Assembly (NCBI GenBank): GCA_903914955.1 | Contig: CAIWRB010000250.1 | Location: 16,204-80,203 of the forward strand | Direction of reading: 5' to 3' | From: an uncultured Chloroflexota bacterium | GTDB taxonomy: Bacteria; Chloroflexota; Anaerolineae; Anaerolineales; Villigracilaceae | Length of the DNA: 64,000 nt | In this document: positions 1-64,000 of the stretch, piece after piece | Layout: the number at the start of each line of letters is the position of its first letter | How positions within the stretch are numbered: position 1 is the first letter of the stretch | Position numbers and translations under genes: made by a program | Notes under the pieces: generated by a model | What the model was told of the DNA's origin: nothing | What the model saw: the letters and a program-made list of their open reading frames with translations, nothing else | Databases searched by the model: none

Positions 1-685
1 CGGGCCCGCAATCAAGTGCCAGACCAATCTCATCCCCGAGGACCGACTTCATCGCTTCCACACAAGCAATGATATGTTTCATGCTCTTTTCGGTCAGCAA
101 TCCGCGGTTGGCATGCGGCGCATCGAACATGGCAATCATGTTCCCTTTCGGCTGAAAATACGGGTTGCCTTGCGGCGCAACTCCACGCGGTTCATCATAG
201 GAAAAATTGGATATCTGGTATGGCATGGAACTATGAAAACTGATCGGCGATTTAATAATCGTAAATCCCTCTGCAGCCGCTTTCATCCTGCGCATGTCTT
301 CAGCATAATCTTCCGGGTTGTAACCTTTCATCGGGAAGCGCACGCCGCCATTGTACACACGCACCTTGTCGCGGATCTTGCCTCCGAGCAGTTTATATAC
401 CGGTATTCCAGCAGCCTTCCCGGCAATATCCCATAAAGCCATCTCAATGGCGCTGACAGCTGCACCCCACGGCTTAAAGCTCCCCATGCGGCGGATCTTC
501 ATCATCACCCGCTCGACATTGGTAGGGTCTTCGCCAATTAAGTAGTTTTTATAAAACAGTACATGCGGTTTGAGATATGGCTTGGTGTTTTCAGCTTGAC
601 CGTAACCATAAATCCCCTCGTCGGTGTTGATGCGAATAACAGGGTTTTGACCGATAACGGCGCATTTGAGGTCAGTGATTTTCAT
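1..685 (-). CDS. Enolase-superfamily (mandelate racemase/muconate lactonizing-like) dehydratase, 3' end cut by window edge
   Basis: Open minus-strand frame from ATG at 683-685, not in the ORF track because no stop lies in the window; translation MKITDLKCAVIGQNPVIRINTDEGIYGYGQAENTKPYLKPHVLFYKNYLIGEDPTNVERV... typical of the superfamily N-terminus. Confidence 0.88.
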   Translation of the reverse strand, partial: MKITDLKCAVIGQNPVIRINTDEGIYGYGQAENTKPYLKPHVLFYKNYLIGEDPTNVERVMMKIRRMGSFKPWGAAVSAIEMALWDIAGKAAGIPVYKLLGGKIRDKVRVYNGGVRFPMKGYNPEDYAEDMRRMKAAAEGFTIIKSPISFHSSMPYQISNFSYDEPRGVAPQGNPYFQPKGNMIAMFDAPHANRGLLTEKSMKHIIACVEAMKSVLGDEIGLALDCGP

Positions 686-692
686 TGGTGGA

Positions 693-1703
693 TTATCCTT
701 TCGCTTCTGCATTGACTCGTTCAAGCATGGCTTTCATGTAACCAATGGTGTAAGCAGTACCTACCCGCGGATGATTACCCATCGTCGGAATGTGATCGGC
801 GATAAAGACACCGTCAAAATCCACAGCACGCATGGCTTTCATGACCTGATACATATCCATATAGCCATCATCAATGAAGGTCTCGACAAAGTAAGGTAAT
901 GGCTTGTCCACATTTCGAAAATGCACTTTGAAAAGTTTCTTGCGCTCGCCAAAATAACGTATCGTTTCAAATACGTCTTTACCCATTTTAGAACCACCCT
1001 CAAGCCAACAACCCACACATAGACACATGCCTACGTTTGGACTGTCGGCAATTTCGAGGGCTCGTTTGTAACCGTCAAAGTTACTAAAGATGCAACGCGG
1101 TATGCCACCCAATTCTTCAACGGGGGGGTCGTCCGGATGGATGCCAATTCTGACATTCGCTTCCTCGGCCACTGGCGCAACCTGCTTGATAAAGTAAACA
1201 AAGTTTTCCCAGATCTCCTCCTCGCTATAAGTACGCGTGTGTGTAAGCGGACCTTCGTATATGCGCTCAATCCACCAACCTTTCCCACCTTTTTCGAGAT
1301 CAAAGGCTCGCGCCGGCGCATTGCCGCGCGTTAATTCCCCTTCGCTGCTCCAGATTCCATTTGCCATGTGGGCGTACGTGGTGTAGGGAATGCCGGCCTT
1401 GCCCAAATTTCGCAAATGGGTTTTATATTCTTCGATCTTCTCATCGCGGCCGGGCAAGCCGAGCGTGATGACATCCTGATTATGGACGCCGAAACTGCCG
1501 AAGCCGTACACTTTTAGTCCAGCTGATTCGAAAATCTGTTTGCGCGTGGCGTAATAATCATAGCTGGCTTTATCTCCACCAGTCCACAAGACGACATATT
1601 CGACGCCCATCTGGCAGATAAAATCCAGGTCTTCCTGACTAGGCTCGGGGCTGGCCTGCGCGGCAATTTTCATGCCGGGGATCAGTGGAATTAGTGATGT
1701 CAT
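693..1703 (-). CDS. UxuA-like mannonate dehydratase / xylose-isomerase-like TIM-barrel protein
   Basis: 336 aa; motifs such as IGIHPDDPP, NVGMCLCVGCW, KVHFRNV typical of UxuA-like TIM barrels. Confidence 0.8.
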   Translation of the reverse strand: MTSLIPLIPGMKIAAQASPEPSQEDLDFICQMGVEYVVLWTGGDKASYDYYATRKQIFESAGLKVYGFGSFGVHNQDVITLGLPGRDEKIEEYKTHLRNLGKAGIPYTTYAHMANGIWSSEGELTRGNAPARAFDLEKGGKGWWIERIYEGPLTHTRTYSEEEIWENFVYFIKQVAPVAEEANVRIGIHPDDPPVEELGGIPRCIFSNFDGYKRALEIADSPNVGMCLCVGCWLEGGSKMGKDVFETIRYFGERKKLFKVHFRNVDKPLPYFVETFIDDGYMDMYQVMKAMRAVDFDGVFIADHIPTMGNHPRVGTAYTIGYMKAMLERVNAEAKG

Positions 1704-1756
1704 GAGAATCTCCTACAGGAAAAATTTGGTGTTTTATTTTATTAAATACCTGACTT

Positions 1757-3058
1757 CTACGACCAAAGCCGATCCCAGCTTAGCTCATTATCCCATTGTG
1801 AAGTTGGCTCGAAGAAACCTTGGTCTTCAGGAATAAGATGTTCCTTGACTGCCTCTTCATTGAGAGTAAATCCAAGACCGGGCGCGTCGGGGACCGTGAT
1901 ATATCCATTTTGGATAATAGGCTTTGACCCACTATCAATGAAGTCATTCCAGAATGGAATATCTGTGAAGTGATGTTCGAGAGCGATAAAGTTTTCAGTG
2001 GCGGCGGCGCATTGCACAGCGGCCATTGTACTGATCGGTGTACCTGCCATGTGGAGCGCCATACTGACTCCATATTCTTGCGCGAGATCGCCGATCTTCT
2101 TTGTTTCGAGAATCCCTCCACTTGTGGCAAGGTCAGGATGAATAACGTTAACAGCGTGCGCTTGAAGCAAAGGCAGAAATCCTTCTTTGAGATAAATATC
2201 TTCACCGGTGCAAACGGGGGTTTTGAGCGCACGTTCCATCTTCACCCATTGATCGGTAAATTGCCAGGGCACCATATCTTCAAGCCAGGCGAGATTGAAC
2301 GGTTCCAATGCTTCACCCAAACGAATACAATCATCCACGCCGATATGACCAAAGTGGTCGGCGGCGATGGGGACTTCATATCCCACCACAGCACGCACCT
2401 GCTTCACATATTCACACAACATCTCTATGCCCTTGGGCGTGAGGCGCACATGCGTGAAGGGATGTTGAATACTATTGATATCCAGCATACGATCTAATTC
2501 AGTGCCGTCATCTGTTTTCAGAATCCCGGCTGGATAGGTAAGAGAGTTCTTCTCTCCAATGAGCGGTTGAATTCCAATATCCATTTTTAGCATCGTAAAG
2601 CCATGCGACATTCGTTCCTTGAGTTTATGCCCCATCGCTTCGCCGGTCGGTTCGTTGGGAGTGTCACAATACATGCGGATCGCATCTCGGAATTTCCCGC
2701 CCGCGAGAACATAAGCAGGGACGCCGTAGGCCTTGCCCGCCAAGTCCATCAAAGCCATTTCGACTCCACACACTCCCCCACCCTGTCTTGCGTGGTGACC
2801 GAATTGCTTGATCTTGCGAAAGACCTTATCCACATTACATGGATTTTCTCCCAGTAAACGGCTTTTGAGCATTAGCGCATAATTCTTGCTCGCACCATCG
2901 CGCACCTCGCCGTAACCACTGAGACCTTGATTGGTATCGATTCGGATGATAGGAAAACGCCACCCCTCCCAGCCGACAGTTGCTGTGCGAATATCTGTGA
3001 TCTTTAACTCACTGGGGCGTGAATGCTGGTTAATATGATCTTCGGGTCGTATGCTCAT
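1757..3058 (-). CDS. Enolase-superfamily sugar acid dehydratase
   Basis: 433 aa; TDIRTATVGWEGWRFPIIRIDTNQGLSGYGEVRDG..., AADHFGH, LEDMVPW, TGEDIYL; overlaps upstream CDS by 4 bp. Confidence 0.88.
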   Translation of the reverse strand: MSIRPEDHINQHSRPSELKITDIRTATVGWEGWRFPIIRIDTNQGLSGYGEVRDGASKNYALMLKSRLLGENPCNVDKVFRKIKQFGHHARQGGGVCGVEMALMDLAGKAYGVPAYVLAGGKFRDAIRMYCDTPNEPTGEAMGHKLKERMSHGFTMLKMDIGIQPLIGEKNSLTYPAGILKTDDGTELDRMLDINSIQHPFTHVRLTPKGIEMLCEYVKQVRAVVGYEVPIAADHFGHIGVDDCIRLGEALEPFNLAWLEDMVPWQFTDQWVKMERALKTPVCTGEDIYLKEGFLPLLQAHAVNVIHPDLATSGGILETKKIGDLAQEYGVSMALHMAGTPISTMAAVQCAAATENFIALEHHFTDIPFWNDFIDSGSKPIIQNGYITVPDAPGLGFTLNEEAVKEHLIPEDQGFFEPTSQWDNELSWDRLWS

Positions 3059-3882
3059 TTTTTATTCGCCTTTTTCTTGAGCCATACGTTGAAGTCTGCT
3101 TCAATATCTTCGCGCCAGGTTTGAACGTCAATCTCGCCGCTGGTATATTTGCCTTCATCCAAACGCATCTTGCCAAATTCATCGCGCACACGGACGGCTT
3201 CACTGGATTCAACAACTTCCTGCACAAGATGCGGCGGGATGAATATGATGCCGGTCGGTGTGCCCAACATCACATCACCCGGTAACACGGTCACACCTCC
3301 GATGCGGATGGGAATGTTGATTCCAGCCAGCGTCACATCGGCAATCGCGGTAGGGTCAACACCTCGCACATAGAAATTTACATCGGTCAATTGAACCAGT
3401 CCCTGATAGTCGCGGATGCCGCCCTCAATGACGGCTCCCACGCGGGTGCGGCTGCGTGTCGCAGTGCCGAGGTTATCGCCTATCACGGTACCATCTTTAA
3501 CTTTGCCAAAAATATCCACGATCATCACATCATTTAACTGTAATGACTCGATGATCCATGAGTTCTGTCCACCAATCTTGCCGCGGCCTTCACTCACGCC
3601 TGCCTGTTGAATGGCATCATGGTAATCGGGGCGATGCGGCAGAAACTGCGCCGTGATCGCCCGCCCGACAGTGATGACACCCGGATGTGTTTCCATCCAA
3701 TTGCCTTCAAATTGACGGTCATACCCGTGATTACGCAGCACTCCCCAGGCCTCTTCGGTGGTTACCAGCTTCATGCGTTCCAGGTAATCGTCAGGCACAC
3801 ACGGTCGCCCATCGGGAAAACGGTCAAAGGGATTGAGTTTCGTAAGTTCGATCAGGTCTTCTTTGGAAGGTTGAATATGCAT
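3055..3882 (-). CDS. RraA / HMG-aldolase family protein
   Basis: 275 aa; GDNLGTATRSRTRVGAVIEGGIRDYQGL and GVTVLPGDVMLGTPTGIIFIPP typical of the RraA family. Confidence 0.85.
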   Translation of the reverse strand: MHIQPSKEDLIELTKLNPFDRFPDGRPCVPDDYLERMKLVTTEEAWGVLRNHGYDRQFEGNWMETHPGVITVGRAITAQFLPHRPDYHDAIQQAGVSEGRGKIGGQNSWIIESLQLNDVMIVDIFGKVKDGTVIGDNLGTATRSRTRVGAVIEGGIRDYQGLVQLTDVNFYVRGVDPTAIADVTLAGINIPIRIGGVTVLPGDVMLGTPTGIIFIPPHLVQEVVESSEAVRVRDEFGKMRLDEGKYTSGEIDVQTWREDIEADFNVWLKKKANKK

Positions 3883-3901
3883 ATCATTATTCCTTTTTTT
3901 A

Positions 3902-4729
3902 TTAGTTATGTTTCCAGCCGAGCAATCGTTCCGCCTTGCTGGAGTCGAAAAAGCTCTTGTGCCCGCTTAGGTCGCCGCGCACGGGCACATCCGGAAAATA
4001 TTTTTGCTTCAATTCAAGTGAGGGGATATCGGTAATGGTCGCGGGCGCAACGATATAAAACACTTCGTGCCCTTTAAATTCTGCGGTTAGAGAAAGCAGA
4101 CAGGCTCGCGCAGCAGAATCGTGAAGAGTATATGCCCACAGGTTTTTCGCGGCTGCTTCTGTCTGACTATAGCCTTTAGCCTGCACAGCCGTGGCGCGTT
4201 CCGGTACGACCCAGTGAAAGCGCATACTTGAGATAACCATCTGTTCATAACGCCGCGCAAACGAGTTGCCCTGTTCTTCGCAAATCCATTTGGAAAGGCT
4301 GTACGGGTCTTCGTTGTACGTGGGATGTTCCTCATCGAGCGGAAAATAATCGAAGCGCGGCCAGCGGCTGTAGGCGAGTCCGGTCGCGTTGACGCTGGAT
4401 GCCTGACACACTCTAGTAATGCCCACTTCAACTGCGGCACGGAAAATATTGTAGCTTCCCACAACATTATTATTATGTACTATATGATCAGGATGATGTC
4501 CGGGTGCCGGAATAGCGGCCATATGCACCACGGCATCGCATCCACGAAAAGCATTTTCCATTGCGGCGTAATCTGTGATATCCGCTTGAATATAGGCGAC
4601 ACCGGGTTTTCGCGCATCATCGCCCGGAATCACGCGGTCGATACACACAACGTTATGTCCCTGCACCAAAGCCATATCGATAACAGCTTTGCCTACACTG
4701 CCGATTCCTCCAGTCACTGCGATTTTCAT
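3902..4729 (-). CDS. NAD-dependent epimerase/dehydratase, uronate dehydrogenase-like
   Basis: 275 aa; [16 protein letters not shown] Rossmann start, [21 protein letters not shown] (YxxxK); paralogous to 22249-23073. Confidence 0.85.
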
Positions 4730-5715
4730 AAAGACTGTCCCTTATCGGCATAAACAGCTTGTCGAAGACCGCGAATGTACCCAATTGCGTAAAGCCTTCC
4801 AAATGATGAATAGCCGGCATTGTCGTTGCTGTCACCTTCCACTGTTGGTACATGATCAGGACGGAGCACGCCTTCAAAGTTAATATCCTTATAAGCCTGC
4901 ATGCAAGCAAGCATGTCGGTCTTGCCTTCGTCATGCCAGGTCTCTTCATATTTTTCCACTGTGCCACGCACATCACGGAAGTGGACGAAAAATATTTTGT
5001 CCTGTCTGCCAAATTTTTGGATCACACCAGGGAGATCGTTTGTCATGAGCGTGAAATTTCCCTGACACATGGTGATGCCATTCATTGGACTGGGAAGGAT
5101 CTCAAGCAGACGCTGGTAATTTTCAATACTGCTCATAATACGCCCCACCCCGCGAATAGGCGAAAGTGGAGGATCGTCCGGATGCATCGCAAGTTTGACT
5201 TTCCATTTCTCTGCCACAGGCAATACAATTTTTAGGAAGTGTTCGAGTGTTTCCCAAAGTTTCTCCTCACTGATGGGACCGTTCTCAGTCAGTGGCGCAT
5301 CCTTCATCAGAGCATTGTCAAAACTGGTAACCACCGATCCGCCGCGTGAAATCGTGTTGGTGCTGGTACGAAGCCAGTTGAAATCGGTCATCCATTCGTA
5401 ACACCAGACCGGAATACCCAAACGTCCCATGTTCTCGATCAACGTACAAACTGTAGCTATTTCCTCGTCGCCGCCCGGCAAACCACGCTTCGCTTTATTT
5501 AACGGTGGGCGAACTTCAATAACAGCCAATTTGAAACCACCACTTTCATAGCGTTGTTTCATCCGCAGGAGGGGCAAATAATCCCACGGAGCGTCCGTGC
5601 CATTGGAAGGTTCATTGAACGGCAGGCCGCCGACAGCATAATCGACGCCAGCTTGTTTGGAAAGCTTCCATAAAGGCGAAGGGGTTGGCGGTAAAAATTC
5701 TGCAATTTGAAGCAT
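4726..5715 (-). CDS. UxuA-like mannonate dehydratase family protein (second copy)
   Basis: 329 aa; [42 protein letters not shown]; 4-bp overlap with upstream CDS. Confidence 0.82.
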
Positions 5716-5717
5716 TG

Positions 5718-6713
5718 TTAATCTCCTTTCAAAATAGTTTCCATCGATTGAAGTTCTGCATCACTCAGCGATAGGTTTTTCAACGTGTCGACAGCATCGT
5801 CAATTTGAGAAACCCGACTCGCGCCGATCAGTACCGAGGTCATACCTGTGTGACGCAGCACCCACGCAAGCGCCAACTGGGCAAGAGTCTCACCGCGCGC
5901 TTTCGCCATATCATTCAAGCGCTTTACCTTGGCGAGTTTTTCGCCTGTAATATTTTCGGGCCTCAAAAATCCATGCGGCTTGGAGGCGCGTGAACCTTCG
6001 GGAATACCACCAAGATATTTGTCAGTTAGCAAACCCTGCGCAAGCGGGGAAAAAGCGATGCAGCCTATCCCTTCATCTTCCAAAACCGGTAGAAGACCGT
6101 CTTCTATCCAGCGGTTGAACATACTATAGGATGGCTGATGGATGAGACAGGGTGTGCCCAATGACTTCAAAATTTGTGCGGCTTGCCGTGTTTGATCAGG
6201 CTTGTAGTTGGAAAGGCCCACATACAGAGCGCGTCCGCTTCGCACAATGTAATCAAGTGCAGACATTGTTTCCTCCAGAGGCGTGTCCGGGTCAGGGCGA
6301 TGATGGTAGAAGATATCCACGTAATCCAATCCCATGCGCTTGAGGCTTTGGTCGAGGCTTGAGACAAGATACTTGCGTGAACCCCATTCGCCGTATGGAC
6401 CGGGCCACATATAGTAGCCCGCCTTGGATGAAATTATTAATTCATCGCGATAAGGTTTCAAATCGGATTGCATGATCTGCCCAAAGGTTTCCTCAGCTGA
6501 ACCAGCAGGTGGACCATAATTGTTCGCCAGATCAAAGTGAGTGATACCCAGATCAAAGGCGCGTCGAACCATTGCGCGGCTGTTCTCGAATACATCCACT
6601 CCGCCGAAGTTGTGCCAGAGTCCCAGCGAGACGGCGGGCAATCGCAGACCGCTCCTGCCGCTGCGGTTGTAGCGCATTGAATCGTACCGTATATCAATTG
6701 GTAAATATGTCAT
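5718..6713 (-). CDS. Aldo/keto reductase, YghZ/L-glyceraldehyde-3-phosphate reductase-like
   Basis: 331 aa; [51 protein letters not shown]. Confidence 0.9.
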
Positions 6714-6731
6714 TGTTTACTCCATTCATGA

Positions 6732-7523
6732 TTAAGTATCCTGCATCACAGCACTGCGTCCGCCGTCGATCAGGATCGTTGTTCCTGAAATATAACCAGC
6801 CAATGGATTACAGAGGAATGCACATAAAACGCCTACTTCTTCTGATGTACCCAAACGCCCAACCGGATGCAATCCTATCACCTGGGCACGTTTGGCTGCC
6901 GGGTCTGGAAATTGACCAAACCATTCGATATTCATTGGGGTGTCAATAAACCCGGGGGCAATTCCAATAGTTCGAATGTGCGGCCCCCACTCGATCGCAA
7001 GGGATTGAACCATCGCCAGCAAACCCGCCTTGGCAACATTGTATGGGAAGCAGTTGGGCAAAGTATAAAAGGCGTGATTGGAAGCCATGATGATCACGAC
7101 CGGGGCAGGAGCGTGATCAAGGTACGGCTTGGCAGCCTGTGTCACACGCCAGTGCGCGGCCAGGTTAAGATCGATGTTGGCTTGCCAATCGGATTCGCTC
7201 AATTGCGATGTGCCAATATGAAAATTACGCCCGGCATTTGAAACAACAATATCCAGACCGCCAAGTTGATCGGCAGCCCATTCGACAAAGACCCGCGCTG
7301 CAACTCCATCCGTTAAATCAACGGATTGATAAAACGCGCGTCGCCCATGACTTTCTACTGTGGATATAAAACGCTGCGCGCCCTCGCTGTCTTCTGCTTC
7401 AAATCCACAGCCTGCGATGTCACTGCCAGCTTGGGCTAGTGCCTCCGCGATGCCCGCACCAATACCACTGCTGACGCCGGTAACGAGGGCACGATAATTA
7501 GTGAGATCAATATTTATGCTCAT
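6732..7523 (-). CDS. SDR-family oxidoreductase
   Basis: 263 aa; ALVTGVSSGIGAGIAEAL, VSNAGRNFH, YNVAKAGL, SGTTILIDGGRS. Confidence 0.92.
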   Translation of the reverse strand: MSINIDLTNYRALVTGVSSGIGAGIAEALAQAGSDIAGCGFEAEDSEGAQRFISTVESHGRRAFYQSVDLTDGVAARVFVEWAADQLGGLDIVVSNAGRNFHIGTSQLSESDWQANIDLNLAAHWRVTQAAKPYLDHAPAPVVIIMASNHAFYTLPNCFPYNVAKAGLLAMVQSLAIEWGPHIRTIGIAPGFIDTPMNIEWFGQFPDPAAKRAQVIGLHPVGRLGTSEEVGVLCAFLCNPLAGYISGTTILIDGGRSAVMQDT

Positions 7524-9850
7524 ATTGCAGATACCTCATGTACGGCTTGCTCCAGCGTTTTCAACTGAGAATCGTTCCATAACAACTTGAATTTAGACTC
7601 GCTAATTTTTGTACGAGACATTGTTTTTAGATCTTCATGTAAATCAGGAAGAGTGGGCGCATTGCGCACTCCCTTCGTTTCCCGCAGAGAATCCGCCATG
7701 CCCCAGAGTTTGGCTGCCAGCTTATGATCGCCTTTTAAGGCCATAACACATGCCAAACTCTCGATACACCAAACAATTCCTGAACGATTTTTATATCCGT
7801 TGAAAAATTTTATTGCAGTTTTTAAATGAGCGACCGCCGATACAGTGTCCTTTTGAGCCAGTGCAATCTCTCCCAACCCAAAATATGCCAAAGCCGCACC
7901 AGATTTATGGGGACCAATCGACTCAAAAACAGTCCCGCTTTCCTTATAAAATTTTCCAGCATTTTCAAATTCATTTTGCAGGAGCTCGTTATAACCGAGA
8001 TGACAAAGAGCCCATCCAATCGCCTGGGCTTCATTCTGCTGACGAGCCAGGGTCAGACCCTCATCAAGCAGCGTTCTTGCGTTTTTGAGTTCCCCTTGCA
8101 TATTTAAGACTTCACCAAGGGTTACGGTCGTCCATGAGATTCCAAGCTTGTCATCCAATTCGCGATAGATCGAAAGACTTTGCTCCAGCCAGGCCCGGGC
8201 AGTTGTTGTATCTCCGCGTTCCCGAGCCAGCCAGCCGAGTCGGTTGAGTGCCCAGGCGCTAACGCGGATACCACCCTTTCTATCCATGCGCATTTCGACT
8301 GCTTCGTTGTTCATGGCAGAAATACTCCATGCCAACGCAGCGCGAATATTATCGATCTCGAGTTCCATATTATCGAGCCAATTTTTTTGAAGATAATCAT
8401 TAAGAGATCTCGGAGCCCCTGCTTCAGCGAAAGTGAAATAATATTCAGCATGCCGTCGCCTTATGGCGTCTGCCTCGCCGCTTTCAATCAATTTAGTTAG
8501 CGCATATTGTCTGATCGAGTCCAGTAATCTATACCTGATCACGCCCCGAACGACCGTACTTCTCTTCAACGCCAATGATTTTTCAATCAGCCGCCCCAAC
8601 AATTCAAGAACCTCGCCAGAATCGACTCCGTCTCCGGCGCAGATCGACTCGCAGGCCTCAAGTGTCCAATGTCTGGCGAACACGGTCAATCGGCGAAAAA
8701 GCGCCTTTTCAGGTTCGGTTAGAAGATCGTAGCTCCAATCGATCAATGCTTGCAGTGTTTGGTGCCGGGGTAATGCTGTACGGCTTCCGCCGGTTAGCAG
8801 GCGGAAAACATCGTCCAATCGGGACGCAATCTGCTCCACCGGCAGCATACGCAAGCGGGCAGCTGCAAGCTCAATTGCTAGGGGAATTCCATCCAAGCGT
8901 TGACAAATTTGCGCGACTGCAGATTCGTTTTCTGGATTTAGACTGAATCCGGGAATAACATTGGCGGCGCGGTCAACAAAAAGTTGAATAGATTCAAATT
9001 GGTCAAATTTGCCGGGTTGAGGAGGATTGCGTCGATCTGGCATGGAAAGTGAAGGAACATAAATTGCCCTCTCGCCATTGACACCTAACAGTTCCCTGCT
9101 GGTGGCGAGAATATAGACCGTTGAACAAGCTTGAAGAATGGATTCGGCCAGTTCTGCACTGGCTTGAATCACATGTTCACAATTATCAAAAATCAGCAAA
9201 AGAGTTTTACCGCGCAAATGTCCTGTGATGGCGGTGATCAGATCGCCATCGGGTTCTTCTGCTACACCTAAAACAGCCGCAAGCGTGGTTGCTAAATGCC
9301 CAGGATCGGCAAGCGGCCCGAACTCAGCGAGCCAGATGCCATCCGGAAAATTATCAAGCATGCTTGATGCTGCATGTAATGCAAGTCGGGTTTTCCCACT
9401 GCCCCCGTGTCCCGAAAGGGTCAGCAACCGGACGTTTCCTTCCTCAACAGCGTTGGGAGTAAGAGCGCGTTTGATCTCTATTATTTCCTTCTCCCTTCCA
9501 ATAAAGCTGGTCAATCGGATGGGAAGATTATGGCTTGCAGTTTTTATTTCATCAACAACGATCTGTGAGTCATTTTGGCGCGATGAAGAATGTGAGCTGG
9601 AACCAAGATCTAAAAATCTGGATACCCACTCATTCTGCTCCTCAATATACAAAGCGGGCACAAACCGGGCGGCAAGTGTGGAATCATCCGGAGTGCGTTC
9701 ATTTTTTTCAAGACGGCTTATTTGAGATTCGCTATACCCCACCGCAATAGCTAACTCCCGCTGAGTGAGTCCGGCTTTTCGCCTGAGAAATCGAAGTAAT
9801 TCACCAAAGGTGGTGAAGTTTTCAGGTTTTATAACTAAAGTACGAGGCAT
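7520..9850 (-). CDS. XRE-HTH / NB-ARC-type ATPase / TPR transcriptional regulator
   Basis: 776 aa; N-terminal XRE HTH (LRRKAGLTQRELAIAVGYSESQISRLE), Walker A LSGHGGSGKTRLALHAA, TPR-like C-terminus. Confidence 0.88.
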   Translation of the reverse strand: MPRTLVIKPENFTTFGELLRFLRRKAGLTQRELAIAVGYSESQISRLEKNERTPDDSTLAARFVPALYIEEQNEWVSRFLDLGSSSHSSSRQNDSQIVVDEIKTASHNLPIRLTSFIGREKEIIEIKRALTPNAVEEGNVRLLTLSGHGGSGKTRLALHAASSMLDNFPDGIWLAEFGPLADPGHLATTLAAVLGVAEEPDGDLITAITGHLRGKTLLLIFDNCEHVIQASAELAESILQACSTVYILATSRELLGVNGERAIYVPSLSMPDRRNPPQPGKFDQFESIQLFVDRAANVIPGFSLNPENESAVAQICQRLDGIPLAIELAAARLRMLPVEQIASRLDDVFRLLTGGSRTALPRHQTLQALIDWSYDLLTEPEKALFRRLTVFARHWTLEACESICAGDGVDSGEVLELLGRLIEKSLALKRSTVVRGVIRYRLLDSIRQYALTKLIESGEADAIRRRHAEYYFTFAEAGAPRSLNDYLQKNWLDNMELEIDNIRAALAWSISAMNNEAVEMRMDRKGGIRVSAWALNRLGWLARERGDTTTARAWLEQSLSIYRELDDKLGISWTTVTLGEVLNMQGELKNARTLLDEGLTLARQQNEAQAIGWALCHLGYNELLQNEFENAGKFYKESGTVFESIGPHKSGAALAYFGLGEIALAQKDTVSAVAHLKTAIKFFNGYKNRSGIVWCIESLACVMALKGDHKLAAKLWGMADSLRETKGVRNAPTLPDLHEDLKTMSRTKISESKFKLLWNDSQLKTLEQAVHEVSAI

Positions 9851-9876
9851 GGGTATATCTATATCCTAAAGGAAAA

Positions 9877-9951
9877 TTGACAAAATTCAATGAAACAGGC
9901 TGATTGTCAATATTTTTCGGCCAAACTGTCAAGAAACCGCATATTTGTCAA
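9877..9951. promoter_or_regulatory. Cluster of TGTCAA hexamers (one inverted, three direct) in the divergent intergenic region
   Basis: TTGACA 9877-9882; TGTCAA at 9905-9910, 9927-9932, 9946-9951 (start spacings 22 and 19 bp). Confidence 0.5.
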
Positions 9952-10004
9952 GCCGCTTTACTGTATGCTCCATAACGAACTAAATAACAAGAAAAGGAGA
10001 TGAC

Positions 10005-10199
10005 ATGAGTACAAAAATCGATAACCAATTGGTCCAGGTTTATATCCAGGAAGCCATGCAAAATTCCGCAAGATCCAGAGCTGAAAGACTCGCACAGCCT
10101 GCTCGCACAAAAATCAATGGTCGGGAGTCCTTAATAGCGCTGATCGCCGCAGGAGTCCCTATCGCGATCTGGCTGGTCCAGGTCTTTAAAACCAGGTAA
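10005..10199 (+). CDS. Small protein with predicted C-terminal transmembrane helix, unknown function
   Basis: 64 aa; RBS-like AAGGAGATG upstream of ATG; hydrophobic ESLIALIAAGVPIAIWLVQVF tail; divergent to the XRE/NB-ARC regulator. Confidence 0.65.
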   Translation: MSTKIDNQLVQVYIQEAMQNSARSRAERLAQPARTKINGRESLIALIAAGVPIAIWLVQVFKTR

Positions 10200-10204
10200 T
10201 TTCA

Positions 10205-11356
10205 CTACTCAACTGGTTTCCGCTTTTCCCAGCCCGATCGAAACAATGGGAGATAATTGTTCGGGTTATAGGGATGTTTCTTGATTTCTTCGTAATTTAA
10301 ATCCGCTCCCCAACCAATTCGGTCATCTTCAAGTTCAAGGTAACCATTATTCACCGTGGCTGGGTTCGTCAAAATAATATTGGCCCAATCTTCGTTGAAG
10401 TCATCAAAGATCTCATGAATGAAGAAGTTGGGAGTGGCAGTGTTTAGGTGGGCACAGACGAGCGAACATAAAGGTCCTTGCGCGCTATGCGGAGCCGTTA
10501 CTCCATTGTGGGCGTGAACCATTCCGCATATCTGCTTGGATGCTGTCAAACCAAGATACTGCGGCTCAAGTTGAATGATATGAATCGCATCGTGGCTAAG
10601 CAATTCAGAAAACTGTTGTGGACTGTAATAATCCTCACCACATGCAATCGGCACCGGACTTCGCTTTGCTACTTCGACCATCTGTGAAATAAACTGAGGC
10701 GGAACAGGAGCTTCGAACCATGTCGGTTGATACTTCGCCATCGCATCCGCGAATTGCAAAGCAGTATGTGGACTGAAACGGTTGTGAGCTTCGATCATGA
10801 TGTCCACATTTGGGCCGACCGCGTCACGGACAGAAGCAATAAGTTCCAATGCGAGCGAAAAATCGGCGCGCTCCACATAACGCCACGCCGCTCCAAACGG
10901 ATCAAACTTCAAGGCAGTATATCCGCGCGCAACTACACTCTTCGCCTTCTCATGAAAACTTTGCGGTTCACGCGGACCACGATACCAACCATTTGCGTAA
11001 ACTCGCAATCGTTCATGACAGCGTCCGCCGAGTAATTTGTAAACCGGTTGCTTGGTTACTTTGCCCATGATATCCCAACAGGCAAATTCGATGCCTGAGA
11101 GCGCAGCGCCTTGAATCTGCCCGCCGTCCGAGTAGACTTCGCGGAATAGTTTCAGCGTGTGATTCTCCACATCAAATGGATCTTCTCCGATGACGAAGCG
11201 TTTCAATTCCTGAATGGCAGCCTCGACGGTTTTTGCGAAGCCGTTCAAAGTCGCTTCGCCGATACCGTGAAAACCTTCGTCTGTATCCACCCGTGTGAAG
11301 ACCCAATTCTTCCACGGGTTACCAACAATGTAAGTGGTGACGTCTGTGATTTTCAT
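10205..11356 (-). CDS. Enolase-superfamily sugar acid dehydratase (galactonate dehydratase-like)
   Basis: MKITDVTTYIVGNPWKNWVFTRVDTDEGFHGIGEATLNG; IEAHNRF, CGEDYY, HNGVTAPHSAQGP; ATGA overlap with next upstream CDS. Confidence 0.88.
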   Translation of the reverse strand: MKITDVTTYIVGNPWKNWVFTRVDTDEGFHGIGEATLNGFAKTVEAAIQELKRFVIGEDPFDVENHTLKLFREVYSDGGQIQGAALSGIEFACWDIMGKVTKQPVYKLLGGRCHERLRVYANGWYRGPREPQSFHEKAKSVVARGYTALKFDPFGAAWRYVERADFSLALELIASVRDAVGPNVDIMIEAHNRFSPHTALQFADAMAKYQPTWFEAPVPPQFISQMVEVAKRSPVPIACGEDYYSPQQFSELLSHDAIHIIQLEPQYLGLTASKQICGMVHAHNGVTAPHSAQGPLCSLVCAHLNTATPNFFIHEIFDDFNEDWANIILTNPATVNNGYLELEDDRIGWGADLNYEEIKKHPYNPNNYLPLFRSGWEKRKPVE

Positions 11357-12231
11357 GCAGTTATCTCGATCTCCAGCCACCATGATTTATTTCCACGCGG
11401 GGGCACGGTTGCAAACAAATTGTATTTGTTTACAGCATCAGCAAGAGAATCCTGTGCGCCGATGCAAGGTTCCAAGCCCATGTTGAAATATGGCGAGCCG
11501 CCATCCATACCCAATGCGCCGAGATTCATCCAGACAGCTACTTGCGGAAGAAGATTTACATCCCAGCGCATTTGAAATTCGCCGTTATTTGCAAGTAATG
11601 AGGCCCAACCCTCATTAGCCGGCAGCGGATCGCTCCAGAGTTTGATCGCGCGCGCGGCATTGGTCTCAGGCAGAAATGGGAAATTCAAGCCAGAAACATC
11701 AAAGGGATACTGTATTTTTTTATCAAACGAAATCAGCCCTTCAGGATATGCGCTATCGATGTTAAAACACGCAGATGCAGGCAGGCGCAGTTCCATTCCG
11801 GGTTCAATGGCAAGCAATGGGTGAATGCACCAAACATAATTTATCGGCTGATCTGAGTTGCTTACTACCTCATAGTTCACACGGATGAGGGCAGAGTTGG
11901 CGGCGAGGGTAATAGAGCGGGTGAATGTATAAGGCAGGATGATACCTTGCGAGCGAGTACGTAAAGTAACGCTCCCTTCTTGTTCATCCAGTTCAAATTC
12001 AGCAGGATGTGACCAGAGTTCACCGTGATCTTGTATCGCCGCACCGTGCCACGGTGCGGATGGATACGCACATTCCGCTACACTTGGGAAACATTCATCC
12101 CATCCGCCAGTGTCTGCATTGGCAACATAGGAATTTCCATGAGGCACGCGTTTGTATGCAAAGCGCGGATGTCTCCAAAGCCATTCACGTCCGGTGCGCA
12201 CATCGCGCAGGCTGTTGACTTTGCCACCCAA
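11353..12231 (-). CDS. Aldose 1-epimerase-like/DUF4432-like sugar-binding enzyme; annotated from a TTG because the natural ATG is out of frame (see findings)
   Basis: 292 aa; YVANADTGGWDECFPSVAECAYPSAPWHGAAIQDHGELWS; homologous-looking coding sequence (ITRAAIEGFDSIHVNTGVVELNLIPELGGKV) continues upstream of the TTG up to the (AG)6 tract. Confidence 0.72.
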   Translation of the reverse strand: MGGKVNSLRDVRTGREWLWRHPRFAYKRVPHGNSYVANADTGGWDECFPSVAECAYPSAPWHGAAIQDHGELWSHPAEFELDEQEGSVTLRTRSQGIILPYTFTRSITLAANSALIRVNYEVVSNSDQPINYVWCIHPLLAIEPGMELRLPASACFNIDSAYPEGLISFDKKIQYPFDVSGLNFPFLPETNAARAIKLWSDPLPANEGWASLLANNGEFQMRWDVNLLPQVAVWMNLGALGMDGGSPYFNMGLEPCIGAQDSLADAVNKYNLFATVPPRGNKSWWLEIEITA

Positions 12232-12309
12232 TTCAGGAATTAGGTTTAATTCGACAACGCCAGTATTAACATGAATACTGTCAAAACCTTCAATGGCGGC
12301 ACGGGTAAT

Positions 12310-12321
12310 AGAGAGAGAGAG
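12310..12321. repeat. (AG)6 dinucleotide microsatellite directly after an ATG start codon (minus strand)
   Basis: Sequence ata-gagagagaga-gtcat; minus strand ATGAC(TC)n immediately 3' of ATG at 12323-12325. Confidence 0.85.
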
Positions 12322-13227
12322 TCATTTGAGCCACACCGAAAATTCCATTATAAATTTTTGGATTTGTTCCTGCTCTAGTTCGTCGAGCGCATAAGAGGGA
12401 CTGCGGCAATAGTCGCTGGCAATGATGCCGCGCTGTTTCAAAATTACTTTCTCAACTTTTATAATTAGTTCAACACCCTGCATCCAATAGTTAATATAAG
12501 GCAGGAGTTTATTATGAAGAATCTGGAAAGCGTTCTTGTCTGTTCCCCAGAGTTGCCACAGTTCAATATAGATTTCAGTAAACGAACAACCGGGTTGGAT
12601 GCCGACCGCGCCGCGAGCCAACACATCAGGCATTTGAACACCTGCGTAGCCGACAAGCGATTTCAACTTACCCTCTGATCGTTCCACGAGCTTCGAAACA
12701 TACCGTCCCGGCGGCTGGATTTCCACTTTTACAAATTCAGCGTTCGGCAGGGTATCGCGCAATTTAAGGAAAACTTCAGGAGAAATTCGCACACCTGTCT
12801 GTACGGGTGCGTACTGCACAATGACCGGAATTTTCACACTGCCGACGACACGTTTGAGATGTTCAAGAATCGCATCTTCGCTCGGACTTAGAAAATATGG
12901 CGGCAGGATCATCAATCCATCTGCACCCTGTGCTTCGGCAATCTGAGCACGAAGACAGGCCACTTCCCAACTGTGATCGGTAATCGATATGATTCCCGCG
13001 ACAGTTTCTGAACGGGATGTCTCATCCAAAAGGAGTGCTTGCATCCGCAAGCGGTCATTGTCAGATAGTTTATAGAATTCTGTAGCGAGTCCAAATAGAG
13101 TCAGGGCTGAAGCGCCTGTATTAATCAGATGGCGGATAAGCGACTGGAAACTGTCTTCATCCAGGGAGCCTGAATTAGTAAACGAGGCTGCAACAATAGG
13201 AACGATACCGGCAATATGTTTTGACAT
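12322..13227 (-). CDS. DapA/dihydrodipicolinate synthase-family aldolase
   Basis: MSKHIAGIVPIVAASFTNSGSLDEDSFQSLIRHLINTGASALTLFGLATEFYKLSDNDR; ORF track starts at an upstream TTG (13245), the ATG is at 13225-13227. Confidence 0.87.
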   Translation of the reverse strand: MSKHIAGIVPIVAASFTNSGSLDEDSFQSLIRHLINTGASALTLFGLATEFYKLSDNDRLRMQALLLDETSRSETVAGIISITDHSWEVACLRAQIAEAQGADGLMILPPYFLSPSEDAILEHLKRVVGSVKIPVIVQYAPVQTGVRISPEVFLKLRDTLPNAEFVKVEIQPPGRYVSKLVERSEGKLKSLVGYAGVQMPDVLARGAVGIQPGCSFTEIYIELWQLWGTDKNAFQILHNKLLPYINYWMQGVELIIKVEKVILKQRGIIASDYCRSPSYALDELEQEQIQKFIMEFSVWLK

Positions 13228-13269
13228 AAATAATTTAGCCGCCAAATTCTGTATGAATATTGAGAGGGA

Positions 13270-13608
13270 TTACCACCCGGTAAAGAACCACATACCCATA
13301 CAGGCAAAAGGCAAGGCAAATATAATGCCCATAATAGCGGCCATGATATATTGCTCAGTTTGACCACCTTCCCTTGGAATTCGGCCGCCAATGAGACCAC
13401 CTACCAACGCGGCTGGTGATGCAATTAACATGGCCAAACCAACTATGATTAGTAGGCTTGGCCCAAATCCGTAGTAATGTTGATTTTCCAAAATCGCCGG
13501 GAATATGGTGGGCCAATAAAACCCCACACTTATCGTTGCAATAGCGCCTACCGCCCATCCGGTTAAGGCAAACGCCATGGGTCGCGAAATCTTCATTTGT
13601 CCATCCAA
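13270..13608 (-). CDS. Small integral membrane protein, unknown
   Basis: 112 aa with several hydrophobic segments; collinear with neighbouring genes. Confidence 0.6.
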   Translation of the reverse strand: MDGQMKISRPMAFALTGWAVGAIATISVGFYWPTIFPAILENQHYYGFGPSLLIIVGLAMLIASPAALVGGLIGGRIPREGGQTEQYIMAAIMGIIFALPFACMGMWFFTGW

Positions 13609-13629
13609 TCCAAAAAAATAGTGGGAATT

Positions 13630-14643
13630 TTAAACAGGCAACAATTCCGACAGCTTTTCAGGATCAATTGCCGGGTTTTGCTCGTAAAGATAACAGGATG
13701 CAGCTTGATGTTCACTCAGTCGGAAGAGTGGCGGAGATTGTTTGCACTTCTCCATCACCAGTGGACAGCGTGAAGAAAACCGGCAGCCTACGCTGGGATG
13801 GTCAGACAGGTCAGATTCCCTGACCTTGATTGCAGTTTCGCCCCAGCGCCGGTTGATGTCTGGCCATGGAATCGAGTCAATCAACAAACGTGTGTAAGGA
13901 TGCTGCGGGGTTTTGATAACAGTGTCCACCGCACCCGCCTCCATCACTGCGCCGCGATAAAGCACCACGATAGAATTAGCGATGTGATAAGCAGTGGTGA
14001 GGTCGTGGGTGATGTAAATGATGGAGACCCCATAGTTCTTCTGTAAACCGCGTAAAGTCTCTAAAATGTTGGCGCGCAGTGAAGCGTCAACCATGGAGAC
14101 AGGCTCATCAGCCACCAACAACTTTGGACGAAGTACCAAGGCGCGCGCAACGTTGATACGCTGGCGTTGCCCGCCCGAGAGTTGATGCGGGAAGCGCCCC
14201 AATACATCCCCAGGACGCAAACCGACAGCCGTGAGTGCTTCATACATTTTATCCCGCGCTTCGCTCTTCGATTTAGCCAGTTTGAAACGCGCTATGGGAA
14301 CTGTAAGCAAATGGTCAACTGTATAAAATGGGTTGAACACTGCGAACGGATCCTGAAATACTGCCTGCACCTCGCGTCTGAACATCATCCGTTCTTCGCC
14401 GCGCAAAGCATGGATATTTTTGCCTTTGTACAAGATCTGTCCAGAGGTGGGTTCAATGAAACCCAGCAACAACATTGCCAGAGTGGTTTTGCCGCTGCCA
14501 CTTTCGCCAGCCACGGTCATGATCGTTGGTTGTTCGGTTTCCAGCTTTAGAGATACGTTATTCAACGCGGTAGTGGAAACACGCGAAAGCAATCCATGCG
14601 AATAAGTTTTTGTGACGTTTTTGAATTCCAATAGATCGGACAT
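13630..14643 (-). CDS. Opp/Dpp-type ABC transporter ATP-binding protein (OppF/DppF-like)
   Basis: 337 aa; GESGSGKTT, LSGGQRQRINVARAL, LLVADEPVSMVDASLR, C-terminal oligopeptide-type CPLVMEKC. Confidence 0.93.
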   Translation of the reverse strand: MSDLLEFKNVTKTYSHGLLSRVSTTALNNVSLKLETEQPTIMTVAGESGSGKTTLAMLLLGFIEPTSGQILYKGKNIHALRGEERMMFRREVQAVFQDPFAVFNPFYTVDHLLTVPIARFKLAKSKSEARDKMYEALTAVGLRPGDVLGRFPHQLSGGQRQRINVARALVLRPKLLVADEPVSMVDASLRANILETLRGLQKNYGVSIIYITHDLTTAYHIANSIVVLYRGAVMEAGAVDTVIKTPQHPYTRLLIDSIPWPDINRRWGETAIKVRESDLSDHPSVGCRFSSRCPLVMEKCKQSPPLFRLSEHQAASCYLYEQNPAIDPEKLSELLPV

Positions 14644-14646
14644 AGG

Positions 14647-15612
14647 TTAGGCTTTCTCCGAGTAAAGGTGGCATTCGAGGATTCGTCCGCCGGATATGTT
14701 GGTGGAGGGGGGACGTTGTGTCTTACAGTTTTCCATCACTTTTGAACAACGAGGATGAAAGGCGCAACCACCGGGGAGTTGTAAAAGCGCCGGAGCCATG
14801 CCAGGAATCCCATTGAACACGCCTTTGTTTTCAAGGTTGGGCAGACTGCGAATGAGTGCCTGGGCATACGGATGCTTGGGGTCAGTAAACATATCCCGTA
14901 CACTGCTTAGCTCCATGATCCGCCCGGTATACATCACCGCAACCTTGTCTACAAATTGGGCCATCAAGCCCATATCGTGTCCGATCAAAATTACAGCTGC
15001 ACCGATCTGTTTTTGCACCCGGTCGATGGTCTCCATTACCTGTCGTTGCGTAACCACATCCAATGCGCTGGTGGGTTCGTCGGCAATGATGACTTTTGGT
15101 TTAAGCAAAATACTGATGGCAATACAGGCACGTTGTTTCATACCGCCGCTTAGTTCATGGGCATACATTTTGAAAACACTGCTACTGAGATCTACAGACT
15201 CAAGCGCAAGTTTGCAGCGTCGATCAATATCGGCACGGCTCGAACCTTCATCATGAGCCTTGATCGCATCCACCATTTGAGCACCGATGCGTGTTACAGG
15301 ATTCAGTGAGTTCATTGCGCCTTGCGGGATGTAAGCAATTTTGCTGAGGCGCGCTTTAAGCATCGTTTGCTCCGAAAGCGTCATCAGGTCGGTGCCATCA
15401 ACGATCACTTGACCACCCTCGATCCGTCCTGGGGGTTTGATCATGCGCATCATGGCTAATGCCATGGTGCTTTTGCCTGAACCTGATTCGCCGACCAAAC
15501 CTAATTTTTCGCCCGCAGTGAGTGTTAAATCGACTCCATCCAGCGCACGCGCGCGGCCAGCGTCTGTATAATAACTTACCTGCAAATTCTTGATTTGAAG
15601 AACAGGGGTCAT
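14647..15612 (-). CDS. Opp/Dpp-type ABC transporter ATP-binding protein (OppD/DppD-like)
   Basis: 321 aa; GESGSGKST, LSGGMKQRACIAISILL, IIADEPTSALDVVTQ, GGCAFHPRCSKVMENC. Confidence 0.93.
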   Translation of the reverse strand: MTPVLQIKNLQVSYYTDAGRARALDGVDLTLTAGEKLGLVGESGSGKSTMALAMMRMIKPPGRIEGGQVIVDGTDLMTLSEQTMLKARLSKIAYIPQGAMNSLNPVTRIGAQMVDAIKAHDEGSSRADIDRRCKLALESVDLSSSVFKMYAHELSGGMKQRACIAISILLKPKVIIADEPTSALDVVTQRQVMETIDRVQKQIGAAVILIGHDMGLMAQFVDKVAVMYTGRIMELSSVRDMFTDPKHPYAQALIRSLPNLENKGVFNGIPGMAPALLQLPGGCAFHPRCSKVMENCKTQRPPSTNISGGRILECHLYSEKA

Positions 15613-15665
15613 AGGTCCACCTTGAAGTAATCTGTTTTTCTCACAATATGTGTATTAGTCATAGA

Positions 15666-16565
15666 TTATTCCGTTTTACGAACGCGGGGGTTGGCAAGCT
15701 CGTCCATGCCCATATTGATGAGAGCCAGCGACCCAAGGACAAGCACCAGCGCCAAAGCCGGGAACAAAGGCCACCACCACCAATTATTGAAAAATGCACT
15801 CTGGCCTTGAGCCGCCCAAATGGTATTACCCAACAATGGCTCACGCAGCGGGCCAAGGCCCAGCACTGCCAGATAGAAAGAGGCAAACACCGCATAAAAG
15901 ACCTGGTTCACAAAAGAAGCCGCGATAAACGGCAGCAGGTTAGGAAGGATCTCGCTAAAGATGATGCCCAAATCACCCATCCCCGAAAGTTTGGCGACCG
16001 AAACAAACTGGCGCTCCTTCATCGTGAGAACTTGCGCTCGAATCACCAGCGTTGGCCCCATCCAAGCTAGCAACACCACCACAAACGCCATGGTGTAAAT
16101 GGTGACATCACGTTTGTCAAGTGAACCGGCTATGATGATCTGAATTAATAAGGCTGGAATAGGCGTCAAAATTTGGCAAATACCTTTGATGATCATATCC
16201 AGCCAACCGCCAAAATAGGCTGAGATGAATCCCAACACTACGCCGACCATTGTGCCCAATCCTCCAGCAAGAAGACCGATCAGGGCTGTTTCCTTTAAGC
16301 CGACTATCATCGCGACATACAAGTCACGGCCAAAGAAATCGGTTCCGAGCGGAAATTCCCAACTTGGGGGCTGTTTGCTTTTAACCGTTATAGGGTAGGC
16401 ATGTTTGAGGTCGGCTGTAGCCATACCATAAACAGTGAAGATGACGAGCAGGAGCAAAATAAATAGGCCAACCGCCAGGCCCTTGTTGCGGCGCATGTAG
16501 CGAAATATCAAAGTTAATCGGCTTGGTTGGATTATTTCAGGTTGAGCCAGAGATACTGTTGTCAT
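15666..16565 (-). CDS. ABC transporter permease (OppC/DppC-like)
   Basis: 299 aa; GTDFFGRDLYVAMIVGLKETALIGLLAGGLGTMVGVVLG. Confidence 0.92.
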   Translation of the reverse strand: MTTVSLAQPEIIQPSRLTLIFRYMRRNKGLAVGLFILLLLVIFTVYGMATADLKHAYPITVKSKQPPSWEFPLGTDFFGRDLYVAMIVGLKETALIGLLAGGLGTMVGVVLGFISAYFGGWLDMIIKGICQILTPIPALLIQIIIAGSLDKRDVTIYTMAFVVVLLAWMGPTLVIRAQVLTMKERQFVSVAKLSGMGDLGIIFSEILPNLLPFIAASFVNQVFYAVFASFYLAVLGLGPLREPLLGNTIWAAQGQSAFFNNWWWWPLFPALALVLVLGSLALINMGMDELANPRVRKTE

Positions 16566-16577
16566 TGGTGAGTCTCC

Positions 16578-17576
16578 TTACTCATTACGAATGCGTGGGT
16601 CCAACAGAGGATAAATAAATTCCATCAGCACCATCAAGGTAGCAACAGCAATGGTGACAAATAATACAACACCGTAAATGACCAGGAAATCGTTGGAGCG
16701 GATAGCAGCGTCAAGAACCCGTCCAATCCCGGGTAATCCAAATTGTGATTCAATAACAATTGCTGAGACAACCACACCGCCCAATGCCAATGCCAACCCG
16801 GTTGCCTGTGGTAAAAGGGCATTCCGCAGGTAATAATCCTTAAAAATGGTGTACCCTCCTAGTCCCTTGTGTTCGGCAAAATTAACATAATCTTCGCCTT
16901 GAATGGTAATCCCCATGCCACGCATACTCAGAGTCCACCCCCCCACCGAGCCTAACAGGAGTGCCAAACCAGGCAGGATTTGATGCCAGACAACATCCCA
17001 AATAAAAGTGAGTGAGGACCAATCAGGGATTACTCCGGTGGAATAAGCGCCTCCCAAAGGAGCTAACTTGAGTTTAAATCCAATAAAGAACAAGAGCAGT
17101 ACCCCCATCAATACCGGTGGGACGCCCTGAAGCAGGATAAAGGGTGTGGCAAAAGTACGCAGCCATCGAGGAGCGCGCGGCCAGGCGGCGATCGCACCGA
17201 GCAGGTTTCCGATAACAAAAGACAAGACCGTCGTCACAAGCAAGAGAACGATCGTCCACGGGAGCGAATCCATGATCAGTTCCAATACGGTGCGGGGATA
17301 CTTGTTATACGACACCCCAAGATCAAAGCGAGAGATGCTGGAAAGATAATCGGTATATTGTTCAAACAGAGGCTTATCAAGGCCAAACTTAGTATTATAT
17401 GAGGCGATGATCACCTCCAAATCTTTGGGTGAAAAACCACCCGAGATGGCCAGTGTGGCAAAACGCTCACGCACAGGGTTCTTTTGAGAAATACGCGGGA
17501 TGAAGAACACTATGGTCGAGGCAGCCCAAATCACCGTAATTAAAAAAAGCAGGCGGCGAATGATTAGTTTGATCAT
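16578..17576 (-). CDS. ABC transporter permease (OppB/DppB-like)
   Basis: 332 aa; MIKLIIRRLLFLITVIWAASTIVFFIPRI and typical C-terminal IESQFGLPGIGRVLDAAI. Confidence 0.92.
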   Translation of the reverse strand: MIKLIIRRLLFLITVIWAASTIVFFIPRISQKNPVRERFATLAISGGFSPKDLEVIIASYNTKFGLDKPLFEQYTDYLSSISRFDLGVSYNKYPRTVLELIMDSLPWTIVLLLVTTVLSFVIGNLLGAIAAWPRAPRWLRTFATPFILLQGVPPVLMGVLLLFFIGFKLKLAPLGGAYSTGVIPDWSSLTFIWDVVWHQILPGLALLLGSVGGWTLSMRGMGITIQGEDYVNFAEHKGLGGYTIFKDYYLRNALLPQATGLALALGGVVVSAIVIESQFGLPGIGRVLDAAIRSNDFLVIYGVVLFVTIAVATLMVLMEFIYPLLDPRIRNE

Positions 17577-17704
17577 AACGTTTCTCCTTGAATGAGATAA
17601 TGAATAAGAACACGCGCAGGAGCTAAGCAGGATCTAAATGGTTCATATATCTTAAATTGCAGGGATGCTGCCAACATCCTTACGGCTTTGAATATTATGG
17701 TTTT

Positions 17705-17737
17705 GTTACGTGGCGCGCTTATGGCGCGCCACGTAAC
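17705..17737. terminator. Strong perfect hairpin between substrate-binding protein and permease genes (attenuator/3' stabiliser)
   Basis: GTTACGTGGCGCGC-TTATG-GCGCGCCACGTAAC, 14-bp perfect arms, no clear U-tract in the direction of the minus-strand operon. Confidence 0.75.
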
Positions 17738-17753
17738 TTAGAACATCAAAAAC

Positions 17754-19577
17754 TTATTTGGCTTTCTTGAGGTTGGTGATGACCAACATGCCGGTCTCTG
17801 CCCAGAAGGCGCCGTTCATGCCCATGGCTGGGTTAGCCGCAGTGGGCCAATTGGTCCAATAGGTCTGATTGTAGGGGATGCGGTGCAACCATTGGATGAC
17901 AGGGATGTCGATCGTGTCACGCCAATAGATTCCGAGCGCCTTGGCAGCTGCATCCTGGAAAGCAGGATCATCGGCTGACAGAGGCGCCATGATGTCAAGC
18001 AATGCATCGAACTCCGGATTGCTGTAGCGAGCAAAGCTGTTGTTGCCAGCAGTGGTGCCGATCGGTTTGGCATTGCGGCTGGAGTACAAGTCGAGCGCTG
18101 CGTATGGATCGATGGTGCTGGCGCCGTGTCCGAACATATACATGCCGGGCTTGCCGTCAGACATATTCTGGTAGGCATCGGTACCAAAGTTGACACTGGC
18201 ATCGAAACCACCGGTCTTGAGCATTTCCACGAGCACAGGAACGATATCGCTGTGGATGCCTTCGAAGCCATTGATCACGGCAGAGATGGTTTTGCCGTCT
18301 TTGTCAGCCCACAAACCATCGGCATTTAAGGTAAAGCCAGCCGCCTTCATTAAGGTTGCGGATTTTTCCAGATTGAATTCAGCCGGATTGTACTGTGCTT
18401 CCAAGGCCTTGACGGCCGGGCTATCGGCGAACTTCTGCAAAGCCGGATAGAGCGGGAAGGGGTAGATCGATGCAATCTTAGCGCCATCATAGACGATGTC
18501 GTTGATGGTATTGCGATCAATAGTGAGGCTCATCGCCTTGCGAACGTTGGGATCGCTATACGGAGCGAGCTGGGTGTTCACCCACAACGAATTTGGCCAC
18601 CAATCGAGGTAACCATAAGGAGGGTTACTACCAGAGTGTGTGGTGATCTTTGGGTTGCCATCGAGCAGACTCTTAGCTACTGATGCACGCACATCAAGGA
18701 TGGCATCGAATTCATTGTTCACTTCACGCTGGACAACGACATCCATGTTTTGGCCAACCTGGCCGCCGATGTTGACCATGACGATGCGTTTGGCTTCCGG
18801 CATGGAGATGCGGCCAGCCTTGACTGCCCACCAATCTGCACGCAGATCATAGATCTTTTGATTGGCGTCCCACTGAACGAGATTGTACGGGCCGGAGTGA
18901 GGCATATCCAGACCACCTTGGAAGGCGTTCACATCTGCCTCCTTGCTCAAGATGTGCTCAGGTACGATCGGGATACCCGTATCGAACTTGAAGGTCAGCA
19001 CTTCATACTTGAAGCGCGGGGCCGGAATACTAAAGTTGACGATCACGGTCTGAGCATCGGGAGCCGACATATCTTTCACGTACTGCACGAAGGACGCGTG
19101 ATAGGGCAGCTTTTCGTTGCTCAACTGTCCATTGAACGTGAAGAGCACATCCTTCGAAGTCAGGGGCGTCCCATCACTCCAGGCGGCATCTTTGTTCATT
19201 TTGATGGTCAGCTGGGTGAAATCAGCATTGTAATCCATGCTGTCAGCCAACCATGGGATTTCTTTGCCGGAGAAGATGCCGTAGTATGACAATGCTTCCC
19301 ACAGGAACACGTTGCCTTCCTGATGAGTATAACCAGGTACGGCCCATGGGCTGGTAACGCCAATGGGTGAAGCAATACTCCAGCCTAGGATGACGGTGTC
19401 TTCGCGTGCGACGTCCGGCAAGCTAGCTACAGGGGCTTCGGTTGCTACTACAGGGGCTTCGGTTGCTGCAACAGGGGCTTCGGTTGCTACAACAGGGGCA
19501 GCAGTTGCTTTACCACCGCAGGCCGTTAACACAATCGCGATTAGCACGAGTATGCTAAATAACTTGAACTTATTCAT
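17754..19577 (-). CDS. ABC transporter substrate-binding lipoprotein, family 5 (peptide/oligosaccharide)
   Basis: MNKFKLFSILVLIAIVLTACGG lipobox; low-complexity ATEAPV linker; SBP_bac_5 style SDGTPLTSKDVLFTFN. Confidence 0.93.
   Translation of the reverse strand: MNKFKLFSILVLIAIVLTACGGKATAAPVVATEAPVAATEAPVVATEAPVASLPDVAREDTVILGWSIASPIGVTSPWAVPGYTHQEGNVFLWEALSYYGIFSGKEIPWLADSMDYNADFTQLTIKMNKDAAWSDGTPLTSKDVLFTFNGQLSNEKLPYHASFVQYVKDMSAPDAQTVIVNFSIPAPRFKYEVLTFKFDTGIPIVPEHILSKEADVNAFQGGLDMPHSGPYNLVQWDANQKIYDLRADWWAVKAGRISMPEAKRIVMVNIGGQVGQNMDVVVQREVNNEFDAILDVRASVAKSLLDGNPKITTHSGSNPPYGYLDWWPNSLWVNTQLAPYSDPNVRKAMSLTIDRNTINDIVYDGAKIASIYPFPLYPALQKFADSPAVKALEAQYNPAEFNLEKSATLMKAAGFTLNADGLWADKDGKTISAVINGFEGIHSDIVPVLVEMLKTGGFDASVNFGTDAYQNMSDGKPGMYMFGHGASTIDPYAALDLYSSRNAKPIGTTAGNNSFARYSNPEFDALLDIMAPLSADDPAFQDAAAKALGIYWRDTIDIPVIQWLHRIPYNQTYWTNWPTAANPAMGMNGAFWAETGMLVITNLKKAK
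19430..19500. repeat. Tandem repeat (~21 bp unit, CAGGGGCTTCGGTTGCTAC-like) encoding the SBP linker
   Basis: Three near-identical copies of ggggcttcggttgct(a/g)c(t/a)aca; encodes (V)VATEAPVAATEAPVVATEAP. Confidence 0.85.
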
Positions 19578-19630
19578 ATGATTTGATCTCCTCAATAAAA
19601 ATTTGATTTGTTTTCACAACACAGACAAAC

Positions 19631-19785
19631 ACAAGAGATACGATGAGTTATTAAGTTTTGGACACCTCCTTTGTCAGGATGTTGCATTTTTTAGGATGAA
19701 CGACTAAAATTATAGGCGAATGATGATATTATGTCAATTGTTATGAAACTGTAAACTCTAACTATTACAAGAGATAGGATGAGTT
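19631..19785. promoter_or_regulatory. Central divergent promoter region bracketed by a 19-bp direct repeat
   Basis: ACAAGAGATACGATGAGTT (19631-19649) and ACAAGAGATAGGATGAGTT (19767-19785), 18/19 identical. Confidence 0.55.
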
Positions 19786-19817
19786 TCCAATATTCGTATT
19801 CCTCCAAGGGAGAATAT

Positions 19818-20285
19818 ATGGACGAGATATTAAAAAAACTACTACTTGAAGAGGATGAACTTCAGTTTACAAAATTCAACGAAGAAATTGCATGGAAAAT
19901 TGGAAGTGAACTTGTAAAACAAGCCATCACTAAAAGCCTCCCCATCACCATTGATATTACCCGCGGCGACCATCAAATTTTTCATGCCAGCCAGCCTGGC
20001 ACATCCGCGGATAATGATGAATGGGTCAAACGAAAAACCCGCCTTACATATAGGTTTGGTCATAGTTCATATTATATTGGACAACTTCTAAAAAGCAAGG
20101 GACAGAACCTAGAAGATGCTTATTTGATATCTGAAAATCATTATGCTCCTCATGGCGGTTGCTTTCCCATTATTGTAAGTGGCACCGGTATGGTAGGCAC
20201 GATCACGGTTTCCGGGCTTGCACAGAAAGAGGATCATCAATTAGTTGTTCAGGCAATTAGGGAATACTTGAGCCATGAAAAATAA
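19818..20285 (+). CDS. UPF0303 / heme-degrading-domain (HbpS-like) protein
   Basis: MDEILKKLLLEEDELQFTKFNEEIAWKIGSELVKQAITKSLPITIDITRG...; RBS AGGGAGAAT upstream of ATG 19818. Confidence 0.8.
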   Translation: MDEILKKLLLEEDELQFTKFNEEIAWKIGSELVKQAITKSLPITIDITRGDHQIFHASQPGTSADNDEWVKRKTRLTYRFGHSSYYIGQLLKSKGQNLEDAYLISENHYAPHGGCFPIIVSGTGMVGTITVSGLAQKEDHQLVVQAIREYLSHEK

Positions 20286-21459
20286 CATGGGATTAAACCC
20301 GGTTATATCAATGTTGGGGCGCAGACTTCGTTTGGCAGTTATTGGCGGAGGCCCCGCATCCTTCATCGGCGCGATGCATCGGCAGGCAGCCAGATTAGAT
20401 GATCGCTATGAGCTGGTCACAGGAATTCTTTCCGCTGACGCTATCCGGGCAAAGAAAGCCGCTTTGGAAATTGGTTTGGCTTCCGATCGTGTTTATGCAA
20501 ACGTTCAGGAAATGCTCAACTCAGAATCTCTACGCAAAGATGGCGCAGATGTAGTTGCCATCATGACGCCCAATGACAGTCATTATGAATATGCGGTCGC
20601 TGCTTTGGAACATGGCTTTGATGTGATTTGTGACAAGCCCATGACAAACACACTTCAGGAAGCTGAAGCCCTGCATAAGAAAGTGCAAGAGTCAGGATTG
20701 ATATTTTGTCTGACCCATAATTACACAGGCTATCCCATGGTTCGTCAGGCAAGAGCCATGGTTGAAGATGGGCAAATTGGAACGATTCGTTTAATTCAGG
20801 TCGAATATGTTCAAGGCGGAAAGGCCGATGAAACTAAATCAATTCCCACTGATGCGATTCCCTGGCGTTACGATTCAATCCGTGGTGGACCGTCTTTGGT
20901 AATGGGAGATATTGGAACTCACGCGCATAATCTCATCCGTTTTATTAGCGGCCTTGAAGTAGCTGAAGTAGCGGCTGAAGTTGGGAACATTGTACCCGGA
21001 CGGCTGATACATGATTTCGCCGGAGCCTTGCTTCGATTTGAAAATGGCGCGCGCGGAAGTTTTTGGGTTACCCAAGCCGCGGCTGGGGTGGAGAATTGCT
21101 TGCGTATCCGAGTCAGCGGCACCAAAGGCAGTCTAGAGTGGATGCAGGAGATCCCGCAGGTTTTAACTTACAAACCGATTCATGGTCCATCTGAAAACCG
21201 TACGCCCAATGGACCGGGTACCCTGCCGTTTGCCGCACGTTCCAGCAGAATTGTCGCCGGTCACCCGGAAGGATTTCATGAAGGATTTGCAAATATTTAT
21301 TCCGATGCGGCCGAAGCGATCAGTGCCCGAAAGTCGGGAAAGAAAGTTAACTTACTGGCACTCCACTTCCCTAACTCGTGGGATGGATTGATGGGTGTAC
21401 GGTTCGTGAATAGTGTAATTGAATCAAGTAAAGCCAATGGCAAATGGACCAAATGTTAA
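20275..21459 (+). CDS. Gfo/Idh/MocA-family oxidoreductase
   Basis: 394 aa; LRLAVIGGGPASFIGAMHRQAA, VICDKPMTNTLQEA, GPSLVMGDIGTHAHNL. Confidence 0.93.
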   Translation: MKNNMGLNPVISMLGRRLRLAVIGGGPASFIGAMHRQAARLDDRYELVTGILSADAIRAKKAALEIGLASDRVYANVQEMLNSESLRKDGADVVAIMTPNDSHYEYAVAALEHGFDVICDKPMTNTLQEAEALHKKVQESGLIFCLTHNYTGYPMVRQARAMVEDGQIGTIRLIQVEYVQGGKADETKSIPTDAIPWRYDSIRGGPSLVMGDIGTHAHNLIRFISGLEVAEVAAEVGNIVPGRLIHDFAGALLRFENGARGSFWVTQAAAGVENCLRIRVSGTKGSLEWMQEIPQVLTYKPIHGPSENRTPNGPGTLPFAARSSRIVAGHPEGFHEGFANIYSDAAEAISARKSGKKVNLLALHFPNSWDGLMGVRFVNSVIESSKANGKWTKC

Positions 21460-21499
21460 CCTTGTATAGTCTAATTGATTATTCAAGACTGGAGATCCT

Positions 21500-22252
21500 A
21501 TGATCAAGCCAGATTCAAAAAAGACCCCTGCTAAAAAAATAAAAAAAGCCACCGTCCGCGGAAAGCTCGTATACCATAATGTCATTGAAAAATTACAGCA
21601 ACGCATCCGTCAGGCAGATTGGCTGCCGGGGGACCGCCTGCCCAGCATCGCGCAATTGGCAAAGGAAATGCACGTAGGCGCAGGATCCATACGTGAAGCC
21701 TTGCGCTCCCTGCAATCGATTGGCCTGATAAAGATCGAGCATGGCAGCGGCGTTTATGTTACTGGCACGCGCCCAGCCACTGAATTGTCCAGCCATTTTG
21801 AGAATCTTGGCGATGGCCTGCTGATTTCGTTGGCTGAAACACGCCGCATAATGGAACCAGAGATTGCATTCCTAGCTGCCGAACGCGGTACCGATCAGGA
21901 GTTGATTGAAATCGAAACACTTGCACGGAAAATGGAAGAGGAGGAAAAACACGGCCATGATTTCGCTGAACTTGATGTTTTGTTTCATCGCAAGATTGCC
22001 TATGCCGCTCGTAACGAGATCTTATTTCAGACCATGGAAGGCGTCAGCGATCTACTTCTGGATAGTCGCCGGGCAATTCTTCTTGACCCAAACTCATTAC
22101 TGCGGGCGTTACGCTATCATGCACTCATCTCAGAAGCACTGATATCAAGAAACCCTCCTCAAGCTCGTTTATTAATGCAAGGTCACATGAATTCCATGTT
22201 AGATGAAGTCCTGGCATCCGAAGCACAAAAACAATCAAAGGAAAAACCATGA
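21500..22252 (+). CDS. GntR/FadR-family transcriptional regulator
   Basis: 250 aa; QADWLPGDRLPSIAQLAKEMHVGAGSIREALRSLQSIGLIKIEHGSGVYV wHTH plus FCD-like C-terminus. Confidence 0.93.
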   Translation: MIKPDSKKTPAKKIKKATVRGKLVYHNVIEKLQQRIRQADWLPGDRLPSIAQLAKEMHVGAGSIREALRSLQSIGLIKIEHGSGVYVTGTRPATELSSHFENLGDGLLISLAETRRIMEPEIAFLAAERGTDQELIEIETLARKMEEEEKHGHDFAELDVLFHRKIAYAARNEILFQTMEGVSDLLLDSRRAILLDPNSLLRALRYHALISEALISRNPPQARLLMQGHMNSMLDEVLASEAQKQSKEKP

Positions 22253-23073
22253 AAATTGCAGTAACAGGCGGAAGTGGTGACATGGGGCGTAACTTGATCC
22301 CATACCTGCTCGAGCACACCCATACAGTTGTAAGTATTGACCGGACATTGCCCACAACACACACGCACGGAGTAAATTTTATAGCCGCTGACGTGCGTGA
22401 TTTCGGCCAGCTTGTCGCAAGCATTCGCGGTTGTGATGCTCTTATTCACCTGGCTGCCATTCGCGCTCCGGTCAACCATCCCGACCCGGTAGTATATGCC
22501 GATAATACAATCAGCAGTTACAACGCGTTGAGCGCGGCTTCGGCACTCGGAATCAAACGGGTATGTTTGGCCTCGTCCATTAATGCAATCGGCGGCGCAT
22601 TCAGCCGCTCGCCTCGTTACGATTACTTCCCTGTAGACGAGCAACATCCCACTTACGCGGAAGATCCATACAGTCTTTCAAAATGGGTGCTGGAGCAACA
22701 AGGCGATGCCTTCGCCCGCCGATTCGAATGGATGACGATTGCCAGTCTGCGCCTCCACTGGTTACTGGATGAACGAACAAAAGCAGTTCAGAACACGGCG
22801 ACAATGGGTGATGTCGCGAGAAAACATCTCTGGGCTTACACATTGCTTGGTGAAGCCAGCCGCGCCTGCTTGCTTTCGCTCACCGCAGACTTTACCGGCC
22901 ACGAAGTTTTCTACATCGTAGCACCGCAATCAGCAGCTGAACAACCGTCAATGGAATTGGCTCGTTATCATTATCCTCAAGCAGAAATTCGAGAGGATTT
23001 TTCAAACCACACTGGTTTCTTTAATTGTTCCAAAGCCGAGCGTCTGCTTGGTTGGAAGCATCAGGAGAATTAG
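22249..23073 (+). CDS. NAD-dependent epimerase, uronate dehydrogenase-like (second copy)
   Basis: 274 aa; [55 protein letters not shown]; 4-bp overlap with GntR gene. Confidence 0.87.
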   Translation: MKIAVTGGSGDMGRNLIPYLLEHTHTVVSIDRTLPTTHTHGVNFIAADVRDFGQLVASIRGCDALIHLAAIRAPVNHPDPVVYADNTISSYNALSAASALGIKRVCLASSINAIGGAFSRSPRYDYFPVDEQHPTYAEDPYSLSKWVLEQQGDAFARRFEWMTIASLRLHWLLDERTKAVQNTATMGDVARKHLWAYTLLGEASRACLLSLTADFTGHEVFYIVAPQSAAEQPSMELARYHYPQAEIREDFSNHTGFFNCSKAERLLGWKHQEN

Positions 23074-23076
23074 ATT

Positions 23077-24264
23077 ATGAAAATTACAGATATTAAACCT
23101 TTGCCTGTCTGGGTGGGAAGCCGCAATCAACTTGTTGTCAAAATTGAAACTGATGAAGGAATTTATGGCCTCGGCGAATCAGGCCTAAGCGGACGTGAGT
23201 TGGCTGTCATCGGCGCGCTTAAACATTTCCGCGAATTTCTAATCGGCAAGGACCCAATGCAAATTGGGCGAATCTGGCAGGAACTTTATCGCGGACAGTA
23301 TTTCGAAGGCGGACGCGTCCTGCTTGCCGCGCAAAGCGCCATTGATATTGCGCTCTACGATATCGCAGGCAAGGCCCTCAATGTTCCTGTGTACCAACTT
23401 CTGGGCGGCAAACAGCGGGATGTGATCCCCTGCTTCGCAACAGCAACAGGCGCGGGCGCGGCTCTGATCGACGATGTTAAACTTCTGATGAAACATGGCT
23501 GGAACGTCATTCGCACAGGACCGATGATGCTTGACCATCAAGGCGGCTTCACCGGAGAATCTGATATTTTTGAACCGCGCGAGAGCATCCCTATGACCGC
23601 CAAGTGGTTGACAAAAGTACGCGAGGAGTGCGGTAGTGAGGTTGTGCTGGGCATTGATTATCATCACCGTCTTAGCATCGCCGAGACAGCATCATTTTGT
23701 CAGCGCATGCCGATGGGCACACTTGATTTTATTGAAGAACCAATTCGTGATGAAAGTCCGGAAGCATATGAAGCCCTGCGAAAGTTGACTGATATACCCT
23801 TTGCGGTGGGTGAAGAATTTGCCAGTAAATGGCAGTTTCTGCCTTTCATCGAAAAGCACCTCACCGATTTTGCGCGCGTGGATCTTTGCAATGTTGGCGG
23901 TTTTACCGAAGCCATGAAAGTAGCAGGCTGGGCTGAAGCGCACTATATTGATCTGATGCCGCACAATCCGCTTGGCCCGATCTGTACCGCAGCGACAATT
24001 CAAATGGCTGCGGCAGTACCCAACTTCGCCTGGCTTGAAGTTCGTGTAACTCAGACTGAGAATTTATATTATGGGCAATCAGGCGTGAACGATGCAGAAG
24101 CGCTATTCCCGATTCAGCCGCAGCTCGTCGGGAATTCATTCCCCGTACCCACTGCGCCGGGCTTGGGCATTGAAATAGACGAAAAATTAGCAGAATCACA
24201 ATCGTGGAAATTTTGGGAAGCCCCGCATTGGAAACGTCGCGATGGTTCCGTGACGAATTGGTAA
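23077..24264 (+). CDS. Enolase-superfamily dehydratase, galactonate dehydratase (DgoD)-like
   Basis: 395 aa; MKITDIKPLPVWVGSRNQLVVKIETDEGIYGLGESGLSGRELAV; GIDYHHRLS, IEEPIRDESPEAY, AVGEEFASKW, HNPLGPICTAA. Confidence 0.88.
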   Translation: MKITDIKPLPVWVGSRNQLVVKIETDEGIYGLGESGLSGRELAVIGALKHFREFLIGKDPMQIGRIWQELYRGQYFEGGRVLLAAQSAIDIALYDIAGKALNVPVYQLLGGKQRDVIPCFATATGAGAALIDDVKLLMKHGWNVIRTGPMMLDHQGGFTGESDIFEPRESIPMTAKWLTKVREECGSEVVLGIDYHHRLSIAETASFCQRMPMGTLDFIEEPIRDESPEAYEALRKLTDIPFAVGEEFASKWQFLPFIEKHLTDFARVDLCNVGGFTEAMKVAGWAEAHYIDLMPHNPLGPICTAATIQMAAAVPNFAWLEVRVTQTENLYYGQSGVNDAEALFPIQPQLVGNSFPVPTAPGLGIEIDEKLAESQSWKFWEAPHWKRRDGSVTNW

Positions 24265-24274
24265 AAGGGAATTT

Positions 24275-25342
24275 ATGACAAAACAAAATCAATCTCTTTT
24301 CTTTGCGAGTGGTTACGCTTCCGCCGAACAGCCCGGTATTCAATCTTTTCTGTTTGACGAAGTCACGGGGAAATTAACAGCGCAGGGTTCATTGATGGGC
24401 ATCCTCAACCCTTCCTTTATTATTGTTCACCCAAACAGTCGTTGGCTATATGCGGTTAGTGAAACAGGAAAGGACAGTCATGGCGCTTTCGGTGAAGTTT
24501 GGGCATTTCAGTTTGATCTTGAGCCTTTTAGCATCCAGCCGATCAATCATCGATCCAGTCGCGGCGATTGGCCCTGTCATCTTCGACTCGATGCGACCAG
24601 TCAGTGGTTACTCGCCACCAATTATGGTACTGGCAACGCAGGTCTTTATCCACTTCAACCAGATGGCTCACTCGGTGAGATGACAGATTTTGTTCAGCAT
24701 CATGGCGAAGGACCAAACCCTGCCCGACAGGAAGGTCCACATGCGCACTCATCTATTTTCACACCGGATAATCGTTTTGCCATCATCGCCGATCTGGGAA
24801 TTGATCAACTGATAATTTATAAACTTGACTCGACTATAGGCAAACTACTTCCGCACTCACCTGTAAACACACGACCTGGCGCGGGACCACGACATCTTAC
24901 CTTTCATTCAAACGGCAAGTGGATGTATGCGGCGAATGAACTCGATAACACGGTAACACTATACGATTACGACACAAAAAAAGGTATATTGACCGAAAGA
25001 CAAAGCCTCCCCACTATCCCGTCAGAGGCTCCAGAAAGTACGATTGCTGATATTCATATTTCCGCAAATGGCAAAAGATTATATGTTTCCAATCGCGGAC
25101 ATGACAGCATTACAGTTTACGATATCGGCACCGATGGAGGTTTGAAAATGGTTTCCATCCAATCATCCGGCGGAAATTGTCCGCGGAACTTTGCACTCGC
25201 GCCCGGCGGAAAATTCCTATTGGCGGCAAATCAAAACAGCAATGAAGTTTGTGCCCTGCCAATTCTTGAAGGCACGCAAGCACTCGGTGCACCAGTTGAT
25301 CGCGCGATTGTGACCGGTGCCTCGTGCATTCAATTTGTATAA
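24275..25342 (+). CDS. Lactonase (6-phosphogluconolactonase Pgl-type beta-propeller)
   Basis: 355 aa; repeated beta-propeller motifs, GEGPNPARQEGPHAHS, GPRHLTFHSNGKWMYAANELDNTV. Confidence 0.92.
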   Translation: MTKQNQSLFFASGYASAEQPGIQSFLFDEVTGKLTAQGSLMGILNPSFIIVHPNSRWLYAVSETGKDSHGAFGEVWAFQFDLEPFSIQPINHRSSRGDWPCHLRLDATSQWLLATNYGTGNAGLYPLQPDGSLGEMTDFVQHHGEGPNPARQEGPHAHSSIFTPDNRFAIIADLGIDQLIIYKLDSTIGKLLPHSPVNTRPGAGPRHLTFHSNGKWMYAANELDNTVTLYDYDTKKGILTERQSLPTIPSEAPESTIADIHISANGKRLYVSNRGHDSITVYDIGTDGGLKMVSIQSSGGNCPRNFALAPGGKFLLAANQNSNEVCALPILEGTQALGAPVDRAIVTGASCIQFV

Positions 25343-25346
25343 ACCA

Positions 25347-26342
25347 ATGAACGAATCAACCCGCACACCTCGTTTTGATTTTGTCAGTCTCGGCGAATCC
25401 ATGCTGCGTTTGAGCGTGCCCACTGGCCACAGACTGGATGATACTCGCGTACTTGATATGGAACTTGCCGGGGCAGAAAGCAATGTCAGTGTGGCGTTGG
25501 CACGTTTGGGTCGGCGCACTGGTTGGGTCAGCCGAATGCCTGATCATGCATTGGCTCAGGCGATTCTGCGCGCATTACGTTCCGATGGTGTGGATGTCTC
25601 CGCCGTGAATTGTGTCCCAGACGAACGGCTCGGCACATACTTCATTGAATACGCCACGCCGCCTCGTTCCACTCAAGTCATCTATGACCGCGCAGACTCT
25701 GCGGCATCACACATGACAACGGCCGATATTGATTGGGATTATCTGCTGGATACACGCGTGTTGCATCTTACTGGCATCACGGCTGCGTTGAGCGATAATT
25801 GTTACGATCTGCTTGGGGAGGCAATTCAACGTGCTCACGCCGCGGGGGTAAGGGTCAGTTTTGATGTGAATTTTCGCGCCAAGTTATGGTCAGCCGCAAC
25901 CGCTGGCGAAAAACTTCGCCCCCTGATCGCTCAGGCAGATATACTTTTGTGCAAAGGCGCAGATGCCGTATCGCTCTTTGGTTGTCAGGGAGAGCCTCGT
26001 AAATTAATGACCCAGTTGAAAGCACTCACCCATGCGACTGCCGTCTTCTGTACTTTTGGCGAAGAAGGCGCGGCAGTATTGAGCGGCGATGATTTTGTGA
26101 CTCAGCCCGCACTCCCAGTGCAAATTGTAGATCGCATCGGTAGCGGCGATGCCTTCGCGGCAGGCGTGCTCGATGGCTGTTTATCGAGAGATGACTACAG
26201 CATATCTACATTACGTGAAGGCTTGCAGCGCGGCGTAGCTTTGGCCGCCATTGCATTATCACAATTTGGCGACCGCGTTCTATCATCTCGCGCTGAATTA
26301 AACGCGGCATTAGGCACAGAACGGCTTGATATTTCACGTTAG
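25347..26342 (+). CDS. kdgK: 2-keto-3-deoxygluconate kinase (PfkB family)
   Basis: FVSLGESMLRLSVPTGHRL, ELAGAESNVSVALARLGRRTGWVSRM, DRIGSGDAFAAGVL PfkB signature. Confidence 0.9.
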   Translation: MNESTRTPRFDFVSLGESMLRLSVPTGHRLDDTRVLDMELAGAESNVSVALARLGRRTGWVSRMPDHALAQAILRALRSDGVDVSAVNCVPDERLGTYFIEYATPPRSTQVIYDRADSAASHMTTADIDWDYLLDTRVLHLTGITAALSDNCYDLLGEAIQRAHAAGVRVSFDVNFRAKLWSAATAGEKLRPLIAQADILLCKGADAVSLFGCQGEPRKLMTQLKALTHATAVFCTFGEEGAAVLSGDDFVTQPALPVQIVDRIGSGDAFAAGVLDGCLSRDDYSISTLREGLQRGVALAAIALSQFGDRVLSSRAELNAALGTERLDISR

Positions 26343-26353
26343 GAGAAAAAGGC

Positions 26354-26986
26354 ATGTCTGCCATTCAACAAATCCTTGAAAAAAAAGTGGTCGCAGTGGT
26401 GCGGCTGGATAACTACAACCGTGCAGTGGATGTAGCCCGGGCACTCGCAGCAGGCGGCGTCAACGTATTGGAATTTACACTAACGGGTCAAGGTGCACTG
26501 GAAGCCGTCTCTGCGACTCGACAAGCATTGGGCGGCGCTGTTTGTGTGGGCGTGGGAACTGTCCTGTCGTCCGAGCAGGCCGAAGCGGCGATTGATGCAG
26601 GCGCAGAATTTCTGGTCACACCCGCCCTGCGTCGACAAGTCATAGCAACCTGCGTCAAACGTCAGACATTGGTATTGTGCGGCGGGCTGACCCCCACCGA
26701 ATTATTGGAAGCACATGAAGCGGGAGCGGAATTGCTCAAAGTATTTCCCGCGCAATTGGGCGGACCAAAATTTATCAAGGATGTGCTTGCGCCCATGCCC
26801 TTCCTGAAGCTGGTACCAACGGGCGGAGTGAGTCCCGAGAATGCGCGAGACTATCTTGCCGCTGGTGCGGTGGCAGTTGGCATCGGCGGAAACTTGGTAT
26901 CCAACAAACTTGTGGCGGCTGAAGCATTCGATCAAATTACAGCAACAGCGCAGGCATGCATGGATGCGATCCATAAGCAGAGTTAA
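26354..26986 (+). CDS. eda: KDPG/KHG aldolase
   Basis: 210 aa; GGVNVLEFTLTG, VGVGTVLSSEQAEAAIDAGAEFLVTPAL, LKVFPAQLGGPKFIKDVLAPMPFLKLVPTGGVSPEN. Confidence 0.93.
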   Translation: MSAIQQILEKKVVAVVRLDNYNRAVDVARALAAGGVNVLEFTLTGQGALEAVSATRQALGGAVCVGVGTVLSSEQAEAAIDAGAEFLVTPALRRQVIATCVKRQTLVLCGGLTPTELLEAHEAGAELLKVFPAQLGGPKFIKDVLAPMPFLKLVPTGGVSPENARDYLAAGAVAVGIGGNLVSNKLVAAEAFDQITATAQACMDAIHKQS

Positions 26987-27057
26987 TTGTAAAATGTAAG
27001 CGAAGAAATTTTATTTGTAGCGTGTTGTTAAAAATCAAACTCCAACGGAGGCTTCAA

Positions 27058-28224
27058 ATGAATTCTCGTGAACGTGTTTTAACCGCATTGAATCACAAGG
27101 AACCCGACCGCGTTCCTTATGATATGGGAGGTACAGTGGTAACCGGCATTCAGGCCAAAGCGTATGCACGCCTGCGTAAATATCTGGGACTGCCTGATAA
27201 GGAAGTCGTAATTATTGACATCCTGCAACAGCTCGCCCAGGTGGATGATGATGTGATGGAGCGGTTGGGTGTAGACCTTCGCAATATCTCACCCCGCTCC
27301 ACTGCCAGTTTCAAAATTGAACTCAAGTTGACTCCCGACGGCAGATACAGCTACTTCCATGATGAATATCAGATTGGCTGGCGCATGCCAACGGATGGCG
27401 GCATGTACTACGACATGTTCGAACATCCACTCAGCGGAGAGGTCACACCAGGTATGGTGGATCAATATACTTTGCCAGATCCACTCGACCCATCCCGTTT
27501 TGATGGTCTGCGCGCGGCAGCGACCAAAGTGCTCGAAGAAGAAAAACGCGCACTCGTGGTCGGCAACATCTCCGCTGGAATTTTCGAGTTGTATTTATGG
27601 ACACGCGGATTCAAAGACGGCTATACCGATTGGGCGGGAAATCCTGAGCTTGCAAAAAAGATCCTGCGCAAATATACAGACCTGCAACTTGCCTATTGGG
27701 AAAGAATGTTTGAGGTAATGGAAGGCATTCCTATTGATGTAGTTCAAATGGCTGATGATCTCGCCGGGCAAAACAGCGTACTTATCTCCCCCATCTCATA
27801 CCGCAAACTACTCAAGCCGTTCCACAAGGAAATGTTTGATTACATCCACTCAAAATCGGATGCGAAGATATTCTTCCATTCCTGCGGAGCCGTCCGCAAA
27901 CTTATTCCTGACCTGATCGAAGTGGGCGTGGATATTTTGAACCCGGTACAGGTTAACGCTGCAAACATGGACTCTGCGGAACTCAAGCGCGAGTTTGGCA
28001 AGGATATATGTTTCTGGGGCGGCGGCGTGGATACTCAAAGTGCATTTGATGAATCGCACACGCCGGATGAAGTGCGCGCAGATGTAAGGAAGCGCGTCGA
28101 AGACCTCATGCCGGGCGGCGGATTTGTATTCAACACGGTCCATAATATTCAGGGGAATGTTCCCCCGGAAAATATCATGGCGATGTGGGAAACACTGCAA
28201 GAGTATGGCGTTTACAACAAGTAA
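27058..28224 (+). CDS. Uroporphyrinogen decarboxylase-family (MtaA/MtbA-like) methyltransferase
   Basis: MNSRERVLTALNHKEPDRVPYDMGGTVVTGIQ; KIFFHSCGAVRKLIPDLIEVGVDILNPVQVNAANMD; next to a corrinoid protein gene. Confidence 0.88.
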   Translation: MNSRERVLTALNHKEPDRVPYDMGGTVVTGIQAKAYARLRKYLGLPDKEVVIIDILQQLAQVDDDVMERLGVDLRNISPRSTASFKIELKLTPDGRYSYFHDEYQIGWRMPTDGGMYYDMFEHPLSGEVTPGMVDQYTLPDPLDPSRFDGLRAAATKVLEEEKRALVVGNISAGIFELYLWTRGFKDGYTDWAGNPELAKKILRKYTDLQLAYWERMFEVMEGIPIDVVQMADDLAGQNSVLISPISYRKLLKPFHKEMFDYIHSKSDAKIFFHSCGAVRKLIPDLIEVGVDILNPVQVNAANMDSAELKREFGKDICFWGGGVDTQSAFDESHTPDEVRADVRKRVEDLMPGGGFVFNTVHNIQGNVPPENIMAMWETLQEYGVYNK

Positions 28225-28235
28225 AAGGAGAAACT

Positions 28236-28889
28236 ATGGACCCCAAGAAAATTTTCGATGCCGTGGTTAATGGCGATGTTCAGGAAACTCAAGCAGGTGT
28301 AAACGAAGCCCTCGCCGCAAATGTGCCCGCAGAACAAATACTCAACGAAGCCTTGATCCCGGCAATGACGGAAGTAGGCTGTCTGTTCGAAGCGCAGGAG
28401 TTTTATGTGCCTGAGATGCTGGTCTCAGCCAAGGCGATGCAATCTGGTTTGAATACGCTCAAACCGTTACTGGCAAGTCAGGCAGATCTATCGAGCAAAA
28501 AGACCAACCCCAAGGCAGTGCTCGGCACGGTGAAGGGAGACCTGCACGATATCGGCAAGGATCTGGTGGTCATGATGCTTGAAGGCGCTGGCTTTCAAGT
28601 CACCGATCTGGGCGTGGATGTTCCTCCCGAAAAATTCATTGAAGCTGTCAATGATGGTGCGCAGGTGATCGGTATGTCTGCCATGCTGACGACAACCATG
28701 CTAAATATGAAAGTAACTATCGAGGCGCTAAAAGATGCCGGCGTGCGCGACAAGGTCAAGGTGATCGTTGGCGGCGCTCCGTTGACTCAGTCTTTTGCCG
28801 ATAGCATCGGCGCAGATGGATTTGCAAAAGATGCCAGTTCCGCTGTGCGTAAAGCCAAAGAACTAATCACCACACAGGAGGCTACATGA
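28236..28889 (+). CDS. Corrinoid (B12-binding) protein, MtaC/MttC-like
   Basis: MDPKKIFDAVVNGDVQETQAGVNEALAANVPAEQILNEALIPAM; GTVKGDLHDIGKDLVVMMLEGAGF (DxHxxG cobalamin motif); IVGGAPLTQSFADSIGADGFAKDA. Confidence 0.95.
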   Translation: MDPKKIFDAVVNGDVQETQAGVNEALAANVPAEQILNEALIPAMTEVGCLFEAQEFYVPEMLVSAKAMQSGLNTLKPLLASQADLSSKKTNPKAVLGTVKGDLHDIGKDLVVMMLEGAGFQVTDLGVDVPPEKFIEAVNDGAQVIGMSAMLTTTMLNMKVTIEALKDAGVRDKVKVIVGGAPLTQSFADSIGADGFAKDASSAVRKAKELITTQEAT

Positions 28890-29866
28890 AAAAACTTCGT
28901 TGGGGTTTACTGAGCACCGCACGTATTAACAAGGTATTGCTGCCGCCGCTTCGAGCATCAGAGCGAAATGAGTTGACTGCTGTCGCCAGCCGCGATACGG
29001 TACGGGCACAGGCATACGCCAAAGAAAGGAATATTCCACGAGTATTTGGCAGTTATGAAGCCATGCTTGCTGACCCCGATATCGATGTCATTTACAATCC
29101 ACTGCCCAACAGCCTGCATGCGGAGTGGACGATCAAGGCGGCGCAGGCAGGCAAACATATTCTTTGCGAAAAGCCGCTGGCAAATACAGTTGAGGATGTG
29201 GATGCGATGACCGAGGCCGCGAAGAAAGCAGGTGTGGTTCTCATGGAAGCGTTCATGTATCGCCATCATCCGCAAACACTTAAAGTGAAGGAACTGGTTG
29301 ATAGCGGAGCGATTGGAAAACTTCAAGTCATTCACGGGGCGTTCACCTTCAAACTCGGAAATGAAGATGATGTGCGTCTCAATGCATCACTTGGAGGCGG
29401 CGGCATCTGGGATGTGGGATGTTACCCGATCAGCTACGCGCGCTTGATCGTCGGCGCTGAAGCTGTCGAAGTATTTGGCTGGCAGGTTACAGGTCAGGCA
29501 AGCGGTGTAGATGAAATGTTCGCCGGCCAGATGCGATTCCCAAATAACGTCTACGCCCAATTCGACAGCGGCCTTCGCACTCCTCGCCGATCTTACATCG
29601 AGTTGGCGGGTGACGAAGGCACGCTCTCGATCCCGCAACCATTCCAACCTTATCAAAACGAGAAGATCATGCTGACGCGTGGCGACAAAGAAGAAGTCAT
29701 TTCAATCTCCGGGGAAGACCTTTATCGCGGCGAAGTCGAGAATATGGCTGATGCAATTTTGGATGGCAAATCCACACGCATGAGTCTCGCTGACAGCCGA
29801 AATAATGTAGCGACCATCATGGCGTTACTGCGTTCTGCCAGGGAAGGCAAGCCAGTTACCGTGTAA
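28886..29866 (+). CDS. Gfo/Idh/MocA-family oxidoreductase (second copy)
   Basis: 326 aa; KKLRWGLLSTARINKVLLPPLRASER, HILCEKPLANTVEDVDAM, AFMYRHHPQT. Confidence 0.93.
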   Translation: MKKLRWGLLSTARINKVLLPPLRASERNELTAVASRDTVRAQAYAKERNIPRVFGSYEAMLADPDIDVIYNPLPNSLHAEWTIKAAQAGKHILCEKPLANTVEDVDAMTEAAKKAGVVLMEAFMYRHHPQTLKVKELVDSGAIGKLQVIHGAFTFKLGNEDDVRLNASLGGGGIWDVGCYPISYARLIVGAEAVEVFGWQVTGQASGVDEMFAGQMRFPNNVYAQFDSGLRTPRRSYIELAGDEGTLSIPQPFQPYQNEKIMLTRGDKEEVISISGEDLYRGEVENMADAILDGKSTRMSLADSRNNVATIMALLRSAREGKPVTV

Positions 29867-29883
29867 ATTTGTAGGCATATGTT

Positions 29884-31005
29884 TTGGGAAGGGACATCAT
29901 GAACAAACAAATAAAAAAATCGAGTTTATCCCGCCGTGATTTTTTACGCGTTGGCGGAATTGTGGCTGCGAGTCTGCTTACGAGCAGATGTCAATCTCTT
30001 AAGCTTACTCCGACGGAGAGCATGCCGCTTAGCATATCAAAAGCCTCGGTGGCGATCGGTAAAGTGCGGACCTATGACCGTGCCGCCATCGAAAGTCAGA
30101 TACAAACACTGATAGATCAACTAGGCGGATTGGGAGATGTGGTTAAACCTGGGAACAGCGTTGCCATCAAACCCAATCTGACTGGGGGAGTATCTTCAGG
30201 ATTGCTCAACGGCATTCCCGCTGAAGAGAGTTACGTCACTCACCCAGAGGTGGTGCGCGCATTGGTCAAGCAAGTACAAGCGGCAGGCGCGAAAGAAGTA
30301 TTCATCGTTGAGGCGGTCTATGAATGGGAATCCTATTCCATGTGGGGCTATGAGGAGATTGCCAAAGACCTTGGTGTGACATTGATCGACTTGAACGGCA
30401 GCAAGCCTTATTCCGATTTCGCGGAGATATCCGTCGGAGCCAACAGCCACATCTACAAGACTTTTACAGTGAACCAAATTTTGAAAGATGTAGATGTCTT
30501 CATGTCGGTCTCCAAGATGAAGAACCACGATCTTGCGGGCATAACACATACCATGAAAAATCTGTACGGTCTTGTGCCCTACCGCCTCTATCGTTTGAAC
30601 GACCAGGATAAGTACCGCTCCGAATTCCACGGCACTGGAACCGAAACCCGGGCGCGTCTGCCGCGCATCATTGTTGATATCAACCGTGCGCGCCCCATCA
30701 ACTTCAGTTTGATCGATGGGATCAAGACCACGCAAGGCGGCGAGGGTCCGTGGATCAAATCCCTCGCCCCGATCGAACCGGGAATTTTGATCGCTGGAAA
30801 GAATCCAGTCGCAACGGACTCTGTCGCTACTGCTGTCATGGGACATGACCCAACAGGTGATTATCCCAACTCCCCTTTTGTGCGCGCCGACAATCACATC
30901 AAGCTTGCCGCGCAAGCCGGGCTGGGAACCAATCGATTGGAAGAAATTGAAGTGCTTGGATCGCAGATCAGTGAAGTTAAAACCCAATTCGTTCCAGCGC
31001 CCTAA
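29884..31005 (+). CDS. Tat-exported DUF362-family protein
   Basis: 373 aa; N-terminal SLSRRDFLRVGGIVAASLLTSRCQ (twin-arginine plus possible lipobox); SVSKMKNHDLAGITHTMKNLYGLVP. Confidence 0.87.
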   Translation: MGRDIMNKQIKKSSLSRRDFLRVGGIVAASLLTSRCQSLKLTPTESMPLSISKASVAIGKVRTYDRAAIESQIQTLIDQLGGLGDVVKPGNSVAIKPNLTGGVSSGLLNGIPAEESYVTHPEVVRALVKQVQAAGAKEVFIVEAVYEWESYSMWGYEEIAKDLGVTLIDLNGSKPYSDFAEISVGANSHIYKTFTVNQILKDVDVFMSVSKMKNHDLAGITHTMKNLYGLVPYRLYRLNDQDKYRSEFHGTGTETRARLPRIIVDINRARPINFSLIDGIKTTQGGEGPWIKSLAPIEPGILIAGKNPVATDSVATAVMGHDPTGDYPNSPFVRADNHIKLAAQAGLGTNRLEEIEVLGSQISEVKTQFVPAP

Positions 31006-31055
31006 TTTTTGGGGATCAGAGCATATTGGGAATATCCTTTCTTTATGGAGATCCT

Positions 31056-32309
31056 ATGAGCAACCCATTCACTCTTGGCGTTAATTACTGGCCGCGCCGA
31101 AAAGCCATGTATTGGTGGAGCAATTTTGATGCGGGCGAAGTGCGCGAAGAATTCAATATCATTAAAGAGATTGGCTTGAATGTCGTCCGCTTATTTTTAT
31201 TATGGGATGATTTCCAACCCGAGCCTGATTCGGTGAATAAGGACGCGCTTACCAATTTGCTAAAGGTCGCGGACATCGCTGCCGAAAACGGACTCGGTCT
31301 CGACGTCACCTTCTTCACCGGTCACATGAGCGGACCGAATTGGAGTCCGCGCTGGTTGCTGGGCGGGGATTTGCCTCCGCAGGCGCACAGACATTGGCTG
31401 CATGATGTTGTCAGCAATGGAAAAATAACCGACAAAGGTTACCGCAACATGTTCCACGATGAGATAGCGTTAAAGGCAACCCGTTTGCTTTTGAAAACAG
31501 TTATCAGCGCGCTCAAAGATCATCCCTCCATTTGGATGTGGAATCTCGGCAACGAACCCGATCTATTTGCATGGCCCAATACTTCTGAGGATGGCGCTGC
31601 TTGGGTAAAGGAAATGGTCGGGTTGATCAAATACATTGACCCGCATCATCCCGTCACCATAGGCTTGCACGGCGACGGTTTGCATCGCGACAACGGTCTG
31701 CGAATTGACAAAGTGTACGCGCACACAGATGTGGCGGTGATGCATTCCTATCCCATGTACACAACCTGGGCGCGTAAACCGCTTGACCCTGACTTCGTCC
31801 CGTTCACCTGCGCCCTGACATCTGCGCTGTGCGGCAAGCCCGTGCTGATGGAAGAGTTCGGCGGCTGTACCGCGCTTCCGAATGAAGCCACCTACACCAT
31901 GAAATGGATCGAAACGAACGGACGTGAACATGAACAATTCATGGCCAGCGAAGAAGACTTCGCAGAATTCTTGAGCCTGACGATTCCCAAATTACAAGAC
32001 AGCGGCGCGACAGGCGCGATGCTCTGGTGCTTTGCCGATTACGTTCCCGAATTATGGAATTCACCTCCATGCCAGAACGCCCGTCATGAACGCTTCTTTG
32101 GGATGGTGCGGCCAGACGGCTCGCTCAAACCTCATGCAAAAGTAATTCAGGAATTTGCGAAGACAAAACCGCAGGTGAAACCAATCCCTGATTACGCAAA
32201 GATGATCGTCAATCCCGATGAGTTTTATAAAGAACCGCTGAGACATCTGGTGGATTTGTATAAAAACTATCTGACAGGTGTTGAAAAAGAAGAAGCATTT
32301 GCCAAATAA
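31056..32309 (+). CDS. Glycoside hydrolase, clan GH-A (GH5-like)
   Basis: MSNPFTLGVNYWPRRKAMYWWSNFDAGEVREEFNIIKEIGLNVVRLFLLWDDFQ; WMWNLGNEPDLF (acid/base NEP), VLMEEFGG (nucleophile). Confidence 0.85.
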   Translation: MSNPFTLGVNYWPRRKAMYWWSNFDAGEVREEFNIIKEIGLNVVRLFLLWDDFQPEPDSVNKDALTNLLKVADIAAENGLGLDVTFFTGHMSGPNWSPRWLLGGDLPPQAHRHWLHDVVSNGKITDKGYRNMFHDEIALKATRLLLKTVISALKDHPSIWMWNLGNEPDLFAWPNTSEDGAAWVKEMVGLIKYIDPHHPVTIGLHGDGLHRDNGLRIDKVYAHTDVAVMHSYPMYTTWARKPLDPDFVPFTCALTSALCGKPVLMEEFGGCTALPNEATYTMKWIETNGREHEQFMASEEDFAEFLSLTIPKLQDSGATGAMLWCFADYVPELWNSPPCQNARHERFFGMVRPDGSLKPHAKVIQEFAKTKPQVKPIPDYAKMIVNPDEFYKEPLRHLVDLYKNYLTGVEKEEAFAK

Positions 32310-32367
32310 ATCTTGAATTAATAAATTTATACATCATAAACCAATCAACACAAAAGGATAAAAAACA

Positions 32368-33732
32368 ATGCCAAAAAACACCTATAACTTCCCGAAAGAG
32401 TTTGTCTGGGGTGCTGCAACCGCGTCGTATCAGATCGAAGGTGCGTGGAATGAACACGGCAAAGGCGAATCCATTTGGGATCACTTCTCGCACACGCCGG
32501 GTAAAGTCAACAACAATGACAATGGCGATACAGCCAACGATCATTATCACCTGTGGCGTAAAGATATCAAGTTGATGAAACAACTTGGTCTTAAAGCCTA
32601 TCGTTTCTCAATATCCTGGCCGCGCATTCTGCCAAAAGGACGTGGCAAGATAAATCAAAAAGGAATTAACTTCTACAGCAAACTTGTCGATGGTTTGCTG
32701 GCAGCGGGCATTACCCCTTATGCCACCCTTTATCACTGGGATCTCCCGCAAGCCTTACAGGATGAAGGCGGCTGGGAAGTACGCTCAACAGCCGAGGCTT
32801 TTAAGGAATACACCGAAGCCATCACACAGGCGCTCGGTGACCGTGTAAAGAATTGGATCACCATCAACGAACCTGCCTGCGTCGCATGGGTGTCAAACGA
32901 TATGGGTGAACATGCTCCTGGCTATCAAGATATGAAGCGCGCCATCCCCGTTAGTTTCCACGTGATGCTCGCGCACGGTTGGGCTGTACCGATCATCCGC
33001 AAGAACAGTCCAAATTCGGAAGTGGGGATTGTGCTCAATGTAGGATGGAGAATGGCCGCTTCAAACTCGACTTTTGATCTGGATGCCGTCCGAGCAGGAG
33101 ACGGCAAGTGGACGCGCTGGTTTGCCGATCCGCTCTACGGACGCGGCTATCCCGCCGATGTGATCACGGATTTTGAGCAGGCCGGTTTCCTGCCTAACGG
33201 AATGAACTTCGTAAAAGATGGCGATCTCATCGCCATTGCAGCGCCGACTAATTTCCTTGGTATCAATTATTACAACCGCGAAGTCGTCCGTTCAAATGCC
33301 GCGGGTAATGATCCGCAAACCGTTTTTCCCAAACCAAAGTCCCCCGAAAACTGGACCGAAATGAATTGGGAAAATTACCCCGATGGCTTGGCGGGTGTGC
33401 TTGGCATGATGTACTTTAATTATCAGCCGCTCAAAATGTATGTCACCGAGAACGGAGCGAGTTATTCCACCGCCCCCGATGAAAATGGCGAAGTACATGA
33501 TACGCTTCGCTTAGATTATTATAAAACTCACCTCGCTGCGGTTCACCGCATCATGCAGGCGGGAGTGCCCATGGCTGGTTACTTCGCCTGGTCGCTCATG
33601 GATAATTTCGAATGGGCAAAAGGGTACGACCAACGCTTCGGCATCGTGTGGGTGAATTTTGAAACCCAGGAGCGCATCCTGAAAGACAGCGCCAAATGGT
33701 ATAAAACGGCTATCAGAAGAAATGGATTTTAA
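32368..33732 (+). CDS. GH1 beta-glucosidase
   Basis: 454 aa; FVWGAATASYQIEGAWNEHGKGESIWDHF, WITINEPACV, MYVTENGASY, DNFEWAKGYDQRFGIVWVNF. Confidence 0.96.
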   Translation: MPKNTYNFPKEFVWGAATASYQIEGAWNEHGKGESIWDHFSHTPGKVNNNDNGDTANDHYHLWRKDIKLMKQLGLKAYRFSISWPRILPKGRGKINQKGINFYSKLVDGLLAAGITPYATLYHWDLPQALQDEGGWEVRSTAEAFKEYTEAITQALGDRVKNWITINEPACVAWVSNDMGEHAPGYQDMKRAIPVSFHVMLAHGWAVPIIRKNSPNSEVGIVLNVGWRMAASNSTFDLDAVRAGDGKWTRWFADPLYGRGYPADVITDFEQAGFLPNGMNFVKDGDLIAIAAPTNFLGINYYNREVVRSNAAGNDPQTVFPKPKSPENWTEMNWENYPDGLAGVLGMMYFNYQPLKMYVTENGASYSTAPDENGEVHDTLRLDYYKTHLAAVHRIMQAGVPMAGYFAWSLMDNFEWAKGYDQRFGIVWVNFETQERILKDSAKWYKTAIRRNGF

Positions 33733-33768
33733 AATAAATAAGACTTACACAAGACAACATGTACAGCC

Positions 33769-33789
33769 ACGAATTTCCCGAAAATTCGT
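33769..33789 (+). terminator. Inverted repeat downstream of the GH1 gene, weak terminator
   Basis: ACGAATTT-CCCGA-AAATTCGT followed by TTAAC. Confidence 0.4.
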
Positions 33790-33871
33790 TTAACACCACA
33801 CTCCCAAAAACACCACTGTGCAAGTGCGTGCGGATAAAAGATCAACAAGACAAAAAATCGGAAACCTCTCC

Positions 33872-35752
33872 TCACGGCCTCCACGAGGGAGCATACCAAT
33901 CATATTCAGTGGATAAACCTGGCGCTTCCAATATCTTCTTTCGCATTGAGGAAAGATTGATCAAAAACAAATGACCACCGGTTGGAGATGTAGTTTCCTC
34001 CACAAGCAGATACTCTCCATTCGGTGAGAAAATCAGGCGTCCCACGGTTACACCTTTATAGATAAGAGAAATATTTTTCCCATTGCGGCTCACAACAAAT
34101 ACTTCTGCGAGAGGCTCACCATTGGAAAAACTGCTGTAATAATTAAATGCGATAAATTTACTGTCGGGCGACCAGACGAGCGGATATAAACTTCCACCTG
34201 TAAAGGTGGCCAGCGTTACAGCATTCGCACCGTCAGGCTCCATCACCTTCAACAAATGAATTTGACTGGAGTAATCATAGTCATCATACGCGAGCAAACT
34301 CGCATCAGGTGAAGCAACAAATGGGGATTTCGTTAACAACGTTTCGAACATCGGGCGCGCCTGTCCACTGGCGGCGCGTACTAAATAAATGGAACCTTCA
34401 TGGCCAGGCAACGCCGACCTCATGATCACATTTTCCGTATACCAGCCATCCATTATATAAGGACGCCCTTCCAGGGGAATGCTTGCTGATATGCTTTTCA
34501 ACTCCGTACCGTTCGGATGAACCACATACACATCTTCCCCACCCAGCCCATCCTGTGTACGAAACGCGATCCATTGACCATCACGCGACCAAAATGGCGG
34601 GTCAATATAAGGGAACTCCGCGAGTGAAGTCCATGTTTTTGTAGAAGCATCGAACAGCCATAATTTTGTCGGCGTGCCGTTTGACCTATCTGAATAAGCA
34701 AATGCGGCATATTTTCCATCAGGCGACCAGCTCAATGCGCTGATCGTAAAGTTAAAAGCAAACGGAACTTCGATCTTTTCCAAAGGCGGGCATTTCGCGC
34801 CGTCAACCACACACATACCCGACACGCGCACCAATTGAATGGATTGACCCGCTTGCCCTTGCCGCGGCTGTAAAAAGAAATACAACTCCCCCGCTTCCTG
34901 TACGGTCATTGGGCTGGATTCTGTTACAACAGGCACTCCCCCAACTGGAACAGACGTCAACTCCTGCGACAGATCAACCGGTGCAGCAAATAAAGATGGG
35001 GCAAGAGTCTGATCATAGCTGATCTGATTTACCACTCGCTCCCCCTGCAAGGTACCATTTCCATCTTTTCCAAATTCCTGTAATTTCAAGATGACTGCCG
35101 TTCTTGTATCAAGCCACATCCTCCATGAAAGGAAAGAATTCGCGCTGAACATCCACTCAACAACCAGAGTTTCGCGCCCGGCGATAGAAGCCATTTCCAC
35201 AGGTTTGAAAATTCCCTTGTTTTGAGCATAATCAGAAGGGAAGGCAAGCTGGGAAAGTGGCGTGCCGATCTGCGCCCAAATGGGATTTGGATAAGCCTCT
35301 CCTTCAACAACTGGCGGAATATATTGACCAACACGCGCGAAATCAGGATATAAAAAAGTTTCCACCTGCCCCGAATTGTTGTTTGTATAAATATTTATGC
35401 TGTCGCTGATCTTCGATAATTTTTCGGTACTATTGGTCACGCCGGTCAAATCAATTTTAAATCTGCTGTTGAGAGGGTCGAGCAACACCTGTTCCGAATA
35501 TATTTGTATTGTGCCGTCAGATGAATACGAGGTAATATCCCCGTTCATTTGGATGCTCTGCCATCTGGCCGCGCTCTCAAGCATGGCGAGCTGGATCTGC
35601 CCGGAGGTGGAATCAACTGTCAGATTTAATGGAGCAAGACCGGATGCGGTATTGATCGGTGTTATTGAATCAAAATATGAAGCAGGAGTTGGAGCTGCCA
35701 GCGGGGCACAAGCAGTCATAAAAATCAATGTCAGGATCAAAAAATTTTTCAT
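33872..35752 (-). CDS. Lipoprotein with WD40/TolB-like beta-propeller repeats
   Basis: MKNFLILTLIFMTACAPLAAP lipobox; repeated SWSPDGKYAAFAY / WSRDGQWIAFRT / WSPDSKFIAFNY / FSPNGEYLLVEE. Confidence 0.85.
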   Translation of the reverse strand: MKNFLILTLIFMTACAPLAAPTPASYFDSITPINTASGLAPLNLTVDSTSGQIQLAMLESAARWQSIQMNGDITSYSSDGTIQIYSEQVLLDPLNSRFKIDLTGVTNSTEKLSKISDSINIYTNNNSGQVETFLYPDFARVGQYIPPVVEGEAYPNPIWAQIGTPLSQLAFPSDYAQNKGIFKPVEMASIAGRETLVVEWMFSANSFLSWRMWLDTRTAVILKLQEFGKDGNGTLQGERVVNQISYDQTLAPSLFAAPVDLSQELTSVPVGGVPVVTESSPMTVQEAGELYFFLQPRQGQAGQSIQLVRVSGMCVVDGAKCPPLEKIEVPFAFNFTISALSWSPDGKYAAFAYSDRSNGTPTKLWLFDASTKTWTSLAEFPYIDPPFWSRDGQWIAFRTQDGLGGEDVYVVHPNGTELKSISASIPLEGRPYIMDGWYTENVIMRSALPGHEGSIYLVRAASGQARPMFETLLTKSPFVASPDASLLAYDDYDYSSQIHLLKVMEPDGANAVTLATFTGGSLYPLVWSPDSKFIAFNYYSSFSNGEPLAEVFVVSRNGKNISLIYKGVTVGRLIFSPNGEYLLVEETTSPTGGHLFLINLSSMRKKILEAPGLSTEYDWYAPSWRP

Positions 35753-35809
35753 AGAATCTCCTCGCTTGGATAGAATCAGCAAACCGATTTACAGACGATC
35801 GCGTAAATT

Positions 35810-35845
35810 AACAGTTCCTGTTGTCAAAAGACAACAGGAACTGTT
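35810..35845 (-). terminator. Perfect inverted repeat between secreted protein gene and lipoprotein gene
   Basis: AACAGTTCCTGTTGTC-AAAA-GACAACAGGAACTGTT, 16-bp arms. Confidence 0.75.
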
Positions 35846-35959
35846 TTTAATTTTCTAAATTAAAACTGAAGTAATTTGCGCTTTTGTTGCCAGCGTTCAA
35901 ACAGCGCCAATTCAGCAACAACCAACCTGATGTTGGATCGTTGTGCCGAGCGGATGGAA

Positions 35960-37666
35960 TCACTGTTTATTAATCGTGGTGCTCTTTGACGGAGTCGGCC
36001 CTACGCCGCCGCCCGAGGCAGTTGCCAGGTTCGTCACAGAAACAGCAGTCATGTCACCTGCGGTAATAGTGTAAGGAGCAGTACAGGATACCGTAGCACT
36101 TGGAGCCAGAGTGAGGGTCGCAATTCCGCAGTTGATTGGAGTGGCGCCAATAAGTCCATCCGTCACGGTGAACTGAGCCGGGCCCAGAGCTACATTGCCA
36201 GTGTTCGTAATGATATAGGAAAAAGTGATTATATTACCGGCCGCGCTATAGGTGGTTGGAGTGGCCGAGGTTGCCAGTGTCAGTGCTTTTACGGCTTTAT
36301 TGATCGTGAAACTCTTGGCCGCAGAGGATCCCACTCCACCGCCCGAGGCGGTTGCGGTATTCGTTACGGAAGCAGCTGTCAGATTTGCCGCGGTGATCTT
36401 GTAAGGAACGGCATTGCAGGAAACTTCCGCGTTTGGAGCCAGGCTTGTGCCGGCTGCGCCGCAGTTGAATGCCGCACCAAAGAGATTGTCGGTTATGGTG
36501 AACTGAGTCGGTCCCAGAGTTGTCGTGCCAGTGTTTTTAATTACGTATGAATACGTGATCACCTGGTCAACTGTGTCATAGACAACCGGGTTGGCCAGGG
36601 TGGTTACTGTTAGTGGAGTGGGAGTGCCTGAAACATTAATCTTCACCCAGAATGACTTATTGCAACCAAGTGTTTTGTTGCCAAATGGGGCAAGGGCAAA
36701 ATCGACACTCTTATCGTTTTTAAATTTCCAATAGCCGGTGTAGACGCCCGCAGTGCTGGGCGCGGTGAGGTTAACGGCAATATCTACGACTGCGTTTGGG
36801 GCAACAGATAATGGCAAGGCTGCTGTATTTGGTCCACTCATCTGATTACTATCTGATTTCGTCGAGTCAAAAACAAGTTGATAGGCAGTTGTCCATGTAG
36901 TAGTGCCGATATTCCGAAGCTGCCAATGCTTGGTAAAGGTTTCTCCAGGTTTAAAAGTTGCGCCATCCTTAACGAGAAGGTCGCTTTCAAACTTCGCATA
37001 ATCTGTACAGCTCGTAGATGGTGCTGGAGTTGAAGTCACTCCACTACCGGATCTGGTGATGCGTGGACTACCCCATAAAGCGCGGTCACCTGCAGCAGAA
37101 CTATCATATGCAGAAACGTACAGGATAAATTTTACGTTTTTTCCGGCAAGTGAATTAAGACTGATGTTAACAGGGTAAGTATTGCCTTCATATTTTTCAC
37201 GAAAGGGTGGTTCTTTCCATAGGGTTTTTACATCAGTCGAGCCATCAATTTGATATTGAAGGCGATATGCAACATAGCAAGTCGTTGCGCCAGTTTGGCA
37301 TCCAATCCGGGATTGGAAACTGTCTCCAGATTGAACCAGGAACGGAGGGTAAATCGCCTGGATGTAGCCGTTGGCCGCATTGTTCGGTACAAATAATAAA
37401 CCAGCTCCATAATCTTTTCCATCTTCAAATATGGGCTTGTCAAATTTGAGCGCAAAACCGCTGGCATTCCCTTCCGTGCCGGGGAAAGTTATCGCACCTG
37501 CGCCGCTGGACCATATAACACCGCTGACGCCGGTATCTGCGGCATGCGCGACGAAATCATAGCCGATTGTTTCAGCCGCATACCCAATAGTAACTCCTAT
37601 TGGCATAAACGATAGAATTAAAACAAGTAAAAGAATTTTTGAAGCCAATTTCATACGAAGTCGCAT
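35960..37666 (-). CDS. Secreted protein: unknown beta-type module + NBR1-Ig-like domain + two DUF11-like repeats
   Basis: MRLRMKLASKILLLVLILSFMPIGVTIGYA signal peptide; FKPGETFTKHWQLRNIGTTTWTTAYQLVF; two ITNTGNVALGPAQFTVTD-type repeats. Confidence 0.82.
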   Translation of the reverse strand: MRLRMKLASKILLLVLILSFMPIGVTIGYAAETIGYDFVAHAADTGVSGVIWSSGAGAITFPGTEGNASGFALKFDKPIFEDGKDYGAGLLFVPNNAANGYIQAIYPPFLVQSGDSFQSRIGCQTGATTCYVAYRLQYQIDGSTDVKTLWKEPPFREKYEGNTYPVNISLNSLAGKNVKFILYVSAYDSSAAGDRALWGSPRITRSGSGVTSTPAPSTSCTDYAKFESDLLVKDGATFKPGETFTKHWQLRNIGTTTWTTAYQLVFDSTKSDSNQMSGPNTAALPLSVAPNAVVDIAVNLTAPSTAGVYTGYWKFKNDKSVDFALAPFGNKTLGCNKSFWVKINVSGTPTPLTVTTLANPVVYDTVDQVITYSYVIKNTGTTTLGPTQFTITDNLFGAAFNCGAAGTSLAPNAEVSCNAVPYKITAANLTAASVTNTATASGGGVGSSAAKSFTINKAVKALTLATSATPTTYSAAGNIITFSYIITNTGNVALGPAQFTVTDGLIGATPINCGIATLTLAPSATVSCTAPYTITAGDMTAVSVTNLATASGGGVGPTPSKSTTINKQ

Positions 37667-37845
37667 AAGATCCTCCTTAAACAGTAATAAAAAATATGAC
37701 GTCATTGAACTTAAAAAATCCGTCCAATGAGAATTCGATAACGCAAGTATATCCTCATATAAAATAAAAATCCAACCCTTGATGAGAATTACTGGGATAT
37801 CCAGGAAGACGCCGGTATCAAGATTTTTTTCGAGATTCCAGGCAT

Positions 37846-37882
37846 AATAAAAAAATTCCCGTTACCTTTCGGCAGCGGGAAT
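37846..37882 (-). terminator. Rho-independent terminator of the 37900-39969 gene
   Basis: Minus strand ATTCCCGCTGCC-GAAA-GGTAACGGGAAT followed by TTTTTTTATT. Confidence 0.88.
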
Positions 37883-37899
37883 AAATTTCAACTTTTTTA

Positions 37900-39969
37900 T
37901 TACGGAGTGGCTGTTGGCGTGGCCGTGGAAGTAGCTGTTGCGGTAGGGGTAGATGTAGCCGTGGCTGTTGAGGTGGCTGTGGTCGTTGCGGTGGCCGCTA
38001 CCAACCCCGCGTTATAGATCATAGGCGCAACCCATAGCGCGCGGTCACCTGTTGGAGAGCCGTTGGAAAGAACGGTGAGAATAAATTTTATATCGGTACC
38101 CACAAGTGATTCGAGGCTCTGATCAGCGGTACCATAACTGCCTTCATTTATTTCACCAAAAAACCATAAGGTCTGAATGGTGGAACTGCCGGAAATGGAA
38201 TAATCCAGGCGGAAGGTTACATTACATTGCGCAGTGCCTTCACAATTAACAAGGGAGCGGAATTTATCACCGCTTTTTACTTTATAAACCGGATAGAAGC
38301 CTTGAATATAACCGTTAGTAACATTCTGAGGGAAGGTAATCAAGCCAGTGCGATTATCGTTGACGCCATTCTCGAGTCTGGAAGGATTGACTGTCAAAAC
38401 AAAACCTCTTGCATCACCATCAGTGCCGGGGCATGGTAACGCTCCGGCTCCGCTGAACCAGGTCGCTGCGCACACGTTCGAAACAAAATTATAGCTTGTG
38501 CCGGCGATGGGAGTAGCTGTGGCCCCAGATGTGGGGGATGGGCCGGGGGTCACTGCTGTACCCGATACTTTGATCTCAACCCAGAATGATTTTGTGCCGC
38601 CCGTGCCAATTCCAAATGGAACGCCTGCGCTAGTCTTAAGTTTCCAGTAGCCGCGATAGGTTGTGCCTGTCGCAGGTGCTGTCAGGTTGATGCTGATATC
38701 AACGGTTTGGCCGGTCACCACGGTGGTCGGAATGACCGCCGGCTCGAGGCCGCCCATCTTCTCGCCAGTGTCAAAGATCAAGCTGTAGTTCGTCCAGGAG
38801 CAGGTACCAATATTCTTAAGGCGCCAGGTCTTTAAGAACGGAGCATTCGGCTGGAATGAAGTACCATCCGGTACGTTCACATCGGATACGAATTGAGCAA
38901 GATTAGTACAACCAGAAACAGCGGTTGCGGTTTTAGTTGGAGTAATCGTAGGGGGCGTTCCTGTAACGGTGGGAGCCGGCGTATTTGTTGCTACCACGCC
39001 ACCCGAACGTGAAATGATCGGATTTACCCACAAGGAACGGTCACCAGTTGGTGAACCATACGCCGAAGTAACGAGAATAAACTTTACGTCCTTACCCGCA
39101 AATGAACTCAGATCAAGATTTACACTGTATGTCCAGCCTTCATATTTTTCACGGAAGGTCCAGAAGGTTTTCACTGGATCAGTACCGATTTGATAATCCA
39201 GGCGATAAGCCACATAACAAGTGGTAGCGTTAAATTCGCAACCAATGGTCGACTGGAAGCGGTCACCACTTTGTACTTTGAAGATTGGATAAATCCCTTG
39301 AACATACCCATTGTTGACATTGTTTGGAGCAAACAGCAAACCCGCCAGCGAAGATTCGACTCCGCTTTCGAATTTGGGTTTATCCAATTTAAGCGCAAAG
39401 CCGTTGGCGTTCCCGTCCGTACCGGGGAAAGTGAATGCACCCGCGCCAGTAGACCAGGTCGCATCGCCTGCCTTTGCAGTAAAATCATAGCCTGTACCGG
39501 CGGAGGGCGATGAACCTACATTGATCTCAACCCAAAAAGTACTGTTTGCGTTGGAACCTATTCCGAACTCGCCGCCTGCAGTGCTCTTAAGTTTATAGTA
39601 GCCAAAGTAATGACCAGCAACAGTGGGCGCAGTCATATCCACTGAGATATCGACTGTGGCGCCAACAGCGACGGTTGTGGGGAGGGCAGCCGAGGCGGGC
39701 GCACCCATCTTCTCTCCGCTTGCAAAGATCAATGAGACATCGCTCCAGGCGCATGTCCCGATATTCTTAAGTCTCCAGGTCTTTTTGAAAGCCGCACCTG
39801 ATGCATAATTCGTGCCATCGGGTACGGTCACATCAGAAACAAATTGCGCCCAATTACATACTGCGGCTTTAGCAGGTTGCACAGCCGCAGCAGGTATGAT
39901 GGAAAGCATCAAGGCAAGCAAGAGCATTGTTGTTGCAAATTTTGATATAAATTTCATTTCTTCCTCCAT
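37900..39969 (-). CDS. Secreted multidomain protein: two NBR1-Ig-like domains and two copies of the unknown module, ending in a T/A/S/P-rich tail
   Basis: 689 aa; signal peptide MKFISKFATTMLLLALMLSIIPAAAVQPAKA; FKKTWRLKNIGTCAWSDVSLIFASGEKM and FLKTWRLKNIGTCSWTNYSLIFDTGEKM; tail TATTTATSTATATSTPTATATSTATPTATP. Confidence 0.83.
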   Translation of the reverse strand: MEEEMKFISKFATTMLLLALMLSIIPAAAVQPAKAAVCNWAQFVSDVTVPDGTNYASGAAFKKTWRLKNIGTCAWSDVSLIFASGEKMGAPASAALPTTVAVGATVDISVDMTAPTVAGHYFGYYKLKSTAGGEFGIGSNANSTFWVEINVGSSPSAGTGYDFTAKAGDATWSTGAGAFTFPGTDGNANGFALKLDKPKFESGVESSLAGLLFAPNNVNNGYVQGIYPIFKVQSGDRFQSTIGCEFNATTCYVAYRLDYQIGTDPVKTFWTFREKYEGWTYSVNLDLSSFAGKDVKFILVTSAYGSPTGDRSLWVNPIISRSGGVVATNTPAPTVTGTPPTITPTKTATAVSGCTNLAQFVSDVNVPDGTSFQPNAPFLKTWRLKNIGTCSWTNYSLIFDTGEKMGGLEPAVIPTTVVTGQTVDISINLTAPATGTTYRGYWKLKTSAGVPFGIGTGGTKSFWVEIKVSGTAVTPGPSPTSGATATPIAGTSYNFVSNVCAATWFSGAGALPCPGTDGDARGFVLTVNPSRLENGVNDNRTGLITFPQNVTNGYIQGFYPVYKVKSGDKFRSLVNCEGTAQCNVTFRLDYSISGSSTIQTLWFFGEINEGSYGTADQSLESLVGTDIKFILTVLSNGSPTGDRALWVAPMIYNAGLVAATATTTATSTATATSTPTATATSTATPTATP

Positions 39970-40144
39970 TCAATACACACACATTACAAGGACGTAAAAT
40001 AATCCGAAAAGTTCCCTGACCATACACTGTCACTAGTATAACTATTCTTTTGAGAATGTTCAATATGCTTAGCGGGCAATTTACTGGTCAATTTTTACCA
40101 TATCAAGAAGACTTCGAAAGCCTACATAAACTATAATCACGAAT

Positions 40145-41311
40145 ATGCCACGTATCATTCTTCATTTAGATCTTGACGCTTTTTTTTGTTCCGTTGAAGA
40201 AACTCAAAATCCCGATCTACGCGGCAAGCCTTTTGCAGTAGGAGGCAAACCGAATGAGCGCGGCGTTGTGGCATCCTGTTCCTATGCCGCGCGCGCTATT
40301 GGGATACACAGCGCCATGCCCATGTCGCGCGCGCTTCAACTGTGCAGGAATCTGATCATCGTGCCCGGGCGGCATAAATTGTATGGCGAATGCTCAGAAA
40401 AAGTTATGACCAAACTACGGGATCTAACAGGTTTGGTCGAGCAGATTTCCATAGACGAAGCCTTTCTCGACATCTCAGACATGCGCGAAGCCCCGGCGCG
40501 CATCGCACTCGACCTGCAAGCTGATATCAAAAACGAACTGCAGTTACCAAGCTCGATCGGGATCGCATCCAACAAACTCGTGGCAAAAATCGCGACCGAG
40601 GTTGGAAAGAAATCAAACAAGAAAAGAACCGAACCGCCTTTTGCATTAACCATTGTACCGTATGCTGACGAAGCAACATTTCTCGCGCCCCTGCCTGCGG
40701 ATATGCTCTGGGGCGTGGGACCAAAAACCTCCGCGCGATTAACCCAACTCGGCATCCACACCATCGGTGATATCGCCAACTGGCCTGAAAAAGAGATCGT
40801 CAATCTCTTCGGCGAGAATGGTCGCGACCTCTGGCGTCATGCGCATGGAATTGATAACCGTCCCATTGTCACAGAATATGAAACAAAATCCATCAGCCAG
40901 GAAAACACATTCAACGTGGATATCCGTGATGACAAGACTCTCGAAAAAACAATTCGTGAACAATCAAAAGAAATTGGACGTCAGCTTCGCAAGAATGATC
41001 TCGCTGGAAAAACTGTCAAGCTAAAAATCCGCTGGCCTGATTTCACAACATTGACCCGACAGATCACATTACCAACATCCACGGATAACGATGATGAAAT
41101 TTTTCACGCGGCCATCAAGCTGATGAAAACTGTCCGCAAGCCGAATCAAGCCGTTCGGTTGGTCGGGGTCGGAGTCAGCGGAATCGGCGCTCCGGTGCGT
41201 CAACTCAGTTTGTGGAACGCAGGCAGCGAGAAGTCGCGTAAACTTCAGGAAGTGGTCGATCAGCTTCAGAAAAAATATGGAAGGGATATCATCCATAAAG
41301 GAGAATCATGA
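40145..41311 (+). CDS. dinB: DNA polymerase IV
   Basis: 388 aa; MPRIILHLDLDAFFCSVEETQNPDLRGKPFAVGG, QISIDEAFLDIS, SSIGIASNKLVAKIATEVGKK. Confidence 0.95.
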   Translation: MPRIILHLDLDAFFCSVEETQNPDLRGKPFAVGGKPNERGVVASCSYAARAIGIHSAMPMSRALQLCRNLIIVPGRHKLYGECSEKVMTKLRDLTGLVEQISIDEAFLDISDMREAPARIALDLQADIKNELQLPSSIGIASNKLVAKIATEVGKKSNKKRTEPPFALTIVPYADEATFLAPLPADMLWGVGPKTSARLTQLGIHTIGDIANWPEKEIVNLFGENGRDLWRHAHGIDNRPIVTEYETKSISQENTFNVDIRDDKTLEKTIREQSKEIGRQLRKNDLAGKTVKLKIRWPDFTTLTRQITLPTSTDNDDEIFHAAIKLMKTVRKPNQAVRLVGVGVSGIGAPVRQLSLWNAGSEKSRKLQEVVDQLQKKYGRDIIHKGES

Positions 41312-41952
41312 AAATACTAGATTTGAAGAAGAAGTTCAAATATCTCTATCAACCTACAGCCAAAAAGATAGAGATTATTCAAGTGCCTAATTTGCAATTC
41401 GCCATGATCAACGGCGCAATTGAAAAGGGACAGGCGCCTGGCACATCCCCTTTATTTGCACAAGCCACACAAGCGCTTTATGGACTTTCATACACACTCA
41501 AGTTCATGCTCAAAAAACGAAAGACTAACGCCGTTGATTATCCCGTCATGGCACTCGAAGGTTTGTGGTGGGTGGAAGATGGCATGTTCGACATCACCAT
41601 AAAAGACAATTGGTTTTACACGTTGATGATCATGCAGCCTGATATCATCAAAAAAGAGATCTTTGAGGAAGCAAGGGAACAAGTCCGCAGGAAGAAAGGG
41701 GATAGTGAAATGTTATCCAAATTGAAACTTGCTACTTTTGATGAAGGCTTGTGCGTGCAGGTGATGCACATCGGCCCGTACTCCACGGAACCAGCAACCA
41801 TTGACCACATGAAGGAATTCATGGCCGAGAATAATTTGCGTGATAACGTGGGGCCGAACGGCAAACATCACGAGATCTATCTTAGCGATCCACGCAAAGC
41901 CGCGCCTGATAAAATGAAGACGGTCTTGAGACATCCTGTTATCAACATTTAA
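41308..41952 (+). CDS. GyrI-like small-molecule-binding domain protein
   Basis: 214 aa; QGTSPLFAQATQALYGLSYTLKFMLKKR, YPVMALEGLWWVEDG, HIGPYSTEPATIDHMKEFM, HHEIYLSDPRKAAPDKMKTVLRHPV. Confidence 0.9.
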   Translation: MKILDLKKKFKYLYQPTAKKIEIIQVPNLQFAMINGAIEKGQAPGTSPLFAQATQALYGLSYTLKFMLKKRKTNAVDYPVMALEGLWWVEDGMFDITIKDNWFYTLMIMQPDIIKKEIFEEAREQVRRKKGDSEMLSKLKLATFDEGLCVQVMHIGPYSTEPATIDHMKEFMAENNLRDNVGPNGKHHEIYLSDPRKAAPDKMKTVLRHPVINI

Positions 41953-41973
41953 ACTTTCAAACGAGGAAATCCA

Positions 41974-42333
41974 TTGAACTGCTTCTATCATTCCACCTCT
42001 CCCGCCGTTGGACTTTGCAAACATTGTCAGCGCGGACTGTGCCCTGAGTGCGCCGCCGTGATCGATGATGTACTCGCTTGCAAACATCGCCACGAAGATG
42101 CCGTACAAAAACAAGAACAGCTCAGTGCGCGCAACTTGTTCCAATCCAAACGGGTTGCGTCCGCCTACCATCGCAACGCCATTTTTTATGGGTTGGTCGG
42201 CGCGTTGTTCACAGGCTTTGGAGCCTTGCAGTATCGCTTTCTAGGGTTGCAGGCTGTGTTCTTTATCATGATCGGATTTCTCCTGCTCTACGCAGCCAGC
42301 GCAAATTATTTTGAAGGCAGAAAGCATAAGTAG
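41974..42333 (+). CDS. B-box-like zinc-binding membrane protein, TTG start
   Basis: 119 aa; CFYHSTSPAVGLCKHCQRGLCPEC followed by two hydrophobic segments. Confidence 0.75.
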   Translation: MNCFYHSTSPAVGLCKHCQRGLCPECAAVIDDVLACKHRHEDAVQKQEQLSARNLFQSKRVASAYHRNAIFYGLVGALFTGFGALQYRFLGLQAVFFIMIGFLLLYAASANYFEGRKHK

Positions 42334-42396
42334 TTTTTTGCAACTCTTTTCGTTTAACTACGTAAAGTAAACAGACAAAACAAAAGGAGAAAAAAA

Positions 42397-42600
42397 ATGA
42401 ACAGCTATAAAACCCTAACCCGAAGCAAATCCAACCGCATGGCTGCGGGCGTATGCGCAGGTCTTGCAGATTATCTCAACATGGATCCCACCGTTGTGCG
42501 CCTTCTATTCGTTCTGAGTTTCTTTGCTTTGCATGGTGGTCTCGTGATAGCCTATATCATCATGGCCATCGTCACCCCCGAAGAATCTGTCACGCAATAA
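42397..42600 (+). CDS. PspC-domain protein
   Basis: 67 aa; SKSNRMAAGVCAGLADYLNMDPTVVRLLFVLSFF. Confidence 0.93.
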   Translation: MNSYKTLTRSKSNRMAAGVCAGLADYLNMDPTVVRLLFVLSFFALHGGLVIAYIIMAIVTPEESVTQ

Positions 42601-42606
42601 ATACGA

Positions 42607-42659
42607 GTTGGCAGGTTTAATGGTTTGAACGTTGAAACCGTTAAACCTGCCAACTTTTT
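42607..42659 (+). terminator. Rho-independent terminator between convergent genes
   Basis: GTTGGCAGGTTTAATGGTTT-GAACGTTG-AAACCGTTAAACCTGCCAAC-TTTTT. Confidence 0.88.
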
Positions 42660-42668
42660 AAAGCGTTC

Positions 42669-43574
42669 TTAACGAGCCAACGTCAGGAAGACATCCTCCA
42701 AAGTTGGTTCGCCCTTTTCGATTTTTTCCACACTCAAGCCTTCTCTACTTAAGAGGCTTTGCATCGCATCCTTCTTAACCTGTGAGCTGATCACGCGCAA
42801 ATGGTCACCCGACAACCCAACGCGTTCCACGCCAGCCATAGCCGAGAGAATCTCCACGCCGCGTTCCAGCGGATGCACGAACACTTCCCAAACATCGCCG
42901 GTAATAATGGACTTCTTTAAATTGGTTGGCGTATCCATGGCCAGCAATTTTCCATCGCGCATCACGCCGACGCGCTCGCAGTATTCGGCTTCGTCCATAT
43001 AATGCGTGGTGACCAAAATCGTCACTCCGCCTTCCGCCAACTCATAGATCAGATCCCAGAATGCCCGGCGCGCGGTGGGGTCAACACCTGAGGTGGGTTC
43101 ATCGAGGAACAATAATTTCGGTTCATGCACAAGCGCAATGCCCAGAGAGAGTCTTTGCCGCCAGCCAGTGGACATGTCTTTCGTCAGGGTATTCTCATGT
43201 CCTTTGAGTCCAACGAGTTCAATGGTCGATTGGATGCGGGCTTTTTCTGTAATCCCATATACACCGCCATAAAAAGTCAAATTTTCACGAACGGTCAAGT
43301 CATCATAGATCGCAAATTTTTGAGACATGTATCCAACACGCTTGCGGACTTCTTCGGTTTGCTTGAAAGCATCAAATCCCAAAACAGTTGCTTCGCCTTC
43401 GCTTGGCTCAAGCAGGCCCAACAGCATACGAATCGTGGTTGTCTTTCCAGAGCCATTCGGGCCAAGGTACCCAACCACTTCCCCAGCATTCACTTCAAAG
43501 TTGATGTGATCGACAGCGACAAAATCACCAAAGCGGCGTGTTAGATTCTCAACATAGATAACGGGTAAGGTCAT
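42669..43574 (-). CDS. ABC transporter ATP-binding protein (YbhF C-half-like)
   Basis: 301 aa; YLGPNGSGKTTTIRMLLGLLEPSEGEATV, STGWRQRLSLGIALVHEPKLLFLDEPTSGVDPTARR. Confidence 0.93.
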   Translation of the reverse strand: MTLPVIYVENLTRRFGDFVAVDHINFEVNAGEVVGYLGPNGSGKTTTIRMLLGLLEPSEGEATVLGFDAFKQTEEVRKRVGYMSQKFAIYDDLTVRENLTFYGGVYGITEKARIQSTIELVGLKGHENTLTKDMSTGWRQRLSLGIALVHEPKLLFLDEPTSGVDPTARRAFWDLIYELAEGGVTILVTTHYMDEAEYCERVGVMRDGKLLAMDTPTNLKKSIITGDVWEVFVHPLERGVEILSAMAGVERVGLSGDHLRVISSQVKKDAMQSLLSREGLSVEKIEKGEPTLEDVFLTLAR

Positions 43575-43580
43575 GTTTAA

Positions 43581-44018
43581 TTACGCTCCGCTTTCCAGCA
43601 CAGATTTCAATTTTGCTAAATTCGCTTCCATCAAAGATTTAACCTGACCAGTCATGACACCTTCTGCAAGTTTAAAAACACCAGAGGGGTTGCCCTGCAC
43701 ACTCAGGCTGATCTTCGTTCCAGTGCCGACAGTTTTAAGCGCTAGTGTTAGATTCATTTGCATCGGTCCGGCATTCAATTGAAATCCGCATTTGCTTTCA
43801 GGCTCGTAAGTTTGTACCTGTAATTCGCCTTCGAGGCGGCGGCCAATGGCTTCGCCAACCGTTTTGAATTTTGTACCAACAGCAACAGCGCCCGGCGTAA
43901 CCTGCTCAATGCTGACAACAGCAGAATTCCATTTAGACATGTTATTTGGATTCGAAACAAATGCAAAAACATCTTTCACGGCGCGGTCGATCAATGTACT
44001 AAAGTCGAGATTAATCAT
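43581..44018 (-). CDS. SRPBCC-family (START-like) protein
   Basis: MINLDFSTLIDRAVKDVFAFVSNPNNMSKWNSAVVSIEQVTPGAVAVGTKF; ORF track start is too far upstream. Confidence 0.88.
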   Translation of the reverse strand: MINLDFSTLIDRAVKDVFAFVSNPNNMSKWNSAVVSIEQVTPGAVAVGTKFKTVGEAIGRRLEGELQVQTYEPESKCGFQLNAGPMQMNLTLALKTVGTGTKISLSVQGNPSGVFKLAEGVMTGQVKSLMEANLAKLKSVLESGA

Positions 44019-44037
44019 AACGATACTCCTTTCAGAG

Positions 44038-45054
44038 TTACAGCACTGGGTTGGATGAAAATACCTGGTCTTCAGACAGTGCAATGAAGACATCTTCCAA
44101 AGTGGAGGGAATGGCACGCAGTTCTGTCAGCTTGCCGCCAGCGGATTCGATCTCCTTGGGCAATCGCTTCATGATGAGATCGGTCTTGCCCGCGCGCACA
44201 CGCAGGTGCAACTTATCGCCAAACGCCGCGACATCTTCAACATCTTCATCTTGATGCGCGACATGGCGTAATTTATTGATGGGCGAGCCTCGCAATTCAA
44301 GAACACGATTATTGAAACGCGCGCGCAAATTGGACGGAGTATCTTCGGCGATGATCTTGCCCTCTCTCATAAATCCAACACGATGACAGCGTGAGGCTTC
44401 ATCCATATATGGAGTTGAGATGATAACACTGACACCACCACCCTGCCCTTCGGACATCCCCCTATTTTCTCCGAAAATGGTGGGAGAATCAAAGTGGGGA
44501 GCCGAAACAAGTTTGATCACAAGTTGCCAAAAATCCTGACGGGTGACAGGGTCAACACCTGTGGTGGGTTCATCCAACAACAACAAGCGCGGACGTGTGA
44601 CAAGCGCAGAAGCCAATCCAAGTTTTTGCTTCATGCCGCCTGAAAGCTGCCCCGCGCGGCGATCTTTGAACTTATCGAGACCGACGAATTCAAGAATTTC
44701 CATCGAACGCGGCAACCATTCTGTGGCAGAGAGTCCACGTATTTCGGCGAAGAAGCGAATGTTTTCCAAAACAGTTAGATCTTCGTACATGGAAAATCTT
44801 TGCGAAAGGTACCCGATCGTTGAGCGTGCCAACTCTGTCTGCTTTCGCAAGTCATATCCGCAAATGGTGACATCACCTTGATCAGGTAATAAAGCACCAA
44901 CCAACAGCCGCATGGTGGTAGTCTTGCCTGCGCCGTCGGAGCCGACAAGTCCATAAATTTCACCTGCTTTGATATTCAGGTCAACCCCATCCACGGCATG
45001 GACTTTGCCGAAATATTTTTTTATTCCGTTTGCTTGAACTAAATAATTTGTCAC
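44038..45054 (-). CDS. ABC transporter ATP-binding protein (YbhF N-half-like) with ~20-aa insertion
   Basis: 338 aa; GLVGSDGAGKTTTMRLLVG, LSGGMKQKLGLASALVTRPRLLLLDEPTTGVDPVTRQ; insert PHFDSPTIFGENRGMSEGQGGG before VSVIISTPYMDEA. Confidence 0.92.
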   Translation of the reverse strand: MTNYLVQANGIKKYFGKVHAVDGVDLNIKAGEIYGLVGSDGAGKTTTMRLLVGALLPDQGDVTICGYDLRKQTELARSTIGYLSQRFSMYEDLTVLENIRFFAEIRGLSATEWLPRSMEILEFVGLDKFKDRRAGQLSGGMKQKLGLASALVTRPRLLLLDEPTTGVDPVTRQDFWQLVIKLVSAPHFDSPTIFGENRGMSEGQGGGVSVIISTPYMDEASRCHRVGFMREGKIIAEDTPSNLRARFNNRVLELRGSPINKLRHVAHQDEDVEDVAAFGDKLHLRVRAGKTDLIMKRLPKEIESAGGKLTELRAIPSTLEDVFIALSEDQVFSSNPVL

Positions 45055-45056
45055 GG

Positions 45057-45536
45057 TTAATTCTCACTGAATGTTGTTGGATGAACGATCACAAATGCTT
45101 CGTTTTTTGCCAGGTCTTCCAATTGCTCGCGGCTGGGGCGGCGGGGCAATCCATGCGCTTTCTGCATGATAAAGCCGATCATGCGTGGATGTCTTTGAAG
45201 CCGCACTTCCATAAAATCCGCAAACCTGGATGGGTCGCTGATAACTTCCGCAGTACCGTAAAAATGTTTTACGCCGACTCTCAATTCCACTTGTGGATTA
45301 GCTTGAATGTTGCGCACCCAATCAGAGCACATGCCGCGCGCCGAACCCAGATAATAATCCGCGCCGATCATTTCATATTGAAGAGGAGTCACCCGCTTCA
45401 TACCTGAGCTGCGGCCTGTGGTGGTCAAAAGAAGGATGATCCTGCCGATTAGCGGACCAAACCCGTTTGCGTACAGCACACGATGAATTTTTTGTACATT
45501 CTTCATCTTCGCCCAATCGAAATTCATTATGGTCAT
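45057..45536 (-). CDS. Deazaflavin-dependent (F420) nitroreductase-family protein
   Basis: 159 aa; GRIILLLTTTGRSSGMKRVTPLQYEMIGADYYLGSARGMCSDWVRNIQANPQVELRVG. Confidence 0.88.
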   Translation of the reverse strand: MTIMNFDWAKMKNVQKIHRVLYANGFGPLIGRIILLLTTTGRSSGMKRVTPLQYEMIGADYYLGSARGMCSDWVRNIQANPQVELRVGVKHFYGTAEVISDPSRFADFMEVRLQRHPRMIGFIMQKAHGLPRRPSREQLEDLAKNEAFVIVHPTTFSEN

Positions 45537-45584
45537 GATATTTCAACTTTTACTTTTGCCATTGAAATGTTTAAACATTCGACA

Positions 45585-46889
45585 TTACTTAAAAACCACA
45601 TCCGCCGGCATACCGATCTTCAACTTCCCTGCGGGGTCTGCCACTTTTAATTTGATCGCATAAAAAGTGGAACTTCGTCCTTCAACAGTTTGAACATTGC
45701 GTGGAGTGAATTCCGCTTGATCTGCAATGTGGACGACCGTGGCAGTGAAAGTTAGATTGGGGAATGAATCCACACGAACTTCGGCAGTTTGGCCAAGACT
45801 GACTTGTCCATAAAGAGCTTCGGGAACATAGACTGTAATGGTTAAGTCAGTGAGATCAGCCATCGTCAACGCAACAGCGCCAGGCTGGACGAATTCACCA
45901 GGCTCAACATTACGGAGGAGGATGACTCCATCCATCGGCGCAAGAATGGCAAGTTTGGTAACTTGCGTATCAAGCAAAGCAAGATTTGCATCGGCTTGCG
46001 CAACTGAAAATTTAGCCTGATCCAGGGATCTGAGAGCGGCTACAACGGCTGGAGATTCTGCACCTGTTTGGAAGGATAGCCAGCGCGCGTATGCCGCGTA
46101 ATATCTTTGCTGCGCGGCGATGACTTTTCCGCGGGCGTATTCAAGATCAGTGGCCTGGTCAGTGGTGAGCGAATCGTTGTATGCAGTCTGCGCGTCATCA
46201 AGTTCGGTTAGCGCGATTTCATAATAATCATTCGCGGCATCGAGCAGCCCTCCGCTATTTGATGCATCCTCGGCCTCGGTCTTTACAGCTTCAGCGATCA
46301 AAAACGCGGCGCGGGCATCGGCAAGACGTTTTTCGGCTTTGAGATAAGCAGAGTCATTCAATTTGCCTATTACGTTTGTCAAATTATCAGCCACATCAGT
46401 CAGCGCGGTTTGAGCGTTATCCAATTCTAATTTTGCCGATTGAACTTGTTCAGCTGGATCAAAAAACCATGCAGGCTGACTAAAATCACCGGGCTTGCTG
46501 ACTTTTAGATCTTTTGCGCGTTGAGCATCCTGCGCTGCGATGGCGGCTTGCAAGGCTTGATCATATTTGACCTGAGCGGCGGCGAGCGCGGCATTGGCAG
46601 AGTCAACTGAAGCGGCGGCGACTGCCCGTTGAGCAGTCAGCAGGTTCGGGTCCAGATGAAGAAGTGGGTCATTCATCTTAACAGGTTGTGATTCCTGGAC
46701 GAGGACATCCGTCACCTTACCGGCGATCTCAGGCGCTACATTCACTATGGTGGCTTCGATGGTGCCTGAAGCGGTCAGATCACTAGGACCGGTATTGTTG
46801 AGGGAACGAAATCCAAAATAAGCAAGAGTTCCAATGACAATGACAGCTACTGCGATTCGTACAGGAAGTGGGGGAAATTTGTTATTCAT
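45585..46889 (-). CDS. HlyD-family membrane fusion protein
   Basis: 434 aa; N-terminal TM, SGTIEATIVNVAPEIAGKVTDVLVQESQPVKMNDPLLHLD, coiled-coil, APMDGVILLRNVEPGEFVQPG. Confidence 0.93.
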   Translation of the reverse strand: MNNKFPPLPVRIAVAVIVIGTLAYFGFRSLNNTGPSDLTASGTIEATIVNVAPEIAGKVTDVLVQESQPVKMNDPLLHLDPNLLTAQRAVAAASVDSANAALAAAQVKYDQALQAAIAAQDAQRAKDLKVSKPGDFSQPAWFFDPAEQVQSAKLELDNAQTALTDVADNLTNVIGKLNDSAYLKAEKRLADARAAFLIAEAVKTEAEDASNSGGLLDAANDYYEIALTELDDAQTAYNDSLTTDQATDLEYARGKVIAAQQRYYAAYARWLSFQTGAESPAVVAALRSLDQAKFSVAQADANLALLDTQVTKLAILAPMDGVILLRNVEPGEFVQPGAVALTMADLTDLTITVYVPEALYGQVSLGQTAEVRVDSFPNLTFTATVVHIADQAEFTPRNVQTVEGRSSTFYAIKLKVADPAGKLKIGMPADVVFK

Positions 46890-46910
46890 TTTGTATCTCC
46901 TAGAAAGAAA

Positions 46911-48038
46911 TTAATCTAAACGTTTTCTAAAGCGGAGCGCGGCGGCGCCCATAATGACAACTCCAAAGATTGCAAGCGCGATAACTTCGTTTTGAATGGC
47001 CTGGAGGCCGACTCCTTTTAGCAGAAGGGCGCGAATAACAACGAGGTAATAACGAAGTGGAATTGCGTAGGAAACCCATTGCAAAAATTTGGGCATAGCT
47101 TGCAGCGGAAAGAAAAAACCTGAGAGAAAAATACTTGGCAGGTTGTACATCATCACCGTCATCATGGCTTCCTGTTGTGTGTTGGCGATTGTAGATGCGA
47201 ATAATCCAATACCGAGACTGGACATGAGGAACAAGCCCGATGTAAAAATGATCAACAAGAGACTACCGCGCACTGGCACGCCAAACCAATAACGCCCAAT
47301 AATAATGATCTCAAAGGTTTCCACAAAAGCAAGAATGACATAAGGCAGTAATTTGCCAAGAACCAATTCCCAAGAGCGGATCGGCGTAACGATGAGCTGT
47401 TCAATGGTTCCACGCTCACGCTCGCGGACAATGGCTGTGGCTGTGAGAATGGTGGTGATAAAGGAAAGGATCATACCGATCACACCAGGAATCATAAAGT
47501 AGGCAGAGTTAAGATCTGGGTTATACCAAACCTGCGTACGGACTTCGACAGGCGCGGATGGCGCGGAACGTCCGCTGAGAGCGGCTTGCTCGCTCAGTAT
47601 TTTCGTCGCAAAAGATTGACCCACCAGCCGAGCAGTCGATAACGCTGTGGCGCCGATGGTGGCGTCTGAGCCATCCAATACCATTAATACTTTTGCGCTG
47701 CCTTCCATCAAACGAATATCGTAATCGGCAGGGATGACGAGCGCGACGCGCGCATCACCAGACTCGATCAACTTTTGATACTCATCTGTTGAACCGACAA
47801 AGTAATCAATGGTGAAGTAGTCGGCGGCGCGGAAGGCATCCAGCAGTTGACGGGATTGCGGCGTTTTGCTTTGATCCCAAACTGCCAGGGGGATGTTCCG
47901 CACATCAGATGTGGCGGCGTATCCCAACAGGAATAATTGCACGATTGGAATGACCACCGCCAGGGCAAGTGTGCGCGGATCGCGAAAGAGTTGTAGAAAC
48001 TCCTTGCGAATGATGGAAGAGATACGAGAATTAAACAT
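46911..48038 (-). CDS. ABC-2 type transporter permease
   Basis: 375 aa; IIRKEFLQLFRDPRTLALAVVIPIVQLFLLGYA, RERERGTIEQLIVTPIRSWELVLGKLLPY. Confidence 0.95.
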   Translation of the reverse strand: MFNSRISSIIRKEFLQLFRDPRTLALAVVIPIVQLFLLGYAATSDVRNIPLAVWDQSKTPQSRQLLDAFRAADYFTIDYFVGSTDEYQKLIESGDARVALVIPADYDIRLMEGSAKVLMVLDGSDATIGATALSTARLVGQSFATKILSEQAALSGRSAPSAPVEVRTQVWYNPDLNSAYFMIPGVIGMILSFITTILTATAIVRERERGTIEQLIVTPIRSWELVLGKLLPYVILAFVETFEIIIIGRYWFGVPVRGSLLLIIFTSGLFLMSSLGIGLFASTIANTQQEAMMTVMMYNLPSIFLSGFFFPLQAMPKFLQWVSYAIPLRYYLVVIRALLLKGVGLQAIQNEVIALAIFGVVIMGAAALRFRKRLD

Positions 48039-48125
48039 GGGGACTCCGAGGGAAAGGATGAACTAGGAAAGATGAATAAATGGAAGATGAACAGGGTTTA
48101 GGGCTTTTTGTTTTGAATTCAGCCT

Positions 48126-48740
48126 TTATCCTTCATCCTTTGTTTTTAGAACGCCGTGTAATATTACGTCCACATAAATATCCATAGGGTTTTTCGGCAT
48201 AAGGACTCCAACCATGGAATTTGACATGATCATGTCGGTCATAAAATAGGAAAGCACCATGCCGAAAAATATACGCATGAGCATTGCAGGGTTGGTCACG
48301 CGCAGATTTTTCCTGGTCTTAACAATCTTCTCAAAAACAGGCAAAACCTTGGGCGCGATTTCTTTCAATAATAACGCGCCGTGTTTGCCATTAAACTCAA
48401 CGAGCTCGATCATCATCAGCTTGATGTAATACGGTTCCCTGCCAAATTCAGTAATGGCGGTCTGCATGGCATTTTTCAAAAGATCTTCAATATTTTCTCC
48501 TTGTGCCTTCAATACCAAAGGTAATATTTTTTTGTAAGGATGCTTATCCACGATGATGGCTTCGAAAATCTCATCTTTACTCTTAAAATGATTGTAGATG
48601 CCGCCTAATGCCAGGTCAGCGCGTTCAGCGATCTGGCGCATAGATGTGGCATGATAGCCGTGTTCCATGAACAATTCGACGGCGGCATCTTCAACCGCGA
48701 GACGGGTAGCCTCGCCTTTTGTTTGTGTTTCCTCGACCAT
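48126..48740 (-). CDS. TetR/AcrR-family transcriptional regulator
   Basis: MVEETQTKGEATRLAVEDAAVELFMEHGYHATSMRQIAERADLALGGIYNHFKSKDEIF. Confidence 0.95.
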   Translation of the reverse strand: MVEETQTKGEATRLAVEDAAVELFMEHGYHATSMRQIAERADLALGGIYNHFKSKDEIFEAIIVDKHPYKKILPLVLKAQGENIEDLLKNAMQTAITEFGREPYYIKLMMIELVEFNGKHGALLLKEIAPKVLPVFEKIVKTRKNLRVTNPAMLMRIFFGMVLSYFMTDMIMSNSMVGVLMPKNPMDIYVDVILHGVLKTKDEG

Positions 48741-48762
48741 GATCCGCTCCATAATAAAAATG

Positions 48763-48776
48763 AACGAACGTTCGTT
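48763..48776. promoter_or_regulatory. TetR-type operator palindrome
   Basis: AACGAACGTTCGTT, perfect 14-bp palindrome, ~22 bp upstream of tetR start codon and facing the divergent MFS gene. Confidence 0.75.
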
Positions 48777-48842
48777 TTTATTATTTTACCCAAAAACCAA
48801 TACGTGTCAAGGGTCAAAAATCTCGAATGGTAAAATCAATCC

Positions 48843-50114
48843 ATGCTGTCTCTCACAACACTAGAAAAGAATGTTCGCGAAAACCTGAAACATAACGTCA
48901 TCGTCAACCTTTGGGATGGCGGCCTATTTGGCATGGCACTTGGCTTTGCATCCTTCAGTACCGTCCTGCCGCTTTTTGTCGCTTCGATGACCCACTCAGC
49001 ATTGATCATCGGGCTGGTGCCCGCCATTCATTCGGTCGGCTGGCAGCTGCCGCAACTCTTTACCGCGAGTCACGTCTCACGGCTGCGCAAATACAAACGC
49101 ACTGTCTTAATGACAACCATCCACGAACGTATTCCATTTCTGGGATTCGCCATCGTTGCATTACTGCTCCCCGCCATCGGCTTGCAAGCCGGACTTGTTC
49201 TAACTTTTATTTTATTGATCTGGCAGGGACTCGGCGGCGGATTCACGGCCAACTCGTGGACAAGCATGATCTCAAAAATAATCCCTGCAGAATCTCGCGG
49301 CACATTTTTTGGATTCCAGGGCGCGATCGCAAACTTGTTCGTCAGCGGATCGGCGATTGCGGCAGGTTATCTTTTGAATTACCTCGCTTCACCCATCAAC
49401 TTTGCAGCCTGCTTCTTCATCGCAAGCATCTTCTTCGTCATTTCATGGTTCGCACTCTCGCTGACACGTGAACCCGAAGATACCGAAAAGATCATCCCTG
49501 AAGAAAAAACCCACTTTTGGGACGACTCAAAAATAATTCTTAGCCGCGATATAAACTTCAAATGGTTTCTAAGCACACGCTTTCTCTCACAATTCGCGAC
49601 CATGGGATTCTCGTTCTACATCATCTACGCCCTGCGCCGCTTCAACATGGATGCGGTCACTGCTGGGTTTCTCACCGCCACCCTCACCTTCTCACAGACG
49701 ATAGCCAACGCAAGCATGGGCTGGCTGGGTGATAAATGGGGGCACCGTTCCATGTTGATCTTTGGCGCGATCGCAGCCCTGGCAAGTTCAATTCTGGCAT
49801 GGGCGGCCACCTCCATTGCCTGGTTCTATCCGATCTTCCTGCTGGCAGGCATCGCCAATGTTTCCATTTGGACGATCGGCATGGCCATGACAGTGAGTTT
49901 TGGCAATGAAAGCGAACGACCTCTTTACATTGGCCTATCACAAACCCTGACAGCACCAGCCACGATCTTCGCTCCATTGCTGGGCGGCTTTATCGTGGAC
50001 GCAGTTGGGTTCATTCCAACATTTTTAATTTCAATTGCAGTAGCTGTTATCACAATACTGATATTGATCTTTATGGTAAAAGATCCGCGCAAACAATTAC
50101 CTCGGTTTGCATAA
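48843..50114 (+). CDS. MFS transporter
   Basis: 423 aa; ~12 hydrophobic segments; GGGFTANSWTSMISKIIPAESRGTFFGFQGAIANL, ASMGWLGDKWGHRSMLIFG. Confidence 0.92.
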   Translation: MLSLTTLEKNVRENLKHNVIVNLWDGGLFGMALGFASFSTVLPLFVASMTHSALIIGLVPAIHSVGWQLPQLFTASHVSRLRKYKRTVLMTTIHERIPFLGFAIVALLLPAIGLQAGLVLTFILLIWQGLGGGFTANSWTSMISKIIPAESRGTFFGFQGAIANLFVSGSAIAAGYLLNYLASPINFAACFFIASIFFVISWFALSLTREPEDTEKIIPEEKTHFWDDSKIILSRDINFKWFLSTRFLSQFATMGFSFYIIYALRRFNMDAVTAGFLTATLTFSQTIANASMGWLGDKWGHRSMLIFGAIAALASSILAWAATSIAWFYPIFLLAGIANVSIWTIGMAMTVSFGNESERPLYIGLSQTLTAPATIFAPLLGGFIVDAVGFIPTFLISIAVAVITILILIFMVKDPRKQLPRFA

Positions 50115-50242
50115 ATTGATGAAAGAATACGCCGTGGGATTTATCTGGTCACAGGAAAACATTCCCTCGACCTTATGAATTTAGTCGAGGAAATTGGAAA
50201 GGGGAAGCCTATTGATTCAACCCGCCTGACGCGAGTCGAATC

Positions 50243-51013
50243 TCACCAGGCAAGCGGGAGGTTTGCGTTTTGACCTCTACTTATAGATGACTTTTCCCAT
50301 ACCGCACTCAAAAACAATTCCACCGCCCCAGGGTCAAAATGAGTCCCTGATTCACGCTGAATGTATTCCATCACCCTCTCTTCCGGCCACGCTTCACGAT
50401 ATACACGCTCAGAAGAGAGTGTTTCCCACACATCTACGATCGCAAAAAGACGGGCGGCCAGGGGAATCTCTTCGCCCTTTAGTCCCTGCGGGTAACCTGT
50501 CCCGTCCCATTTCTCATGATGAGAATATGGAATGGGTATACAGGGTCTGAGATAACCGACAGGATAAATTAAATCGTACGCATAATCAGGATGTTTTCGC
50601 ATGATATCCCACTCATCGCGTGACAGCCTGCCTGGTTTGAGCAAAATGGAATCAGGGATGCCCATTTTTCCGATATCATGCAGCAAGGCGCCATATCTCA
50701 CATAAGTGATTTCACTCTGCGGTATTTCTGCCAACCCTGCCAGGGTAACGGTCATTTCGGCAACGCACAAAGTATGTTCTTCGGTTTCTTTATTACGTAA
50801 CCAGACAGCCTCTGACCAGCCTTCGATCTCCAGTGCCTTCGGCCAGCTTTTATTGTGCAGATCATGGGCTGACGTTATATCCATGCCTGAGTATTGCGAA
50901 TAACCGCTGCCAGTAACTGCATCCGCTTGTTTTCCATAATTTTCCATTTCTGCCTCCGTGTTATGAAATTGATTTTGCAATAAGAGTTCTGCCTGTCTTG
51001 AACTTAAGCGCAA
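50243..51013 (-). CDS. HD-GYP domain protein (possible c-di-GMP phosphodiesterase)
   Basis: 256 aa; ALLHDIGKMGIPDSILLKPGRLSRDEWDIMRKHP, HHEKWDGTGYPQGLKGEEIPLAARLFAIVDVW; start uncertain (an internal Met at aa 22 is possible). Confidence 0.92.
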   Translation of the reverse strand: MRLSSRQAELLLQNQFHNTEAEMENYGKQADAVTGSGYSQYSGMDITSAHDLHNKSWPKALEIEGWSEAVWLRNKETEEHTLCVAEMTVTLAGLAEIPQSEITYVRYGALLHDIGKMGIPDSILLKPGRLSRDEWDIMRKHPDYAYDLIYPVGYLRPCIPIPYSHHEKWDGTGYPQGLKGEEIPLAARLFAIVDVWETLSSERVYREAWPEERVMEYIQRESGTHFDPGAVELFLSAVWEKSSISRGQNANLPLAW

Positions 51014-51050
51014 ACGAGTCTAACTCTGCCATTTGAATTGGCGAGTAGCT

Positions 51051-52469
51051 TCAGAGCACCGTCTCCAAAATTTTTCGAGGTGGTGATTTTCTCCAAAAAT
51101 TTTCAGCTTGGTTGCCCGGGACAATGTCAAAACAAAGGTTGTCAATATTTTGTATCGAAAACTTATTGAAGAGAAAAACTTCAGGTGTAATGACTGTGCC
51201 AGCTGGAATCTCTGCATCCTTGGGGATCACGACGATTCCTTCGCGCACAAACCAATTTCCGCAATCCATTTCCACATCACGCGGGAACGGGCGGATGATC
51301 ACGCCTTCACCAATTCGCACATTCTTATCCAATATCGCGCCCTCGATCGAACAGTTCGCTCCGATGCCTCTCGCAACGGTTGATTGCCGTTTTTCCATTT
51401 GACCATGACCCACGAGTTTGTTAACAGCCAGCCGTCTTTCATAATGGTCTGCGCCCATCACAATACAATCTTTGATCTTGGCACCGCTTGAGATCTGACT
51501 GCAACTACCGATGACGGAATGCTCGATCATTGCGCCGAAAACTTGACAGCCTTCCGCCAGCATTACATCCTTTAGTTCACTGTTCTCGATCACCGAACTG
51601 GGCAAAGACTGCGCGGCGGTATAAATGGGAAACTTTGAACAGTGAAAACTGAAAGGCGAGTTGGAAGTAGTGAACGCGAGATTTGTTTCATAAAAGGAAC
51701 GGATCGTACCGATATCACGCCAGTATCCGTCAAAGACATATCCATATACTGCATGCGAGTGAATGGCATTGGGGATTACGTCACTGCCGAAATCGTCATC
51801 ACCGGGATTGCGGGTTAATAGATCGATCAACGTCTTTGTGTTGAACATATAAATTCCCATAGAGCCAAGGAATGGCATTTGGGAGTCGTTGCCGCTGATA
51901 AATTTATCTTGCGTTTCGGCATCCGTCGGTTTCTCAACAAAGTTTGATATGCGGAAATCAGATTCACACTTGAGGATACCCAACCGCGACGCATCGCTTC
52001 GCGCGACTGGTTGAACTGCCACTGTGATATCGGCTTTGTTCTCCCGGTGGAATTTTGCCATCTCCCCATAATCCATACGGTACAAATGATCCCCGGCAAG
52101 GATGAGCGTAACCTCCGCGCCAGAGCTTTGGATCTCCACCAATTGTTTGCGTACCGCGTCCGCTGTGCCTTGATACCAGTCCTCCCTTTCATGAGTCTGC
52201 GCAGCAGCGAGCAGCTGCACAGAGCCGCGAAAAGCGTTGAGGTTATATGCGCCGGAGATGTGGCGATGCAAAGATGCGGAGTTGAACTGCGTCAACACTG
52301 CAATATGATAAATGCCCGAGTTAATACAATTGCTAATAGGAATATCAATCAGACGATACTTACCCGCGATCGGTATAGCGGGTTTCGAGCGCGTTTGTGT
52401 CAGCGGACGCATGCGCGTACCTCGCCCTCCCCCCAAAATTACCGCTAGAACATTATTCATACTTAACAT
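51051..52469 (-). CDS. glgC: Glucose-1-phosphate adenylyltransferase
   Basis: MLSMNNVLAVILGGGRGTRMRPLTQTRSKPAIPIAGKYRLIDIPISNCINSGI; WYQGTADAVRKQ. Confidence 0.95.
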   Translation of the reverse strand: MLSMNNVLAVILGGGRGTRMRPLTQTRSKPAIPIAGKYRLIDIPISNCINSGIYHIAVLTQFNSASLHRHISGAYNLNAFRGSVQLLAAAQTHEREDWYQGTADAVRKQLVEIQSSGAEVTLILAGDHLYRMDYGEMAKFHRENKADITVAVQPVARSDASRLGILKCESDFRISNFVEKPTDAETQDKFISGNDSQMPFLGSMGIYMFNTKTLIDLLTRNPGDDDFGSDVIPNAIHSHAVYGYVFDGYWRDIGTIRSFYETNLAFTTSNSPFSFHCSKFPIYTAAQSLPSSVIENSELKDVMLAEGCQVFGAMIEHSVIGSCSQISSGAKIKDCIVMGADHYERRLAVNKLVGHGQMEKRQSTVARGIGANCSIEGAILDKNVRIGEGVIIRPFPRDVEMDCGNWFVREGIVVIPKDAEIPAGTVITPEVFLFNKFSIQNIDNLCFDIVPGNQAENFWRKSPPRKILETVL

Positions 52470-52633
52470 AACGGACTCCGTATGCAAAATCTTATATTTA
52501 CTTAAGCTGGATATCATGCCGAAGACTGCGATGAAATGCGCCAGCAAGTTCCCGTCTAAACTACTTGGCTGGAAAATAATTAAGAACCCCTCCAAACGAT
52601 GTAACTAGATGTACATACTACTAAAAAGGCACG

Positions 52634-52649
52634 TGCGGGTATACCCGCA
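52634..52649. promoter_or_regulatory. Perfect 16-bp palindrome upstream of glgC
   Basis: TGCGGGTATACCCGCA; further palindromes TGTACA (~52610) and GGATATATCC (52676-52685) nearby. Confidence 0.55.
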
Positions 52650-52702
52650 AACGGGCAGGTTTTACACGGATAAAAGGATATATCCATTTGGGGGTATTTT
52701 AT

Positions 52703-53368
52703 TCAGTCAGGAAGTATTTTTTCCCTCAGCGCGATTGAAACTGCCTCAGTACGGTTACTAACCCCAAGTTTTTGGTACAAACCAGAAAGCGCCTGCTTGA
52801 CTGTAGAAGGCTGAATATGCAGGGTAACTGCGATCAGCTTGGTGGATTTTCCCTCAACCAATAAGATCAAAACATCTTTTTCGCGCGGGGTGAGTTTTAC
52901 ATCCCCATGCTCGGACCGCGATTCGTTCTTTAGAAGAGGCTCAGTTTTACTCATCAAGATACTAAGAATATCCGAATCTAAAACAGCCTGGCCGGCATGC
53001 ACCTGACGGATCGCATTGATCAATTCGTCCGCGCCAACATCCTTATAGTGAAACCCGCGTGCACCTGCCCGAAGCGCATTCCTGATCAGCTGTTCGTCAG
53101 GAAAGGATGTCAGAGCGAGAATGCTGATCGACGGATTTTCCGCGCAAATCGAGCGAATGGCTTCGATCCCACTGACTTCTGGCATGATAATATCCATCAA
53201 TACCACATCCGGTTGCAGCTCATGGCACATTGCAATGGCCTGTCTGCCGTCTTCAGCCTCCCCCACAAGAATAAAGTCAGAAACCCCTTGAATTAAAACG
53301 GAAAGTCCTTTGCGAACCATTAAGTGATCGTCCGCGATTAAAATACGAATTGCTTTTATATCGCTCAT
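52703..53368 (-). CDS. NarL/LuxR-family response regulator
   Basis: 221 aa; IRILIADDHLMVRKGLSVLI, DVVLMDIIMPEVSGIEA, LTPREKDVLILLVEGKSTKLIAVTLHIQPSTVKQALSGLYQKL. Confidence 0.95.
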   Translation of the reverse strand: MSDIKAIRILIADDHLMVRKGLSVLIQGVSDFILVGEAEDGRQAIAMCHELQPDVVLMDIIMPEVSGIEAIRSICAENPSISILALTSFPDEQLIRNALRAGARGFHYKDVGADELINAIRQVHAGQAVLDSDILSILMSKTEPLLKNESRSEHGDVKLTPREKDVLILLVEGKSTKLIAVTLHIQPSTVKQALSGLYQKLGVSNRTEAVSIALREKILPD

Positions 53369-56300
53369 GATTTCTCCTCCTTCCAGGAAACGGTGACCGA
53401 TGTTCCACTGCCAGGTTGGGATGAAACATTCAGATCGACCCCGGCCTGATCTGCGCGCTCACGCATGATCTGCAATCCAAAATGATCATCAGAAACCTGA
53501 TCAATAGGGAAACCCGTGCCATCATCTTGAATGATCATTTCCAGCGTTTGCTCTTTTTCCCGCAGAATACAATTGATGTTAGCGGGCTTGCCATGTTTGA
53601 TGGCATTGCTGATCGCTTCCTGCGCGATGCGATAAAAGGCAAGTTTGACCTGGGCAGGTAAAACAAGATCATCAACGTGGCATTGAAAAATAAGGTTCGC
53701 GTTGGTGCGAGCCATACTTGAATCGATCAGGTTTACGAGCAGCGTATTCAGGCTGACATTCAAAAGCGCATTATTCCGAAGTTCAACCAGCACCAGACGG
53801 ATCTCACCGCTGGCGGAACGCACAAGCCGGTTGAGATCCCTCAACGAGCGTGTGAATACATCAGATTGGCGATCAGGCTGGCGCAGGAGTGTCTCGGCTG
53901 TCAAGCGGGCAGAGAAAAGCGTTTGGCTGACCGCGTCATGCAGGTCACTCGCGATGCGCTGGCGCTCCTCCAACAGGGTGATCTCGCGGCTGTAGACCTC
54001 ATTCGCTTCTTCCATTCGCTTACGCTCGGTGATATCCTGGAAAATCGTATAGAAATAAACGTGGTCATCCAACGAGAGTGTCTTTACCCAGACGTGTATA
54101 TTTCTGATCTCTCCACTTTTGGTGCGGTGCAGAGTCTCGAAATCGTCACTGCCTTCGCCGACTATTTTTTGCATATGCCCCGCAACTTCGGCAGGATCCT
54201 CTGTCGCTTCGTAGTCTGAGATCTTCAGGCCGGCAAATTCATCACGGGTATAACCCAATTGCCTACTGGTAATTTCATTCGCCTCGATCACGTTTCCCGT
54301 TTCAGGATGCACCAGCAGCACACCGTATGGTGATTGCTCAAACAAGACGTGATAGCGTGTTTCAGCATCCTTCAGCGCCTTGACCTGCCTTGATTCGGTA
54401 ATATCGTGACCATATAAATTTGCATAGTGGGCAGAAACGATCGGCGCAACATAGAACGCATACAACCGGTCGCCATGCTCAAGATCAAGCGTTTGCGTTT
54501 TTCCATTTTGCATCGATTGAAATACCGCTTCCTGTAACCTGGGAGAGGCTTCTGCGCCAACCTGCAAATTCCATTGCGACAGGAGATTCAAGCCGGCCTC
54601 ATTGATGTAGAGCAGCGTACCATCTTGCGCAACACGCAAAACAGGATTGGGGTCTTCCGCTGGAAGCTTTGCTAAAAATTGGATTTGTTCCTCTGCCTGT
54701 TTACGCGCGGTGATATTTTCGATAAACCCTTCGTAATATAAAATTTCACCTGTTTCATTTTTTACTGCGCGGGCGGTTGTGGAAACCCAAATAAAGCTCC
54801 CATCCCTGCGTCGGTTCTGGGAGATGAACCCTGACACCTCTCCTTCATCAGCAAGCATGCTTTGAAATTTCCAACGCGAGGATGAATCTACGTAGATCTG
54901 CGTGGCTATTGAATCGATATCATTGATCATTTCTTCGGGCAGCTCATACCTGTACATGTCTACCATCGCCTGATTCACTTTCACAAACATTCCCTCAACA
55001 GTGGATCGAAAAATTCCAACCGGTGCTCTCTCAAAGATGGCGCGATAATCCGCCTCTGCCATTCGCAAAGCTTCTTCCACGCGCATGCGTTTGGTTATGT
55101 CTTGATGTGTGCCGGACATAAGAAGCGGCCTGCCATCCTCTGTCCATGTCGCGACTTTCCCACGATCCAGCACCCATACCCAATATCCGTTTTTGTGGCG
55201 CATTCGCGTTTCAATTTCATAATAATCAATTTCGCCCTTGAAGTGTTTCTCCAGCAATTCATCAGAGCGTTTTAAGTCCTCCGGGTGGGTAAGCTTGATC
55301 CATGTGTCAATGGAAACAGGGGAAAGTTCTTCAAGTGTGCAACCAATAATTTCCGCCCAGCGTTCATTAAAAATGGTTTGACCGCTTTGAACATTCCACT
55401 CCCAGGTACCGGCATTTGTGCCTTTTAGAATATCAGCGAGTCTCCCCCTTTCTGTCGCCAGTGCGCTTTCCATTTGTTTTCGCTCTGTAATATCATTACC
55501 TACTGCCTGGTGCTCGATCAATTTATCGGAAGCATCATAAATACCACGATGAGTCCATCTCTGCCAGCGAATTTCGCCATCCGATTTGATGATGCGATGT
55601 TCATAAACGACAACGGGATCCTGAGGGGTAATCTCAAGGATCTTTCCAATAACCATTGAGATATCCGGCTCCGGGATATTTGGGATGAAATTCGTGTTGA
55701 TAAGCCTCTGCGCGGTTTCGCTATAATACCGTGCATATGCTTCGTTTACAAAAGAGAGCCGTCCATCCGGCAAATAGCGGCAGATCAATTCGGTCTGGTC
55801 TTCAAGAATGGAGCGGTATCTGGCTTCACTTTCGCGCAAGGCTACAAGCGCAGCTTCTCTTTGAGACTCGGCGCGTTTGCGGTCGGTAATATCCCATATC
55901 AAATCTGCCAGGCGCGAGGCGTATGAGATATCCTCCTCTGTGTAATCCACCGATTTATTGCCAACGCCGATGATCGCCACAATTTTTTGGTTGCGCATTA
56001 TGGGGAAAACCATTTCGCGTACTATCGGCGCATGTCCCTGTGGCAATCCCTTGCGTTGCGAAGCGGGCAGGTTGGCATAATCATTATGAATGACAGGACG
56101 CCCTTCGCGTACACAGTCCACCCATACTCCCGCTTGATCAATATTGTAGTGTTGTCCTTTGCCCTCGGCAGTGCACATTTCCTTAAGAGTACGTGTTGAC
56201 CATGTCTGGAGTGAAAGTGTAATCTGATCAGGCTCAACAAAGTGAAAGAATCCGATTGGGCTATGGGTAAGACCGCAGAGTTCATCCAGAGCGTTTTGGA

Positions 56301-56958
56301 GCAGATCATCCAGAGAATGTTCGGCCCCAAACTCGGTGATGCGAAACCGCACCTGCAGGATATCTTCTACACGCTTGTGCTCAGAGATATCACTCACTAC
56401 CGCATTACACACTTCGCCTTGTCCCTGCATACTATCAGAGCAGGTCGCTTCGATACGTACCCAGATCGGTATATACCCGTTTTTTAGGAGTTCGACCTCG
56501 CAGCTTTCTTGTCCACATTCTTCTGAAAATACCCTTTCAAGAAAACTACTGAAGACAGGGAGAGACTCGATAGCTACAAGCATCTCAAAACTTTGATTGA
56601 TCAGGCGGCCGCGCTCCATACCCAACAGTTCCGCCCCAGTTAAATTGACCTGAAGAATGACACCGCCACTGCGCGCCAGGGTAAAGTAACCCAGAGGGGC
56701 AAAATCGTACAGATTTTGGAATTGGTGCAGAGTTGCTTCGGTCTCGGCGCGTGCCTGCGCCAATTGCTCGTTCTGCATTTCCAGTTCGACCTGTCGCACT
56801 TGCAATTCGTTGATTAGGTGCTGGGTCTCTGCCAGCGCCGCGTGAGTTGCCCCTTGTTTCTGCCTGCCCTTATACAACTTCGCCTTTAGCTGAGGGCGCA
56901 ATTGGGCAGTTGGCTGTTCACCAGTTGTTTCGCTGGTTATGCTTTTTTTAGGGGACAT
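53365..56958 (-). CDS. Multi-PAS/GAF sensor histidine kinase (NarX/DesK-type HisKA_3)
   Basis: MSPKKSITSETTGEQ; several PAS repeats with PAC motifs, a GAF region, and ERQRIASDLHDAVSQTLFSARLTAE; DDGTGFPIDQVSDDHFGLQIMRERADQAG; overlaps RR gene by 4 bp. Confidence 0.94.
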   Translation of the reverse strand: MSPKKSITSETTGEQPTAQLRPQLKAKLYKGRQKQGATHAALAETQHLINELQVRQVELEMQNEQLAQARAETEATLHQFQNLYDFAPLGYFTLARSGGVILQVNLTGAELLGMERGRLINQSFEMLVAIESLPVFSSFLERVFSEECGQESCEVELLKNGYIPIWVRIEATCSDSMQGQGEVCNAVVSDISEHKRVEDILQVRFRITEFGAEHSLDDLLQNALDELCGLTHSPIGFFHFVEPDQITLSLQTWSTRTLKEMCTAEGKGQHYNIDQAGVWVDCVREGRPVIHNDYANLPASQRKGLPQGHAPIVREMVFPIMRNQKIVAIIGVGNKSVDYTEEDISYASRLADLIWDITDRKRAESQREAALVALRESEARYRSILEDQTELICRYLPDGRLSFVNEAYARYYSETAQRLINTNFIPNIPEPDISMVIGKILEITPQDPVVVYEHRIIKSDGEIRWQRWTHRGIYDASDKLIEHQAVGNDITERKQMESALATERGRLADILKGTNAGTWEWNVQSGQTIFNERWAEIIGCTLEELSPVSIDTWIKLTHPEDLKRSDELLEKHFKGEIDYYEIETRMRHKNGYWVWVLDRGKVATWTEDGRPLLMSGTHQDITKRMRVEEALRMAEADYRAIFERAPVGIFRSTVEGMFVKVNQAMVDMYRYELPEEMINDIDSIATQIYVDSSSRWKFQSMLADEGEVSGFISQNRRRDGSFIWVSTTARAVKNETGEILYYEGFIENITARKQAEEQIQFLAKLPAEDPNPVLRVAQDGTLLYINEAGLNLLSQWNLQVGAEASPRLQEAVFQSMQNGKTQTLDLEHGDRLYAFYVAPIVSAHYANLYGHDITESRQVKALKDAETRYHVLFEQSPYGVLLVHPETGNVIEANEITSRQLGYTRDEFAGLKISDYEATEDPAEVAGHMQKIVGEGSDDFETLHRTKSGEIRNIHVWVKTLSLDDHVYFYTIFQDITERKRMEEANEVYSREITLLEERQRIASDLHDAVSQTLFSARLTAETLLRQPDRQSDVFTRSLRDLNRLVRSASGEIRLVLVELRNNALLNVSLNTLLVNLIDSSMARTNANLIFQCHVDDLVLPAQVKLAFYRIAQEAISNAIKHGKPANINCILREKEQTLEMIIQDDGTGFPIDQVSDDHFGLQIMRERADQAGVDLNVSSQPGSGTSVTVSWKEEKS

Positions 56959-57324
56959 GGCATACTCACTTTTTGATAAGTCGCATAACGAAAAAGTTGA
57001 ATAGATGACTTTATGGATTTTACCCCAACAACAAATGCTTTTGTTAAATATACTACTTATCTCGGGCAAGCCGAAACCAAGAAAGTTTAAACATTTGTAT
57101 ACGAATAAACGCAATGGGCAAGTCAACTTCCTAGAATTCAACAAAACAACGAGCTGAATGCGTGGAATCTAGGGTAAAGTCAAGCATAGTGGTTTTAGTT
57201 GACATGCTACTCGTGTGTAAATCAGTGGCGTATCATCCTATTCATTGTATGTCATCCGACACTACATATTCGTCAGCTCGGTGCTATACTCTTGATTGTG
57301 AAATTTATCACCTAAAGGAAAACT

Positions 57325-58878
57325 ATGACAAATGAAGATCCCAGAATACTAGAACTACGAAGAGTCCGCGCGAAGGCACTTGAAGGCGGCGGCGAGGAAC
57401 GAATCAAAAAACAAAAAGCAAAAGGCAAGTTGACGGCGCGCGAGCGTGTTGAGTTGTTGCTAGACTCAGGCACTTTCAATGAGATCGAGCCATTTATCAC
57501 TCACCAAGGTGATGAGATGAATTTGCTGACCGAAAGATTTTATGGCGATGGTGTCATCACGGGCTACGGTCAGATCAACGGGCGGACTGTTTATTTATAT
57601 TCTCAGGATTTTACAATTTACGGCGGCACACTCAGCGAAATGCAATCACACAAAATTTGCCGCGTGATGGATTTGGCGGTGCGTAACGGCGTGCCATTCA
57701 TTTCGCTGATCGACTCAGGCGGTGCGCGCATTCAGGAAGGCGTACGCTCCATGGGCGGGTACGCCGAAATATTCAGACGCAACGCACAATATTCAGGCGT
57801 GGTTCCGCAAGTGAGTGTGATGCTCGGACCCTGCGCGGGCGGGGCGGCCTACTCCCCCGCCCTGACCGATCTGGTCATCATGGTGGAAAAATCCTCATTC
57901 ATGTTCCTGACCGGGCCTGATGTGATAAAAGCTGTAACCGGCGAAGTGATCGATTCAGAATCGCTGGGAGGAGCGAGTGTGCATACTTCTGTCAGCGGCG
58001 TGGCGCATTTGAGTGTTGAAAATGAAAAAGCCGCGCTTGAAATGGCAAGGCATTTTCTTTCCTATCTACCTTCAAACAATGTTGAGAATCCGCCATACGT
58101 GCAATCTGATGATGAACTCTCACGCATGGACGAATCGCTTAACAGCATGATCCCCCTTGATCCGAGCGAACCTTATGTGATGCATCAGGTCATTGAAAAA
58201 ATTATTGACCAAGGTTCGTTCCTTGAAATTCAACCTGATTGGGCGCGCAACGCGATCGTCGGACTTGCCCGCATTGGCGGACACAGTGTCGGAATTGTTG
58301 GTCAGGAACCTTCGATAATGGCTGGCGTGATCGACATCGACGCGAGCGACAAGATGACGCGTTTCGTGCGTATGTGTGATTGTTTCAACATTCCTCTGGT
58401 CACCTTCGTAGACTCGCCCGGCTTCCTGCCGGGCATCGCCCAGGAACATGGCGGCATTATTCGTCACGGCGCGAAATTACTTTATGCTTATTCAGAAGCA
58501 ACTGTCCCGAAGATTTGCATCATCACGCGCAAGGCTTATGGCGGCGCGTATGTGGTTATGTCGAGTAAATATCTCGGTACAGATGTTACCTACGCGTGGC
58601 CTTCCGCCGAGATCGCGGTAATCGGCGCAGAAGGCGCGGCGAATATTTTATTCAAGAAACAAATTGAAACCGCGCATGATCCCGCCGCAGAACGAAAGAA
58701 ACTCGCCGCAGAATATCGCGAGAAATTCAACAATCCATATTACGCCGCCTCAACAGGTTATGTGGATGACATCATCGAGCCGCGCGAATCAAGGCCGAAG
58801 ATCATTGCATCACTGTCTGCGCTCCGCGACAAGTACGCGCCCGCACCGCCACGCAAGCACGGGAATATCCCTGTATAA
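57325..58878 (+). CDS. mmdA: Methylmalonyl-CoA/propionyl-CoA carboxyltransferase subunit (decarboxylase alpha)
   Basis: 517 aa; FTIYGGTLSEMQSHKICRVMDLA, SLIDSGGARIQEGVRSMGGYAEIFRRN, GPCAGGAAYSPALTD, TFVDSPGFLPGIAQEHGGIIRHGAKLLYAYSEATVPK. Confidence 0.93.
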   Translation: MTNEDPRILELRRVRAKALEGGGEERIKKQKAKGKLTARERVELLLDSGTFNEIEPFITHQGDEMNLLTERFYGDGVITGYGQINGRTVYLYSQDFTIYGGTLSEMQSHKICRVMDLAVRNGVPFISLIDSGGARIQEGVRSMGGYAEIFRRNAQYSGVVPQVSVMLGPCAGGAAYSPALTDLVIMVEKSSFMFLTGPDVIKAVTGEVIDSESLGGASVHTSVSGVAHLSVENEKAALEMARHFLSYLPSNNVENPPYVQSDDELSRMDESLNSMIPLDPSEPYVMHQVIEKIIDQGSFLEIQPDWARNAIVGLARIGGHSVGIVGQEPSIMAGVIDIDASDKMTRFVRMCDCFNIPLVTFVDSPGFLPGIAQEHGGIIRHGAKLLYAYSEATVPKICIITRKAYGGAYVVMSSKYLGTDVTYAWPSAEIAVIGAEGAANILFKKQIETAHDPAAERKKLAAEYREKFNNPYYAASTGYVDDIIEPRESRPKIIASLSALRDKYAPAPPRKHGNIPV

Positions 58879-58899
58879 CATTTCAACATTTGGAAAACA

Positions 58900-59229
58900 A
58901 TGACTGACTTTCTACTCTCATTACAAATCACCGCCCTCGGCATGGGACTTGTCTTCGGCGCGATCCTTCTTCTCTGGCTGATGATGGTTCTGCTGACTCT
59001 TTTCACTGCGGATAAAAAACCCGCAACTGACTCACCCGGGCCTGATCCAGTTTCTGAAAGTGGATTCAAAGCTCAAGCCGCCGCACTTGCCGTGGCAATT
59101 GCGCTAGCCGAGCAGGGACAGTCCAGTGCGCACCCGTTGCCTGAACCTCCCACAGCCCTTATCTCTGCCTGGCAATTGGGAATGCGGACGAGACAAATGT
59201 CCGAAAAAGGAAATTTCAGAAAACGTTAA
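58900..59229 (+). CDS. OadG-like small membrane subunit of Na+-pumping decarboxylase
   Basis: 109 aa; single N-terminal TM LQITALGMGLVFGAILLLWLMMVLL, position within operon. Confidence 0.82.
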   Translation: MTDFLLSLQITALGMGLVFGAILLLWLMMVLLTLFTADKKPATDSPGPDPVSESGFKAQAAALAVAIALAEQGQSSAHPLPEPPTALISAWQLGMRTRQMSEKGNFRKR

Positions 59230-59241
59230 ACCCTCACCCTG

Positions 59242-59262
59242 CCCTCTCCCTAACGGAGAGGG
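59242..59262. repeat. Small palindromic intergenic repeat (CCCTCTCC-n5-GGAGAGGG)
   Basis: ccctcaccctgCCCTCTCCctaacGGAGAGGGaaaag. Confidence 0.7.
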
Positions 59263-59275
59263 AAAAGATGGAAAC

Positions 59276-59746
59276 ATGATATATAAAATCATAGTCAACG
59301 ATAAAACATACGAAGTCGAAATTGAGAATATCAACGTGCGGCCGATCATCGCTTTTGTAGATGGTGATCAGTTTGAGGTAATGCCTGAGCACGCTGATCA
59401 GGCTGAAACAAAAAACGAATCGAGCAGGACGAAAGACATAGCGGAGAAAAAAATATTTAATCCGAATCCTACTCCAGCCGCCGCACCCTCTCCCAATCCC
59501 GCATTAAATGGTAATACTTTAACAGCGCCGCTGCCTGGAACGGTCATAGATGTTTTTGTGAAGGTTGGTGAAAAAGTGGAAGCGGGTCAGGTGGTGGTGA
59601 TCATCGAAGCGATGAAGATGAAAAATAGTATTCGTTCGGTGTTTAGCGGGATCGTGGGTGAAGTGCTTGTGAGTACGGGGCAAAGCGTGACGCACAAACA
59701 AGCGTTGATGAAATTCGCAGAACTTGGTGAGGCTTCATGGATGTAG
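59276..59746 (+). CDS. mmdC: Biotin carboxyl carrier protein of Na+-pumping decarboxylase
   Basis: MIYKIIVNDKTYEVEIENINVRPI; Pro/Ala linker; VVVIIEAMKMKNSIRSVFSGIVGEVLVSTGQSV (EAMKM biotinylation site). Confidence 0.93.
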   Translation: MIYKIIVNDKTYEVEIENINVRPIIAFVDGDQFEVMPEHADQAETKNESSRTKDIAEKKIFNPNPTPAAAPSPNPALNGNTLTAPLPGTVIDVFVKVGEKVEAGQVVVIIEAMKMKNSIRSVFSGIVGEVLVSTGQSVTHKQALMKFAELGEASWM

Positions 59747-60873
59747 GCTCATTACTCCCTGAGTTATTAAAGGGTTTTACACATTTCACATTGGGCAATG
59801 CGGTGATGATATTTGCCGCGTTGATATTGATTTATCTGGCAGTGTTCAAAGAGATCGAACCCGTATTGTTGCTCCCGATCGGCTTTGGATGTTTGCTGGC
59901 AAATATTCCGCTGGCTGGCATGACCGCCGCCGAAGGCATGACAAAAGTTTTATATGACGCGGGCATCAAAACAGAATTATTCCCATTACTGATCTTCGTC
60001 GGCGTTGGAGCGATGATCGATTTCTCGCCGCTGCTCGCACAACCGCGCATGGTGTTACTCGGCGCTGCGGGACAATTCGGGATCTTCGGCACGCTGATCC
60101 TCGCGATCTTATTGGGATTCCCCTTGAATCAAGCCGCGTCCATCGGCGTGATCGGCGCCATTGACGGACCGACCTCCATTTTCGTCGCGACAAAACTCGC
60201 GCCTGAATTGCTGGCTCCGATCGCAGTGGCGGCATATTCATACATGAGTTTAATTCCGATCATCCAGCCGCCATTGATGAGATTGCTCACCACAAAAAAA
60301 GAACGATTGATCCGAATGGATTATGCGCCGAAAAACATTTCAAAAAAGACACTGATCTTGTTCCCTGTTGTGCTGACGATCGTTGTCGGTTTGCTTGTCC
60401 CTGAAGCGACTCCATTAATTTCCATGCTCATGCTGGGAAATCTTCTCAAGATGTCAGGCGTAGTGGACAGATTAAGTAAAGCAGCTGAAAATGAGATCAT
60501 CAATATTGCCACATTATTTTTGGGTCTGGCAATTGGCTCAACGATGAGCGCGGCTTCATTTCTGAATTTAGATACAGGCAAGATCATGGTGCTGGGATTG
60601 TTCGCCTTTGTACTTGATACCGTTGCTGGATTGTTATTCGGCAAATTGATGTGCGTCATTTCAGGCGGCAGGATCAATCCGCTGATCGGCGCGGCGGGCA
60701 TATCTGCTTTTCCGATGGCGGGACGTATCGCTGCTAAAATGGCGAATGACGAGGATCCAAATAATTTCATCCTCATGCATGCGATGGGCGCGAATACAGC
60801 AGGTCAACTGGGGAGCGTGATCGCGGGTGGAATTTTACTTTCAGTTGTGAGTAAGATATTGGGGATTAACTGA
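59737..60873 (+). CDS. mmdB: Na+-translocating decarboxylase beta subunit
   Basis: 378 aa; LPIGFGCLLANIPLAGM, ELFPLLIFVGVGAMIDFSPLLAQPRMVLLGAAGQFGIF, GINPLIGAAGISAFPMAGRIAAKM-type C-terminus. Confidence 0.95.
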   Translation: MDVGSLLPELLKGFTHFTLGNAVMIFAALILIYLAVFKEIEPVLLLPIGFGCLLANIPLAGMTAAEGMTKVLYDAGIKTELFPLLIFVGVGAMIDFSPLLAQPRMVLLGAAGQFGIFGTLILAILLGFPLNQAASIGVIGAIDGPTSIFVATKLAPELLAPIAVAAYSYMSLIPIIQPPLMRLLTTKKERLIRMDYAPKNISKKTLILFPVVLTIVVGLLVPEATPLISMLMLGNLLKMSGVVDRLSKAAENEIINIATLFLGLAIGSTMSAASFLNLDTGKIMVLGLFAFVLDTVAGLLFGKLMCVISGGRINPLIGAAGISAFPMAGRIAAKMANDEDPNNFILMHAMGANTAGQLGSVIAGGILLSVVSKILGIN

Positions 60874-60928
60874 TCGGTACCGGTCATGAGACCACCGAAC
60901 AAGAAGTTAATCATCACTTTGTCTTTTT

Positions 60929-61984
60929 TTATTTTTCCCCGGCAAGATATTTCTTGATCTTTCCCGTCTCCACCTGCCAAATAGAGCTCGCTATGTAAGG
61001 CTTGAAGCCCATTTCAACGTTGATCTTCAGCATTGGCGCATTGGAATTGGCATTGCGCGTACGAATAAGTTCCACTTCAGGGTGATCGCGCAAAATCTTC
61101 TGCATCATCTCTGCTTTGAGCCAGCGTCCCAATCCCTTACTCCGATAGGCAGAATAAACACCCGTAAATCCCTGATCCAGGATCATGGCGCGGTTGGGAT
61201 TCCAAAATACTTCGGTCAGTCCGACTAATTTCCCGTCGGCTCGGTCCGTCAGAAACATTGACCAACGCTGAGTACCTCTGGCAAACATGCTTTTTTCCAT
61301 ATCCCGCATTATCTGTGGAGTGAATTTCTGATCCTCCATTTCCAAAGTATCACGAGGCTGATCATTTGCGACCTCTTGAAATAGATCTGTGATGTCGTTG
61401 AGCTGCGCATCAGGATACGCGCCATTCCATAACATCAATTCAAACTTGTTTTTCAATTCCTTGCTTTGCTCCAACCAGCGATCGACAAGGTTTCTATCAA
61501 ACTCAACAAGTTTCAGTTGATTGATGAAATTTTCCAATCCTCTGCGCGCGCCAAGACATTCTAAAAACAGTGAGGATGCGGGAATGCGATCATTTGATTC
61601 GGTCATCCACAATGTACGTTCGTGTTTCTTTGCAAACGGCAAAAGTAATTCCAATGCCTGACGCGCAATTCCCTGCTTGCGATACTCGGGCAACACTTCG
61701 ATCATAAAATCAGCGAGATGTTCATTATCACCAGTATTGTAAATTGCGATCTGACCACAAGCGATGATCTTTGTTTTAGACGTATCCCATGCAATATATT
61801 CCTCATATTCGACAAATTGCGGAATATTTTTCCACCCTTGTATTTGTTCTTCAAGAGGAATGGGCGGATCATCCGGCAAATATTCATGGCGCAATATATT
61901 CTTGAACTGGCTCAAACATGCATATTCATTTTCGCTTGCCTGACCCAAATCCAATGACTGAAAAACCATCTCGGTCGTAGACAT
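60929..61984 (-). CDS. GNAT-family acetyltransferase (probably two GNAT domains)
   Basis: FMIEVLPEYRKQGIARQALELLLPFAKK and GVYSAYRSKGLGRWLKAEMMQKIL motifs. Confidence 0.88.
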   Translation of the reverse strand: MSTTEMVFQSLDLGQASENEYACLSQFKNILRHEYLPDDPPIPLEEQIQGWKNIPQFVEYEEYIAWDTSKTKIIACGQIAIYNTGDNEHLADFMIEVLPEYRKQGIARQALELLLPFAKKHERTLWMTESNDRIPASSLFLECLGARRGLENFINQLKLVEFDRNLVDRWLEQSKELKNKFELMLWNGAYPDAQLNDITDLFQEVANDQPRDTLEMEDQKFTPQIMRDMEKSMFARGTQRWSMFLTDRADGKLVGLTEVFWNPNRAMILDQGFTGVYSAYRSKGLGRWLKAEMMQKILRDHPEVELIRTRNANSNAPMLKINVEMGFKPYIASSIWQVETGKIKKYLAGEK

Positions 61985-62050
61985 AAACACCTCGTAGTTT
62001 GATAAACAATAAATCAATTCTTTACTGTTCATTATACTGTCTCATAAAAA

Positions 62051-62138
62051 ATAGTCAACAATAGTCAACAGGCGTACAATTGTCTGAAATATTCCGTAAC
62101 AAAGCAACATACGCTATAATCAAAGTTGTCTGACAACT
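62051..62138 (+). promoter_or_regulatory. Promoter/operator region of the PLP-enzyme gene
   Basis: Tandem ATAGTCAACA (62051-62060, 62061-62070), TTGTCTGA at 62080-62087 and 62126-62133, TATAAT at 62115-62120, inverted repeat AGTTGTC-T-GACAACT at 62124-62138. Confidence 0.65.
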
Positions 62139-62155
62139 ATTTTCAGGAGAATCCC

Positions 62156-63622
62156 ATGACCACAATTGACCTGACCATTCACAAAGACCGCCGCGCCCGC
62201 GCCATTCAACGCGCAAAAGAGCGCAACATCATCATCCCCACCTATGCCCAGATGAAAGACCCTTCAAAAATCCCAGCGAAAGTTAAAGGGGAATTAAAGA
62301 GTATCGGTCTCTGGGATATTCACCCGCGCAACCTGTTTCGTATCAACTGGCACAACCAACCCACTGCATCCGGCGGGACTTATGGTGGAGTCAACTTCGT
62401 TGAGCTTCCATCCTCGCTGACAGGGGTCAAGGCGCGCATCATCGTCGTTGTTGGCAAATGGTTCCCGACGGGCGCGCACAAAGTCGGTGCCGCTTTTAGC
62501 TGTCTCGTGCCGAGACTGGTCACAGGTCAGTTTGACCCGACCACTCAAAAAGCAGTTTGGCCGTCCACTGGAAATTATTGCCGCGGCGGCGCATATGACT
62601 CCGCGCTGCTTGGATGTGAGTCGATCGCGATCCTGCCCGAAGGCATGTCTAAGGAAAGATTCGAATGGCTGGAAAAAGTGGCGGGCGAGACGATTAAGAC
62701 TCCCGGCTCTGAATCCAATGTGAAGGAAATTTTTGACAAATGCTGGGAGTTGAAAAAATCGGGTCAAGACCTGATGATATTTAATCAGTTTGAAGAATTC
62801 GGAAATTATCTCTGGCACTATGAAGTGACCGGGCACGCGATGGAAGAAGCACTCAAGCAAGTGATGGGACCCAATGACCGCTTCCGCGGCATGGCATCTG
62901 CAACAGGCTCGGGCGGCACAATTGCCAGCGGAGATTATCTCAAACAGATATTCCCCGAAAGCAAGATCATCGCCAGTGAAGCACTGCAATGCCCGACCCT
63001 TTTGGAAAACGGTTTCGGCTCACATCGCATCGAAGGCATCGGCGACAAGCATGTGCCATGGGTACACAATGTAAAGAACACAGGCTTTATCACTGCCATC
63101 GATGATAATGCCGTGGTCAACATTGCACGCCTTTTCAACGAAGAAAACGGGCGTGCTTATCTCACAGAAAAAGGTGTCCCCGAATCCACCATCGCAAATC
63201 TTGATCTGCTCGGCTTCTCTGGCATTGGGAATGTACTTTCCTGCATCAAAGTCGCCAAGTATTACGAGATGGATGAGAACGACGTAATGATCACCATGCT
63301 GACCGACTCAATGGAACTCTATCGCTCGCGCATGCATGAGATGCATCAGGAATTCGGCGAATATAGCGAGAAGAACGCCGCCGCCGATTTCGCCCGCTAC
63401 CTGCATGGACAATCCACAGACAACATGCTCGAGCTGACCTATCCCGAACGCCGCCGTGTGCATAACTTGAAATACTACACCTGGGTTGAACAGCAAGGCA
63501 AGACCTACGCGGAAATTCAGGAACAATGGTATCAACCAAACTATTGGACGGATGTCCAAAAGCAAGCCGATGAAATTGACGAGTTGATCGTCGAGTTCAA
63601 TAAGGAAGTTGGATTGTCTTAA
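62156..63622 (+). CDS. PLP-dependent fold-type II enzyme (cysteine synthase/threonine-synthase-like)
   Basis: MTTIDLTIHKDRRARAIQRAKERNIIIPTYAQMKDPSKIPAKVKGELKSIGLWDIHPRNLFRINW; GKWFPTGAHKVGAAFSCL; ATGSGGTIASGDYLKQIFPESKIIASEA. Confidence 0.88.
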   Translation: MTTIDLTIHKDRRARAIQRAKERNIIIPTYAQMKDPSKIPAKVKGELKSIGLWDIHPRNLFRINWHNQPTASGGTYGGVNFVELPSSLTGVKARIIVVVGKWFPTGAHKVGAAFSCLVPRLVTGQFDPTTQKAVWPSTGNYCRGGAYDSALLGCESIAILPEGMSKERFEWLEKVAGETIKTPGSESNVKEIFDKCWELKKSGQDLMIFNQFEEFGNYLWHYEVTGHAMEEALKQVMGPNDRFRGMASATGSGGTIASGDYLKQIFPESKIIASEALQCPTLLENGFGSHRIEGIGDKHVPWVHNVKNTGFITAIDDNAVVNIARLFNEENGRAYLTEKGVPESTIANLDLLGFSGIGNVLSCIKVAKYYEMDENDVMITMLTDSMELYRSRMHEMHQEFGEYSEKNAAADFARYLHGQSTDNMLELTYPERRRVHNLKYYTWVEQQGKTYAEIQEQWYQPNYWTDVQKQADEIDELIVEFNKEVGLS

Positions 63623-63627
63623 TACAT

Positions 63628-63665
63628 AAAACCTCCGAGGTCTTGAAGACCTCGGAGGTTTTATT
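63628..63665 (+). terminator. Perfect Rho-independent terminator
   Basis: AAAACCTCCGAGGTCTT-G-AAGACCTCGGAGGTTTT immediately after stop codon at 63620-63622. Confidence 0.92.
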
Positions 63666-63686
63666 ACCAGACATTATAATAACGCA

Positions 63687-63827
63687 ATGCTCAAACCAAC
63701 AGATTTAATCCTTGTCTGTCTATTACCCACACCCCGGGATCTGGAAATCGCGCGGCTTTTGGGATGGTACCGAATCCCGCTTCGCAGCGCACCGAAAGTT
63801 GTCGCCGTGGACTATCTGGCTTTTTAC
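63687..63827 (+). pseudogene. 5' part of an uncharacterised host gene interrupted by an IS200/IS605-type element
   Basis: MLKPTDLILVCLLPTPRDLEIARLLGWYRIPLRSAPKVVAVDYLAFY(Q), then frame continues into the IS. Confidence 0.6.
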
Positions 63828-64000
63828 CAAATGTTCCGTAAAGCTCCCTGCTTTAACAATGGAGATGTAAGGAACAGTTTTGCTTGTATACTAGCTGTTA
63901 AGAGCGCACAAACTTATAACAGCAATCGTCATGTTTTCTACTCCTGTAAGTACCATGTTGTTTTTTGTCCGAAGTATCGCCGCAAGGTACTTGTGAACGG
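63828..64000 (+). mobile_element. tnpA: Left end and tnpA 5' part of an IS200/IS605-family element (truncated by window end)
   Basis: KSAQTYNSNRHVFYSCKYHVVFCPKYRRKVLVNG is typical IS200-type Y1 transposase N-terminus; left-end hairpin TAAAGC-TCCCT-GCTTTA at 63839-63855; preceding TTAC (63824-63827) possible target tetranucleotide. Confidence 0.8.

Follow-up and report, generated by a model that had tools for sequence, protein, structure and literature searches.

A UroD-superfamily protein and a corrinoid protein encoded in a sugar catabolic operon of an uncultured Chloroflexota bacterium: a candidate O-demethylation module for methylated sugars

Gene content and organization of the locus

The window, that is, the whole 64,000-nucleotide stretch of contig CAIWRB010000250.1 of an uncultured Chloroflexota bacterium analyzed here, carries a same-strand run of genes (19779-33732) that opens with a gene for an HbpS-like protein and continues, in this order, with:

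20275..21459, + strand, second Gfo/Idh/MocA dehydrogenase of the operon, conserved in locus L050
21500..22252, + strand, GntR/FCD regulator, probable regulator of the operon
22249..23073, + strand, SDR, possible aldose/uronate 1-dehydrogenase (weak assignment)
23077..24264, + strand, enolase-superfamily sugar-acid dehydratase, galactonate/ManD-like
24275..25342, + strand, beta-propeller lactonase
25317..26342, + strand, KDG/KDGal kinase (NF041332, 264 bits, under the cut-off of 440)
26354..26986, + strand, KDPG aldolase, Eda (TIGR01182, 187 bits, above the curated cut-off of 156)
27058..28224, + strand, UroD-superfamily methyltransferase, proposed MT1 (388 aa; Pfam URO-D, 5e-24; HSCG at 274-277, HNIQ at 362-365)
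28236..28889, + strand, corrinoid carrier protein (217 aa; helical and B12-binding domains, DLHDIGK; PF02607, PF02310)
28886..29866, + strand, Gfo/Idh/MocA sugar dehydrogenase (nearest: aldose-aldose oxidoreductase, GFOR, Gfo6 xylose 1-dehydrogenase family)
29884..31005, + strand, DUF362 protein, conserved in the operon
31026..32309, + strand, GH-A glycosidase, GH5-like (nearest PDB entries: mannanase, GH5_18)
32368..33732, + strand, GH1 beta-glycosidase

An earlier sequence-only reading of the window had described the UroD gene (with HSCG) and the corrinoid gene (with DLHDIGK) as embedded in a uronate/aldonate catabolic cluster. Both genes are present, and the order of their upstream and downstream neighbors was borne out, except that the “uronate dehydrogenase” of that reading, the SDR, gave only a weak match to this family (42 bits, amid many epimerases). 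The dehydratase lies near the galactonate and ManD dehydratases and under both equivalog cut-offs. The encoded pathway is of the Entner-Doudoroff type, and either an aldose or an aldonate could enter it.

The likely start of the UroD gene is the ATG at 27058, with GGAGG just 5' of it; a longer GTG start at 27022 was rejected because the homologs start at ATG 27058. The UroD and corrinoid genes are separated by 11 bases, each is preceded by a ribosome-binding site, and the stop of the corrinoid gene overlaps the start of the next Gfo/Idh gene by 4 bases; the spacing of the pair is operonic. Two related genomes share this gene order, including the pair: G042 (UroD 100% identical, other proteins 86-99%) and G007 (68-91% identical, on a contig that begins inside the lactonase gene). 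The refuting condition set by the earlier reading, a pair not conserved with sugar-acid genes in relatives, was thus not borne out. The lactonase and KDG kinase (24275-26342 in the window, 7562-9635 in L050) are only 86-87% identical to those of G042, compared with 100% for UroD and 95-99% for most neighbors, which suggests recombination or an assembly mosaic.

The UroD-superfamily protein

Comparison with curated profiles places the protein in the UroD superfamily, under the cut-off of every named subfamily compared: the MtaA/CmuA family (TIGR01463, 52.7 bits vs the curated cut-off of 235.4), MtaA (40 bits vs 400), MtbA (22 bits vs 600), and HemE uroporphyrinogen decarboxylase (TIGR01464, 20.4 bits vs 302.95) were each rejected as assignments. 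The AlphaFold2 model (mean pLDDT 95.6) has as its top PDB fold match MtaA of Methanosarcina mazei, a corrinoid methyltransferase (4ay8), above HemE; sugar isomerases also appear among the Foldseek matches, with low scores. In a profile alignment, H274 and C276 of HSCG match the H-x-C of MtaA, and the third cysteine of MtaA, in PGCG, stands opposite a glycine. In MtaA, H-x-C and the PGCG cysteine provide the zinc ligands. Across an alignment of 42 homologs, H274, C276, and H362 are invariant. The C-terminal pattern of the protein aligns weakly with CdmB (E 0.01).

The corrinoid protein and partners elsewhere in the genome

The corrinoid protein contains both domains of methyltransferase-type carriers (Pfam B12-binding_2, 2e-21; B12-binding, 5e-26) and matches PDB 1y80, MttC, and MtmC. 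No MttB-superfamily MT1 was matched among the neighbor proteins tested, and neither the third component, a methyltetrahydrofolate methyltransferase (MT2), nor an activase was found in the window. That partners might lie elsewhere, as had been proposed, is corroborated by other contigs of the same genome, which carry two RACo/RamA-type activase genes (C334 and C410), an MT2 (C300) that is 62% identical to the MT2 in the orthologous cluster L092, and, on C334, an apparent CODH/ACS cluster consisting of CooS, AcsB, AcsD, AcsC, RACo, AcsE-like, and MTHFR-type genes, assigned by eye from the translations rather than by profile search. G042 and G007 each encode an MT2 that is 63-64% identical to that of L092. 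RACo is present in 41 of the 43 genomes with homologs of the window UroD protein vs 115 of 151 relatives at large.

Genes of the MttB family are located on further contigs of the genome, for example, C202, C300, C366, and C395. Other corrinoid proteins of the genome are encoded together with MttB-family genes on C395 (L016, 6196-9447) and C300 (L017, 6811-12234), and the one on C395 also adjoins an aldolase and a kinase that by eye resemble four-carbon sugar-acid enzymes. On C410 (L013, 11489-15567), genes for RACo, a homocysteine-methyltransferase-like protein, and an MtaA-like UroD protein are consecutive, an arrangement resembling methyl-sulfur type clusters.

These MttB proteins, together with the top fold match to MtaA, which is an MT2, and the retained HxCG of the MtaA site, are compatible with the UroD protein being an MT2-type enzyme that moves the methyl group from methyl-corrinoid to a thiol or another acceptor, with the MT1 encoded elsewhere. 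We consider this quite unlikely, given the glycine in place of the third MtaA cysteine, the score on the MtaA/CmuA profile far below the cut-off, and the separate MT2 already present in orthologous clusters. The earlier reading had recognized neither an MT1 of the MtaB/MtbB type nor a RamA-like activase in the window; the absence of the activase holds, but the lack of an MT1 is doubtful. By analogy with the MtvB/MtoB/OdmB/CdmB systems, the UroD protein is more likely itself the MT1 and does not have to be taken for an MtaA-like MT2.

Related loci

From GTDB genomes, 80 loci were picked by UroD similarity alone. In Aggregatilineales and related Chloroflexota, UroD and the corrinoid protein are fused: in L095, L096, and L097 a single ORF of ~650 aa encodes both, and likewise in L098, the sequence of which contains ambiguous bases. 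A joint alignment of the fused and separate corrinoid proteins was discarded, the corrinoid-only rows being seemingly misaligned. The order of genes in L096 is sugar-binding protein, RbsA-type ATPase, DUF4380, creatininase family, UroD-corrinoid fusion, xylose isomerase, MT2, and MTHFR; L091 and L092 encode UroD, the corrinoid protein, and MT2 as separate genes. In L103 (Desulfosporosinus) and in L089 (UroD 84% identical), the pair is found with a xylose isomerase, a CUT2 importer, and a xylulokinase. The xylose isomerase (xylA), xylulokinase (xylB), glucuronate isomerase, and MT2 assignments are above curated cut-offs; tagaturonate epimerase was assigned by Pfam.

In the DNA around each locus, a corrinoid gene lies near 17 of 54 homologs of the two main clades, a low count that is partly due to short contigs; L093 and L113 lack a corrinoid gene despite wide flanks. 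The many homologs without an adjacent corrinoid gene, as well as the low-scoring sugar isomerases among the fold matches, would fit a UroD protein that is a lyase or isomerase of sugar acids, the corrinoid protein serving something else. This is quite improbable considering the natural fusions of the two proteins, the near-universal activase in homolog-bearing genomes, and the MT2 and MTHFR genes in the clusters. A system that operates in reverse, methylating sugars, or that supplies methyl-THF or methionine synthesis is a very remote prospect: such corrinoid methyl-transfer reactions are reversible in vitro, but the neighbors are catabolic importers, isomerases, kinases, and aldolases, and no glycosyltransferases were seen in the operon.

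Several further features of the related loci were observed. Clusters of the closest UroD homologs (L089, 11818-14091; L092, 10819-12240; L093, 11254-12681) encode a fatty-acid-desaturase-type protein, fused in L089 to Rieske and NAD-binding domains, that might act on the same substrate in an alternative, oxygen-dependent way. Among relatives with UroD <42% identity, including L060-L082, UroD-family proteins of a large solo clade have HTDG/HTIM in place of HSCG/HNIQ, and in the DNA examined around these loci a corrinoid gene is never adjacent. Uronate-isomerase clusters of the other clade (L124, L129, L141, L142, L148) encode one or two extra UroD-family proteins of about 350 aa and, in some cases, NagA/NagB-like proteins, and may therefore act on a uronate that is larger or contains an amino sugar. 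The genome of the acetogen Moorella stamsii (G174) has 26 UroD-family matches, more than the known methyl substrates would seem to require. In a plasmid search, the best matches were only ~31% identical or less.

Association with sugar genes

Sugar markers were detected with HMMs for XylA, UxaC, UxaE, KDG kinase, and KDPG aldolase, which were made from UroD-locus sequences and could be biased toward such loci, though the families are broad; 17 of the 80 unselected UroD loci had such markers and the remaining 63 had none. Three of six further relatives of at least 43% identity had them as well. No markers were found at MttB loci (0/40 in relatives and 0/40 in homolog-bearing genomes; 17/80 UroD vs 0/80 MttB loci, Fisher p ~6e-6) or at 20 random loci, although the contrast with MttB may be partly due to MttB loci being unusually sugar-poor. 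A matched count gave 9/20 UroD vs 0/40 MttB loci (p ~1e-5), but the genomes in it were partly picked for context, so that 17/80 is the fair figure. UroD relatives of <42% identity, mostly solo proteins with HxDG and without a corrinoid gene and for this reason used as a contrast set, had markers at 3 of 31 loci, against which the excess at 17/80 is not significant (p 0.12); within this set, an 18-member HxDG clade had neither a corrinoid gene nor a sugar marker at any locus (0/18).

To our knowledge, all characterized UroD-superfamily MT1 proteins act on ordinary donors, namely, methanol, methylamine, aryl methyl ethers, or methyl halides. A corrinoid MT1 for such a donor, with the sugar operon being coincidental, would agree with this precedent, including the published CdmB and MtvB/MtoB systems, and with the 63 of 80 loci that lack sugar markers. 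It is nonetheless unlikely, because the marker genes recur in two UroD clades and several phyla, mostly close to the UroD gene and co-oriented with it, and none of the 80 MttB loci has them.

Phylogeny and predicted substrates

In a tree of 121 UroD rows (quick search, SH-aLRT support only), the window protein belongs to a 23-row clade (support 94) in which all six of the xylose-isomerase loci fall, together with ten CUT2 loci and xylulokinase, and a separate 31-row clade (support 100) holds all twelve uronate-isomerase loci. With kinship uncorrected, xylA is found at 6/23 loci of the window's clade vs 0/31 of the uronate clade (Fisher p 0.004), and uronate isomerases at 12/31 loci of the uronate clade vs 0/23 of the window's (Fisher p 0.0005), which suggests that substrate classes follow the UroD tree. 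The core of the original proposal, O-demethylation of methylated sugars, gains support from the fusions, the MT2-bearing clusters, and the xylose and uronate operons, but its example substrate, 4-O-methylglucuronate, is not the most plausible one for the window copy, since the window UroD falls in the xylose-isomerase/CUT2 clade and the uronate isomerases in another. We favor an O-methylated aldose, either a pentose or a hexose, for the window copy.

Proposed pathway and significance

The genes, their order and conservation, and the presence of all partners are seen directly in the genome sequences. That the pair performs corrinoid methyl transfer of some kind is highly probable, and this is supported by the fusions, the MT2 in orthologous clusters, the partners in the window's genome, and the activase in 41/43 genomes. 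The methyl donor is, with moderate confidence, a sugar or sugar acid. The explanation that we prefer, and hold to be reasonably probable, is that the pair is a corrinoid-dependent O-demethylase for O-methylated sugars with partners supplied in trans.

We infer every catalytic step, like the substrate, as follows. The O-methylated sugar or sugar acid would bind in the UroD barrel, and Co(I) of the corrinoid protein would accept the methyl ether carbon through the UroD protein acting as MT1, leaving the free sugar. An MT2 in trans, either the C300 protein or the AcsE-like one encoded in the ACS cluster, would pass the methyl group to tetrahydrofolate, methyl-THF would enter the CODH/ACS pathway, and a RACo-type protein would re-reduce the corrinoid when oxidized. 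The free sugar would then follow the operon's own route of oxidation, dehydration, and cleavage, served by its dehydrogenase, lactonase, dehydratase, KDG kinase, and KDPG aldolase.

More broadly, Chloroflexota, Bacillota, and other groups may share a widespread anaerobic pathway for methylated sugars based on the HxCG/HNIQ UroD subfamily, a generalization to which we give slightly less than an even chance. The subfamily would comprise at least two clades, one for O-methylated pentoses/aldoses (xylA/xylB/CUT2 context, the window's clade) and one for O-methylated uronates (uxaC/uxaE context), with the methyl groups channeled via corrinoid into the Wood-Ljungdahl pathway. Sugar methyl ethers include 4-O-methylglucuronate in xylan, methylated xylose in pectin, and algal methyl sugars, and are expected to block the normal sugar enzymes. 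If true, the corrinoid route would account for the use of methylated sugars by anaerobes, supply acetogenic metabolism with C1 units from sugar methyl groups in sediments, digesters, and guts, and assign a function to a large number of UroD-family proteins that lack annotation.

Comparison with known systems

The fusion protein CmuA of aerobic chloromethane degraders joins a UroD domain to a corrinoid domain, as in L095-L098; unlike CmuA, the window proteins are separate, occur in a sugar context, and score under the TIGR01463 cut-off. With the methylcobamide:CoM methyltransferases MtaA/MtbA (PDB 4ay7), the window protein shares the fold, as the top match, and HxCG, but these act as MT2 with CoM and their third cysteine is unmatched in the window protein. 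The type 1 mlp clusters, which have three MtaA-like proteins and an activase and have been proposed to function in methyl-sulfur or methyl-selenide metabolism (PMC10418091), likewise combine a bacterial UroD-superfamily methyltransferase with a corrinoid protein, but the window has one UroD protein and no activase.

The three-component aryl O-demethylases MtvABC/MtoABC of Moorella and Methermicoccus, which act on aromatic methyl ethers (PMC8630106), have the same kinds of parts: a UroD-superfamily MT1, an adjacent small corrinoid protein with DxHxxG, a pterin-binding MT2, and a RACo-type activase. They differ from the window in that the context here is sugar catabolism and that the MT2 and activase are in trans; a same-cluster MT2 is missing from the window and present in the orthologous L091, L092, and L096. 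CdmBCA, the chloromethane system of Acetobacterium (PMC13222342), also consists of a UroD-fold MT1 and a corrinoid protein, but its substrate is a haloalkane and its identity to the window protein is very low.

Among sugars, 6-O-methyl-D-galactose is demethylated oxidatively in aerobes by a P450, with release of formaldehyde (PMC10033563). There, too, the methyl ether is taken off ahead of catabolism, but by an oxygen-using monooxygenase of unrelated proteins; it is the only described sugar demethylation that we found in the open-licence literature. Our search of the same literature turned up no corrinoid enzyme for sugar O-demethylation. Corrinoid UroD-type demethylases are already known for aromatic ethers and chloromethane; a sugar substrate would be new among the systems found.
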